Of a DNA stretch of 40,071 nucleotides, positions 1-40,071 are shown piece by piece; position 1 is the stretch's first letter, and each line of letters begins with the position of its first letter. This stretch comes from a virus. Below the pieces are notes generated by a model. It was not told where the DNA came from. It ran no database searches and saw only the letters and a list, made by a program, of their open reading frames with translations. A program made the translations under genes and the position numbers. The stretch lies in the IMG/VR virus record IMGVR_UViG_3300017613_000395, positions 1 to 40,071 of that record. One strand, given 5' to 3'.

Positions 1-2
1 AG

Positions 3-500
3 AAGCTTTTTGGCGGGCTTGGCGGGTCGTATGTTGGAGTCCCTTACCTCCCTCGTTTCACGGTATCAAAAAGCGACGAAGGGCTTCATTTAACCACAAT
101 GCCGCCAGAAAGCGCCGTTGTGTATGGTGATAACGGTGGGGATGTAGCCGCGCATGAGGTTATCCATGCGTGGGTTCAGGATAAGTTTGGTTTAGACGCA
201 TATACATCGAAGAAGGCTAATGAAGCCTTGACGAATATGCTAACCGCCTATACTGGAGATTCAATTGGGGGTTGGGAACACGCAGAAAAAACTTACGCCG
301 CCACAACTGAGAGCGAACACCCTCAACAGATGAGGGCTGATATGCGGTTTCTTTCCGACAGGTTAAACCGGGTTTACAAGGCTGAAACCGGAAAGGATTA
401 TGAGCAACGTGGTGGGTATCGCTTTAATGACCCTTATTGGGATAATTTAAAGCCTTCCCCGATGGCGCATGAATTAGCAGAAATGCTGGATAATTATTAG
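3..500 (+). CDS. 3' part of a putative zincin-like protein (runs in from left edge)
   Basis: The reading frame is open from base 3, so the gene starts outside the window; the ATG at 99 is internal. About 165 residues are visible. A segment HEVIHAWV carries the HExxH signature of zinc metallopeptidases, and further His and Glu residues downstream (HAEK, HELAEML near the C-terminus) could supply a third ligand. There is no signal peptide or membrane segment in the visible part. The N-terminal edge is glycine-rich. The gene ends 9 bases before a small gene of the IQPDKRY family. That family also precedes the ParB-like gene at 3547, so the two loci may be related modular proteins with different C-terminal enzymatic domains. 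Metallopeptidase activity is inferred from the motif only; a large polyvalent phage protein is equally possible. Confidence 0.6.
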   Translation, partial: KLFGGLGGSYVGVPYLPRFTVSKSDEGLHLTTMPPESAVVYGDNGGDVAAHEVIHAWVQDKFGLDAYTSKKANEALTNMLTAYTGDSIGGWEHAEKTYAATTESEHPQQMRADMRFLSDRLNRVYKAETGKDYEQRGGYRFNDPYWDNLKPSPMAHELAEMLDNY

Positions 501-509
501 GATTTTGAG

Positions 510-698
510 ATGGGCGATGAAAACAGCATTCAACCGGACAAGAGGTACCGGAAGAATTATATAGACCAAGTGAAGGCATTTGCTCGTAAGGAGCGTAAGA
601 GAGCCTTTGGCGGGTCTTTGATTATAGGCAATCTGATAGACGCTGTAGCTGGCAAGGACGAGATTGACACAGCACATGGGCCGAATAAGCGTAAGTAA
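510..698 (+). CDS. small basic protein, IQPDKRY family, copy 1
   Basis: A 62-residue lysine/arginine-rich protein of unknown function. Its first ~18 residues (MGDENSIQPDKRY then NYID) match a second tiny gene at 3368-3547, and both share a DT(A/S)HGP stretch. In this copy that stretch is near the C-terminus. Duplication of such a short gene on both sides of the tailspike module argues that it is genuinely translated. An ATTAGGATTTTGAG stretch precedes the ATG at moderate distance. Its TAA overlaps the next ATG (TAATG at 696-700), so translation is coupled to the adhesin-anchor gene. A small virion or assembly role is inference. Confidence 0.7.
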   Translation: MGDENSIQPDKRYRKNYIDQVKAFARKERKRAFGGSLIIGNLIDAVAGKDEIDTAHGPNKRK

Positions 699-1351
699 TG
701 GCTGTACACGATTTTGCCGACAACCAAACCTTAAACCCTCCTACAAACGATAATGCTACTGAGGTGGAGAATAGCTACCAAGTCTGTCAGAAGACGGGCT
801 TTAAGGTATCTGTCTCTGAGGGTCTTGTAAAGCAGTGGGATGGTTTATACACCCGTAGAGAGTCTTTTGACCACAGGCATCCACAAGACCGTGTAAGGTC
901 AGTCCCTGAGAGGGGTAGGAAAGGTTCACCCTCTCCAGAGCCGCCTGATGTCTTTATTGAGTTGCCGGTAACGGAGCTAACCCCCGGTGTTGTTAATCTG
1001 ACTAACATCCCCTCCTCTGTGGCGGGTGGTGAGGAGTTTGAGGTAACGATTTCACGGGATTCCGGTGAGAGGGGTGCTGCTACTGTGCAATACACTGTAG
1101 CAAATGCCACCCCGTCTGTGGGCGAGTTTACGTGGGCTGATGGTGTTTCAGGGAGTCAGTCGAGTACCCATACTGCTGACATTGTTGAGATACCCACCCT
1201 TAGCGGGATAAACATTACATCATCTTCCGTGCCGATTGGCACATCTTTTGCGATTTACACGATTACATCTGAAGAGGGAATTCTCTTCACCCTAGAATCA
1301 GGCGACACCCTCATATTTGAGGATGGCGATATCTTCACCCTTCATGAGTGA
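698..1351 (+). CDS. tail adhesin-associated protein with TGFKV anchor domain
   Basis: 217 residues. Residues ~13-75 form a compact domain with VCQKTGFKV, WDGLYTR and RHPQDRVRSVPE. This domain recurs at the start of the 26495 gene and resembles small virion proteins of many phages that carry a C-x2-TGF motif and a HP(Q/L)D(F/R)VR motif. A Pro-rich linker (~85-95) follows, then a beta-rich domain with a Calx-beta-like pattern (FTWADGVSGSQS) that resembles part of the next protein. The domain order suggests a virion-bound structural protein made with the tailspike. It starts on a TAATG overlap with the preceding gene. Binding partner and location are inferred, not shown. Confidence 0.7.
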   Translation: MAVHDFADNQTLNPPTNDNATEVENSYQVCQKTGFKVSVSEGLVKQWDGLYTRRESFDHRHPQDRVRSVPERGRKGSPSPEPPDVFIELPVTELTPGVVNLTNIPSSVAGGEEFEVTISRDSGERGAATVQYTVANATPSVGEFTWADGVSGSQSSTHTADIVEIPTLSGINITSSSVPIGTSFAIYTITSEEGILFTLESGDTLIFEDGDIFTLHE

Positions 1352-1357
1352 TATTTA

Positions 1358-3358
1358 ATGGCTAACAAGAAGTTAAGTGAGATTACTGACGAGCAAACCT
1401 CCGTAAACACGGCGGATAAGCTCTATTTATTGGATAGCCTTACGGACAAGTTCGTACAGGTAGGGACTCTTTTCCAGACTGAGAACTGGAATCAGGGCAT
1501 TGATGCTTCCTCGTACACCTTCCTCCGTGGAGATGGCACGTGGCAGAAGATACCCCAACAGATTATCTATCCTGTGAGGTCTACTGGTTCTACGACAGCG
1601 CAGATAAACACTGCTGACCAGAACGCCATCATTATGTGTACCAACGGTACGGGTTGTGAGGTAACGATTACCGCAGGAGCCTTTGAGGTAGGTCAGGGCG
1701 TTAAGCTCATCCAACGTGGTGCTGGACAAATCACCCTCCAGAATGGCTCTGGGATTACGATTAACTACCCTGCCTCTGGTTCTTTGATTAGTAAAGAACT
1801 CAACGCTGAGATGGATTTAATCTGTACGGACACAGACACATTCAATCTGAGCGGTGATTTAGACACGACAACTCCTGCTGTAACGGGTAGGGTTGACACC
1901 CTCGGCTCTGACAAGTCGGTTGTTGATGGGGGAACTTTCACAGTTTCCGTAGAGCGCACAGGTGGTTCAGACGGAGCCATTGACATACGGGTTAACCCGC
2001 CTGCACTCTGTACACCGGATTACATAGACCTATCTTGGGATGATGGAGAGAGCGGGACTCAGACAACCGCGAACTTCACGGCTACTACAGAAGGCGGCCC
2101 CACAGAGATAGTTCTCTCAGATGAAGGCGCGAACTCACCTACCCTTGGTGATACGGTAGATTTAACTGTCACCGAAGCCCTTCCCTCCGGTACATATACT
2201 TGGGAGACTGCTGCGGCAGGTGCTCCGTTTTCGATTACTAAGCCCACCATCTCGTCTGACTCTATCGCTGTAAGGGCGGTAAGCACGGTTACAACGTCAC
2301 AGGAACTGGCTAATGACCTTGCCTCAAACACCAAGATAACCATTTCAGGTGATGTTGGCGACCTCACAATGAACAGCTTGAGTAACGTGGAGATAATCCT
2401 AGCCTCTGATGCTGTAGTAGGGACTGTGACTATTGACGGAGGCTGTCAGTACATTTACATCCACGGACAGAACGATAGGGATGGAGAGGTTGGGTACCTT
2501 CGGATAGGGACATCTTCTGGTTCAACCCAAGATATCACGATTGACGGCATTACGCAGAAGGACAACACGCTCTTGGGCGAGGAAAGTGATTCCCGCAGCA
2601 ATCGGTTTTATGTGGAGCGTATGTCCATCCTTAATAGCTACCTTGAGGCATATTCATTTGTCGTAGTTGGGTATGCTAACACCTCCGCGCCAGTGAGCGA
2701 TGTTGTTTTTGGTAATTGCCAATTAATTGACCTGAACAAATTCGCAGACCCTGTATACACTGGCGGTAGTATCAACCGTGGGAGAAATGAGGCGTTATGG
2801 CGGGCGGTTGGCTGGACTCAGGTCATTCTAAGGCACTGCAATATAATCAACCTATATAAAGCAGATCATGTACTTGGCGAGGGGGAGAGTCCTAATTCTA
2901 AGTACCAGACAATAAGGTTCCACGCGCAGGAATCCCCAGATGATACACATTACGACACAACTGACATCTGGGTTAAGCAAAACCAAATAGAATCCTCTTC
3001 TGCAGGTCATGCTTTTTACCGCCAAGCAGAAAAGTACGCCGGTCATGATGCTGGACACATCGTTGACATCTGGTGGGAGGATAACGAGGACTATTGCACA
3101 CTTGGGTCATTCTTCGGAATCCTGTTTGACGCTGGCGGAAGCACACAAGGGCCGGATACATGGCCTATCAATCTTCGATTAACGAATAATAACAACTACC
3201 ACACAGAAGGGTATTGGTCGCAAGACCCCGCCTTTCCAACTGGCTCACCCCCTGATGAGCCTCACGCAACTAACGGGTATCAGTGGACTATATCAGGCAA
3301 CACGGCAAGCGCATACACAACACCTCCCGCTTGGGATTGGGATTCGTGGGACGTATAA
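1358..3358 (+). CDS. tailspike or tail fibre protein with beta-helix domain
   Basis: 666 residues. The N-terminal ~60 residues (MANKKLSEITDEQ, then a YLLDSLTDKF segment and FLRGDGTWQ) look like a phage tail-fibre head-binding region. Residues ~185-270 form a beta-rich repeat containing SWDDGESGTQTT, similar to FTWADGVSGSQS in the preceding protein. From ~300 onward there are short repeating strands (VEIILASDAV, ITIDGITQKD, VVFGNCQLID) typical of right-handed parallel beta-helix tailspikes. Such proteins bind and often cleave surface polysaccharide. Catalytic residues cannot be assigned. The gene begins 7 bases after the previous stop with no strong ribosome binding site. Confidence 0.75.
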   Translation: MANKKLSEITDEQTSVNTADKLYLLDSLTDKFVQVGTLFQTENWNQGIDASSYTFLRGDGTWQKIPQQIIYPVRSTGSTTAQINTADQNAIIMCTNGTGCEVTITAGAFEVGQGVKLIQRGAGQITLQNGSGITINYPASGSLISKELNAEMDLICTDTDTFNLSGDLDTTTPAVTGRVDTLGSDKSVVDGGTFTVSVERTGGSDGAIDIRVNPPALCTPDYIDLSWDDGESGTQTTANFTATTEGGPTEIVLSDEGANSPTLGDTVDLTVTEALPSGTYTWETAAAGAPFSITKPTISSDSIAVRAVSTVTTSQELANDLASNTKITISGDVGDLTMNSLSNVEIILASDAVVGTVTIDGGCQYIYIHGQNDRDGEVGYLRIGTSSGSTQDITIDGITQKDNTLLGEESDSRSNRFYVERMSILNSYLEAYSFVVVGYANTSAPVSDVVFGNCQLIDLNKFADPVYTGGSINRGRNEALWRAVGWTQVILRHCNIINLYKADHVLGEGESPNSKYQTIRFHAQESPDDTHYDTTDIWVKQNQIESSSAGHAFYRQAEKYAGHDAGHIVDIWWEDNEDYCTLGSFFGILFDAGGSTQGPDTWPINLRLTNNNNYHTEGYWSQDPAFPTGSPPDEPHATNGYQWTISGNTASAYTTPPAWDWDSWDV

Positions 3359-3367
3359 AGGATTAAC

Positions 3368-3547
3368 ATGGCAGACGAAAAAAGCATTCAACCTGATAAA
3401 CGCTATCAGTCTAATTACATTGACACAGACACATCACACGGCCCTATGGACAGGTTTGAGCGTGAGCGTAATGCCCACAAGAAGCGTCAGAAGAAGAAGA
3501 TGAAAGACATTGCAGGGCGTGAGGCTCCTAAAAACGTAGACAAGTAA
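3368..3547 (+). CDS. small basic protein, IQPDKRY family, copy 2
   Basis: A 59-residue frame starting ATG GCA GAC GAA and ending TAA at 3545-3547. The N-terminus MADEKSIQPDKRY then NYIDTDTSHGP closely matches the 62-residue protein at 510-698. The C-terminus differs: it is a highly basic KKRQKKKMK stretch. The stop overlaps the ATG of the next gene (TAATG), the same coupling seen at copy 1. This conservation between copies is the main evidence that the gene is real. Function is unknown. The basic tail could bind nucleic acid or a partner protein, which is inference. Confidence 0.75.
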   Translation: MADEKSIQPDKRYQSNYIDTDTSHGPMDRFERERNAHKKRQKKKMKDIAGREAPKNVDK

Positions 3548-4440
3548 TGGATGTTGGTGGACGGGAAACTGTAGGCAACTACATATATGACCTCGCTACA
3601 GACGAGAACACCCGTACCAAGTTAAAGGACGACGCTTACGACCTAGCCGTAGGTGCAGGAACCGCCTTAGCGGGCGCACCCTCAGACATCGCTTCAATAG
3701 TCTTACAGGCTTACGAGTCTGGGTACAACGAGGGCGGTGACTTCTCCATGACGGGTAATGCCGATTGGGAAGATGTTGTCGGTCAACTCCCTCTAGGCTC
3801 TGAACACCTCTCAGAAGGTCTAGGAGCGGATACAGGTGGACTCCCTTGGCTTATGGGTCAATTAGTAGACCCGTTCAGCCCTACCTCTGCTAAGGCTGCG
3901 ATTAAGGTGATGGCAGCAGGTGCTGAACACGCACCTGACCTATTCGCTGCTGCCATGACGGGGCTGAAAAGCGTTGGCGGGAAGAAACTCAAGCCACATC
4001 AAGTTTCACCAAACAGTAAGGAATGGTCAGAACTTGGTATAGATGAAATTGACAGGGCTGCTTTTGGGTTTGCCGAGGGCGATATAAAGTCACTCCCCGC
4101 TGATGAAATTCAGTTAAAGTGGGTTGAAGACATGGAAAATGTTGAGCATCAGATTGCCATAAGCGGAAAGTCCCGCGAGGAATGGGCGCAATCGGTAGAC
4201 CGCTCAACGCCTATAGACGTTATTTACGAAGACGGCGCATTTAAGATTGATGACGGGCATCACCGTTATACAGCAGCGAAGATACTTGGCGAAGATGTTC
4301 CGGTTAGCCTGACGATAAAAGACAAGCCACACGTTGCCCTTGTTGATAGGGCGCTTGCTAACGGAGAGGAGGTAAATCCAGAACTTCTTGACGCGGCAGA
4401 AGAATTGCGAAGAAACGGCGAGAAGATAGCCCCTGAATGA
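3547..4440 (+). CDS. ParB/sulfiredoxin-like domain protein upstream of terminase
   Basis: 297 residues with two parts. Residues 1-~150 are alanine/glycine-rich and mildly hydrophobic (GAPSDIASIVLQA, LPWLMGQLVDPF). Residues ~195-260 contain PIDVIYEDGAFKIDDGHH followed by RYTAAKILG, the pattern of the ParB/sulfiredoxin superfamily, where the D-G-x-H-R segment contributes to nucleotide or phosphate binding. Members act in plasmid partitioning, as nucleases, or as toxin or effector domains. The position directly before terL (ATGA overlap at 4437-4440) fits either a packaging-related protein or a virion-borne modular protein. A small terminase is not evident here; the better candidate is at 28272. 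Confidence 0.6.
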   Translation: MDVGGRETVGNYIYDLATDENTRTKLKDDAYDLAVGAGTALAGAPSDIASIVLQAYESGYNEGGDFSMTGNADWEDVVGQLPLGSEHLSEGLGADTGGLPWLMGQLVDPFSPTSAKAAIKVMAAGAEHAPDLFAAAMTGLKSVGGKKLKPHQVSPNSKEWSELGIDEIDRAAFGFAEGDIKSLPADEIQLKWVEDMENVEHQIAISGKSREEWAQSVDRSTPIDVIYEDGAFKIDDGHHRYTAAKILGEDVPVSLTIKDKPHVALVDRALANGEEVNPELLDAAEELRRNGEKIAPE

Positions 4441-5975
4441 GTATAGAAAAACCTGACATCCCCGGTATTACAGAAGAATCGTGGAAGAAAGCTAAACAGT
4501 TATACGGGTTTACGGCGACATTCCTAGCCGCGAGGTATGATGAACCCAAGCCAATACCTGATTTCCACCTAATCATGTGGGCTATGTGTTTCGCCAAGAA
4601 CAAGCAGGTAGCCATAGCAGCCCCGCGTGGTCATGCTAAGTCAACGGCGATAACCTTTGCCTACGTTTTGTTTATGATTCTGTTCAGACAAAAGAGTCAT
4701 ATCCTACTATTGGGTGCTAACGAGAAACTGGCTAACGGCTTTCTCCACGACATCAAGGTGGAGTTGTTAGAGAACGAATCTATCTCAGAACACTTCGGCG
4801 TAGACCAGCTTGAGAAGGATGCTGAGTCTGAAGCTGTTATAAGGTTTAAAGATGGTCATAGAGTAAGGATACTCTGTAAAGGCTCCGGTCAGAGGATGCG
4901 CGGTGTCAAGTGGGAGCGGAAACGTCCCGACCTCGTTTGTTTTGATGATATGGAAGATGAAGACCAAGTATTGAACGATGCTCGTAGAGAGAAGTTCAGA
5001 AACTGGTTCACAGGTACAGTAGCCCCAATCATGTCCTCAACGGGCATCATACGGGGTGTAGGTACTATTATCGGCTTTGACTCCTTCCTAGAACGTAGAA
5101 TGCCCTCTCCGAAGGCCAAGACTACCATTAGGACGGAGTTGTACGACTACTCCAACGACCCTAAGAAGCCTTGGCTTTCGGTGAAGTTCAGGGCGCACAA
5201 CCCTGACTTCTCAGCAATCCTTTGGCCTGAACACAGGCCTGAAGAATGGTTGAGGAACGAAAGACAGTCCTACGCAGAAGACGGTCAACTAGACATCTAC
5301 GGTCAGGAGTATCTGAACGACCCGATTGATGACACCGTAGCTTATTACAGAAAGTCAGACTTCCTCCCCATGAAGGAGGTTCATCACGAAACACGCAAGA
5401 CCTATTACGCCACGGTTGACCTTGCTATTGGTGAGAAGAAGCGTAATGCCTTCTCAGTGATAGAGATTGGCGGTGTAGACCAAGACGGTTTCTTGAACAT
5501 CGTGGATGTCCGTAGAGGGCGTTGGGACTCCCTACAGATTGTTGAGGAGATATTCTCCGTACAGTCGAGATGGGACATAGACACCTTTAGGGTTGAGTCT
5601 GAGAACATCGCTAAGGCGATTGGCCCATTCCTCTATAAACACATGGACGAAACCGGAACCTACCTCAACTTAGACGATAGACAGCCGACTAAAGACAAAG
5701 ACCAGCGTGGTAGGGCCATGCAAGGTCGCATGAGGGCGGGCAAGGTTCGCTTCGACACTCAGGCGGAGTGGTATCCTGATTTCTTTGAGGAGCTAACAAA
5801 ATACCCGAAATTTCCATTTAAAGATCAATTTGATACTCATGCGTGGTTCGGGTCGCTATTGGACGAAATGGTGGAACCCATGAGCGAGGAGGAGCATGAG
5901 GATGAGCTTTTTGAGGCTCAGTTTGACAACGACTACCTAATGGACGAGGGCAGAGATGCCTTGACCGGCTACTAA
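4437..5975 (+). CDS. terL: terminase large subunit (packaging ATPase/nuclease)
   Basis: 512 residues, a normal length for TerL. The ATPase domain has a Walker A-like loop APRGHAKST (62-70), Walker B LVCFDDMEDED (166-176) and a coupling segment around 203-214. The C-terminal RNase H-like nuclease begins YYATVDLAIG (Asp328), with a second acidic residue in RVESEN (~388) and a likely third in the FDTHAWFGSLLDEM segment near the end. TerL drives DNA into the prohead and cuts the concatemer. The ATG overlaps the previous stop. Portal follows 3 bases later, the usual order. Confidence 0.95.
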   Translation: MSIEKPDIPGITEESWKKAKQLYGFTATFLAARYDEPKPIPDFHLIMWAMCFAKNKQVAIAAPRGHAKSTAITFAYVLFMILFRQKSHILLLGANEKLANGFLHDIKVELLENESISEHFGVDQLEKDAESEAVIRFKDGHRVRILCKGSGQRMRGVKWERKRPDLVCFDDMEDEDQVLNDARREKFRNWFTGTVAPIMSSTGIIRGVGTIIGFDSFLERRMPSPKAKTTIRTELYDYSNDPKKPWLSVKFRAHNPDFSAILWPEHRPEEWLRNERQSYAEDGQLDIYGQEYLNDPIDDTVAYYRKSDFLPMKEVHHETRKTYYATVDLAIGEKKRNAFSVIEIGGVDQDGFLNIVDVRRGRWDSLQIVEEIFSVQSRWDIDTFRVESENIAKAIGPFLYKHMDETGTYLNLDDRQPTKDKDQRGRAMQGRMRAGKVRFDTQAEWYPDFFEELTKYPKFPFKDQFDTHAWFGSLLDEMVEPMSEEEHEDELFEAQFDNDYLMDEGRDALTGY

Positions 5976-5978
5976 TAT

Positions 5979-8159
5979 ATGAACTTACCCAAACTAAAAT
6001 TCTCAGCCCTTCGTGAATCACAGAACCTTACGGGTGAGTTCACTGACGAACAACTGTCGGCACTAGGTCATCGTGTCCATCAAGATTGGATGAACGACGA
6101 TGCAACGCGTGGAGACTGGAAACGAAGAAACAAGCAGTCAATGAAACTCGCCCTCCAAGTGGCTGAGAAAAAGAATTACCCTTGGGCTAATGCGAGTAAC
6201 ATTAAGTTTCCATTACTCTCACAAGCCGCGCTACAGTTCCAAGTGCGGGCTTACGGCGCGATGTTCAATGGCCCTGAGTACGCTAAACACCGAGTTATAG
6301 GACGCGACCCTGACGGTCAGAAGGCTGCGAGAGCCTCAAGAGTCTCTCAGCACATGAACTATCAGTGTTTAGAGGATGACGAGTGGGAAGAAGCGCATGA
6401 CCGAATGCTCATGGTTCTCCCCATCATGGGTCTTTGTTACATCAAGAGATACTGGTGCGTAGAGGAACAACGGTTAAAGACGGGCATTGCCTTGCCTCAG
6501 AACCTTGTCATCCCCTATCGTGCGAAAAGTCTGGAGTCGGCTCCAAGGATTTCAGAGGAAATAGAAATCTATGAGCGCCAGATTAAGGAATCACAACTAG
6601 CAGGCATCTACAGGGACGTAGAGCTTGCACCAGCGCCCGTTCTTGAAGAAGATGAGTCAGACAGGCGGGACGGAATAAACCCCTCACAGGACGATACAGA
6701 GCGTCCTCGTAAGATTATTGAACAACACCTGTATCTCGACCTTGATGGGGATGGATACTCAGAACCCTATATCGTCACGATAGACGAGTCTACTAGGGAA
6801 GTCCTGAGAATCACCCAGAGGTTCGGGATAGTCACATCTGAGCAGTCTCAGCAGATTGAACAGTTAAACCACCAGAAGGCTCAGTTACGTAGAGCCGCTA
6901 TGCAGTTGATGGAACAGCTTCCTCAACCACAGCAGGGTGAAGACGGACAACCGCAGATGTCTAATGAAGACATCCAGATTGCCCAACAGATTGACCAACA
7001 GGCTCAACAGATTGAGCAAAAGATTGGCGAGATTGACGAACAGATTCAGGAACTTACAGAACAAGAGCCTTCGATTAAGAAGATTCGTCCAATACCTTTG
7101 TACACGAAGTACGGGTTTATACCTGCACCTGATGGGTCTTTTTACGACATAGGCTTTGGACAACTCCTCGGCCCTCTGAACGCCTCGGTTAACTCATTGA
7201 TTAACCAGTTGGTTGACTCTGGTACGTTACAAAACGGCTCTCAAGGTTTCTTGGGTAAGGGCGCGAGGATGAAGGGCGGTAAGATACGCTTTGAACCCTA
7301 CCAGTGGCAGAAGGTCAATGTGCTTGGTTCTACCCTGAGGGACTCTATCGTTCCTCTGCCGGTAAACCAGCCATCAGCAGTCCTGTTCAACCTTTTAGGT
7401 CTGTTAATCGAATACACGAAAGACCTGTCATCTGTCAATGACGCGATGACGGGTAAGGATATGGGCCAGAACACCCCCGCCTACAACATGGAAGCTATGC
7501 TTCAGCAGGGCGGTAAGGTCTTTGCCGGTATCTTTAAGCGAGTACACAAATGCCTTCGGAAAGAGTTACAGCTTCAGTACAACCTGAACGCTGTCTACCT
7601 TAACCCTGAAGAATACTATGCCGTCCTAGACGGTGACGCTAGTGTGATGCAGCAGGACTATTGGGGCGACCCAACGGACATTTATCCTGCCGCAGACCCG
7701 AATGCGTTTAGTCAACAGGAGAAGGCTGCTAAAGCCCAATTCCTCGCACAACGCTCCATGAGTTCTCCCGGCTACGATTCAACCAAGGTTGAACTACGGC
7801 TGTTAGAGGCTATGGACATTGAAGACCGTAATGAGGTCTTCCCATTGGACGATCAAGGACAGCCTGCTATTCCACCGCCTAAGAATCCAGAACTTGAGAT
7901 TCAGGTTATGGAAGAACAGCGTAGAGCCTTGGAGAGCAAGTCACGTTCAGAAACTAACGCAGCCACAGCCGAATCGAATATCTTGCTTAACGAAGCTAAG
8001 GTACAGGAGATGGCGGCTAATGCACAACTTGCCGGTGAAGGCGCAGACATAAAGCGTTATGAAGCGGTAACAAAGCGCCTGAAGGAAATCCGTGAGGGTT
8101 TACAGGCGAAGGAAGATTCCAAAGTAAGTGAAGGAAGTAATAGTGGAGACACTAAGTAG
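5979..8159 (+). CDS. portal protein
   Basis: 726 residues, within the size range of podophage portals. Portal-like features include YPWANASNIKFPLLSQAALQ (~66-85), conserved in portals that follow this type of TerL, an acidic region (~218-250), and an all-helical stretch at ~285-365. That stretch is extremely rich in Gln and Glu, with repeats such as QQIDQQAQQIEQKIG, and looks like a coiled coil. The C-terminal ~100 residues are also helical and charged. Portal forms the dodecameric vertex through which DNA is packaged and ejected. The gene lies directly between terL and the co-chaperonin/scaffold genes. No strong Shine-Dalgarno site precedes the ATG, so reinitiation from terL is likely. Confidence 0.92.
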   Translation: MNLPKLKFSALRESQNLTGEFTDEQLSALGHRVHQDWMNDDATRGDWKRRNKQSMKLALQVAEKKNYPWANASNIKFPLLSQAALQFQVRAYGAMFNGPEYAKHRVIGRDPDGQKAARASRVSQHMNYQCLEDDEWEEAHDRMLMVLPIMGLCYIKRYWCVEEQRLKTGIALPQNLVIPYRAKSLESAPRISEEIEIYERQIKESQLAGIYRDVELAPAPVLEEDESDRRDGINPSQDDTERPRKIIEQHLYLDLDGDGYSEPYIVTIDESTREVLRITQRFGIVTSEQSQQIEQLNHQKAQLRRAAMQLMEQLPQPQQGEDGQPQMSNEDIQIAQQIDQQAQQIEQKIGEIDEQIQELTEQEPSIKKIRPIPLYTKYGFIPAPDGSFYDIGFGQLLGPLNASVNSLINQLVDSGTLQNGSQGFLGKGARMKGGKIRFEPYQWQKVNVLGSTLRDSIVPLPVNQPSAVLFNLLGLLIEYTKDLSSVNDAMTGKDMGQNTPAYNMEAMLQQGGKVFAGIFKRVHKCLRKELQLQYNLNAVYLNPEEYYAVLDGDASVMQQDYWGDPTDIYPAADPNAFSQQEKAAKAQFLAQRSMSSPGYDSTKVELRLLEAMDIEDRNEVFPLDDQGQPAIPPPKNPELEIQVMEEQRRALESKSRSETNAATAESNILLNEAKVQEMAANAQLAGEGADIKRYEAVTKRLKEIREGLQAKEDSKVSEGSNSGDTK

Positions 8160-8415
8160 AGAGACCCTAGACGAATTCTGGGAACACCCCGTAACGGGGC
8201 AGCTAATACAACTCATCCAAGCCCGTCTTCAAATCGAAGACAAATCCCGCGAGAACTGTTACATAGCGGGCAATCCTTTCCTAACAGCAGAACGTCATGC
8301 AGGACTTAACGGCGGTGTAGCCGAGTTGAGTGTTGTATTGACTGCGCTTGCAGAGAAGGACTTGGAACTTCTGGAAATACCCGAAGAAGACGAGGTGGAA
8401 TTTAGCGATGAATGA
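8143..8415 (+). CDS. small acidic protein between portal and co-chaperonin
   Basis: I chose the GTG at 8143 because AAGGAAG (8131-8137) lies at good distance before it; an upstream GTG at 8128 is in frame but has poorer support. The product is 90 residues and begins METLSRETLDEFW. It is mostly helical, with ENCYIAGNPFLTAERHAG in the middle and a strongly acidic C-terminus (PEEDEVEFSDE). The start lies inside the portal gene and the end overlaps the co-chaperonin gene by 8 bases. No family could be named. Its place in the head block suggests a packaging or assembly accessory. Confidence 0.7.
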   Translation: METLSRETLDEFWEHPVTGQLIQLIQARLQIEDKSRENCYIAGNPFLTAERHAGLNGGVAELSVVLTALAEKDLELLEIPEEDEVEFSDE

Positions 8416-8764
8416 GTCAGGGATAAGCGTATCTGGTGACAGGGTTCTTATAGACCCTGAAGTCATTGAAGAAAAGTCTGAAGGCGGAATCATTATCGCT
8501 GAGAGCATTCGTGAACAACATGGCATATCTAACGTCTTCGGGAAACTTGTTGGCGTAGGTAAGGACTGTTGGACGGATTATGACGCACCGTTTGCTCAAG
8601 TGGGTGACAGGGTTGTATTTGCCAAGTTTGGCGGCCTGTTCATCACTGGGGAAGACGGGGTTGACTACCGTATCTTTAATGACACAGACATCATAGCCAC
8701 CGTTTCGGATGGCGTTAAATATGCTGGACTTGAAGCAAGAAAGCCAGTTGGAGAGAAGGAATGA
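8408..8764 (+). CDS. GroES/Cpn10-like co-chaperonin
   Basis: 118 residues from the ATG at 8408, preceded by GAGGTGG about 9 bases upstream. The sequence follows the Cpn10 pattern: SGDRVLIDPEVIEEKSEGGI at ~9-28 matches the GDRVLV...E.KS.GGI start of GroES, including the GGIII of the mobile loop that docks on GroEL. GKLVGVGKD and VGDRVVFAKFGG match the core barrel, and DTDIIATV matches the C-terminal strand. Phage co-chaperonins replace GroES so that host GroEL can fold the capsid protein. The location just before scaffold and capsid genes fits that role. The C-terminus is about 15 residues longer than in E. coli GroES. Confidence 0.88.
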   Translation: MNESGISVSGDRVLIDPEVIEEKSEGGIIIAESIREQHGISNVFGKLVGVGKDCWTDYDAPFAQVGDRVVFAKFGGLFITGEDGVDYRIFNDTDIIATVSDGVKYAGLEARKPVGEKE

Positions 8765-9498
8765 GCGAAGTAAATCACGAAGAAGCAGCCCGTAAACAGG
8801 GTTGGGTTCCCCAAGATGAATGGAAGGGGGATTCAGAGAAGTGGACGGATGCTGAAACATTCGTAGAGCGTGGCGAGAAGATTGCCGGTATAGCTACCAA
8901 ACGCGCCAAAGACCTTGAATCTGAGGTTGAAGAACTGAAGGCAACGGTTGGCAAGCTTCAGACATCTAACGCTGAGTTCGGTGAGTTCCACCGACAGTCC
9001 ATAGCGAAAGCCGAGGACGAGCGCGATGCCGCAATCAATCAACTACAACAGCGGAGGGCAGAAGCCATCACTAACGGTGAAGGTGAAGAAGCAGTCCGGT
9101 TGGAACGTGAGATTGCAGACGCTCAGAAAGCCCCATCCAAACAACAGGAATGGGCTAAAACGTGGGCGGGTAACAACGCTTGGTATGGCAATGACCCTGT
9201 GTTGAGGGCGGTAGCTGATGCGAAAGCAGAACAGTTACGACAGTCCGGTTCAACACTAGGCGAAGGTCAGTTCCTTGAAGAAGTTACTCGTTTAACCAAA
9301 GAGGAAATGCCTCACAAATTTACTAACCCCAACCGTAGCACTGCTGTTACGGCGGGGGAGAGCGAGGGCGATGAGATAACCACCCCAAATGGTTCTTTCG
9401 ATTCTTTGCCTGCCGATGTTAAGGCTCAATGCGATCAATGGATTGCAGAGGGACTTATCAAAGACAGGAAATCATACATGAAAGACTATAACGGGTAA
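8761..9498 (+). CDS. scaffolding protein
   Basis: 245 residues, highly charged and mostly helical. The N-terminus has the scaffold signature ARKQGWVPQDEW then DAETFVERGEK (~10-40). A long coiled coil follows (~48-125, Leu/Glu/Gln heptads such as LESEVEELKATVGKLQ). The C-terminal part includes DPVLRAVADAKAEQLRQSG and ends in a short helical tail with basic residues (LIKDRKSYMKDYNG), where scaffolds usually bind capsid protein. It starts on an ATGA overlap with the co-chaperonin gene and sits upstream of the capsid genes. It would template prohead assembly and exit before packaging. Confidence 0.88.
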   Translation: MSEVNHEEAARKQGWVPQDEWKGDSEKWTDAETFVERGEKIAGIATKRAKDLESEVEELKATVGKLQTSNAEFGEFHRQSIAKAEDERDAAINQLQQRRAEAITNGEGEEAVRLEREIADAQKAPSKQQEWAKTWAGNNAWYGNDPVLRAVADAKAEQLRQSGSTLGEGQFLEEVTRLTKEEMPHKFTNPNRSTAVTAGESEGDEITTPNGSFDSLPADVKAQCDQWIAEGLIKDRKSYMKDYNG

Positions 9499-9510
9499 CA
9501 GGAGATAGTA

Positions 9511-9960
9511 ATGGGTAAATCCACCAAAGCAACAAAGCGGGAACGAGTTCCTTTCCACCAATCACGTACACGCCTCACGGCAGATGTGGTTAAAGAAGTA
9601 TCAAGCGGTCATGTCTTTCGTTGGTTCAACGACAAAGACGATAGGATTACGCGGGCTACTTCTGGAGGATGGGACTTTGTAACCGAAACTGAACTAGAGG
9701 GTAACGTTGGCGAGAAGACCGTAGCGGGCGGCAACAGTGACCTTTCAGATAGAGTTAGTAAAATTGTCGGTAAATCGGAAGCTGGACAGCCTTTAAGGGC
9801 TTACTTAATGAAGTTAAGTAACAAGTTTTGGAAAGAAGACCAGAAAGCAAAGAACGAAATCTATGACAAAGTAGATGACGCTATCCGAGGCGGACAATCT
9901 GGTGGAGCATCTGTTGCTAATCAATACGGCGATGTCAATATGACTAGCCGTAGGCACTAA
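9511..9960 (+). CDS. conserved head-region protein between scaffold and capsid
   Basis: 149 residues, basic N-terminus (MGKSTKATKRERVPFHQSR). The middle contains PLRAYLMKLSNKFWKEDQ, followed by a helical charged segment and the C-terminal VANQYGDVNMTSRRH. A protein with this A-Y-L-M-K-L...W..EDQ pattern and a Y-G-x-V ending commonly sits at this position in related phages. Its function is not established to my knowledge. AGGAGA lies 6 bases before the ATG. A minor capsid or scaffold-associated role is inference from position. Confidence 0.75.
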   Translation: MGKSTKATKRERVPFHQSRTRLTADVVKEVSSGHVFRWFNDKDDRITRATSGGWDFVTETELEGNVGEKTVAGGNSDLSDRVSKIVGKSEAGQPLRAYLMKLSNKFWKEDQKAKNEIYDKVDDAIRGGQSGGASVANQYGDVNMTSRRH

Positions 9961-9998
9961 CGCTCTCTTTATATTATTTATTTTTTGGAGTTTTTATT
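9961..9998. promoter_or_regulatory. AT-rich leader of the decoration/capsid genes
   Basis: A 38-base stretch of almost only A and T separates the head protein gene from the decoration gene, unlike the overlapping junctions around it. It holds GGAG (9987-9990) 8 bases before the ATG, so it should be an unstructured, efficient translation start for highly expressed virion genes. A TATATT-like segment at its left could be a -10 box, but no convincing -35 is seen. Confidence 0.4.
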
Positions 9999-10562
9999 AT
10001 GGCTTTTGGTTTTAAGCCCGTTCGTATGCGCGATGGTTCTGCATACACTGGCGCTGCCCAACGCTGTTATGCCTCCGCACCTGCTGCTGGTCTTTTTGTT
10101 GGCGATGTAGTCACCCTTTCGGGTACTGCTGAAGCAACAACCGGCATTTTAGGTGTGACGGCAGCAGCCGCTGGCGGTGTCTTTTATGGAGTTATTGTTG
10201 GAATAGACACTGACCGTACTAACCTTGACAAGAAGTACATGGCATCCGGCGATACCGGCTATGTCTTTGTTGCCACTGATACCAATGTTATCTATCAGGC
10301 GCATGAAGATGATGGTTCGCTTGTTATTGCTGATGTTGGCACTAACTGTGACATTACTCTTGGTGCTGGTGGTGATACTACCTTTGGTACGTCAAGTCAC
10401 GGAATCGACTCTACCGGCAATGGTACTGGTGCTGATGTGCAAGTATCTCTGCTTGGTAAAGCGCAGATTGAAGGCAATGACATCGGTGATGCAACACCAT
10501 TCACCATTTGGGAAGTTACACTTAACGAGAGCATTGCAGCACCTAATGCTGTAGGCATATAG
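9999..10562 (+). CDS. probable capsid decoration/head structural protein
   Basis: 187 residues, small-residue-rich and beta-strand-like (GDVVTLSGTAEATTGILGVT, FYGVIVGIDTDR). It begins MAFGFKPVRMRDGSAYTGA. A conserved-looking block, TGYVFVATDTNVIYQAHEDDG, resembles proteins encoded directly before the major capsid protein in many podophages. It probably binds the outside of the capsid shell. Its own AT-rich leader with a good ribosome binding site implies high expression. Decoration versus minor structural role cannot be decided from sequence. Confidence 0.7.
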   Translation: MAFGFKPVRMRDGSAYTGAAQRCYASAPAAGLFVGDVVTLSGTAEATTGILGVTAAAAGGVFYGVIVGIDTDRTNLDKKYMASGDTGYVFVATDTNVIYQAHEDDGSLVIADVGTNCDITLGAGGDTTFGTSSHGIDSTGNGTGADVQVSLLGKAQIEGNDIGDATPFTIWEVTLNESIAAPNAVGI

Positions 10563-10576
10563 GAGGATAATCAGAT

Positions 10577-11485
10577 ATGGCTATTATAAATACTGGTTCG
10601 CATCCTAAAGCCTTATGGCCCGGTGTGAAAGCATGGTTCGGACAGAAGTACGACGAGTATCCGGCGGAATACACGGATATCTTTGAAGTTCAATCCTCTT
10701 CTCAGAACTTTGAGGAAGACGTTGCTACTGCTGGTTTCGGGCTTGCGCAAGTTAAGTCTGAGGGTTCTGGCGTTTCATACGACAGTCACTCACAAGGCTA
10801 TGTAAGTCGTTACACTCACACCGCATATGGACTTGGTTTCATTTGCACCCGTGAGGAATTGGCTGATAATCTCTATGGTAAGGTTGCAATGTCGAGAGCA
10901 GGTTCACTTGCTTTCTCAATGCGTCAGACCCGTGAGAATGTTGGTGCTAACGTACTGAACCGCGCAGTTAGTGGCTCGTACCTTGGTGGTGACGGTAAGG
11001 CATTGCTTGCAACTGACCATCCTCTTGCATCTGGCGGCGATTTTGCTAACAAACTCGCTACAGCAGCCGACCTTTCAGAAGCGTCCCTTGAGGACACTGT
11101 AATTCTGATTGGTAACGCAGTTGACCAGAAAGGCTTGAAGATTAGTCTTCGTCCGAAACGCTTAATCATCCCGATTGACAGCCAGTTCGATGCTACACGC
11201 ATCTTGGAGTCTCAGCTTCGGGTTGATACAGCGAATAACGACATCAATGCTCTGAAGGCAATGGGGTCAATCCCCACTGTATCGGTGAATCATTACCTCA
11301 CTGATACCAATGCTTTCTATATCACCACAGATGCTCCTGAAGGTCTGAAGTGGTATGACCGCGAAGCTGTTGAGTTCACCAATGATGGTGACTTCGACAC
11401 TGACAACATCAAGCACAAGGGCTATATGCGCTTTTCTGCGGGGTGGAGTGACCCACGTGGTCTGTTCGGAAGTGAAGGCGCCTAA
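10577..11485 (+). CDS. major capsid protein
   Basis: 302 residues, preceded by AGGAGG (10561-10566). Features fit a Mu gpT-like/HK97-fold capsid protein: an early segment PGVKAWFGQKYDEYPAEYTDIF, a long central helix region (REELADNLYGKVAMSRAGSL then MRQTRENVGANVLNRA), the GDGKALLATDHPLASGG loop common in this family, SLRPKRLIIPIDSQFDATRI, and a C-terminal KGYMRFSAGWSDPRGLFGS. It forms the icosahedral shell. Scaffold, co-chaperonin and decoration genes lie upstream, and a strong terminator follows directly. Confidence 0.92.
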   Translation: MAIINTGSHPKALWPGVKAWFGQKYDEYPAEYTDIFEVQSSSQNFEEDVATAGFGLAQVKSEGSGVSYDSHSQGYVSRYTHTAYGLGFICTREELADNLYGKVAMSRAGSLAFSMRQTRENVGANVLNRAVSGSYLGGDGKALLATDHPLASGGDFANKLATAADLSEASLEDTVILIGNAVDQKGLKISLRPKRLIIPIDSQFDATRILESQLRVDTANNDINALKAMGSIPTVSVNHYLTDTNAFYITTDAPEGLKWYDREAVEFTNDGDFDTDNIKHKGYMRFSAGWSDPRGLFGSEGA

Positions 11486-11524
11486 GTTACTGATTCGTAA
11501 GGATTAATTGACTTATAAGCGACA

Positions 11525-11558
11525 AGGGGTTCCCCCTTCGGGGGGTTCCCCTCTTTTT
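11525..11558 (+). terminator. strong intrinsic terminator after the major capsid gene
   Basis: AGGGG TT CCCCC, a TTCG tetraloop, then GGGGG TT CCCT form a stem of about ten GC-rich pairs with one 2x2 internal mismatch (TT/TT). A run of five T follows at 11554-11558. The TTCG loop is exceptionally stable. Placement 40 bases after the capsid stop suggests it ends or attenuates the high-level head transcript before the tail genes. Confidence 0.88.
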
Positions 11559-11566
11559 AATATATT

Positions 11567-11609
11567 GTGTCCCTGATGGGGTAAGTCACGGTTTAAATCC
11601 GTGAGGCAC
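11567..11609 (+). other. structured leader with tRNA T-arm-like hairpin
   Basis: Two adjacent hairpins: CCC TGAT GGG (11571-11580) and TCACGG TTTAAAT CCGTGA (11586-11604, six perfect pairs, 7-nt loop). GTG (11567-11569) and CAC (11607-11609) can close the pair. The second hairpin resembles the T-arm of a tRNA, but the usual C at loop position 3 is T, and no D-arm, anticodon arm or 7-bp acceptor is present. It lies between the terminator and the Shine-Dalgarno site of the next gene. RNA processing signal, translational control element or tRNA relic are all possible. Confidence 0.4.
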
Positions 11610-11617
11610 GGAGAAAT

Positions 11618-12019
11618 ATGATGGGTGCTACAAATTTTCCTAATGGTGTTAAGACATATCCGTCTAGCGCCAATGAAGTTCATTATACCGCAAGTCATAC
11701 GGTAACAGCCGCGGAGTGCGAGGGGTCAACTCTTGTAATTAACGCCGATACTCAGGTTTTCCTCTTGCCAGTTTTGACAGGCGTAGTCGGCGGAATTGTT
11801 ACGCTAGTAAATGGCAGAGACGGTCAGTTGTTGACTGTTAGCCCAAACGCTGCTGATGGCATCGCCTTTGGCAACCAAGCTGTTGATGGCGTATCTATTG
11901 TTAATACTGCTGCTACGGCGAAGAAGGGTGATTACGTCACCTTGATTTCTGTAGGCGCTGCTGCTGCAACGCATTGGACTGTTGCTGCCATTGGTGGCGT
12001 GTGGGCTGACTTTGTTTAA
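11618..12019 (+). CDS. small beta-rich head/virion protein
   Basis: 133 residues beginning with tandem ATG codons, with CACGGAG about 5 bases upstream. The sequence is rich in V, T, A and G with alternating strands (TVTAAECEGSTLVINADTQ, GGIVTLVNGRDGQLLTV, DYVTLISVGAAAATHWTV), typical of a small jelly-roll or beta-sandwich virion protein. It follows the capsid terminator and precedes the head-to-tail adaptor. Function not recognised; a head decoration or fibre role is inferred from composition and position. Confidence 0.7.
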   Translation: MMGATNFPNGVKTYPSSANEVHYTASHTVTAAECEGSTLVINADTQVFLLPVLTGVVGGIVTLVNGRDGQLLTVSPNAADGIAFGNQAVDGVSIVNTAATAKKGDYVTLISVGAAAATHWTVAAIGGVWADFV

Positions 12020-12032
12020 AGGGGCTTAATCT

Positions 12033-12980
12033 ATGGCTCGTTCAGGGTCTAAAAATTTCTCATACACCCGTAATGACATCATCAACGCCGCCCTTCGCAA
12101 GACGGGCGAGTATGACCCCGGTGAAACTCCCGGTGCTGATGAGGTTGCTGACGCTGCCTTCGCCTTAAACGCTGTCCAGCAGGACTTTGCGATGGAAGGT
12201 GGAAACATATGGTTGCGTGAGGAGTTGACCCTGTTCGTCCAGAAGGGTCAATTAAAGTACGATGTTGGCTCAACCGGCGACCACGTTACCTCCTCTTATG
12301 TGGAGACAACGCTCTCTGCTGATGAGGCTTCCGGTCAGACAGAAATCTCTGTTACCGCAGAGACAGGCATGACTGTGGGCGATTACATCGGCATCAAGCT
12401 TGATGACGGGTCTATACACTGGTCAACCATTGACAGTCTTGGTGTTTTAACGATAGATGATGCAACGGATGGGGCGGCTTCTAGTGGGAATAAAGTCTAC
12501 ACTTACACGACTAAAGCTTATCGACCCCACTCCGTCCTCAGTGACTCAATATCTCGGAGAGACACTTCGATTATTGATACAACGGTTACGCTTATCGGTG
12601 AGGAAGAATACCGGAACCTTTCTCAGAAGGCTCAAGAGGGCGCTACCACACAGGCTTTCTATAAAGCCACGCTCGACGATGGAAGTATGTACCTATGGCC
12701 TACTGGTGATGGCACTACTGATAAGATTGTCTTTATTGCTCATTATTATCCCGATGATTTTGACGTTGCTTCCGATAACCCTGATTTTCCGGTGGAGTGG
12801 GCTAACGCTCTCATCTGGGGATTAGCGGCTGAACTCGGTGCTGAATATGGAATCTCTCAAAGACGGCAGATTTACTTGGAGAAGAAGGCTGAGAAGAAAC
12901 TACAAGCCGCTCTCGACTTCGATGTTGAGAACGCTCCTGTTCAATTTGCAGCAGACAGACACAATGAGGGTTATCTGTGA
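12033..12980 (+). CDS. head-to-tail adaptor, P22 gp4-like
   Basis: 315 residues. The N-terminus TRNDIINAALRKTGEYDPGE followed by ALNAVQQDFAMEG matches the helical start of P22 gp4-type adaptors (ALRKLGV..., then a conserved region with Trp). A beta-rich insertion (~85-160, TEISVTAETGMTVGDYIGIK) and a C-terminal helical part (PVEWANALIWGLAAELGAEY, then YLEKKAEKKLQAALDFD) follow. It is longer than P22 gp4 because of the beta insertion, which other podophage adaptors also have. It would dock under the portal and recruit the next protein. AAAGGGG precedes the ATG. Confidence 0.8.
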   Translation: MARSGSKNFSYTRNDIINAALRKTGEYDPGETPGADEVADAAFALNAVQQDFAMEGGNIWLREELTLFVQKGQLKYDVGSTGDHVTSSYVETTLSADEASGQTEISVTAETGMTVGDYIGIKLDDGSIHWSTIDSLGVLTIDDATDGAASSGNKVYTYTTKAYRPHSVLSDSISRRDTSIIDTTVTLIGEEEYRNLSQKAQEGATTQAFYKATLDDGSMYLWPTGDGTTDKIVFIAHYYPDDFDVASDNPDFPVEWANALIWGLAAELGAEYGISQRRQIYLEKKAEKKLQAALDFDVENAPVQFAADRHNEGYL

Positions 12981-14383
12981 GGTTTGACCTATCGGGTGGT
13001 GCTTACACAGGGCGGTCTACTTCTGCATCGTCTGAAGAAATGGTCAACCTCTTTCAAGAGAGGGCGCAAGACCCCAAGCAAGGTTCAACCCTTGTAGGGA
13101 TACATGGTTCCACCGTGTTCTCCGCTCCAAGAGCGGGTGAGGTTCGGGGTATGAGGACTGTAGGGGGTTTATTGTACGCCGTAGTTGGCCCCTCCTTGTA
13201 CCAAATTAACGCCGCAGGTACAGCCTCTTGGTTGGCTGATATAGGCTCGGCTTCTGGTCGGGTGAGTATCACTGATAACGGTGTTGTGAATGGTCAGCAG
13301 ATAATCATTGCTGATGGCAAGAAGTTAAAGATATGGGACTTATCCACATCTACCCTAACGACATCCACATCTGAGGATGCAGAGGTTGTTGACTTTATAG
13401 ACGGGTACATTGTCTACCCCCATAAGGACTCTGGGCAGTTCTACTACTCAGAGATATACGATGCCTCAGACTTACCAGCGTTAAACTTCTCCACGGCTGA
13501 AGGTGCGCCTGACAACCTCGTTTCGTTGGTTGTTGACAGACGAGAGGTATGGCTGTTTGGTGAACGGACTACTGAGGTCTGGTACAACCAAGGCAATGTA
13601 GACAACATCTTCGGAAGATTCCAAGGTGGCTTCACCCAAATGGGCTGCGCTGCTCCTCACTCAGTTGCTCGGCTTGATAATGCCGTAGCGTGGTTGGGCA
13701 GGAATGAATTGGGGGATGCGGTTCCTGTAATCTCAAGGGACTATAACGCTGAGTATTTAACTGCTAAACACCCTCAAGTGGCTTACCAAATAGCCCAATA
13801 CAAGACGGTTGAAGATGCCTTCGCCTATAGCTACAGGTTTGAGGGGCATGAGTTCTATGTCTTGACGTTTCCAACTGAGAATGTGACTTGGTGCTTCGAC
13901 GCTTCAGAAGGTGAGTGGCATCAACGTGCGCACATCATCAGTGATGCGTTCCCAAATCGGGAGCGGTACAACTGCCACGCCCATGCCTTCGGTAAGCACT
14001 TTGTTGGTGATTACGAGAATGGGAACATATATGAAATCTCCTCAGACGTTTACACGATTGACGGCACTATTATCCCAAACATCCGTACAACGCACGGGAT
14101 GAAGGATAAGGATGAAGACCGTGTTCATGTGCGCTCTGTTCAGTTAGAAGGAGAGGAAGGGGTTGGTGGTGATGTTGCCCTAACCTACTCAAAGAATGGT
14201 GGACACACCTACTCTAATGAGCGGGTTAAATCCTTTGGAGAAACTGGTAAATACGCCACACGGTTAATCTGGCGCAAGTTCTCATCCTCTAGGGATTGGA
14301 TATTGAGGTTTACTAGAAAGCATGACGGGAAGACGGTTTACACAGGATTGATAGCGAAAGAGCATGGCGAACGAATTTCTTGA
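12977..14383 (+). CDS. packaged-DNA stabilisation/tail hub protein, P22 gp10-like
   Basis: 468 residues with a GTG start on a GTGA overlap. The N-terminal pattern, GGAYTGRSTSASSEEMVNLF then GIHGSTVFSAP and VRGMRTVGGLLYAVVGPSLY, matches the Phage_stabilise (P22 gp10) family, which folds as a beta-propeller and closes the portal channel. Later blade-like segments (IADGKKLKIWDLSTS, VVDRREVWLFGERTTEVWY) fit the propeller. The 3' end overlaps the next gene by 20 bases. Together with the gp4-like gene this identifies a P22-type short tail. Confidence 0.85.
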   Translation: MRFDLSGGAYTGRSTSASSEEMVNLFQERAQDPKQGSTLVGIHGSTVFSAPRAGEVRGMRTVGGLLYAVVGPSLYQINAAGTASWLADIGSASGRVSITDNGVVNGQQIIIADGKKLKIWDLSTSTLTTSTSEDAEVVDFIDGYIVYPHKDSGQFYYSEIYDASDLPALNFSTAEGAPDNLVSLVVDRREVWLFGERTTEVWYNQGNVDNIFGRFQGGFTQMGCAAPHSVARLDNAVAWLGRNELGDAVPVISRDYNAEYLTAKHPQVAYQIAQYKTVEDAFAYSYRFEGHEFYVLTFPTENVTWCFDASEGEWHQRAHIISDAFPNRERYNCHAHAFGKHFVGDYENGNIYEISSDVYTIDGTIIPNIRTTHGMKDKDEDRVHVRSVQLEGEEGVGGDVALTYSKNGGHTYSNERVKSFGETGKYATRLIWRKFSSSRDWILRFTRKHDGKTVYTGLIAKEHGERIS

Positions 14384-14630
14384 CAATCCGATAATCCAAC
14401 GCTCCCCAAAGAGCCAGAAGGAATGGATTGACTTCATCTTCGCTTTAAGCGGCTTTATAGCCACTAAGGGCGAGGTCAACCAAACAGAATTTTCTGAGAT
14501 TATCCCTATCCCGTCAGACGCTAGGGTTGATGAATTGCAACTAGATAATCTTCATGTGGCGCAAGCCGCGAAGATTAGTGAACTAGAAAAACATATTGAC
14601 GAACTGGAAAAACAGGTCATAGGACTATAA
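14364..14630 (+). CDS. small tail-region protein with C-terminal coiled coil
   Basis: 88 residues. The ATG lies 20 bases inside the gp10-like gene. The N-terminal half is aromatic (SQKEWIDFIFALSGFIATKG). Residues ~50-88 have heptad repeats (LDNLHVAQAAKISELEKHI), predicting a coiled coil and probably a trimer. The position after the tail hub suggests a needle-like or accessory tail protein, as P22 gp26 follows gp10, but it is far shorter than gp26 and no needle signature is seen. Function uncertain. Confidence 0.65.
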   Translation: MANEFLDNPIIQRSPKSQKEWIDFIFALSGFIATKGEVNQTEFSEIIPIPSDARVDELQLDNLHVAQAAKISELEKHIDELEKQVIGL

Positions 14631-14968
14631 TGGCAACAACGCTAAAACAGATTATTGCGCCAGCGAATTTAACCGCCAGTGTCGCAACTTACTATACTGT
14701 CCCAACAAACGTGGTGACGGTGATTCGGGCGCTAACGATTGCGAACAGTTCTACTAACGCAAGGACGGTTGACATCCATATTGTCTCAAGCGGGGATAGC
14801 GCAGATACATCAAACATTGTGATTAACGATATCGCGGTAGCCTCTGAGGAGACTAAATCAATATCAGACTTGGTGAACCATGTCCTTGACGAAGGGGATA
14901 CGGTTCAGGTTTCGCAGGACGCAGGAACTGATCTTGTAATTGTCGCCTCTGGCGCGGAGGTATCGTAA
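14630..14968 (+). CDS. small beta-sandwich virion protein
   Basis: 112 residues on a TAATG overlap. Strand-rich composition: ASVATYYTVPTNVVTVIRAL, NARTVDIHIVSSGD, VASEETKSISDLVNHVLDEG, then DTVQVSQDAG and LVIVASGAEVS. Proteins with this pattern of strands and a hydrophilic turn before a SxSDLVNHVL-type segment occur next to tail hub genes in other phages, usually as structural proteins of unknown role. No catalytic motif is seen. Confidence 0.7.
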   Translation: MATTLKQIIAPANLTASVATYYTVPTNVVTVIRALTIANSSTNARTVDIHIVSSGDSADTSNIVINDIAVASEETKSISDLVNHVLDEGDTVQVSQDAGTDLVIVASGAEVS

Positions 14969-16404
14969 TGGGTTTTAATATAGGCAACGCGATTAGCGGG
15001 GCACAAGCTGGCGGGTCAATGGGCGGGCCTTATGCCGCTATAGCTGGCGCTGTGATTGGCGGCTTTGCGGGCGGTGGTGGCGATGAGCAAAAAGCCGTTG
15101 ATGCTCAAGGCCAAGGTTTAGACCAAGGGATAGCCTTTGAGAGAGAGTCTAGGGACATATCTCTAGGGCTTAACAGGCCATTCCAACAAACTTCTTACAA
15201 CGCCTTAAACGCGATGAACTCAATGGTGGGACTGCCTAATGTTGGTGGTCGCGTTGATGCTCAAGGTAAGCCCATAATCGAAAGGGCGAACATACAGAGC
15301 AAAAGAGATGCTATTAAATGGGCGGAAAGCGAGGGGTATTCAACAGAGTGGACAAACTCTAGCGAGAGCGACGCGCACTACATGGGGTCATACCTATGGG
15401 ATAGGATGAATGGCAGGGTTGAGAAGCCTACCGCATCAGGTGGGGGTGACGCTACCAATCGTGACTTTAGGGCCAGCGGGCTTGGCGGGCTTGGCGGACT
15501 TACGGGCGGCGGCGGTAGGGCAGGCGGCCTTAAGGGCGTTATTGGCGGTTTTCAGCGACATCTTGCGGCGAAAGAAGACAAGCCCAAGACCTACGGCGGT
15601 ATGGGTAACGAGTACCGCGAGAAGTATGCCCCCACAGAGAAGGAAGACCTCGCTGCTGCACAAGGGGAGGAGTACAATTGGAAGACAGACCCCGGCTACG
15701 CCTTTAGACTCGCTGAGGGCAATAAAGCTCTAGCAGGTAGACAAGCAGCCGGTGGCTCGTATCTCTCAGGGGGCGCGATTAAAGAAGCCCAACGATACAA
15801 CCAAGAGTTCGCCTCTGCTGAGTTTGGAAACATCTACAACCGACTCGGTGTATTGGCAGGATATGGCCCTCAAGCGGCTGCTACAAGCTCTGCTGCTGCT
15901 CTACAGGCAGGAACTAACATGGGTCAAGCAGCGGCTGCTAAAGGCTATAACAGAGCCTCTGGGTACGCTAACAGAGCCAACCAAAAAGATCAAATGGTTG
16001 GAACCGTGATAGAAAATGCCCCCGCAATTTGGGATTGGGCATCAGGACTGTTTGGCGGTGGCGGCGGTGGCGGCGGTTATGGAGCCGGGGGGTCTGTCGG
16101 AATCGGTGGCATAGGAGGCGGCGGCAGCACTGGTGGCGTTGGGAGCATTGGTGGTGGCGGAAGCCAGTTTAGCGACATTCGCTTAAAGACTGACATCAAG
16201 TCTATTGGCACAAGCCCATCTGGAATCCCGATGTACCAATTCAAGTATGTATGGGGTGATGAAGTGTATCAAGGCGCTATGGCGCAAGACCTTCTTGAGA
16301 CTCACCCACACGCTGTTGTTATGAAACCTAACGGATATTACGGGGTTAATTACGATGAGATTGACGTTGACTTCTCATTAGCAGGGAATGCTCATGCCAT
16401 ATAA
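14968..16404 (+). CDS. ejection (pilot) protein with S74-like C-terminal domain
   Basis: 478 residues. The N-terminus is glycine-rich and membrane-active in type (GGPYAAIAGAVIGGFAGGGG). The middle, DPGYAFRLAEGNKALAGRQ then GSYLSGGAIKEAQRYNQEFA, is the conserved core of podophage DNA-transfer proteins. A glycine-repeat linker (~365-400) leads to SDIRLKTDIKSIG, QFKYVWGDEVYQGAMAQDLL and YYGVNYDEIDVDF. These match the start and core of intramolecular chaperone (Peptidase_S74) domains, whose Ser-Asp dyad self-cleaves just before the Ser. The domain here is short (~80 residues), so cleavage activity is uncertain. It overlaps the next gene. Confidence 0.8.
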   Translation: MGFNIGNAISGAQAGGSMGGPYAAIAGAVIGGFAGGGGDEQKAVDAQGQGLDQGIAFERESRDISLGLNRPFQQTSYNALNAMNSMVGLPNVGGRVDAQGKPIIERANIQSKRDAIKWAESEGYSTEWTNSSESDAHYMGSYLWDRMNGRVEKPTASGGGDATNRDFRASGLGGLGGLTGGGGRAGGLKGVIGGFQRHLAAKEDKPKTYGGMGNEYREKYAPTEKEDLAAAQGEEYNWKTDPGYAFRLAEGNKALAGRQAAGGSYLSGGAIKEAQRYNQEFASAEFGNIYNRLGVLAGYGPQAAATSSAAALQAGTNMGQAAAAKGYNRASGYANRANQKDQMVGTVIENAPAIWDWASGLFGGGGGGGGYGAGGSVGIGGIGGGGSTGGVGSIGGGGSQFSDIRLKTDIKSIGTSPSGIPMYQFKYVWGDEVYQGAMAQDLLETHPHAVVMKPNGYYGVNYDEIDVDFSLAGNAHAI

Positions 16405-17767
16405 TCAGATATTCGACATCGCTGCTACCCGCAAAGGGCAAACCATAATAGACCATGCCCGCGCTGCGGAGAACCACAGGCTTGATGCTGATAACTCACG
16501 CTCACTGACTGCCTACAGAGATCAGGCGACTGCGGCAAACACGTACAACCAAGCAGAGCGTGAAGACCCTATCAACCGTGCTGCGAGGGATGAGATAAAC
16601 GCAGCGGCGAAATCAGAGGCACAACTCTCCCAACAGACAAACGACTTCCTTCGTCATAACAATCAGATAAGCATGATGAATGATGACCTCTCCAGATTGA
16701 CTGAGGAGAACTATGACCAACTTATGCCTGAGATGCAGAAGAAGTATCCAGACGTAAAGTTTGACCCTACATGGGATAAAACAACTCAGGGGGATATGGA
16801 CAGCTTGCAGCAGTTAAACAGCCTTGCTGCAAAACAAACCCGTCGTATCGAAATGCTCAAGCGCCGTGCCGCAGAGGGCGATGCTACTGCTGCCTCTGTG
16901 TTAGCTCAAGAACTTGCTGCCGCCCAAAAGGAGCAGGAAGAATGGCGGAACGCTCAGGGCAAGATTCAGTCTGAAACTGCTGAGAACTACGCAACTGCTG
17001 ATGCAGCGTGGTTTAAATCATTGCCAGATGATGTGCAGTTGCAGGTTAGACGCGCCCAACTTGAGGCAGATGGCCCCGTTAAGAACAAGCGGGAGATTGA
17101 TGAACTTACAGAAATCATTAAATCTGGCGGGGCTTCGCAGTCGTATGACCCAAGAACCCAAAGTCAAAAGGGGGGCGCGTATCAGGATAACTTAGACAGT
17201 TACAACGCCTCGGTTAAGACTAATGAAATGGTTTCTGACCTTTTGCCTAAAGTTATAGAGCTTCCCGGTACTGTCGGCTCGACAGGTAAGATCGCAGGAT
17301 ATTTGAGTGCGGTTGGTACGATTTTTGGGCAAGAGCCTGCTGCTGAAGCGATTGCCGAAGCTATTGCTGGTACTGATAGAGAAACCATCGCTATGATGGA
17401 AACGCAAATGCAGGTGCTTGCGGCACAGCTTATCCCGATATTAACCCGTGAAGAAGGAAGTCGGGTTTCGGATAAAGAGCTCGATATTTCCCGCAGGGCT
17501 GCTGGCGCTATTGACAAGATTGAAACTGTTTCCGATTTGTTTAGAACATACCCGCAGGTTATTGGCGCGATGAAGCAGCTTAATCAAGAAAATTGGGTTA
17601 ACCAGTATCAGGTTGCGAAAAAGGAAGAAAAAATTGATTACCCGTATGACCTTAGCTTGCGGGATCAAAAAATTGAACTTGTTGAAAAAATACTAGAGGC
17701 TGGAGTTGATGCCGACACCGCGCAACAGACATTGGCGAGGCTCATGAAGATACAGGGAGTTAAATAG
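16394..17767 (+). CDS. internal virion/ejection protein, coiled-coil rich
   Basis: 457 residues from the ATG at 16394; AGGGA at 16383-16387 is 6 bases before it but abuts the in-frame ATG at 16388. The first ~230 residues are long charged helices rich in Ala, Gln and Glu (AEGDATAASVLAQELAAAQK), followed by a hinge rich in Gly/Ser. The remaining C-terminal helices include VLAAQLIPILTREEGSRVSD. The gene lies between two other ejection genes, the same arrangement as P22 gp7/gp20/gp16, so it probably enters the host with the DNA. No enzyme motif is seen. The stop overlaps the next GTG (TAGTG). Confidence 0.75.
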   Translation: MPYNQIFDIAATRKGQTIIDHARAAENHRLDADNSRSLTAYRDQATAANTYNQAEREDPINRAARDEINAAAKSEAQLSQQTNDFLRHNNQISMMNDDLSRLTEENYDQLMPEMQKKYPDVKFDPTWDKTTQGDMDSLQQLNSLAAKQTRRIEMLKRRAAEGDATAASVLAQELAAAQKEQEEWRNAQGKIQSETAENYATADAAWFKSLPDDVQLQVRRAQLEADGPVKNKREIDELTEIIKSGGASQSYDPRTQSQKGGAYQDNLDSYNASVKTNEMVSDLLPKVIELPGTVGSTGKIAGYLSAVGTIFGQEPAAEAIAEAIAGTDRETIAMMETQMQVLAAQLIPILTREEGSRVSDKELDISRRAAGAIDKIETVSDLFRTYPQVIGAMKQLNQENWVNQYQVAKKEEKIDYPYDLSLRDQKIELVEKILEAGVDADTAQQTLARLMKIQGVK

Positions 17768-20148
17768 TGACCCTGTACATAGATATAGGAGCGCCGCCGC
17801 CTGACAACGAGGAAGCGCAAAAGGGACAGGCACAATCAATATCCCGCGCTCAAGCAGAAGCTCTTGTAGACGGGATGACTGCGCCTGAACCTAAAGGGTC
17901 TAGCGCGGAATCTATTGTAGACGGGTTAAGCGACGAGGCGAAAGGCGTTTCTGCTGGTTTGGGAGCTGATTTTGACCCTACAACTTACGCAAGCAAGTCC
18001 TTGCGTTGGTCTTTGTCTCGTGGCGATACCCTTGAAGAAAAGCGTTTACGCCTGAAGAAGCATCACCCTGAAGGAGAGTTAAACGTCAGACCAAAATCCC
18101 TCATGTCTGGGCTTGAGGAAGATGTTGTCGTTTGGCGGGAGAACCCTAATACACAGTGGAAGCGCATTGAGCCTGATGGTCTTAGCATGGATGACCTTGT
18201 TGGCGATACGCTAGAAGCGATTGGCCCATCTGCTGAGTCAATTGTTGGCGAAACTGCAATGGCTATCCGTACTCGCGGCGTAAGCGTTCTTGCGACAATA
18301 GGTCGGCAGGTTTTTGGCGCGTTAGCTGGCGAAACATTTGAACAGGCAGGGCAGTATGTAAATGACGTTCAAGACCAATCTTTAATGGAGGTTGGCGGTG
18401 AGATTGTCACTGAGGGCGGGTACTCTGCTGTCGGCGGGTACATCATGTCGCCCATTGCTGCAACCCAAAACATCATTCGTGGTGCTGGAGCCTTGCGCGT
18501 TGGTGACGAAGGCATTGAGGTTATCCGTGCCGCCAATGAAATTGACAAGAAGGGGCTAGGCGAGAAGTTAACGCCGGGGCTTGTAACAGACAACCCTGCG
18601 ATGCGGTTGCAGGAAAAACAAGCATCTGCTTTGCTGCCGGGGTTCCAGCGCAGATACAACGCAATGCTCAAGAGGCTTGACGCTGCTGTTCGTTCATCAG
18701 CGCCGGGGAACGTGTCAGACGCAATGACCGAAGTTGTTACTTCGCTCAACACGTTTAAGAATTATTTCTTAGGCAAAATTAAGAACTCACCTAAAGTCCT
18801 CACTGATGGTGGCAAGGCATTACAGGCTGGCATTAAAGACTTTGGCGAGAAAAGCAAACTTATTGTTGATGACCTTTACGACGTTGCGCGTGGCATTCAA
18901 GAGCCTGAGTTTGACTTAAAGAATTTCTTTACTGTCGCCAACGACCTGAAGGCGGGAGCAAAAGGAAAGTTTGACAAAAAGCTTAACGCGGTGATTTCTG
19001 AAATAAGTTCAATCAAAGGGCCGAAAGAACTCCCTAGCGGGAAAGTCCTGTCTGTAACTGACCAAATACGGAATGCACGGACTCAGTTAGGCGACCTGAA
19101 GCACGTAAACATAGGTGAAGCACCTACGCAAGCTACCGGACAGGCAAGCGATTTACACAAGGCACTAACTGAAGCCATTAACAACCCAAAGAATGCTGAC
19201 CCTGCTTTTCTGGCTGCTTGGGGCAAGGCTAACTCTGCTGCACGGCTGCGTCACACCACTTTAGGTCAAGCCAAGGTTATTTTGGCATCCAAAAGCGAAG
19301 AACCCTACAAGCTTGCCAAGAGCCTTATACGCGCTGGTGAATCAGACAACCTGAAGGCGTTGCGCTTTACTGTATCACCGAAGCATTGGGATGAGTTTGT
19401 TGATGCTGCGTATGGGGAGATACTGCGCGACCCCAAAAACGCCAAAGCGTATTTTGACAGTCTTGACCAAGAGACTCTGGATGTGCTGCTTCCCAAAAGA
19501 GATCAGGCTTTATTGAAGACCGTTGTTGACGAGGTTGACAGGATTGCAAGGATTGGCGTTGATGACATTGCTGAAACGCAAGTTACCAACAAGAACTTCA
19601 TTGACACGCTGCTTTCTGATGCAAACCCCCGTGCCGCCATGACTGCTATGCGGGCTGCTAACCAGACAAACAACAAGGCGATGCGGTCTTCATTCAGGGC
19701 GGCTATTGTTGAGTGGGCTTGGGATGGGGTGGTTGAGAAAACGGCGCGTGGCGTTCAGGCGAACCACGGGCGCTTAAAGGGAAGAATTGCCAAACTCAAG
19801 AGAAGCGGAATGTGGCGTATGCTGTCTCCTGACGAAAGAAAAATCATTGGTAATGCAGAAGTTGTCACCCGCGCATTCCAACGTGTTGCTGATGCAGGTA
19901 CTTCAATACAAGCCGCTGAAGCCGCGAAGGGAATCACTAGATTGCAGGCTAATGCAATATCAACATTCGTTCAATATGGTTTGGTTTCACACTTTTACCT
20001 TTCTCCGTTGGGGAGGCAAATGCTTATTGGCAGCGGCGCACCAAACGCAAATTCTGCAATGCTCCGCGCACTTGGCGGGTCATTGGCACAAATATCCCGA
20101 CCAGAAGACATCAGCCAGCTTGCCGCACAAGACAAGCGGCGCAAATAG
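17767..20148 (+). CDS. large ejection/internal virion protein
   Basis: 793 residues with a GTG start on a TAGTG overlap. The N-terminal ~60 residues are disordered and contain a repeated acidic motif (AEALVDGMTAPEPKGSSAES then IVDGLSDEAKG). Residues ~180-240 are glycine/alanine-rich and amphipathic (SVLATIGRQVFGALAGETFE, SAVGGYIMSPIAA), plausible for membrane insertion. The rest is helical. This matches the size and composition of the largest ejection protein of P22-like phages, which forms a trans-envelope conduit. No lytic transglycosylase or protease motif is recognised. Confidence 0.75.
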   Translation: MTLYIDIGAPPPDNEEAQKGQAQSISRAQAEALVDGMTAPEPKGSSAESIVDGLSDEAKGVSAGLGADFDPTTYASKSLRWSLSRGDTLEEKRLRLKKHHPEGELNVRPKSLMSGLEEDVVVWRENPNTQWKRIEPDGLSMDDLVGDTLEAIGPSAESIVGETAMAIRTRGVSVLATIGRQVFGALAGETFEQAGQYVNDVQDQSLMEVGGEIVTEGGYSAVGGYIMSPIAATQNIIRGAGALRVGDEGIEVIRAANEIDKKGLGEKLTPGLVTDNPAMRLQEKQASALLPGFQRRYNAMLKRLDAAVRSSAPGNVSDAMTEVVTSLNTFKNYFLGKIKNSPKVLTDGGKALQAGIKDFGEKSKLIVDDLYDVARGIQEPEFDLKNFFTVANDLKAGAKGKFDKKLNAVISEISSIKGPKELPSGKVLSVTDQIRNARTQLGDLKHVNIGEAPTQATGQASDLHKALTEAINNPKNADPAFLAAWGKANSAARLRHTTLGQAKVILASKSEEPYKLAKSLIRAGESDNLKALRFTVSPKHWDEFVDAAYGEILRDPKNAKAYFDSLDQETLDVLLPKRDQALLKTVVDEVDRIARIGVDDIAETQVTNKNFIDTLLSDANPRAAMTAMRAANQTNNKAMRSSFRAAIVEWAWDGVVEKTARGVQANHGRLKGRIAKLKRSGMWRMLSPDERKIIGNAEVVTRAFQRVADAGTSIQAAEAAKGITRLQANAISTFVQYGLVSHFYLSPLGRQMLIGSGAPNANSAMLRALGGSLAQISRPEDISQLAAQDKRRK

Positions 20149-20165
20149 TTTATAGAGGAACGTAA

Positions 20166-22226
20166 ATGGCATTTCCGGTACTAGGACAACCCCTACCACA
20201 ATATCACTCTCAAGGCGAACCGATGGACGGTGCGTACCTTGAGTTTCGTGACCCAACGACTAACGCGTTAAAGGTAACATACCCTACCGCTGATGACGCT
20301 GACGTTGCTTCGGGCAATGAGAATGCTACCACTATCTCCCTTGACGCAAGGGGTGAGCCTGAAGAACAGATATGGGGTGTTGATGGCGAGGAGTATAAGG
20401 TAACGCTGTTTAACGCAGCAGGAGCGTCTGTTTGGGTTGTGACTGATGTGGGTTGGGACGTAAGCAATGTAACCTCTACTGCTGTCCGTATCCCACTAAC
20501 GACTGCTGAATCCTCTGCGAGTATTGCTGAATACGCTTCAGGGAATAGCGCGGGCGATATCACCGTCCCAAGCAGAGAGCCGGGCGACCCCCGTAGATAC
20601 GGCTTTGGTGGAACAGCCTCAGACAACGTAGCGGCTTTCCAAGCAGCCATCAACCAAGCCCTGTATGAGTACGCTGATACAGGCAGGATTATTAAACTGC
20701 CTTCAGGTCAATACGACTTGAATGGCCCTGTCTATGGTCAGTACCATGCCAGTAATACTAATGCCCCCTCTGATGACCGTTCAAGAGGGCGGATAACGAT
20801 TCAGGGTAATGGCGCGGGCGACTTCAAGAACGCTGCGTATGGGGAAGTACGCGGCACTGTGTTGAACTTCACGGCGACCACGGCAGACCAGTTCCTTGTT
20901 TCAGAATACAAGACCCCTGCTACACCATCAGGCATTAACACCAAGGGCTTAGTCCTGAGAGACTTCGCCGTATGGGGGGCGACAACAGGAACGCTAGTCT
21001 CTGGTCGTGGCGCACACTACCACGATTGGCAGAACATCACTATTTACAATGATGCCACTGGTACAGCGTTAGACCTGACAGATGGTCACGTATGGGGTCA
21101 CTTCCGCAACATCCAGTTGACGGGTGATGGCACTGGCACTGGCGTTAAGGTTGGCCCTGAAGGGACTATATCAGGCGGCAGTAACTGCACCTTCGACAAA
21201 TTGAGTATTGATGCTCACAAGAACCCGGAGACAGTTTCCTTTGACCTCGGCCTTGACATGGGCAATGCCTATTTGGTGACCGACACCAAGTACGCCAAGA
21301 ACATTACTTTCAACCAATGCTCATTCCAAGACTGTGTTAATGCAGTGCGGATTAGGCACGGCATTGCTAATGTCACCTTCAATGACTGTAATTGGGAGGG
21401 GAATGGAGTTGGCGATGCAACCGCAGTGTCTATAGAGATAAGCAACTCCGCAGGGTTTTCGGATGAAGCTGGTGAGGAGCTTTCGGGGATAAGCTTTATT
21501 GACTGCTTGTTCGCTGATAGCGATAACACTGACGGACGGCTTGATATACAGCTTGGAGACACAGGGAATGGTGACGATGAAGACTCTCATGGGCCGATAA
21601 ACTTTGTTCGTTGTCATTGGGCAGGAACTCCAACTAATGTTCCCTCGATATACAAATATAATAATGCTTACGATGAGCAGGTTCTTATTGATGGGGCAGC
21701 TCTAAATCTTTCTGGGAATGGATTTTTCATTGTTTATCATTCTGATGCTGCCCAGTATGGCGGTATTAAACTTTTAAACACCAGCAACATGAAGGAGGTT
21801 CCCCTTGCCCGATGGACGGTAAACGCATCCGATGCGGATATTAAGGGGCGTTGGCTTGCGAACGGGTCAGATTATGTGGCTGATTGGATAGATACAAATG
21901 GCGGCTCTCCTGATTACAACTACACTAATGCGCCATCCTTGCCTTCTAAGATATTCACTAATGTAGGGCAGCCTGACACACAGACCGTGCAATTACCGGA
22001 CAACACGAATGTTTTCCAGCATGATTCAGTCATTCAGTCAAGGAATACCGGAGCTACGGGGTGGACTTGTACGTTAGATGCTGGAACGGGAAACACGATT
22101 ACATTAATCAAACCAGCAACCGCAAGAACTCCGGCACAAACCCTAGACCTTGATTACGCGAACAGAGCAGCCGTTAGGCTTGTGTCTTACGCGCAAGGCG
22201 AGTGGTACGCATACGAGGCTGATTAA
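20166..22226 (+). CDS. tailspike with pectate-lyase-like beta-helix
   Basis: 686 residues; AGAGGAA precedes the ATG. The N-terminal ~110 residues (MAFPVLGQPLPQY, EPMDGAYLEFRDPTTNALKV, YKVTLFNAAGASVWVV) form a compact beta domain resembling head-binding domains of podophage tailspikes. From ~140, DPRRYGFGGTASDNVAAFQA then GRIIKLPSGQYDLNGP is the entry motif of the pectate lyase superfamily helix. Repeated short strands (ITFNQCSFQDC, VTFNDCNWEG, ISFIDCLFADSD) follow. The C-terminal region from ~610 forms a separate beta domain, probably for trimerisation. It probably recognises and degrades host glycan. Confidence 0.85.
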   Translation: MAFPVLGQPLPQYHSQGEPMDGAYLEFRDPTTNALKVTYPTADDADVASGNENATTISLDARGEPEEQIWGVDGEEYKVTLFNAAGASVWVVTDVGWDVSNVTSTAVRIPLTTAESSASIAEYASGNSAGDITVPSREPGDPRRYGFGGTASDNVAAFQAAINQALYEYADTGRIIKLPSGQYDLNGPVYGQYHASNTNAPSDDRSRGRITIQGNGAGDFKNAAYGEVRGTVLNFTATTADQFLVSEYKTPATPSGINTKGLVLRDFAVWGATTGTLVSGRGAHYHDWQNITIYNDATGTALDLTDGHVWGHFRNIQLTGDGTGTGVKVGPEGTISGGSNCTFDKLSIDAHKNPETVSFDLGLDMGNAYLVTDTKYAKNITFNQCSFQDCVNAVRIRHGIANVTFNDCNWEGNGVGDATAVSIEISNSAGFSDEAGEELSGISFIDCLFADSDNTDGRLDIQLGDTGNGDDEDSHGPINFVRCHWAGTPTNVPSIYKYNNAYDEQVLIDGAALNLSGNGFFIVYHSDAAQYGGIKLLNTSNMKEVPLARWTVNASDADIKGRWLANGSDYVADWIDTNGGSPDYNYTNAPSLPSKIFTNVGQPDTQTVQLPDNTNVFQHDSVIQSRNTGATGWTCTLDAGTGNTITLIKPATARTPAQTLDLDYANRAAVRLVSYAQGEWYAYEAD

Positions 22227-22663
22227 TGAGTACCGACACTCTAACAGACTTCACGGAACTCCGTAGGCTGACGGAGAGGTTCGACATAACAGAGTCGTTC
22301 TTTGAGATGTTCGTCCACCAAAACCCCGCGCTTGTCTGGATGAAGGATTATACAGACGGTGAGGGCAGGATGGCCTTTGTCTCCGACAATGTGGAGGGGG
22401 CATTTGGCTACAAGGCAGACGATTGGGTTGGTAAAACCGATTCAGAACTCTTGCCTGAACACGTTGCATCTCAACTTAGGCGGCAAGATAAGCTGGTTAT
22501 TGAGACAGGGCAGCCCACATTTACAGAAGAAAGCAGCCCCTATGGGGTAGAAGAAAAATGGCGCGTAACGAGAGTTATAAAATTCCCTGTATTCAATTCA
22601 GCCGGTGATGTAATAGGAGTCGGCGGTATGGCTTGGCCTAAATATGATAGAACCACACAATGA
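22226..22663 (+). CDS. stand-alone PAS-domain protein
   Basis: 145 residues on a TAATG overlap with the tailspike gene. Residues ~22-138 form a single PAS fold: FFEMFVHQNPALVWMKDYTD, MAFVSDNVEGAFGYKADDW, VGKTDSELLPEHVASQLRRQ, DKLVIETGQPTFTEES and KFPVFNSAGDVIGVGGMA. This follows the classic N-P-(A/V)..W.KD...R..(Y/F)V...FG...D..GKTD...LP..A...R..D..V..TG order. There is no kinase, GGDEF, HTH or other output domain and no membrane segment. PAS domains bind ligands or mediate protein contacts. Here it sits between the tailspike and the lysis genes, so a regulatory or tail-linked role is possible. Partner unknown. Confidence 0.85.
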   Translation: MSTDTLTDFTELRRLTERFDITESFFEMFVHQNPALVWMKDYTDGEGRMAFVSDNVEGAFGYKADDWVGKTDSELLPEHVASQLRRQDKLVIETGQPTFTEESSPYGVEEKWRVTRVIKFPVFNSAGDVIGVGGMAWPKYDRTTQ

Positions 22664-22859
22664 TTGGAATAGTTGGAAACGTCTTGTACTTGACCACCTT
22701 GAGCGCGTGGAAACGCGGCTTAAAGAGATTGAGCAACACAATGAAGATAGACGAGTTGAGTTGGCAATTATCAAGGTTAAGCTTGCTATGTACTCCGTTA
22801 TTGCCGCAATGCTTGGTAGTGCCTTTGTTTCTTGGCTTGTTGATAGAATAAATGATTAG
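22644..22859 (+). CDS. XhlA-like membrane protein of the lysis cassette
   Basis: 71 residues. An N-terminal Trp-containing segment (NDWNSWKRLVLDHLERVE) is followed by a charged coiled coil (TRLKEIEQHNEDRRVELAII) and one C-terminal transmembrane helix (YSVIAAMLGSAFVSWLV). This layout is that of haemolysin XhlA-type phage proteins, which cooperate with holins. The ATG lies 20 bases inside the PAS gene, and the stop overlaps the endolysin ATG, so the three are translated together. Confidence 0.75.
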   Translation: MIEPHNDWNSWKRLVLDHLERVETRLKEIEQHNEDRRVELAIIKVKLAMYSVIAAMLGSAFVSWLVDRIND

Positions 22860-23277
22860 CAACGAGTTAATCCAGAGCGTCCAGAGGCATGAGGGCTTCA
22901 GGTCTAAAGCGTATCAGGATTCAGTTGGGGTGTGGACGATAGGTTGGGGAATCAATCTCCAAGAGTTAGACGATTTCCCCCAAGAGTACGCCATGTTCTT
23001 TCTCAGGAGAGAACTGGTGAACTGCGCCTTTGCCCTGTCCCAAAGGGGCGTGTGGAACGAATTGACCCAGACTCGGAAGGATGTACTCACAGAGATGGCC
23101 TTCAATCTGGGCATCCCGCGCCTAAACGGGTTTAAGAAAATGTGGAAAGCCATTGAGAATGGCGATTACGAAACTGCTGCTGATGAGCAGCTTGACTCCA
23201 AATGGGCTAGGCAGGTCGGGGTCAGAGCCATGAGGCTATCGAAACGAATGAGGGAAGGAGTCTTAGATGTTAGCTAA
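22852..23277 (+). CDS. endolysin, T4-type lysozyme (GH24)
   Basis: 141 residues. RHEGFRSKAYQDSVGVWTIG contains Glu14, Asp23 and Thr29 with exactly the E-x8-D-x5-T spacing of T4 lysozyme (E11, D20, T26). The C-terminal helical lobe includes VLTEMAFNLGIPRLNGFKKM and SKWARQVGVRAMRLSKRMRE, as in the family. It cleaves the glycan backbone of peptidoglycan. It has no signal peptide or SAR segment, so it depends on a holin; candidates lie on both sides. The ATG overlaps the XhlA-like gene by 8 bases. Confidence 0.95.
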   Translation: MISNELIQSVQRHEGFRSKAYQDSVGVWTIGWGINLQELDDFPQEYAMFFLRRELVNCAFALSQRGVWNELTQTRKDVLTEMAFNLGIPRLNGFKKMWKAIENGDYETAADEQLDSKWARQVGVRAMRLSKRMREGVLDVS

Positions 23278-23566
23278 TCTTACAGTGGGCGTTATTGGGC
23301 AGGTCATTGGCCTGTTCGGGGCTAAAGGTAAAGCCCAACAGGAGGCTTTGAAGGCCCGTGTTGAGTCCATGCAGCGGTCAGGCACGGACGAGATTATAGC
23401 AGCCGTATGGTTCTCACCCGCCATTGTGGCGTGGTTTGACCCTGAAAGGGCAGAGTTGTGGATAACTAATATCTTCAACACCTCCCCTGAATACACGGCT
23501 TTATTGATAGGCATTACAGCGGCGGTCTTTGGGTTAGGCAAAATTAATGGCCGTATAGGGAAGTGA
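23267..23566 (+). CDS. holin-like membrane protein
   Basis: 99 residues; AAGGAG lies 6 bases before the ATG, which is inside the endolysin gene. There is an N-terminal hydrophobic segment (NLTVGVIGQVIGLFGAKG), a charged middle and two further hydrophobic stretches (IIAAVWFSPAIVAWF, TALLIGITAAVFGLG), giving up to three membrane passes and a basic tail. The position directly after the lysozyme gene and this topology fit a holin of the 3-TM type that releases endolysin to the periplasm. Assignment rests on topology and context. Confidence 0.75.
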   Translation: MLANLTVGVIGQVIGLFGAKGKAQQEALKARVESMQRSGTDEIIAAVWFSPAIVAWFDPERAELWITNIFNTSPEYTALLIGITAAVFGLGKINGRIGK

Positions 23567-23591
23567 CACAACCGCTTGAGTGTGCTATACT
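23563..23591 (+). promoter_or_regulatory. sigma70-type promoter inside the lysis region
   Basis: GTGACA (23563-23568), a 17-base spacer and TATACT (23586-23591) with a TG at 23583-23584 (extended -10). This is the best promoter match in the late region. The predicted start is near 23598, two bases before the ATG of the 47-residue gene, so that message would be almost leaderless. It would let the ClpP, phosphoesterase and second adhesin genes be transcribed independently of the head operon. Confidence 0.65.
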
Positions 23592-23599
23592 TTTTTTCC

Positions 23600-23743
23600 A
23601 TGAAACTAGCCCTCTTGGTCATCCCTACAGTCTGCTATCTGCTTGAGGCAGTGCTGATGCTAAAGGATGATAAAGCAGGTGCTTTAACCTTTGTGGCTTA
23701 TGGCGTGGCTAATGTTGGTTTAATCTGGAAGTTCCTGTTTTGA
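23600..23743 (+). CDS. 47-residue two-helix membrane protein
   Basis: The sequence starts MKLALLVIPTVCYLLEAVLM, followed by KDDKAGALTF and VAYGVANVGLIWKFLF. It has two hydrophobic helices joined by a short charged loop. Small proteins with the ...PTVCYLL...A.YG.ANVGLIW pattern are common near phage lysis genes. The stop overlaps the TTG start of the ClpP-like gene (TTGA). It could be an antiholin or second holin, but no direct evidence identifies which. It lies right behind the internal promoter. Confidence 0.65.
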   Translation: MKLALLVIPTVCYLLEAVLMLKDDKAGALTFVAYGVANVGLIWKFLF

Positions 23744-24441
23744 GTACACACCGCAGTGACGAACTTACCAAATACCAAAACGAGTTCTCGTCTGTTGATT
23801 ACATACATGACTACGGGCTAGACCCTGAGAAGCGAGAGATTTACCTGTTTGGCCGTGAGGAATACGCATGGCGCAATGAGGAATTAGCAGAGCCGGGGAT
23901 TGAATACACGATAGCCAACCAGTTCATCAAGAACCTGAGAGTCTTACAGAGCCTTGGTGACGCGCCCATATTGATTCACATGAAAACGTGTGGTGGTGAT
24001 TGGGTTGAGGGGATGGCGATATACCAAGCTATCTTAACCTGCCCTGTCTTTTGCACGATTTTAAATTACACTCACGCACGGTCTATGAGCAGCATTATAT
24101 TCCTAGCCGCAGACTACCGTGTAATGATGCCATATTCGACATACATGGTTCACAGAGGGACTACGGGGTTTGAGGGGACTGTCACTCAACTAGAAACCGA
24201 GTTCAAGCAGAACCAAATTGCTGAAAGGCAGATGTTTGACATTTACATAGAGCAGATGAAAGCTTCACCAAAGTTCGCCAACTGGTCTGACAAACGGATT
24301 GAGAACTGGTTGCGCAAGAAGATGAAGGATGAGGAGGAGGTCTACTTCAGCGCAGAGGAAGCGGTTGAACTAGGCTTTGCCCATTCAGTCTTTGGTGAGG
24401 GCGGCGTGTACGATTGGAACGCCTTGAGAGATTCTCAGTAA
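23740..24441 (+). CDS. ClpP-like serine protease
   Basis: 233 residues from a TTG start on a TTGA overlap. The ClpP/crotonase-type core is clear: PILIHMKTCGGDWVEGMAIY (the N-S-P-G-G equivalent), HARSMSSIIFLAADYRVMM with nucleophile Ser115, YSTYMVHRG with His138, and a likely Asp197 before EVYFSAEEAVELGFAHSVFG, matching the E. coli S97/H122/D171 order. The N-terminal ~60 residues are an extra acidic segment. It lacks the long handle region and any ATPase partner in the window. It lies in the lysis/adhesin region rather than next to the capsid genes, so a prohead protease role is not obvious. Host-directed proteolysis is an alternative. Confidence 0.85.
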   Translation: MSTHRSDELTKYQNEFSSVDYIHDYGLDPEKREIYLFGREEYAWRNEELAEPGIEYTIANQFIKNLRVLQSLGDAPILIHMKTCGGDWVEGMAIYQAILTCPVFCTILNYTHARSMSSIIFLAADYRVMMPYSTYMVHRGTTGFEGTVTQLETEFKQNQIAERQMFDIYIEQMKASPKFANWSDKRIENWLRKKMKDEEEVYFSAEEAVELGFAHSVFGEGGVYDWNALRDSQ

Positions 24442-24453
24442 CGGAGATTTCCG

Positions 24454-25221
24454 TTGTCAAAAAGCAAGATTCATTTAATTATACCTGACACACAATGCAA
24501 AGCCGGTGTCCCTGACGATCACTTCACAGCGTTAGGGAACTACATAGTAGAGAAGCAGCCTGATGTTATCGTCCACATTGGCGACCATTGGGATATGCCT
24601 TCTCTCTCGTCCTATGACGAGGGTAAGGCGGGCTTTGACCAACGGGACTACCTGTCAGACATAGCGGCGGGTAACGAGGCTATGAGGCTCCTGTTCGCCC
24701 CTATAGACGCTTACAACAAGGGTAAGCGGAACAAGTACGAGCCGAAGTGTGTAATGACATGGGGTAATCATGATTTTGGGCGGATACAACGAGCCACAGA
24801 GTCAGCCAACATGGCTAGGTTCAAGAATGTTATCAAGCTTGAGGACTGTGACACAAGCCGCTGGAAGACTGTCAAATTCTTGACACCTATCAAGATAGAC
24901 GGGATTTGGTACTGCCACTACTTCATTGCTCCTAGAAGCGGCAGGGCGTTAGGCGGTAATGCTCACTACAAACTGAACAAACTAAAGTTCTCATACGTCA
25001 TGGGACACGTTCAGGACAAGGACTCAGCCCAAGAGTATCTGAACAACGGGCAGACGATTCGTGGTCTACAGGTAGGAACCTTCTACCAACATGACGAGGA
25101 ATACCACGGCTTCCAAGGCGGTCATTACTGGCGAGGAGTTCATATGCTGCACGAAGTTAAGAACGGGAATTACGACCATATGGAAGTCTCGCTGAACTTT
25201 TTGAGAGGGCGGTATTTGTGA
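24454..25221 (+). CDS. calcineurin-like metallophosphoesterase
   Basis: 255 residues with a TTG start; CGGAGAT lies about 8 bases upstream. Metal-binding blocks appear in order: PDTQ (Asp12), HIGDHWDMPS (Asp44, His45), TWGNHDFGR (Asn105, His106), a His in YCHYFI and a distal VMGHVQDKD. These are the signatures of the two-metal phosphoesterase fold, which includes DNA repair nucleases, cyclic nucleotide and protein phosphatases. The substrate cannot be predicted. Proteins of this subtype often follow ClpP-like genes in phages. Confidence 0.85.
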   Translation: MSKSKIHLIIPDTQCKAGVPDDHFTALGNYIVEKQPDVIVHIGDHWDMPSLSSYDEGKAGFDQRDYLSDIAAGNEAMRLLFAPIDAYNKGKRNKYEPKCVMTWGNHDFGRIQRATESANMARFKNVIKLEDCDTSRWKTVKFLTPIKIDGIWYCHYFIAPRSGRALGGNAHYKLNKLKFSYVMGHVQDKDSAQEYLNNGQTIRGLQVGTFYQHDEEYHGFQGGHYWRGVHMLHEVKNGNYDHMEVSLNFLRGRYL

Positions 25222-25424
25222 CTTGGGACGGACTACCGGGAACGGGCTACATCCCTCCAACGCTGGAGGAGAAACTAGCCCGCGCCGACAACGCGCTGCA
25301 TGTTTCCCAACAGGAAAAGAAGTATTACCAAGCGCGTTATTACGAGTTGCTTGACAAGCACAAGAAGTTGTACATCGAAACCCTAAATAGGGGATGGTCA
25401 TGGAATATGAAATACAAGGATTAA
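25218..25424 (+). CDS. small coiled-coil protein
   Basis: 68 residues, GTG start on a GTGA overlap with the phosphoesterase gene. After a Pro/Gly-rich start (GLPGTGYIPPTLEEKL) it is helical and rich in Tyr, Lys and Glu (QQEKKYYQARYYELLDKHKK). There is no membrane segment, so it is not a spanin by itself. Function unknown. Its 3' end overlaps the next small gene by 25 bases. Confidence 0.55.
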   Translation: MTWDGLPGTGYIPPTLEEKLARADNALHVSQQEKKYYQARYYELLDKHKKLYIETLNRGWSWNMKYKD

Positions 25425-25585
25425 GGGAGTTGACCGAGAGTCAACGGAAAGAAATTCATCAAATGCACCTCCAACTTGAGGATGTGCTTACAGAAAATGT
25501 AGCGTTGAGACACGCGCTACAAGCCGCTAGAGGGGAGATTGCACTAATGCGTCAGGACAGAATGTTTGTAGAGGAAGTTGCCTAA
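25400..25585 (+). CDS. small coiled-coil protein
   Basis: 61 residues from the ATG at 25400, which has AGGGG (25389-25393) six bases upstream; the in-frame ATG at 25394 would be too close to that site. Nearly the whole protein is helical with leucine heptads (MHLQLEDVLTENVALRHALQ). It probably dimerises or trimerises. No membrane or signal segment. The stop overlaps the start of the LamG protein gene (TAATG). Confidence 0.6.
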   Translation: MEYEIQGLRELTESQRKEIHQMHLQLEDVLTENVALRHALQAARGEIALMRQDRMFVEEVA

Positions 25586-26208
25586 TGCCGATGAGGATTG
25601 GCATGGATATGTCCTTGACGGGGGGCGGAAGCGTTGCCGCGCCAGAACTTACCTTTGCCGGTAACACTTACCTGATAACAGGGTGGGTGCCGCAGTATGA
25701 TGAAGAAACCCGCATTGAGGTGGATTTTACTACCAGCCCACTACCGAGTACAGCGGGCAATAATTTCTATTTATACAATCAGAACAGCGGCAGCGGTTTA
25801 GGCGTTTATCTGCGCAGTTCTGGTGATAGACCGCGTGGCACTTGTTATGGTGGGAGCACAGCCATACCACTTTCCGGTTCTGAGCCAGTTTTAAATGTAA
25901 AACAAACTATTTACCATTCATGGCCCGGCGTAGATGCGCAAAACCATACGCTAACATCTAACGGCATAACGGGTGTCGCTGCACAAGGCGCAACAGGTGA
26001 TACCGGCTTTTTATATATCGGTATCCGCAGCAATTTAGTGACTGGTTTTGAGGGCGTTATCCATGAGCTAAGGGTATATGACACCGCAATATCCGGCGGC
26101 ACACTTATCCATAAGTGGACAATCAATACCGGCACATCTGTTGTGCCTGATTCAGAAGGCGGCACAGGTGATGCTACCGTAGTTATTGGCTCTGGTGAGT
26201 GGGGATGA
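25585..26208 (+). CDS. LamG/concanavalin-like lectin-domain protein
   Basis: 207 residues. Strands such as AGNTYLITGWVPQYDEETRI, GNNFYLYNQNSGSGLGVYLR and FEGVIHELRVYDTAISGGTL, with the closing HKWTINTG and VPDSEGGTGDATV, fit the LamG/ConA-like jelly roll. The D-S-x-G-x-x-D/G-x-A/T-V ending recurs in the middle of the 26495 protein (VPDSAGSADGTVV). These folds bind carbohydrate, so a receptor-binding or fibre-tip role is likely. It opens the second adhesin module. Confidence 0.75.
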   Translation: MPMRIGMDMSLTGGGSVAAPELTFAGNTYLITGWVPQYDEETRIEVDFTTSPLPSTAGNNFYLYNQNSGSGLGVYLRSSGDRPRGTCYGGSTAIPLSGSEPVLNVKQTIYHSWPGVDAQNHTLTSNGITGVAAQGATGDTGFLYIGIRSNLVTGFEGVIHELRVYDTAISGGTLIHKWTINTGTSVVPDSEGGTGDATVVIGSGEWG

Positions 26209-26211
26209 ATA

Positions 26212-26487
26212 GTGTGCTTCTGGAGAAGAAGGGTTGCTAAAGAAAACGTCTTTTACAGTGAAAGCTACCGCCCCACGGATGATGGCAGTTCCGCTTGCAA
26301 CATCCCATTGCAGAAGATGCTTGACGATGCGGGTGAGAAGGGCGGGACAGCGATAATAAACCGCCCCGGCGAAACTGCGTTCACTATGCCTGCCCGCTGC
26401 CGCCGCAACTTGTTTCAGGGCGCACTTGACACAGCTTTGTTTGATATTAACGAAGCACAGAATACTATCAGCACCAGTTACTTCTAA
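26212..26487 (+). CDS. hypothetical protein in second adhesin module
   Basis: 91 residues from a GTG start three bases after the LamG gene, with GGGGAT upstream. It begins VCFWRRRVAKENVFYSESYR and continues with NIPLQKMLDDAGEKGGTA and MPARCRRNLFQGALDTALFD. No family recognised. It is soluble, slightly basic and has three cysteines. It could be a fibre chaperone or a small structural protein; the start codon is uncertain. Confidence 0.5.
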   Translation: MCFWRRRVAKENVFYSESYRPTDDGSSACNIPLQKMLDDAGEKGGTAIINRPGETAFTMPARCRRNLFQGALDTALFDINEAQNTISTSYF

Positions 26488-26494
26488 AAGCCTT

Positions 26495-28024
26495 ATGGCA
26501 GACGTAGACTTCAAAAACCACGCAGAAACCGACCCGCCGACCAATGACGATGCCACCGAAGTAGAAAACAACTACATGGTGTGTCAGCGCACCGGGTTTA
26601 AGGTCAAGGCATCTGAGGGGCTGAAGAAAACATGGGATGGCCTGTGGGTACGTGATAAAAGCGATGACCCTCGCCACCCTCTTGACAGGGTAAGGGGAGT
26701 CCCTGAGCAATCGAAAGGCTCTGAAGCGCCTCCACCTCCTCTGGATTTCATTGTCTACCCTGATGTAGATTGGGGTGAGCCGGTAGAAAGTTGGTTGTTT
26801 AACGGGACTGACTCTGAGATTTCATTGCCGTGGGTGCTTGATACCGCAGGCACTGGAAGGACTCTTATAGAGTTTTATATCTACACCCGCGCTGATGATG
26901 TAGCCCAACCGTTTTCCACATCAGATGGAACTACCTATATCCAGCTTCAGGGAACGACTAGGGAAAATTACACAACAGTAGTAAGCGGCACGGCTGGATT
27001 AGATAGCTTGGCAGGATTGTTCGCTCCCTACTTGTTGCAGAAAGTCCAGTGGGAACTTGACGGCAACGCCCTTACTGAAACCCTTACGGTCAATGGGAAT
27101 GAAACAAGCCGGTCATATTCGCTCACAGCAAATGACACAGGCGGTGTAATTCTGGGCGGTTTAGCGGGGAGCCGTTGTAATTGTTACATGAAAGACCTGA
27201 AGGTGTGGGAAGACATTCCTCATACCGGGTCATACTCAACCAACCCTACCCACTGGTGGAAACTGACTGATGTATTTAACGGCGTAGTTCCTGACTCGGC
27301 AGGTTCGGCTGATGGAACTGTTGTAGGAGGAGGCACTCTAGCCCCAATCCCTGTAGTCCCTGCCACTGAAACCACGTACAACATTGGTGTGATTGGTGAC
27401 TCCAATGTTTATGGCATTGGCTCAAGTACATGGCCGTATCATATGAAGACAGCCGCAAGCATATCGAATAGAGGCAGGGGAAGCACGGGGTACACCAATC
27501 AGTTTAATGGCAAGGCGACTTTTCTCGACACTTACGACAGTGACATTCCTGCGCTAGTTGCTGATAACGCTTGTACTGTATTCATACTCCACGCTGAGTT
27601 TGTTGACGCGGTTAAACACACTGAACAAGACCCATCAGACACTGTAGACGCGATAGAAACTATCGTTAATTTTATTCTTGATGGCTACACGGTTGATGCA
27701 ATTTTGGTGGTGTCTTCCGTACCGATTGGCAGACCTGACGATAACCCAAATATACCTGCTAATAAAAACATTATAGCTTACGTTGATTCGGTTAAAGACC
27801 TCGTTGTATCGCAGATACTTCCTATTAGCGACAAGATTCATCATTTGCATTGTTATGACATTCTTGAAGACCCTGACAGAGAAAACTATTTTCAAGGTGC
27901 GCCGCGCCTGATATACAAAACTGGTACGTCTAACCACCACATGACAACACCAGCCCGCAGACAAATGGCAACCTTTGCCGATCATTTACTAACTTACGGC
28001 GTAGGATTTACGCAGAAACCATAG
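26495..28024 (+). CDS. tail protein: TGFKV anchor + LamG + SGNH hydrolase-like domain
   Basis: 509 residues from the ATG at 26495; the upstream in-frame extension overlaps another gene and lacks the conserved start. Residues ~5-80 (ETDPPTNDDATEVENNYMVC, TGFKVKASEGL, DPRHPLDRVRGVPEQ) match the anchor domain of the 698 protein. Residues ~100-285 are LamG-like (WWKLTDVF, VPDSAGSADGTVV). From ~295, NIGVIGDSNVYGIGSS supplies the GDS block of SGNH esterases, NRGRGSTGY the Gly block and SNHHMTTPARRQMA the terminal His block. The block III Asn is not seen (LHAEFVDA), so catalysis is uncertain. It may de-O-acetylate or bind capsule glycans. Confidence 0.75.
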   Translation: MADVDFKNHAETDPPTNDDATEVENNYMVCQRTGFKVKASEGLKKTWDGLWVRDKSDDPRHPLDRVRGVPEQSKGSEAPPPPLDFIVYPDVDWGEPVESWLFNGTDSEISLPWVLDTAGTGRTLIEFYIYTRADDVAQPFSTSDGTTYIQLQGTTRENYTTVVSGTAGLDSLAGLFAPYLLQKVQWELDGNALTETLTVNGNETSRSYSLTANDTGGVILGGLAGSRCNCYMKDLKVWEDIPHTGSYSTNPTHWWKLTDVFNGVVPDSAGSADGTVVGGGTLAPIPVVPATETTYNIGVIGDSNVYGIGSSTWPYHMKTAASISNRGRGSTGYTNQFNGKATFLDTYDSDIPALVADNACTVFILHAEFVDAVKHTEQDPSDTVDAIETIVNFILDGYTVDAILVVSSVPIGRPDDNPNIPANKNIIAYVDSVKDLVVSQILPISDKIHHLHCYDILEDPDRENYFQGAPRLIYKTGTSNHHMTTPARRQMATFADHLLTYGVGFTQKP

Positions 28025-28032
28025 AGGATATT

Positions 28033-28272
28033 ATGAGTTACGAATCAGACCCCGCCCGTAGAGCGGTTGCAATAACTAAGAGCGATGCCACCATCATCCC
28101 CGGCACACGCGGAGTGTATGTTGGTGGAGCCGGTGATATTGCGGCGCGATTTGTTGGCGACCCAGACACCACGGTTACACTGGTTGGTGTAGTGGCTGGA
28201 ACAGTGTTGCCGATTGAAGTGGTGCAAATCATGGCCGCTACTGATGCCACAAATCTAGTTGCCCTCTACTAA
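28033..28272 (+). CDS. small conserved phage structural protein
   Basis: 79 residues; AGAGGA precedes the ATG. The sequence SYESDPARRAVAITKSDATI followed by RGVYVGGAGDIAARFVGD and VVAGTVLPIEVVQIMAATDA is a common small phage protein pattern (SDPARRAVAI...R.(I/L/V)YVGGAGD...G..LPI.V). It is usually found near tail fibre genes. It is beta-rich and probably a virion component. Exact role unknown. The stop overlaps the next ATG (TAATG). Confidence 0.75.
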   Translation: MSYESDPARRAVAITKSDATIIPGTRGVYVGGAGDIAARFVGDPDTTVTLVGVVAGTVLPIEVVQIMAATDATNLVALY

Positions 28273-28799
28273 TGACAGAACCCAAGAAAAACCCAAAGAA
28301 AACTCAGAGAACCTTCTCTGACGAGTTCAAGATGCAAGCAGTTGCCCTATTTTATTCAGTAGGTAACTACAAGGCTGCTGCTAGAGAGCTTGGGATAGAG
28401 AGGAAATCTCTCCGTAACTGGGTATCTTCCCCTGACGGGCAGAAGTGGTTGCGAACCTTGCGCGACTCCAAGGAAGAAGAGTTCAGGAACATAGCCAGCG
28501 AACTTGTCTTCAAATCGCTAGACCAGCTTAAAGACCGGCTGGATAACGGTAACGTCAGAACAGCGCACGTTAAAGGCGAGTTGAAGGAATGGAGGGAGCC
28601 ACTACAGGCAAAGGATTTGACGTATTCTCTAGGTATCCTAGTAGATAAATTGAGGGTGTCAATGAACCTTCCAACCCGTGTAACAAAGACAGAAGACGGT
28701 GGGGCTAATCTTCTAAAAGAATTTGAGCGGTTGACCGACAACCTCTTAGACAAGAAGGTAGAGGAGAGCATACCGGGCGAGTCAACAGAGTTGAACTAA
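28272..28799 (+). CDS. probable terminase small subunit (HTH protein)
   Basis: 175 residues, basic N-terminus. TFSDEFKMQAVALFYSVGNY followed by KAAARELGIERKSLRNWVSS is a helix-turn-helix of the type used by small terminases and transposase N-domains. The remaining helical part (EFRNIASELVFKSLDQLKDR, then LKEWREPLQAKDLTYSLGIL and VDKLRVSMNLPTR) fits TerS oligomerisation helices. No transposase catalytic domain follows. TerS would recognise the packaging site and assist TerL, which is 24 kb away in the window. A DNA-binding regulator is the main alternative. Confidence 0.65.
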   Translation: MTEPKKNPKKTQRTFSDEFKMQAVALFYSVGNYKAAARELGIERKSLRNWVSSPDGQKWLRTLRDSKEEEFRNIASELVFKSLDQLKDRLDNGNVRTAHVKGELKEWREPLQAKDLTYSLGILVDKLRVSMNLPTRVTKTEDGGANLLKEFERLTDNLLDKKVEESIPGESTELN

Positions 28800-29143
28800 T
28801 GCCCGTCCTCCCGCTCCTTCTGCTCCTTTGGTCTGCATCCCTATTAGCCGCTGATGGCCCTGAAAACCTCACATGGGACGAGGGGTCAGCCCCTGATACA
28901 GAGGTGATTATAGCATACCTCGTCTACAAGGACGGTATAAGGCATGGCGGTGTCCCGTCCGGTGCGCCCAGAGAGTTTAACATAGCTGAAACCCCTTTCC
29001 ACTGCTGGACAGTAACAACACTCTCTAAGCCTAGCATATTCACCACCTACGCAGAGTGGATAATCAGGGAGTCAGACCCTGCCCCTGAACTCTGCATTGA
29101 TTGGGCGATAAACTCACCTGATGGGGATGTTGTCTGTCACTAA
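28799..29143 (+). CDS. exported protein with signal peptide
   Basis: 114 residues on a TAATG overlap. MPVLPLLLLLWSASLLAADG is a hydrophobic signal-like segment with a likely cut after Ala-Ala. The rest resembles one fibronectin type III-like unit (NLTWDEG, then IIAYLVYKDGIRHGG and FHCWTVTTLSK) with three cysteines. It would act in the periplasm or on the cell surface; superinfection exclusion or envelope disruption are possible guesses. It is the last rightward gene before a convergent leftward gene, and the stop codons overlap. Confidence 0.65.
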   Translation: MPVLPLLLLLWSASLLAADGPENLTWDEGSAPDTEVIIAYLVYKDGIRHGGVPSGAPREFNIAETPFHCWTVTTLSKPSIFTTYAEWIIRESDPAPELCIDWAINSPDGDVVCH

Positions 29144-29313
29144 GGGCTGTAATCCAGCTTACCCTTACCCCTTTCCTTGTGCAGTTTGCGGGTAGCTTCA
29201 GCACGTATCTCACCGAGGCTTTTCACGTACTCACAGGCGGGGGTCAGGGTAGGTTCAGGTGTACAGGATATGCTCAATATCGCCGCGATTGTAGCTGTTG
29301 TGAGAACATTCAC
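29140..29313 (-). CDS. 57-residue lipoprotein-like peptide
   Basis: A GTG start four bases after the stop of the upstream leftward gene and a TAG at 29142-29140. MNVLTTATIAAILSISCTPE looks like a short signal sequence ending in a lipobox-like L-S-I-S-C, though the -3 residue is not ideal. The remaining residues are hydrophilic and helical (EYVKSLGEIRAEATRKLHKE). Its stop overlaps the stop of the convergent exported-protein gene. No strong ribosome binding site, so it depends on coupling. An Rz1-like outer-membrane spanin is conceivable, but no Rz partner is seen. Confidence 0.5.
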   Translation of the reverse strand: MNVLTTATIAAILSISCTPEPTLTPACEYVKSLGEIRAEATRKLHKERGKGKLDYSP

Positions 29314-29316
29314 GAC

Positions 29317-29595
29317 TTAATGCGCGTCAGCCATATCATCGTCATCAGGGTCATATTCTACTGACTGCCCTGCCTCATCTGCCATCTTGTGAAGGGCTTT
29401 CGCTAATTTCCCCCTCTTTCCTTCAGGAAGCTGCCATATAAGCCCCTCGGCAAACCCGTGAAGCCGCGCATAATAGCCATCCTGCTGCGCCATGTACTCC
29501 ATAATCTTCTGCATTTTCAGATAATCATCATCACCAATGTAGGTGATACCCATAAATGCGTCCAACATCTCTGTAGCTGTCACAACCTTACTCAT
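29317..29595 (-). CDS. hypothetical acidic protein
   Basis: 92 residues, last large gene of the leftward operon. GAGGAG lies 5 bases before the ATG, one of the best sites in the window. The N-terminal half (EMLDAFMGITYIGDDDYLKM) and helical middle (YARLHGFAEGLIWQLPEGKR) are followed by a strongly acidic tail (YDPDDDDMADAH). No family recognised. A 74-base gap separates it from the nuclease gene. Confidence 0.65.
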   Translation of the reverse strand: MSKVVTATEMLDAFMGITYIGDDDYLKMQKIMEYMAQQDGYYARLHGFAEGLIWQLPEGKRGKLAKALHKMADEAGQSVEYDPDDDDMADAH

Positions 29596-29669
29596 AACAT
29601 CTCCTCACAGCCCTCACAAGCCCTCCTACGCCCCTTTCTCCGAAAAGAGGTAGGGTGGCTAGGGGTAGG

Positions 29670-30440
29670 CTACTTTTTGCCTTTAAACGAGCCTAGAGCC
29701 TTGTGGAGCATTAAAGCCCCTTTAAAGGCGCTGAAGTCGTTCTCAAACTCAGCCCCCATATCCCGATATTCAACCTTAAACTTGCCATTCTTCTTGTTAA
29801 ACAAGACGATAGCGCGTTGGTCATATCCGGTCAACTCACTAGGGTTATCCTTCGCCCCAATCAATTCCTCCTCTCTCGCATAAGCGTAAGCCGCTGTTTG
29901 GAAGTGCATTTCTGGGTAGATTCCACTGCTAGTCTTATAATCCAGAATCGTCCGTTTCCCATCAATCATGCAATCCAGATCGCACGTACCCACGTATACA
30001 AAATCCTTGGAGAAAACCTTAAACTCAGGTTCAATGAACTCAACCTTACTGTCTTTAACCCAATCAAGGAAGGCTTTAACCCCATCCTTAGCCTGTTTGT
30101 TGACAGGCATCTTAGGCTTATTCCCCAAAGCTACCTGTTCAGCGTAGTCGTGGACAATCGTTCCAATAGACGCAGCATCCCCTGACTTCTGACGGAAGGA
30201 CATTTTACTATCCTTCATAATCCGTTCTAATTGGATTTCATCGTAAGTCTCTCCGGGTTCAATAGCGTTGTGCCAATGAGTAGCTACACAATTTCCTGCC
30301 CAGAACATCAAAGCCGGTTTGTTAATGACCTTCAGGATACCCGTAACCGAAGCTACGGGCATCCCATCCACGGTGTATAGATGCTTCGCGTCATTAAACT
30401 GAAGCAATACCGTATCATCGTATAAGTAATGGTCAGACAT
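29670..30440 (-). CDS. PD-(D/E)XK exonuclease, RecB/Cas4-like
   Basis: 256 residues from the ATG at 30440, which has GGAG 7 bases upstream; the longer frame to 30461 lacks one. Nuclease motifs in order: SIGTIVHDYAEQ (His97), FIEPEFKVFSKDFVYVGTCD (Glu and Asp154), TILDYKTSSG (Asp167, Lys169) and MHFQTAAYAYA (Gln181, Tyr185). This is the PD-(D/E)XK arrangement of RecB-family and Cas4-type exonucleases. Together with the SSB-tail protein encoded upstream it suggests a phage recombination or end-resection pathway. It overlaps the previous gene by 8 bases. Confidence 0.82.
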   Translation of the reverse strand: MSDHYLYDDTVLLQFNDAKHLYTVDGMPVASVTGILKVINKPALMFWAGNCVATHWHNAIEPGETYDEIQLERIMKDSKMSFRQKSGDAASIGTIVHDYAEQVALGNKPKMPVNKQAKDGVKAFLDWVKDSKVEFIEPEFKVFSKDFVYVGTCDLDCMIDGKRTILDYKTSSGIYPEMHFQTAAYAYAREEELIGAKDNPSELTGYDQRAIVLFNKKNGKFKVEYRDMGAEFENDFSAFKGALMLHKALGSFKGKK

Positions 30441-30762
30441 CTTCTTTCTCCATGTCCTCAAACTCTACCTTTGGGTAAAACCATTTATCTTCAATAAAAT
30501 GGCCTATGGCTTCAATATGCCCCTTGAATACCCTTACCCTCACTGGTTTACCCTGTAGGGCAGACCACTCACCAACGCCAACAACCTCCATAACGCGCTT
30601 AACCCACAGCCCTAATGAACGCCCCGAAGTCAGGGCATATCCCCCAAACCCTTGACCAGAGCCTCCGTAGTCAAGGTGGATGAAGCTACTCATAATCCCA
30701 TCACAGGAATCAACTCCAAGTGATGCGGAGGATATTTTAGCGTTTCTGATTGTGTCACTCAT
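30433..30762 (-). CDS. conserved phage protein of the recombination operon
   Basis: 109 residues. The pattern IRNAKISSASLGVDSCDGIM, LDYGGSGQGFGGYAL, GVGEWSALQGKPVRVRVFKG then IEAIGHFIEDKWFYPK is familiar from many phage genomes, where such proteins sit among replication and recombination genes. The biochemical role is unknown to me. It lies between the SSB-tail gene and the nuclease gene, with coupled starts at both ends, which implies a shared function with them. Confidence 0.75.
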   Translation of the reverse strand: MSDTIRNAKISSASLGVDSCDGIMSSFIHLDYGGSGQGFGGYALTSGRSLGLWVKRVMEVVGVGEWSALQGKPVRVRVFKGHIEAIGHFIEDKWFYPKVEFEDMEKEDV

Positions 30763-31469
30763 CAGAAGGGTATTATATCTTCTGGGCCATCATTAATGAT
30801 AGGCGCAACTGACTGAGGTTCAATCTTTTCCTCTGCTGACTCATCAATCTTTTCTTTGAGCCAGTTTGGGAGTGATTCATACACCTCCGGCGTTTCATTC
30901 ATGCCCTCAAACAGGGTTGTGCTGCCCTCAATCTTCGGAGGCTCAACCCCTTTAGGGATAGGCATGGTAGCCGTGATATTGGCGTAGGTCTTACCGTTAT
31001 TCGCCGTGTTATGAGTGACGGATAATTGACACGCAACACCAAGAAGCTTGGTAATGTCAAAGCCTTCCAATTCCTCTGGGGTGAATCCTTTACCCCTCCA
31101 ACTCTCCAACAAAGGCCGAAGTTTAGATTTCTCACTAAGGGAGAGGGTGAACACCTCACCAATCACCATCGGCTTATCCTCGCCGTTGATGTCAATTCTC
31201 TCAGCAGGAACTTGAAACCGAATGTAAATCTTCGGCTGATACTTCACCGACCCCTGCCATTCAGTCTTCTGGGTTCCCAGATTAACTAACATATCACACA
31301 CTGCCATGTGTGCGCCCTGCGACAATTTCTCAAACTCTTTGCCGCCCTTACTTGCTGCCATTATAGCCATTTCATCAATCTCCTGATTTCTCGGCTTCTC
31401 TAATTCAGCCCGCCGATTGTCGTAATCGGCAAGCCATTCTTCATTCGTTTGGTCTTGCGGTCTAGTCAT
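30762..31469 (-). CDS. putative ssDNA-binding protein with SSB-like acidic tip
   Basis: 235 residues. The central region (WQGSVKYQPKIYIRFQVPAE, VIGEVFTLSLSEKSKLRPLL, WRGKGFTPEELEGFDITKLL, GVACQLSVTHN, GKTYANITATM) is a conserved phage family, probably an OB-like beta barrel. The last residues, INDGPEDIIPF, imitate the acidic amphipathic tip of bacterial SSB (DDDIPF), which recruits repair and replication enzymes. A linker rich in Glu and Pro precedes it, as in SSB. Together with the nearby RecB-like nuclease this supports an ssDNA-binding role. The fold assignment itself is inference. Confidence 0.65.
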   Translation of the reverse strand: MTRPQDQTNEEWLADYDNRRAELEKPRNQEIDEMAIMAASKGGKEFEKLSQGAHMAVCDMLVNLGTQKTEWQGSVKYQPKIYIRFQVPAERIDINGEDKPMVIGEVFTLSLSEKSKLRPLLESWRGKGFTPEELEGFDITKLLGVACQLSVTHNTANNGKTYANITATMPIPKGVEPPKIEGSTTLFEGMNETPEVYESLPNWLKEKIDESAEEKIEPQSVAPIINDGPEDIIPF

Positions 31470-31707
31470 TTGCTATCTTTTCGGCTTTGTCTACTGCTGC
31501 TTTCAAAACTTCTGCCGTTCTGTGGCAACGGTCACAGTGGCACTGGCAGACCTCCATATCATGCGGTTCAAGCCCATCCATCACATCAGCTACTGCATGG
31601 AGTAAATTTATCTCTGGATGCCACGCGGAAACCGGCTCTCCTGCGAGTTCAGCCCGCGCCACAAGCCACCCCGAAATCTCCCGCAATTCCTCTGCTGCCT
31701 TACTCAC
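31462..31707 (-). CDS. small cysteine/histidine-rich protein
   Basis: 81 residues from a GTG start inside the previous gene's 3' end. It has helical parts (AAEELREISGWLVARAELAG, AEVLKAAVDKAEKIAND) around a metal-binding-like cluster CQCHCDRCHRT. A single zinc site is plausible. No family recognised. It overlaps the SSB-tail gene by 8 bases, so it probably serves the same operon. Confidence 0.6.
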   Translation of the reverse strand: MSKAAEELREISGWLVARAELAGEPVSAWHPEINLLHAVADVMDGLEPHDMEVCQCHCDRCHRTAEVLKAAVDKAEKIAND

Positions 31708-31897
31708 CGCCTCTCTCCATATGATACGTCTGTTGTATAGCCTCGTAACGCTTTATATCACGTTCAAACTGATTAAGCCATGTCCTCATGTCCGGTATTT
31801 CAGCGAGTTGTTCTACTCTTGCCTTCAGTACCCACAGTTCATGCTCATACTGCTCACGGGCTTCCAATTCTTGTTGGTGGGCTTCGTAGTCATTCAT
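31700..31897 (-). CDS. small coiled-coil protein
   Basis: 65 residues from the ATG at 31897, which overlaps the preceding stop in an ATGAATGA arrangement. The longer frame reaching to 32119 would run inside the coding frame of the upstream gene and has no start signal. It is almost entirely helical (QQELEAREQYEHELWVLKAR, WLNQFERDIKRYEAIQQTYH). Function unknown; likely a partner of the other helical proteins in the operon. Confidence 0.6.
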   Translation of the reverse strand: MNDYEAHQQELEAREQYEHELWVLKARVEQLAEIPDMRTWLNQFERDIKRYEAIQQTYHMERGGE

Positions 31898-32468
31898 CAG
31901 GCTTCTCCGCTGCGGATAGTGCTGCGTAAAAGCCACAAGTACATAAGTTAGCATCCTTTGTGCAAGTTGGTTTACACGCGCCATATTCCTGCAATGCAGC
32001 CTCAAGCTGCGCGACTTTTGCAAGCAGGGTGGCGCGGTCTTTATGTGCGGGCATCTGTGCCAAGTATTCATCGCTAAACACGGCATCATGCCTTGCCTGT
32101 ATCTCAGCCACTTCCGCATCAGCTACGCTGCTGGGCTTCTCCGCAAGCTCCATAATGCGAAAACGCAGTTTCACGTTTTCTGTCTGTGCTTTTTCGTGGC
32201 AGCCCCTTTCTATCTCAAGCTCCTGAGTCTGTCGGTGGATTTTTCGCAGCAACGTTTTAATGTCGCAAATAGCTTCGCCCATATCTTCGCCGGTTCTCTC
32301 CACAAACTCATTTAGCTTGCGCTCAATCTCCGCTATCTGCGCATCCGATACAGCGGGTTGCTGGTCTATGTAGTCTGCTGCGGCGCGAACGTTAGCCGCA
32401 TGAATACCGCCGCGCCCATTTGCGAGTATCTTCGCGGCATCACGCAGGGCTTCAGTGTCTGGTTTCAT
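31890..32468 (-). CDS. helical protein with C-terminal cysteine cluster
   Basis: 192 residues. I chose the ATG at 32468 because it overlaps the stop of a 32-residue gene (ATGA); the longer frame to 32528 would overlap that gene in another phase. Residues ~60-115 and ~160-180 are coiled-coil-like (LLRKIHRQTQELEIERG, RATLLAKVAQLEAALQEY). The C-terminus has CKPTCTKDANLCTCGFYAAL, four cysteines resembling a small zinc knuckle. No family name can be given. Confidence 0.65.
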   Translation of the reverse strand: MKPDTEALRDAAKILANGRGGIHAANVRAAADYIDQQPAVSDAQIAEIERKLNEFVERTGEDMGEAICDIKTLLRKIHRQTQELEIERGCHEKAQTENVKLRFRIMELAEKPSSVADAEVAEIQARHDAVFSDEYLAQMPAHKDRATLLAKVAQLEAALQEYGACKPTCTKDANLCTCGFYAALSAAEKPDE

Positions 32469-32563
32469 AACTGCACCAACGCTACTGTCCAAGCTATCCA
32501 AGCTATAACAGTCCAGAAGGTGAGCCATCTTGTGTTGCCACCCATTTCAGGAAGCCAATTCAT
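32465..32563 (-). CDS. 32-residue single-helix membrane protein
   Basis: Starts MNWLPEMGGN followed by TRWLTFWTVIAWIAWTVALV, one Trp-rich transmembrane helix reaching nearly to the C-terminus. The start overlaps the stop of the 34-residue gene (ATGA at 32563-32560) and its stop overlaps the ATG of the 192-residue gene (ATGA at 32468-32465). This double coupling is the main evidence for translation. Function unknown; tiny membrane peptides in phage early operons often act on host membrane enzymes or form part of lysis control. Confidence 0.6.
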   Translation of the reverse strand: MNWLPEMGGNTRWLTFWTVIAWIAWTVALVQL

Positions 32564-32664
32564 GCTGCACCCCCCATCTGAAAGAACAGGATATACCAGA
32601 ACAGAGCCGCCACACTCCAGAATAAACACTTCAAGCACAAGTCTTCAGTTCGCTTTTTCATCAT
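32560..32664 (-). CDS. 34-residue single-helix membrane protein
   Basis: Starts MMKKRTEDLCLKC followed by LFWSVAALFWYILFFQMGG: a basic N-terminus, a pair of cysteines and one transmembrane helix, giving an N-in topology by the positive-inside rule. GAGGAAAGG directly precedes the tandem ATG codons, and the first ATG overlaps the previous stop. Its own stop overlaps the next micro-gene. It and the 32-residue protein may act as a pair in the inner membrane. Confidence 0.6.
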   Translation of the reverse strand: MMKKRTEDLCLKCLFWSVAALFWYILFFQMGGAA

Positions 32665-32981
32665 CCTTTCCTCGCTAACTCTTTAGCGTACTTACGACAC
32701 AGTACAGCAAGAATCAATCCAGCCTCAGTGTGGTCACGGGCTAAGATTGCATCAAGGATTGCACTCGCATTGGCCTGACGATCATCAGACTCCATGTAAT
32801 CCTTAGCTAAGGCTTCAGAGATAAACTCATTAGCATCGGGATAAGAGTGGATGATGTCATCAATAGACAGAGGTGTGCGCTTTTCTTCAACGCGATAGAA
32901 GTCAGGGTGTTCCGCAATGTCTATGGGGTCAGCCTGACTTCTAACTAGGTCTAACAGGGATTTCCGTTCATCGTGTTTCAT
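32661..32981 (-). CDS. hypothetical acidic protein, first gene of leftward operon
   Basis: 106 residues; GGAG lies 7 bases before the ATG. It is rich in Asp and Glu with helical segments (MKHDERKSLLDLVRSQADPI, SEALAKDYMESDDRQANASA, GLILAVLCRKYAKELARKG). No family recognised. It is the promoter-proximal gene of the leftward block, only about 17 bases from the predicted transcription start, a position often occupied by small early host-takeover or regulatory proteins. Confidence 0.65.
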   Translation of the reverse strand: MKHDERKSLLDLVRSQADPIDIAEHPDFYRVEEKRTPLSIDDIIHSYPDANEFISEALAKDYMESDDRQANASAILDAILARDHTEAGLILAVLCRKYAKELARKG

Positions 32982-32994
32982 AGCTATTCTCCAG

Positions 32995-33006
32995 TTGATA
33001 AATCAA
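32995..33006. promoter_or_regulatory. operator-like palindrome TTGATAAATCAA
   Basis: TTGAT and ATCAA flank a central AA pair. The site spans from the edge of the predicted leftward -10 box to the transcription start, where a bound repressor would block initiation. The protein that might bind it is unknown; HTH proteins are encoded at 36464 and 37697. Confidence 0.45.
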
Positions 33007-33034
33007 GTCTACACGCATACTCTGAGGATTGCAA
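33006..33034 (-). promoter_or_regulatory. predicted leftward early promoter
   Basis: Reading leftward: TTGCAA (33034-33029), 17 bases, then TAGACT (33011-33006). Four of six bases match at each box with ideal spacing. The predicted start is near 32999, giving a leader of about 17 bases with a GGAG site before the 106-residue gene. No other promoter is visible for this 3.8 kb operon. Confidence 0.5.
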
Positions 33035-33078
33035 GGGGGTCAATCAGCAGGAATCCCTTGTCTTGTTGGACTTGCAAT
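33028..33078. repeat. inverted repeat holding both -35 boxes
   Basis: ATTGCAAG (33028-33035) and CTTGCAAT (33071-33078) are perfect 8-base inverted copies 35 bases apart. The TTGCAA core in each is the -35 hexamer of the leftward and rightward predicted promoters. A nested pair, CAAGGG and CCCTTG, lies inside. Such symmetry suggests a dimeric regulator acting on both promoters together. Confidence 0.55.
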
Positions 33079-33100
33079 GTGCTGTCTCATCAGTTAGGAT
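33072..33100 (+). promoter_or_regulatory. predicted rightward promoter for the intergenic RNA
   Basis: TTGCAA (33072-33077), 17 bases, TAGGAT (33095-33100): the mirror arrangement of the leftward promoter. The predicted start is near 33107. No open reading frame with a ribosome binding site follows before the terminator at 33198, so the product would be a short RNA. Confidence 0.45.
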
Positions 33101-33106
33101 GGTTTG

Positions 33107-33198
33107 CATCATGTGGATAAAGACTGCTTATCAGGGCGCAAAGCCCTCTCCTTTTGACGGAAAAGCCGCTCCGTGCAGTCAGCGGCTACTTTTTTTTG
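33107..33198 (+). ncRNA. candidate small noncoding RNA
   Basis: The interval between the predicted start and the T-run is about 90 bases. It contains a small hairpin AGGGC GCAAA GCCCT (33134-33148), a pyrimidine/T-rich single-stranded stretch and a terminal hairpin with eight T. This is the layout of an Hfq-type bacterial small RNA. No protein-coding signal is visible. The promoter is only a moderate match, so the 5' end is uncertain. Confidence 0.4.
33165..33198. terminator. strong bidirectional intrinsic terminator
   Basis: AGCCGCT (33165-33171) and AGCGGCT (33182-33188) form a perfect 7-base-pair stem around a 10-base loop. Rightward it is followed by AC and eight T (33191-33198). Leftward, the other side offers TTTT, so it can also stop transcripts from the right. 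It separates the hub promoters from the replication promoter at 33298. Confidence 0.85.
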
Positions 33199-33297
33199 GG
33201 CTGCGGCCTCTGGAATCTGATCGTGAGGTCATGGCTCACCATTGGGTATACAGTCCCTCAGCCCGCTTTATTCACGGGTATCGGCAGGGATGCCGTG

Positions 33298-33306
33298 TGC
33301 TATAAT
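33298..33306 (+). promoter_or_regulatory. extended -10 promoter for the replication block
   Basis: TGC TATAAT at 33298-33306 is a perfect -10 with the extended TGn element. No good -35 is present at 16-18 bases, which is tolerated for extended -10 promoters and often implies activator control. The core GTGTGCTATAAT closely resembles the lysis-region promoter core GTGTGCTATACT. The predicted start is near 33313, 70 bases before the O-like gene. Confidence 0.65.
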
Positions 33307-33316
33307 AATGGACTTC

Positions 33317-33355
33317 GGGGTGAACGGTGCTGTATCACTTAGTAGCCCCTTTTTT
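33317..33355 (+). terminator. attenuator-like element in the O-like leader
   Basis: GGGG (33317-33320) can pair with CCCC (33346-33349), directly followed by six T. Inside, GTGA and TCAC give an alternative inner pairing. A transcript from 33313 would meet this within 45 bases, so it may pause or stop polymerase unless modified. The outer stem is only four pairs, so strength is doubtful. Confidence 0.35.
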
Positions 33356-33382
33356 ATAAAATTACTCATACAGGAGTAAATG

Positions 33383-34105
33383 ATGACCGAAACCATAGAA
33401 GTTTACTTTCCCAACTGGCGCAAATACCAACGCGCCCTGAAGGGAGGCACTCGCCATAGAAACTGGTTTGCCGTGAATGTCCATATCGGACATGACCCCG
33501 AATTTATGTCCCTAACCATCCCCGAAAGGTACGGCTGGTTCATGCTGCTTTCTGAGGCTGCTTTGCGCGGAAAGGAACTGGATTGTGGTGGGGTTGTGCT
33601 TAAATTGTGTCTGACTTTGTTCAGGAAACAGTTCGGATTGCGCTCAAATTATGTTCTCGACCCCTATGTAAATCATGGGTTTATCCATATTGGGGTTCCT
33701 ACAGAACATAACATAACAGTACATAACAGTACAGAACAAAAAGAGGGGGAAAAGCCACCCAAGAAACAGACCAAACCTGCTGCCAAATCGACTGCCAAAA
33801 AGCCCAAAGGTTCGCGGGAATGCCCAAAGGATTTCGTACCCTCTGACAAAACGGTTTTAGCGATACAGGGGCATCATCCGACCCTCAAGCCGGAAGATTT
33901 TGACCGTGGGCTGCGTGAAATGAAAGCCCATGCGTACAAAGCCCCGCGTTCAGATTGGAATGCTGCTTTTCGTAACTGGATGAATAACTCTGTCAAGTTC
34001 GGGTCTAACGGCAGGAGTGCTGGTCAACGGGAGGTTGATAGCACAAAGGCCGCGATGAGTGGCGCATTGGAAATTTTAAAACGACAGGAGCAGTCGCGTG
34101 GATAG
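33383..34105 (+). CDS. O-like replication initiation protein
   Basis: 240 residues from the second of two tandem ATG codons; AGGAG is 6 bases before 33383. The N-terminal ~100 residues are winged-helix-like (RHRNWFAVNVHIGHDPEFMS, IPERYGWFMLLSEAALRGKE). A basic, low-complexity linker follows (KKQTKPAAKSTAKKPKGS). The C-terminal domain (LKPEDFDRGLREMKAHAYKA then SDWNAAFRNWMNNSVKFG) matches the DnaT/O-type segment FRNWM. The P-like loader gene follows directly, as O-P in lambda. It probably binds iteron repeats within its own gene. Confidence 0.72.
   Translation: MTETIEVYFPNWRKYQRALKGGTRHRNWFAVNVHIGHDPEFMSLTIPERYGWFMLLSEAALRGKELDCGGVVLKLCLTLFRKQFGLRSNYVLDPYVNHGFIHIGVPTEHNITVHNSTEQKEGEKPPKKQTKPAAKSTAKKPKGSRECPKDFVPSDKTVLAIQGHHPTLKPEDFDRGLREMKAHAYKAPRSDWNAAFRNWMNNSVKFGSNGRSAGQREVDSTKAAMSGALEILKRQEQSRG
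33701..33740. repeat. iteron-like repeats inside the O-like gene
   Basis: Four 10-base units in a row: ACAGAACATA, ACATAACAGT, ACATAACAGT, ACAGAACAAA. The two central units are identical, and the outer ones are related to each other. An A/G-rich tract follows. They lie between the DNA-binding and C-terminal domain coding parts, the position of the origin iterons in the lambda O gene. A replication origin is a reasonable inference. Confidence 0.5.
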
Positions 34106-34643
34106 CAAGGAAAGATTTGAAAGGTTTATCAAGGCGATGGGCGAGTTGAAGATGGTCTGTCAGGGCGATTTATCGGACGAGAAGATTGCCGCGTACTACA
34201 ACCGGCTTCAGGCTTACAGCACAGAACAACTGGTTGGCGCTTGTGACCGTCTGGGAAATGAGCCGGGGAGGGTGTTCTTTCCGTCCGTTGGGGAGTTTGT
34301 TCAGGCGCTAGAGGGAACCCGCAAGGGCAATGGCATGAACGTCTATCTGGAGGTATTTGCAAAGATAGGCAAGAGCGATGGTAACGGGAGGTCATTTCAT
34401 GTTGATAACCCCCCAACATCATCTGACCCTGCCGCCCAGAGGGCTATAGATGCGTTCTGGCGAGATATGTGTCATGGCGATTACAATCAACAGTCGTTCA
34501 CGAAAAACAGCTTTATAGCGGCATACGAGGCCTCTGCTGATGCGATAGACCGTGAGGGTAGCCCATCCCTGTCGTTTGAAGACCTGAAGCGCGTGGCGGC
34601 AGAGAAGAAGGCGCTGCGGCTGGAGAGCGATGATGCCAGTTAA
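34098..34643 (+). CDS. P-like helicase loader protein
   Basis: 181 residues from a GTG start overlapping the O-like gene by 8 bases. The N-terminal FERFIKAMGELKMVCQGDLS followed by IAAYYNRLQAYSTEQLVGAC and FFPSVGEFVQALEG is the pattern of phage loader proteins of the lambda P type, which bring host DnaB helicase to the origin. No Walker motif is present, so it is not a DnaC-type ATPase. The synteny with the O-like gene is the strongest support. Confidence 0.62.
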   Translation: MDSKERFERFIKAMGELKMVCQGDLSDEKIAAYYNRLQAYSTEQLVGACDRLGNEPGRVFFPSVGEFVQALEGTRKGNGMNVYLEVFAKIGKSDGNGRSFHVDNPPTSSDPAAQRAIDAFWRDMCHGDYNQQSFTKNSFIAAYEASADAIDREGSPSLSFEDLKRVAAEKKALRLESDDAS

Positions 34644-34869
34644 TTATTCAGATATAGCGAGTGCTTCCGGCTTGCCGTGGTGCGCTGGATGTGGAACGCA
34701 CTACAAGCCGCAGAATCAGTCTGACCTTGCTTGTGATGCTTGTGTGAAATGGAACGCGGAAGCACCACGAAAGCACCTCAAGGCTGGATTCAGTCAGACG
34801 CATTCACAGGCATGGCAGACCCGATGGGAAACCTATTGGGGTATTGGTTGGGCGCAGGAGAGGGTGTGA
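34633..34869 (+). CDS. small zinc-ribbon protein
   Basis: 78 residues from the ATG at 34633 (GGAG 7 bases upstream; the ATG at 34630 is closer and less likely). WCAGCGTHYKPQNQSDLACD followed by ACVKW gives two CxxC pairs 16 residues apart, a zinc ribbon. The C-terminus is rich in Trp and Gln (AWQTRWETYWGIGWAQERV). It may bind DNA or a replication partner. The stop overlaps the next ATG. Confidence 0.65.
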   Translation: MPVNYSDIASASGLPWCAGCGTHYKPQNQSDLACDACVKWNAEAPRKHLKAGFSQTHSQAWQTRWETYWGIGWAQERV

Positions 34870-35219
34870 TGAAGATATTTCTATCAGGCGGGCTATCCCC
34901 GTGGATGGCAGAAACGGAAAGGTTGTTGGCGCATGAGCATAAGGTTTTCCGCCCCGATTCCATTGAGTCAAAGGACAGCGGCGTGTTCGCCCCTCGAATC
35001 ATGTCTGAACTGCGTTCATCTGACTTGGTTCTGGCTCTAATGACACATGACAACCCATCTGGTTGCGGCCTTTCGTTTGAGGTCGGTTACGCCACGGCTT
35101 TAGGCATCCCCGTTTTCTTTGTGGATGAAACAGTAGACACCCGCATGGATATGATTCGCGGCTCTGGCGCAAGCCAATTTTCAACGCTTTCTGAAGCGGT
35201 CGCGGGGCTGTTGGCGTGA
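34869..35219 (+). CDS. nucleoside 2-deoxyribosyltransferase-like protein
   Basis: 116 residues from the ATG at 34869 (TGATG overlap); an upstream extension in frame has no matching sequence. MKIFLSGGLSPWMAETERLL, KVFRPDSIESKD, LRSSDLVLALMTHDNPSG and LSFEVGYATALGIPVFFVDE match the N-deoxyribosyltransferase family, with Glu71 as the likely nucleophile and the S-D-L-V-L-A strand before the active-site loop. The enzyme would swap or release nucleobases in nucleotide salvage. It lies just before a PP-loop enzyme, which suggests joint nucleotide or base chemistry. Confidence 0.75.
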   Translation: MKIFLSGGLSPWMAETERLLAHEHKVFRPDSIESKDSGVFAPRIMSELRSSDLVLALMTHDNPSGCGLSFEVGYATALGIPVFFVDETVDTRMDMIRGSGASQFSTLSEAVAGLLA

Positions 35220-36082
35220 AGAAAACCCTCTTTGTCAGTTTCAGCGGAGGCAGGACAAGCGCCTACATGGTGTGGTGGCTGTTAAACAACAAGGCTGCTG
35301 AATACGACCTCCGCTTTGTGTTTGCCAACACGGGGCTGGAGCATGAAAAGACCCTTGATTTTGTGCATCGCTGTGACCAAGAGTGGGGGCTGAACCTTAC
35401 TTGGGTTGAGGCAGTTGTCAGCATGGTTCACGGGGTTGGCATAACCCACAAGGTTGTTGATTACAAAACAGCCGCAAGAAAGGGAGAGCCGTTTGAGCAA
35501 TTTATTCGGTTTGCCGGTGTTCCAAATGCGGCGTTTAACCAGTGTTCAGAAAGGCTCAAGGCAATGCCTATGGAGCATTACCGCAAGATGCTTGGCTTTA
35601 AGAGAAAGCACCCGACAGCCATAGGGATTAGACCAGATGAGGTAGATCGCATGAGTCCTACCGCAGAAATCAATGGGCTTGTCTATCCGTTAATCACAAT
35701 GCACCCCGATAACCCAATGCCGACAAAAGAGTTTATGAGGCACTGGTGGGATAAGCAGGATTTTGATTTAGACTTGCCAGAACACTACGGCAATTGCGTA
35801 ACGTGCTGGAAGAAGTCAGACCGCAAGCTAATGACCATTGCAAAGCATGAGCCTGAGTATTTTGAGTTCTTTGACCGCATGGAGCGCGAACATTCAACGC
35901 TCAAGTGCGACGAGAAGCCACGTTATTTCTTCCGTAGACACAGAGCCACACAAGACATCCTCGCCGCGTCAAAACTTCCGTTTAAGGAATTTGTAGACCA
36001 TATGCCAGAATTGCAGTTGGGAATGTTTGACCCGATGGACATGGAAAGTGACTGCGGCGCTGAGAGTTGTGAGATTCAATGA
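35216..36082 (+). CDS. PP-loop ATP pyrophosphatase, PAPS-reductase-like
   Basis: 288 residues with a GTG start on a GTGA overlap. SFSGGRTSAYMVWWLL contains the SGGxxS PP-loop (residues 10-15), and RFVFANTGLEHEKTLDFVHR is the ANTG..H..T.DFV segment of the PAPS reductase/DndC group. The central domain has AIGIRPDEVDRM. The C-terminal half has YGNCVTCWKKSDRKLM, with cysteines placed as for a zinc or iron-sulphur site, and ends DCGAESCEIQ. Members activate substrates with ATP for sulphate reduction or sulphur insertion into nucleic acid. No dndD/dndE or sulphate genes are present, so the product is unknown. Confidence 0.8.
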   Translation: MKKTLFVSFSGGRTSAYMVWWLLNNKAAEYDLRFVFANTGLEHEKTLDFVHRCDQEWGLNLTWVEAVVSMVHGVGITHKVVDYKTAARKGEPFEQFIRFAGVPNAAFNQCSERLKAMPMEHYRKMLGFKRKHPTAIGIRPDEVDRMSPTAEINGLVYPLITMHPDNPMPTKEFMRHWWDKQDFDLDLPEHYGNCVTCWKKSDRKLMTIAKHEPEYFEFFDRMEREHSTLKCDEKPRYFFRRHRATQDILAASKLPFKEFVDHMPELQLGMFDPMDMESDCGAESCEIQ

Positions 36083-36252
36083 CCCAATCTCAAAAAACTT
36101 ACCAACTCTGGACACTAGACAAACTAGAGGGTGCTAGGTTAGCATGGAAGAATGAAGGATTGATTCGGACATGGTGCTTTCGGTGGTTTCACAACGGAAA
36201 TCCCAAGCACTACCATAAATACACGAAAGAGCAGATTGAGAAAGCGAAATGA
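36079..36252 (+). CDS. 57-residue hypothetical protein
   Basis: ATG on an ATGA overlap with the PP-loop gene and TGA at 36250-36252 overlapping the next ATG. The sequence begins MTQSQKTYQLWTLDKLEGAR and contains WKNEGLIRTWCFRWFHNGNP then HYHKYTKEQIEKAK. It is very basic and rich in Trp, His and Lys. No family recognised. Coupling on both sides and the lack of a gap argue that it is translated. Confidence 0.65.
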   Translation: MTQSQKTYQLWTLDKLEGARLAWKNEGLIRTWCFRWFHNGNPKHYHKYTKEQIEKAK

Positions 36253-36467
36253 CATGGAATTACAGAGTCCTCCGCACCGACTTCGACTCCGGTTCATACT
36301 ACGGAATACACGAAGTTTATGACGATAAATCATACACCCTACTCCCCGTCAAACCACAGGGAGACACAGCGGAGGAGCTGCTAGACGATCTTGCAAAAAT
36401 GATGGGAGCGTTTGAACAGCCGGTACTTGAGATAATTGATGGTGAGCTAAAGGAGATAGAGCGATGA
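36249..36467 (+). CDS. small conserved phage protein
   Basis: 72 residues. MTWNYRVLRTDFDSGSYYGI then HEVYDDKSYTLLPVKPQGDT and LLDDLAKMMGAFEQPVLEII resemble a widespread small phage protein beginning MTWNYRV and containing (F/Y)GIHEVY. It has a beta-strand front and helical back. Function unknown to me. ATGA overlaps exist at both ends. Confidence 0.7.
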   Translation: MTWNYRVLRTDFDSGSYYGIHEVYDDKSYTLLPVKPQGDTAEELLDDLAKMMGAFEQPVLEIIDGELKEIER

Positions 36468-36670
36468 CACAATCACAGCGCATACTAAGGCATATGCAGG
36501 ATCATGGCAGCATCACATCAGCCGAGGCATTTCTGGAATACGGCGTTGCAAGATGCGCCTCCCGAATACATGACCTGAGAAAACAGGGTTGGCAGATAGA
36601 CAGTAAGCCTGTTAAATCCACGAATCGTTACGGCGAAAGCGTGACGTATAGCCGGTATGAGTGGGCATGA
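36464..36670 (+). CDS. winged helix-turn-helix protein
   Basis: 68 residues. SQRILRHMQDHGSITSAEAF, then LEYGVARCASRIHDLRKQGW QIDS is the phage HTH_39-type pattern (I..HL..G.ITS.EA...YG..R...RI.DLR..G..I), a winged HTH. It may regulate early genes or assist replication. It is one of three HTH-type candidates in this block. ATGA overlap with the previous gene. Confidence 0.75.
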   Translation: MTQSQRILRHMQDHGSITSAEAFLEYGVARCASRIHDLRKQGWQIDSKPVKSTNRYGESVTYSRYEWA

Positions 36671-36987
36671 TTACAGAAGAAGAAGTAGAAAGCGCCGTAA
36701 GGTTCTACGGCACAAACGCTGTCAAACTAGGCACACTAGCTGCTGACGTTGACCGACTTGACCATAAAAGGAAAATAATCAGGGCTGAGTTATTCAACGA
36801 GGCAAGCGGTACAGTGGCGGAGCGTTCAGCTAGGGCGGAATCAAGCCCTGAATATGCTGCTGTGATTGAGGAGCGTTACGAGGCCATGCGCGACCTGCAC
36901 ACCCTCAGAACCCAACTCAAACACGCTGAATTACGGATAGACGTTTGGCGGAGTGAGAACGCCAGTCACCGCAGAGGACACGTATGA
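36667..36987 (+). CDS. helical protein of the Nin-like region
   Basis: 106 residues from the ATG at 36667, which overlaps the preceding stop (ATGA). The sequence is helical throughout, with AADVDRLDHKRKIIRAELFN then SSPEYAAVIEERYEAMRDLH and a C-terminal WRSENASHRRGHV. Proteins with this shape and ending often precede NinG-like genes in phages. Function is unknown. Confidence 0.65.
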   Translation: MITEEEVESAVRFYGTNAVKLGTLAADVDRLDHKRKIIRAELFNEASGTVAERSARAESSPEYAAVIEERYEAMRDLHTLRTQLKHAELRIDVWRSENASHRRGHV

Positions 36988-37430
36988 GCCGCACAAAGAA
37001 AGGGGCTAAAGCGGCTGCGGATAAAGAATTTTCATGGTGTGTTAGGGCAGCAGCAGATTGGTGCTGTGAGAAATGCGGTCAGGGCTTTAATCCCCCGACA
37101 GCGCAACTCCAGTGTTCACATTTCTACTCCAGAAAGCACAATATAACGAGATGGTTCCCAGACAACGCTTTTGCCCATTGTGCCTCATGCCATGCTTGGC
37201 TTGAGAGTCGTTTACCAGACTTCACAGAATTTTATATCCAGATGAGAGGGCGCGACAAGTACGGGGAACTTATGGCCTACCACCATCAGGTTGTACACTG
37301 GACGAAAGATGATTTTGAGGCCATAGCAAAGCATTACAAGGACGAGCGCAAGCGGATAGAGGAAATGCGTGAGGCAGGTTGGAAAGGATATATTGAACCC
37401 CGAAATTGGGAGATAGAAAATGAAGATTGA
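36984..37430 (+). CDS. ninG: NinG-like HNH recombination protein
   Basis: 148 residues on an ATGA overlap. WCVRAAADWCCEKCGQGFNP contains the first CxxC; LQCSHFYSRKHNITRWFPDN then AFAHCASCHAWLESR supply the conserved SH..SR...TR....N...C..CH block of lambda NinG (Rap), an HNH-type structure-specific nuclease that resolves recombination intermediates. A basic helical tail follows. It lies in the expected Nin-like position between replication genes and Q. Confidence 0.82.
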   Translation: MSRTKKGAKAAADKEFSWCVRAAADWCCEKCGQGFNPPTAQLQCSHFYSRKHNITRWFPDNAFAHCASCHAWLESRLPDFTEFYIQMRGRDKYGELMAYHHQVVHWTKDDFEAIAKHYKDERKRIEEMREAGWKGYIEPRNWEIENED

Positions 37431-37629
37431 GCTAGACGTTAACAGTGAGCAGTTCGATGAGGCGGTATTCATTGAGTTATTGAGCATACGCGACTGCCTG
37501 AAGGACGATTTGAAGAAAAGGGAGGCAGGAGGCACGGCGATCTTTGAGAATGATTTAGACAAGGATGTGAAGCTGCTCAAGGAAAGCATTGCAGCGTTTG
37601 GCGTGGTGGCTGGTTATTTTAGCGGGTGA
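37420..37629 (+). CDS. hypothetical acidic helical protein
   Basis: 69 residues; the ATG overlaps the NinG-like gene by 11 bases. MKIELDVNSEQFDEAVFIEL then LSIRDCLKDDLKKREAGGTA is a short strand followed by charged helices. No family recognised. It ends the transcription unit before the promoter at 37642. Confidence 0.6.
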   Translation: MKIELDVNSEQFDEAVFIELLSIRDCLKDDLKKREAGGTAIFENDLDKDVKLLKESIAAFGVVAGYFSG

Positions 37630-37641
37630 TGAAGATAATTC

Positions 37642-37668
37642 TTGACATCCATAAAACCATCCGATAAT
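37642..37668 (+). promoter_or_regulatory. promoter with consensus -35 before the late-regulator genes
   Basis: TTGACA (37642-37647) is a perfect -35. The best -10 is GATAAT (37663-37668) at a short 15-base spacing, or TAATCT at 17. The 67-base gap holding it is the largest in the rightward early block. It would drive the HTH protein at 37697 and the genes up to Q. The short spacer suggests regulation. Confidence 0.55.
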
Positions 37669-37696
37669 CTGTCTCTGAACTTAATTGGAGATAGAC

Positions 37697-37942
37697 ATGG
37701 AAAGCGATTACTACGATGCAAAGATTTGGGGCGACAGGCATGAGCGGTTCAACAGGGAGCCGTTTAGAAGCGTAAAGCCGGGGAATACCGTTCTAAGGCC
37801 GGATGATTTGGCAGAGATTAGGGAGCGGCTTGCTGCCGGTGAAACGGCTATTGAGATAGCTGGAGAGTTGAGCGTTGACCCCGGCATAATCAGTTCCATT
37901 GCCAATGGCAAAACATGGGCATGGGTGGGGGTGGAGTTATGA
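37697..37942 (+). CDS. helix-turn-helix DNA-binding protein
   Basis: 81 residues from the ATG at 37697; TTGGAG lies 7 bases upstream, while the in-frame TTG at 37685 is part of that site. The N-terminus is MESDYYDAKIWGDRHERFNR. Residues ~38-75 (LRPDDLAEIRERLAAGETAI, EIAGELSVDPGIISSIANGK) form a classic HTH with the second helix facing DNA. It is the first gene after a good promoter, so it may regulate the hub operators or the Q region. Confidence 0.75.
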   Translation: MESDYYDAKIWGDRHERFNREPFRSVKPGNTVLRPDDLAEIRERLAAGETAIEIAGELSVDPGIISSIANGKTWAWVGVEL

Positions 37943-38463
37943 GCGGTGAAGTAGACAAATTTGGGGTTAAGTTGGGCAGAATCAAAAGCCCGCGCATTGA
38001 TTACTTGGAAAAGCCCGACAGGAACGGTAAGTCTTTGTACTTGTACGATGATAGGTGGCTGACTGCTGCCGGACACGCAAAACGGCTTGACCGTGACCGC
38101 AGGGCAGTGCTGAAATGTATTAAAATGGGCATCCCGCTAGAGAATCACTCCAATTCTATGTATGTCACAAATACCGGCAAGTGGTATACTAGAAACTCGT
38201 TAGCCAGAATACATGAGGTTAGCGAGGATTACATCAGCCGCAGACGGGTGAAGGTTGACGGAATTTGGACAATCAATATGTCGCCGGAGATTGAGGCAAG
38301 GCGGAAAGAAATCTTTAGGCAACAACGGGTTAGGAATGCCCAAAAAGCCCATAAGGTAAATGCTGAGAAGGTGGACGAAAGCGGGACTGTTAAACATACA
38401 TGGAAGGGAGACAAAGGATTGTTTAATTTTGCGACGATGGCGCGGCATGAGATGCTAGGATAA
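37939..38463 (+). CDS. possible DNA-binding regulator
   Basis: 174 residues from the ATG at 37939 (ATGA overlap, GGTGGAG upstream). A segment LYDDRWLTAAGHAKRLDRDR then RAVLKCIKMGIPLE resembles HTH regions in phage regulators, and RNSLARIHEVSEDYISRRRV suggests a second HTH. The C-terminal part is basic and helical (IEARRKEIFRQQRVRNAQKA). DNA or RNA binding is inferred. The stop overlaps the next ATG. Confidence 0.6.
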   Translation: MSGEVDKFGVKLGRIKSPRIDYLEKPDRNGKSLYLYDDRWLTAAGHAKRLDRDRRAVLKCIKMGIPLENHSNSMYVTNTGKWYTRNSLARIHEVSEDYISRRRVKVDGIWTINMSPEIEARRKEIFRQQRVRNAQKAHKVNAEKVDESGTVKHTWKGDKGLFNFATMARHEMLG

Positions 38464-38999
38464 TGAATATAGACAAGGCGTATCGCGTGCTTAAACGGGT
38501 GGGTGTGCCGATGATGGTTATGGCATATGCAAAGCAACATTGGGAGCGCGAGTTTATGCAAGTGTCAGTTGCTCCAGCCGAGGAATTGGAGGGGGTAAGT
38601 GACGAAAGATACGCCGACATTATTGGGGTGTACGACGCGAGTGGCATCAGTTACGAGGATTTCTACGAGGACTGCGAGGCCATATGCCAAAGGAATAGAG
38701 CGATTGAAGTTAATGCTAAATCAATACTTTACGCTCTTGGAGAAAGCGGAGGAAAGGACGGGATTCCCGGTTACGAACCCGATCCATCCGGCATGGATGA
38801 CGGGCAACGGGGGGCATCGCATTCTTTCCCTCGACATTCCCGCGAAATTTGCGATTCTGGGGAGGGCAATAGACAAACTGCCGGTGACCCAGAGGGACGC
38901 GATAATACTGAAGTACGCGATATTCAGGGACAAGAGGCTGCGGATAGTGACGAGCAGGGAGAAGGCTCAAATAGCGGGGATTGGGGTGGGTACCTTTAA
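38463..38999 (+). CDS. gene upstream of and widely overlapping Q-like gene
   Basis: 178 residues on a TAATG overlap. Residues 1-~95 look like a normal folded protein (YRVLKRVGVPMMVMAYAKQH, DIIGVYDASGISYEDFYEDC). From there on the composition becomes Gly, Asp, Ser and Glu rich and low in hydrophobics (ADSDEQGEGSNSGDWGGYL). This tail lies antiphase over the Q-like frame for about 287 bases. Either the protein has a disordered dual-coded tail, or the true gene was shifted or truncated by an indel. Function unknown. Confidence 0.5.
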   Translation: MNIDKAYRVLKRVGVPMMVMAYAKQHWEREFMQVSVAPAEELEGVSDERYADIIGVYDASGISYEDFYEDCEAICQRNRAIEVNAKSILYALGESGGKDGIPGYEPDPSGMDDGQRGASHSFPRHSREICDSGEGNRQTAGDPEGRDNTEVRDIQGQEAADSDEQGEGSNSGDWGGYL

Positions 39000-39081
39000 C
39001 CGCAGAGTCAGGGCGGGGGAGCGTGAATTGTTAGCAATGGGGGTTCTGCGGGAGAAACGCAAAACCTCCCGTGAGAAGTGA
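38713..39081 (+). CDS. Q-like late antiterminator
   Basis: 122 residues from the ATG at 38713; the frame is open further upstream but that part looks like a shadow of the neighbouring gene. MLNQYFTLLEKAEERTGFPV then FAILGRAIDKLPVTQRDAII, LKYAIFRDKRLR and AQIAGIGVGTFNRRVRAGER resemble phage antitermination Q proteins with a sigma-region-4-like HTH (LP..QR..I...Y, then IAGIG..TFNRRVRAGE). Q proteins load on RNA polymerase paused near the late promoter. Promoter and terminator elements right after the gene support this strongly. Confidence 0.7.
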   Translation: MLNQYFTLLEKAEERTGFPVTNPIHPAWMTGNGGHRILSLDIPAKFAILGRAIDKLPVTQRDAIILKYAIFRDKRLRIVTSREKAQIAGIGVGTFNRRVRAGERELLAMGVLREKRKTSREK

Positions 39082-39098
39082 TGATTTTAGGCTATAAT
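39071..39098 (+). promoter_or_regulatory. late promoter, pR'-like
   Basis: GTGAGA (39071-39076), 16 bases, TATAAT (39093-39098) overlapping the end of the Q-like gene. GGCTATAAT shares the GCTATAAT core with the promoter at 33298. The predicted start is near 39105. Position directly behind Q matches lambda pR', where Q modifies polymerase at a promoter-proximal pause. Confidence 0.6.
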
Positions 39099-39134
39099 CG
39101 GGTTATAAATGAGGGAATTACCCCTAACGTACAC

Positions 39135-39205
39135 CCGCACCCGCCAACCAGCGGTAAGCCAACCAATTCAACAGACCTGCATGAGCATGGCGGGGCGCGG
39201 TTTTT
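39135..39205 (+). terminator. long-stem terminator downstream of the late promoter, tR'-like
   Basis: CCGC A CCC GCCA (39135-39146) pairs with TGGC G GGG C GCGG (39188-39200) with one mismatch and one bulge, about eleven pairs, and is followed by five T (39201-39205). The loop is about 41 bases and could hold another small hairpin. A transcript from 39105 would end near 39205, a leader RNA of about 100 bases, comparable to the lambda leader RNA ended at tR'. Q would be needed to pass it. Confidence 0.6.
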
Positions 39206-39208
39206 AAT

Positions 39209-39427
39209 ATGAAAGTAACTCCAATAAACAAGGCCGAGTTAGGGCAATTCTGGGATGATTTCCAAGCCTTAACGCAGGAAAGCCAAACTCTGTGCGTTGT
39301 GAGCGTGAGAAAAGATGGTAGACCTGATTTTTTACTGCCGATTCCTGACGAGGGCATACTGGCCCTTGTGGGCGCTCTTAACGCTGCTAGCGATGAACTC
39401 CTTGCCCGTCTGTATCTGGAAGAATAA
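39209..39427 (+). CDS. hypothetical protein after the late terminator
   Basis: 72 residues; the ATG lies four bases after the T-run, with no clear Shine-Dalgarno site. MKVTPINKAELGQFWDDFQA then FLLPIPDEGILALVGALNAA; mixed strands and helices, slightly acidic. No family recognised. If the terminator works, this is the first gene that Q would turn on. Confidence 0.55.
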   Translation: MKVTPINKAELGQFWDDFQALTQESQTLCVVSVRKDGRPDFLLPIPDEGILALVGALNAASDELLARLYLEE

Positions 39428-39429
39428 CC

Positions 39430-39630
39430 GTGATAGCTGAAATACTCTTTTTTTGGCTGGTATTCGCTTTCGCCGCAGGTGCTGGAGCGCACTTTGCCCG
39501 ATCATGGCGCAACAGGTCAGCGGGTAAATACCTTGTATATTTCAAGGGCGGCGGCTCCAATGTTTTCGGCAGTAATATGCACCGCAGGTTAATAGCGGCG
39601 GGCGTGGTTGAGAAAAGCATTGCGCTGTAA
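39430..39630 (+). CDS. small membrane protein
   Basis: 66 residues with a GTG start three bases after the previous stop. AEILFFWLVFAFAAGAGAHF is one transmembrane helix, followed by a basic RSWRNRSAGKYL and a soluble C-terminus. The N-out, basic-in arrangement is plausible. Function unknown; a second lysis or superinfection gene is possible. Downstream, 39631-39728 holds only very short frames and a small GC-rich hairpin. Confidence 0.55.
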   Translation: MIAEILFFWLVFAFAAGAGAHFARSWRNRSAGKYLVYFKGGGSNVFGSNMHRRLIAAGVVEKSIAL

Positions 39631-39728
39631 ACAAACAATGGGATACTCCCGCAACGACGTACTGTTGCCCGCCTTTCGCATATTGGCGGCTCAAGACTGA
39701 TGCGCGGATTGAGGGGAGTCCCGCTCTA

Positions 39729-39815
39729 ATGCTTGATTGGGTGCTAACGGGTTGGCTAATAGTTGGCTTTGCGTTGCTTTTTGCAACATTCAAGCCAGAC
39801 AATGACCGCAGATAA
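39729..39815 (+). CDS. 28-residue single-helix membrane peptide
   Basis: MLDWVLTGWLIVGFALLFAT followed by FKPDNDRR: a single transmembrane helix and a charged C-terminus. A GGGGAG motif lies about 10 bases before the ATG. Very short, so real expression is uncertain. The stop ends two bases before the stop of the convergent gene at 39817. Confidence 0.4.
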   Translation: MLDWVLTGWLIVGFALLFATFKPDNDRR

Positions 39816-39816
39816 G

Positions 39817-40071
39817 CTAAATACACTCACCATGCCCCTCGCAGGTTTTGCACTCAGGGTCAACGGGGTGTAATTCATCCTCTGGATACTCGTAGCAATC
39901 GGGGCAACCGTGGGTTTCCATCCATATCTCATTTGCCCAAGTGTCAACGGTTGTTACACCGTCCCAAAATGATTGAGGTGTTAAGCCCATCCCGTCCAGA
40001 ATGACTGATTCTGTACACTGGTCAACACCTTCAACGATTGATGATATTGAAATAGCTTCAACGGTCACATC
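39817..40071 (-). CDS. 5'-truncated zinc-binding-like protein (runs off right edge)
   Basis: The frame stays open to the last base (Asp before a possible GTG at 40068), so the true start may lie outside. About 84 residues are seen: AISISSIVEGVDQCTESVIL, GLTPQSFWDGVTTVDTWANE, then HGCPDCYEYPEDELHPVDPE and CKTCEGHGECI. The CPDC and CKTC pairs form a likely zinc ribbon. It is leftward and convergent with the short rightward genes. Function unknown. Confidence 0.6.
   Translation of the reverse strand, partial: DVTVEAISISSIVEGVDQCTESVILDGMGLTPQSFWDGVTTVDTWANEIWMETHGCPDCYEYPEDELHPVDPECKTCEGHGECI

Follow-up and report, generated by a model that had tools for sequence, protein, structure and literature searches.

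The lambda pL/pR region has recombination genes to the left and replication genes to the right of a single gap, transcribed away from each other. Regions of this type also carry a CI/Cro repressor with its operators between the promoters, and an N protein with nut sites (boxA-boxB). Lambdoid regions have terminators before the replication gene and iteron-like repeats inside it; lambda gene O contains four 18-bp iterons (PMC3349717). Two other described systems resemble parts of the locus reported here. Bacterial bidirectional promoters, in which sequence symmetry explains divergent transcription from a short stretch, have divergent starts 7-25 bp apart and a shared or overlapping -10 element (PMC10268837). 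The put RNAs of phage HK022, about 70 nt long and with two stem-loops (PMC9378689), are structured leader RNAs near early promoters, upstream of terminators.

The window, meaning the whole stretch of DNA that was analysed, is one strand of 40,071 nucleotides, positions 1 to 40,071 of IMG/VR virus record IMGVR_UViG_3300017613_000395. Its terminase is 67-74% identical to those of the nearest viral contigs and 44% identical to that of the nearest GenBank phage. Leftward genes span approximately 29.3 to 33.0 kb and rightward genes 33.4 to 39.0 kb, and the two sets diverge from a 398-bp gap that holds the promoter pair discussed below. As in lambda, recombination genes, here exonuclease and SSB-like, lie leftward and a replication gene, here replication-initiator-like, lies rightward:

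29670-30461, minus strand: exonuclease gene (PHROG 298), a recombination gene
30762-31469, minus strand: gene for an SSB-like/DNA-binding protein; with the exonuclease gene it makes up the leftward recombination genes, 29670-31469
32661-32981, minus strand: first leftward gene, 106 aa, with a GGAG ribosome site just 5' of its ATG
33380-34105, plus strand: first rightward gene, 241 aa, its product distantly similar to replication initiation proteins of phages

The 241-aa protein matches PHROG 1408 (E 1.4e-4) and PHROG 1032 (E 3.6e-4), and the rightward set also holds a PAPS-reductase-like protein and a NinG-like nuclease. Within this replication operon, positions 34740-36082 (plus strand) hold nucleoside deoxyribosyltransferase-like and PAPS-reductase-like genes. 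An HTH_39 protein is encoded at 36464-36670. The locus differs from lambdoid regions in having no recognised CI/Cro-type repressor among the scanned ORFs, no recognised N protein (its 106-aa first gene product has no family match), and no boxA in the rightward leader. AlphaFold gave models too poor for use with both the 106-aa protein (pLDDT 52) and the replication protein (pLDDT 33). A 64-codon reading frame at 33111-33305 was considered as a gene and rejected: its codon score is -0.05, compared with 0.02 to 0.30 in likely genes, it lacks a ribosome site, and tblastn found no homologue in phages. There is no clear coding signal in 33111-33302.

Searches for relatives returned none; the collections searched may omit the window's own record and those close to it. 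The gap and its flanking genes had no blastn relative among phages, plasmids and E. coli genomes; the replication and 106-aa frames, like the 64-aa frame, had no tblastn relative in phages; and scans of viral and genome contigs with the replication, 106-aa, 181-aa and exonuclease proteins gave no relative of the gap region. Nor are the gap or the flanking genes kept in any of 37 complete records that are linked to the window through their terminase or SSB.

An earlier note on this DNA had drawn attention to two inverted 8-mers in the gap, each with a TTGCAA core proposed as the -35 box of a promoter with a 17-base spacer, leading to TAGACT leftward and TAGGAT rightward. All of these elements are present where they were placed:

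33006-33034, minus strand: leftward sigma70-type promoter candidate (TTGCAA at 33034-33029, 17 bp, TAGACT at 33011-33006), predicted start about 32999
33072-33100, plus strand: rightward sigma70-type promoter candidate (TTGCAA at 33072-33077, 17 bp, TAGGAT at 33095-33100), predicted start about 33107
33028-33035 and 33071-33078, no strand assigned: 8-bp inverted arms ATTGCAAG and CTTGCAAT, exact inverted copies

In a simple weight-matrix scan of 80,072 positions, the leftward candidate ranks 52nd, and is the best leftward candidate in the gap, and the rightward one ranks 76th; both are thus in the top 0.1%, with hexamer frequencies typical of E. coli promoters. Each candidate matches the E. 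coli consensus at 8 of 12 bases (4/6 in each hexamer), which is under the 9/12 cut-off, although the host's own rules may differ, and both have spacers of the optimal length. Fourteen TTGCAA boxes occur in the window. The only two less than 80 bp apart are those in the gap, and the same two alone have, 16-18 bp away, a TAnnnT hexamer that matches at 4/6 or better. The leftward candidate is followed by an 18-nt leader, GGAG, and the ATG of the 106-aa gene that heads the recombination operon, and so is plausibly well placed to serve it. About 108 bp separate the two predicted starts, and each has its own -10 box, which puts the pair outside the definition of a bidirectional promoter (PMC10268837). 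Back-to-back promoters were also seen in another phage (L049:5725-5800), in which TTGACA promoters, the leftward one matching at 12/12, lie upstream of a related SSB-like gene.

The stretch to the right of the pair contains several further elements, as does the replication gene:

33122-33179, plus strand: predicted RNA three-way junction, with closing stem GACUGC/GCAGUC and an AGGGC-GCAAA-GCCCU hairpin
33164-33197, plus strand: predicted intrinsic terminator (AGCCGCT, 10-nt loop, AGCGGCT, AC, TTTTTTTT)
33296-33306, plus strand: extended -10 promoter TGTGCTATAAT, the top-scoring rightward promoter candidate in the gap
33317-33355, plus strand: second terminator-like hairpin (GGGGU..GCCCC, then UUUUUU), just 5' of the replication gene
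33700-33741, plus strand: three 15-bp repeats within the replication gene, resembling iterons

The terminator, the extended -10 promoter, the second hairpin and the repeats had all escaped the earlier note. The terminator begins approximately 57 nt past the predicted rightward start, has a predicted energy of -10.8 kcal/mol, and ends in the sole T8 run of the window; a 2-nt gap between stem and T-run weakens it slightly. Under strict rules, applied to both strands, it is the better of two in the window. Two per window is no excess (shuffle mean 1.07), and only 0.8% of shuffles of the gap hold a strict terminator, such that the element is notable for its position and T8 tail rather than for the window count. 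A scan of viral contigs did not find it elsewhere. Because a rightward transcript would enter this strong terminator, the rightward site cannot simply be taken as the rightward operon's promoter. Divergent transcription from the 33-kb gap, as the earlier note had proposed, is still the best reading of the sequence, and its leftward half is well placed; the compact early switch, in the form envisaged there, is unlikely given the strong stop signal 3' of the rightward promoter.

The extended -10 candidate TGTGCTATAAT scores above the rightward TTGCAA/TAGGAT site. Part of it, TGTGCTATA, has exactly one further copy in the window, at 23581. That copy belongs to the top promoter candidate of the whole window (23563-23591, plus strand; GTGACA-17-TATACT with a TGTG extension), which lies upstream of the gene at 23740. 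The second hairpin has a predicted energy of -11.9 kcal/mol. The iteron-like repeats share the highest three-unit repeat score among the window's 726-nt blocks, and they number three of 15 bp where lambda has four of 18 bp (PMC3349717); we consider them a candidate origin. A perfect DnaA box (TGTGGATAA / TTATCCACA; 33112-33120, minus strand) lies in the rightward leader, but it was set aside as a signal because the window has four such boxes and 3.2 are expected by chance, so it may itself be a chance match.

We infer from these elements that this phage, which has no recognised repressor, probably uses the gap as a lambda-like divergent region of early control, with two sigma70-type promoters, the rightward of which would be under termination control. 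Two promoters for the host polymerase would stand back to back in the 398-bp gap. The leftward one would drive the recombination operon (106-aa gene, SSB-like protein and exonuclease), and the rightward one would make a leader of roughly 90 nt that runs into the strong intrinsic terminator. Read-through, or initiation at the extended -10 promoter at 33296-33306, would then feed the replication gene, which carries its own candidate origin; termination, rather than a repressor, would set the rightward output. If so, a probable region of early control has been located, together with a candidate origin, in an environmental phage lineage that is not otherwise characterised, and control there may lie mainly with terminators instead of a visible repressor. 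The back-to-back layout of promoters is ordinary, and the symmetry itself teaches nothing new.

Three other accounts of the gap were weighed against this one. The earlier note had suggested a single dimeric regulator, acting at the inverted arms, that could set both directions. The arms are perfect over 8 bp, overlap both -35 boxes, and are separated by about four helical turns, which would place them on the same face of the DNA. Yet TTGCAA reads the same on both strands, so that the arms add information only through their two flanking bases, and divergent promoters that share one self-complementary -35 hexamer will have inverted arms; because the arms are the -35 boxes themselves, no regulator is needed to account for the inversion. 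The spacing also argues against the proposal, since 35 bp lie between the arms and 43 bp between their centres, more than one ordinary dimer would span. An inverted 8-mer is by itself ordinary and not beyond chance: the window has 37 such pairs within 80 bp, and at least one turns up in 16% of shuffled versions of the 217-nt stretch. A palindrome said to cover the leftward start, TTGATAAATCAA, has TTGATTTATCAA as its reverse complement and is not a true palindrome; it consists of 5-bp arms around AA, a form found 34 times in the window. No CI/Cro-type repressor family was recognised among the scanned ORFs, which took in part of the small ORFs, and to that extent the absence of a visible classic repressor, remarked on in the same note, is borne out. 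We find no support for a single dimeric regulator on the repeat and give it very little credence. A second account accepts just the leftward promoter and the extended -10 at 33301 as genuine and ascribes the rightward TTGCAA/TAGGAT site, and with it the symmetry, to coincidence. The rightward site leads to a terminator and to no clear gene, the site at 33301 outscores it, and promoter-like sequences matching at 8/12 are common, the window having 123, a count below that of its shuffles. A viral contig scan for the 51-bp arm pattern gave 12 other loci, hits that look like chance; most are inside long ORFs, and none of the 12 has outward 4/6 -10 boxes on both sides. Against coincidence, pairs of divergent 8/12 promoters that agree in both -35 hexamer and spacer average 0.04 per shuffle over 150 dinucleotide shuffles of the whole window, and the 8-mer inversion accompanied such a pair in none of the 150. 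The rarity of the combination (about 0.01-0.04) is suggestive and not proof; the criteria were set after the sequence had been seen, and because of this the rarity lends moderate support to two real promoters. Among 67 divergent gaps from the window and SSB-related loci, a count that excludes the window's own 33-kb gap because an overlapping reading frame hid it from the gene caller, 12 contain divergent 8/12 promoters no more than 100 bp apart, and in 3 the two share their -35 hexamer. Paired TTGCAA-17-TAGNNT sites are absent from the other loci compared, which are not known to keep the operon. A terminator just downstream also makes sense given a start at 33107, and we regard a coincidental rightward site as unlikely.

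The remaining account concerns the RNA made from the rightward promoter, and it overlaps the termination-controlled region that we favour, from which it differs in taking the RNA itself as the functional product. The transcript might be a free-standing small RNA, some 90 nt long (33107-33197); alternatively, it might be an attenuated leader in which the junction competes against the terminator, with a role comparable to that of lambda OOP or HK022 put. The promoter, the structured stretch and the terminator do delimit one short unit, and in the predicted fold the three-way junction and the terminator stem are mutually exclusive. The AGGGC-GCAAA-GCCCU hairpin (33133-33147) has a GNRNA loop and is boxB-like in shape. 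On the other side, the fold z-score depends on the exact window chosen (-2.77 for 33120-33180 and -1.14 for 33120-33179, against a random-window background with a 5% quantile of -2.42), so that the predicted junction is suggestive but not clearly beyond background. Rfam gave no match to the leader up to E 5, and Rfam and tRNA scans of the sequence gave nothing. No relative was found from which covariation could be read, and boxA-like sites are at chance level overall, with none in the leader. Put, moreover, has two stem-loops that cause antitermination, where the window has a weakly supported predicted three-way junction. We hold a functional RNA of either form to be possible but doubtful. A more elaborate version, in which the leader at 33107-33197 is a self-acting RNA switch whose junction forms first, holds the terminator open and gates replication without a repressor, seems to us highly improbable.

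Two observations were made elsewhere in the window. The gene at 28272-28799 (plus strand) encodes a transposase-type HTH (HTH_Tnp_1, E 4e-8) with a weak match to terminase small subunits, and its product is perhaps the small terminase, though the large terminase is distant, at 4437. In the tail region, a 62-nt repeat with 71% identity is found at 505-566 and 3363-3424 (plus strand), perhaps representing a duplicated gene start.
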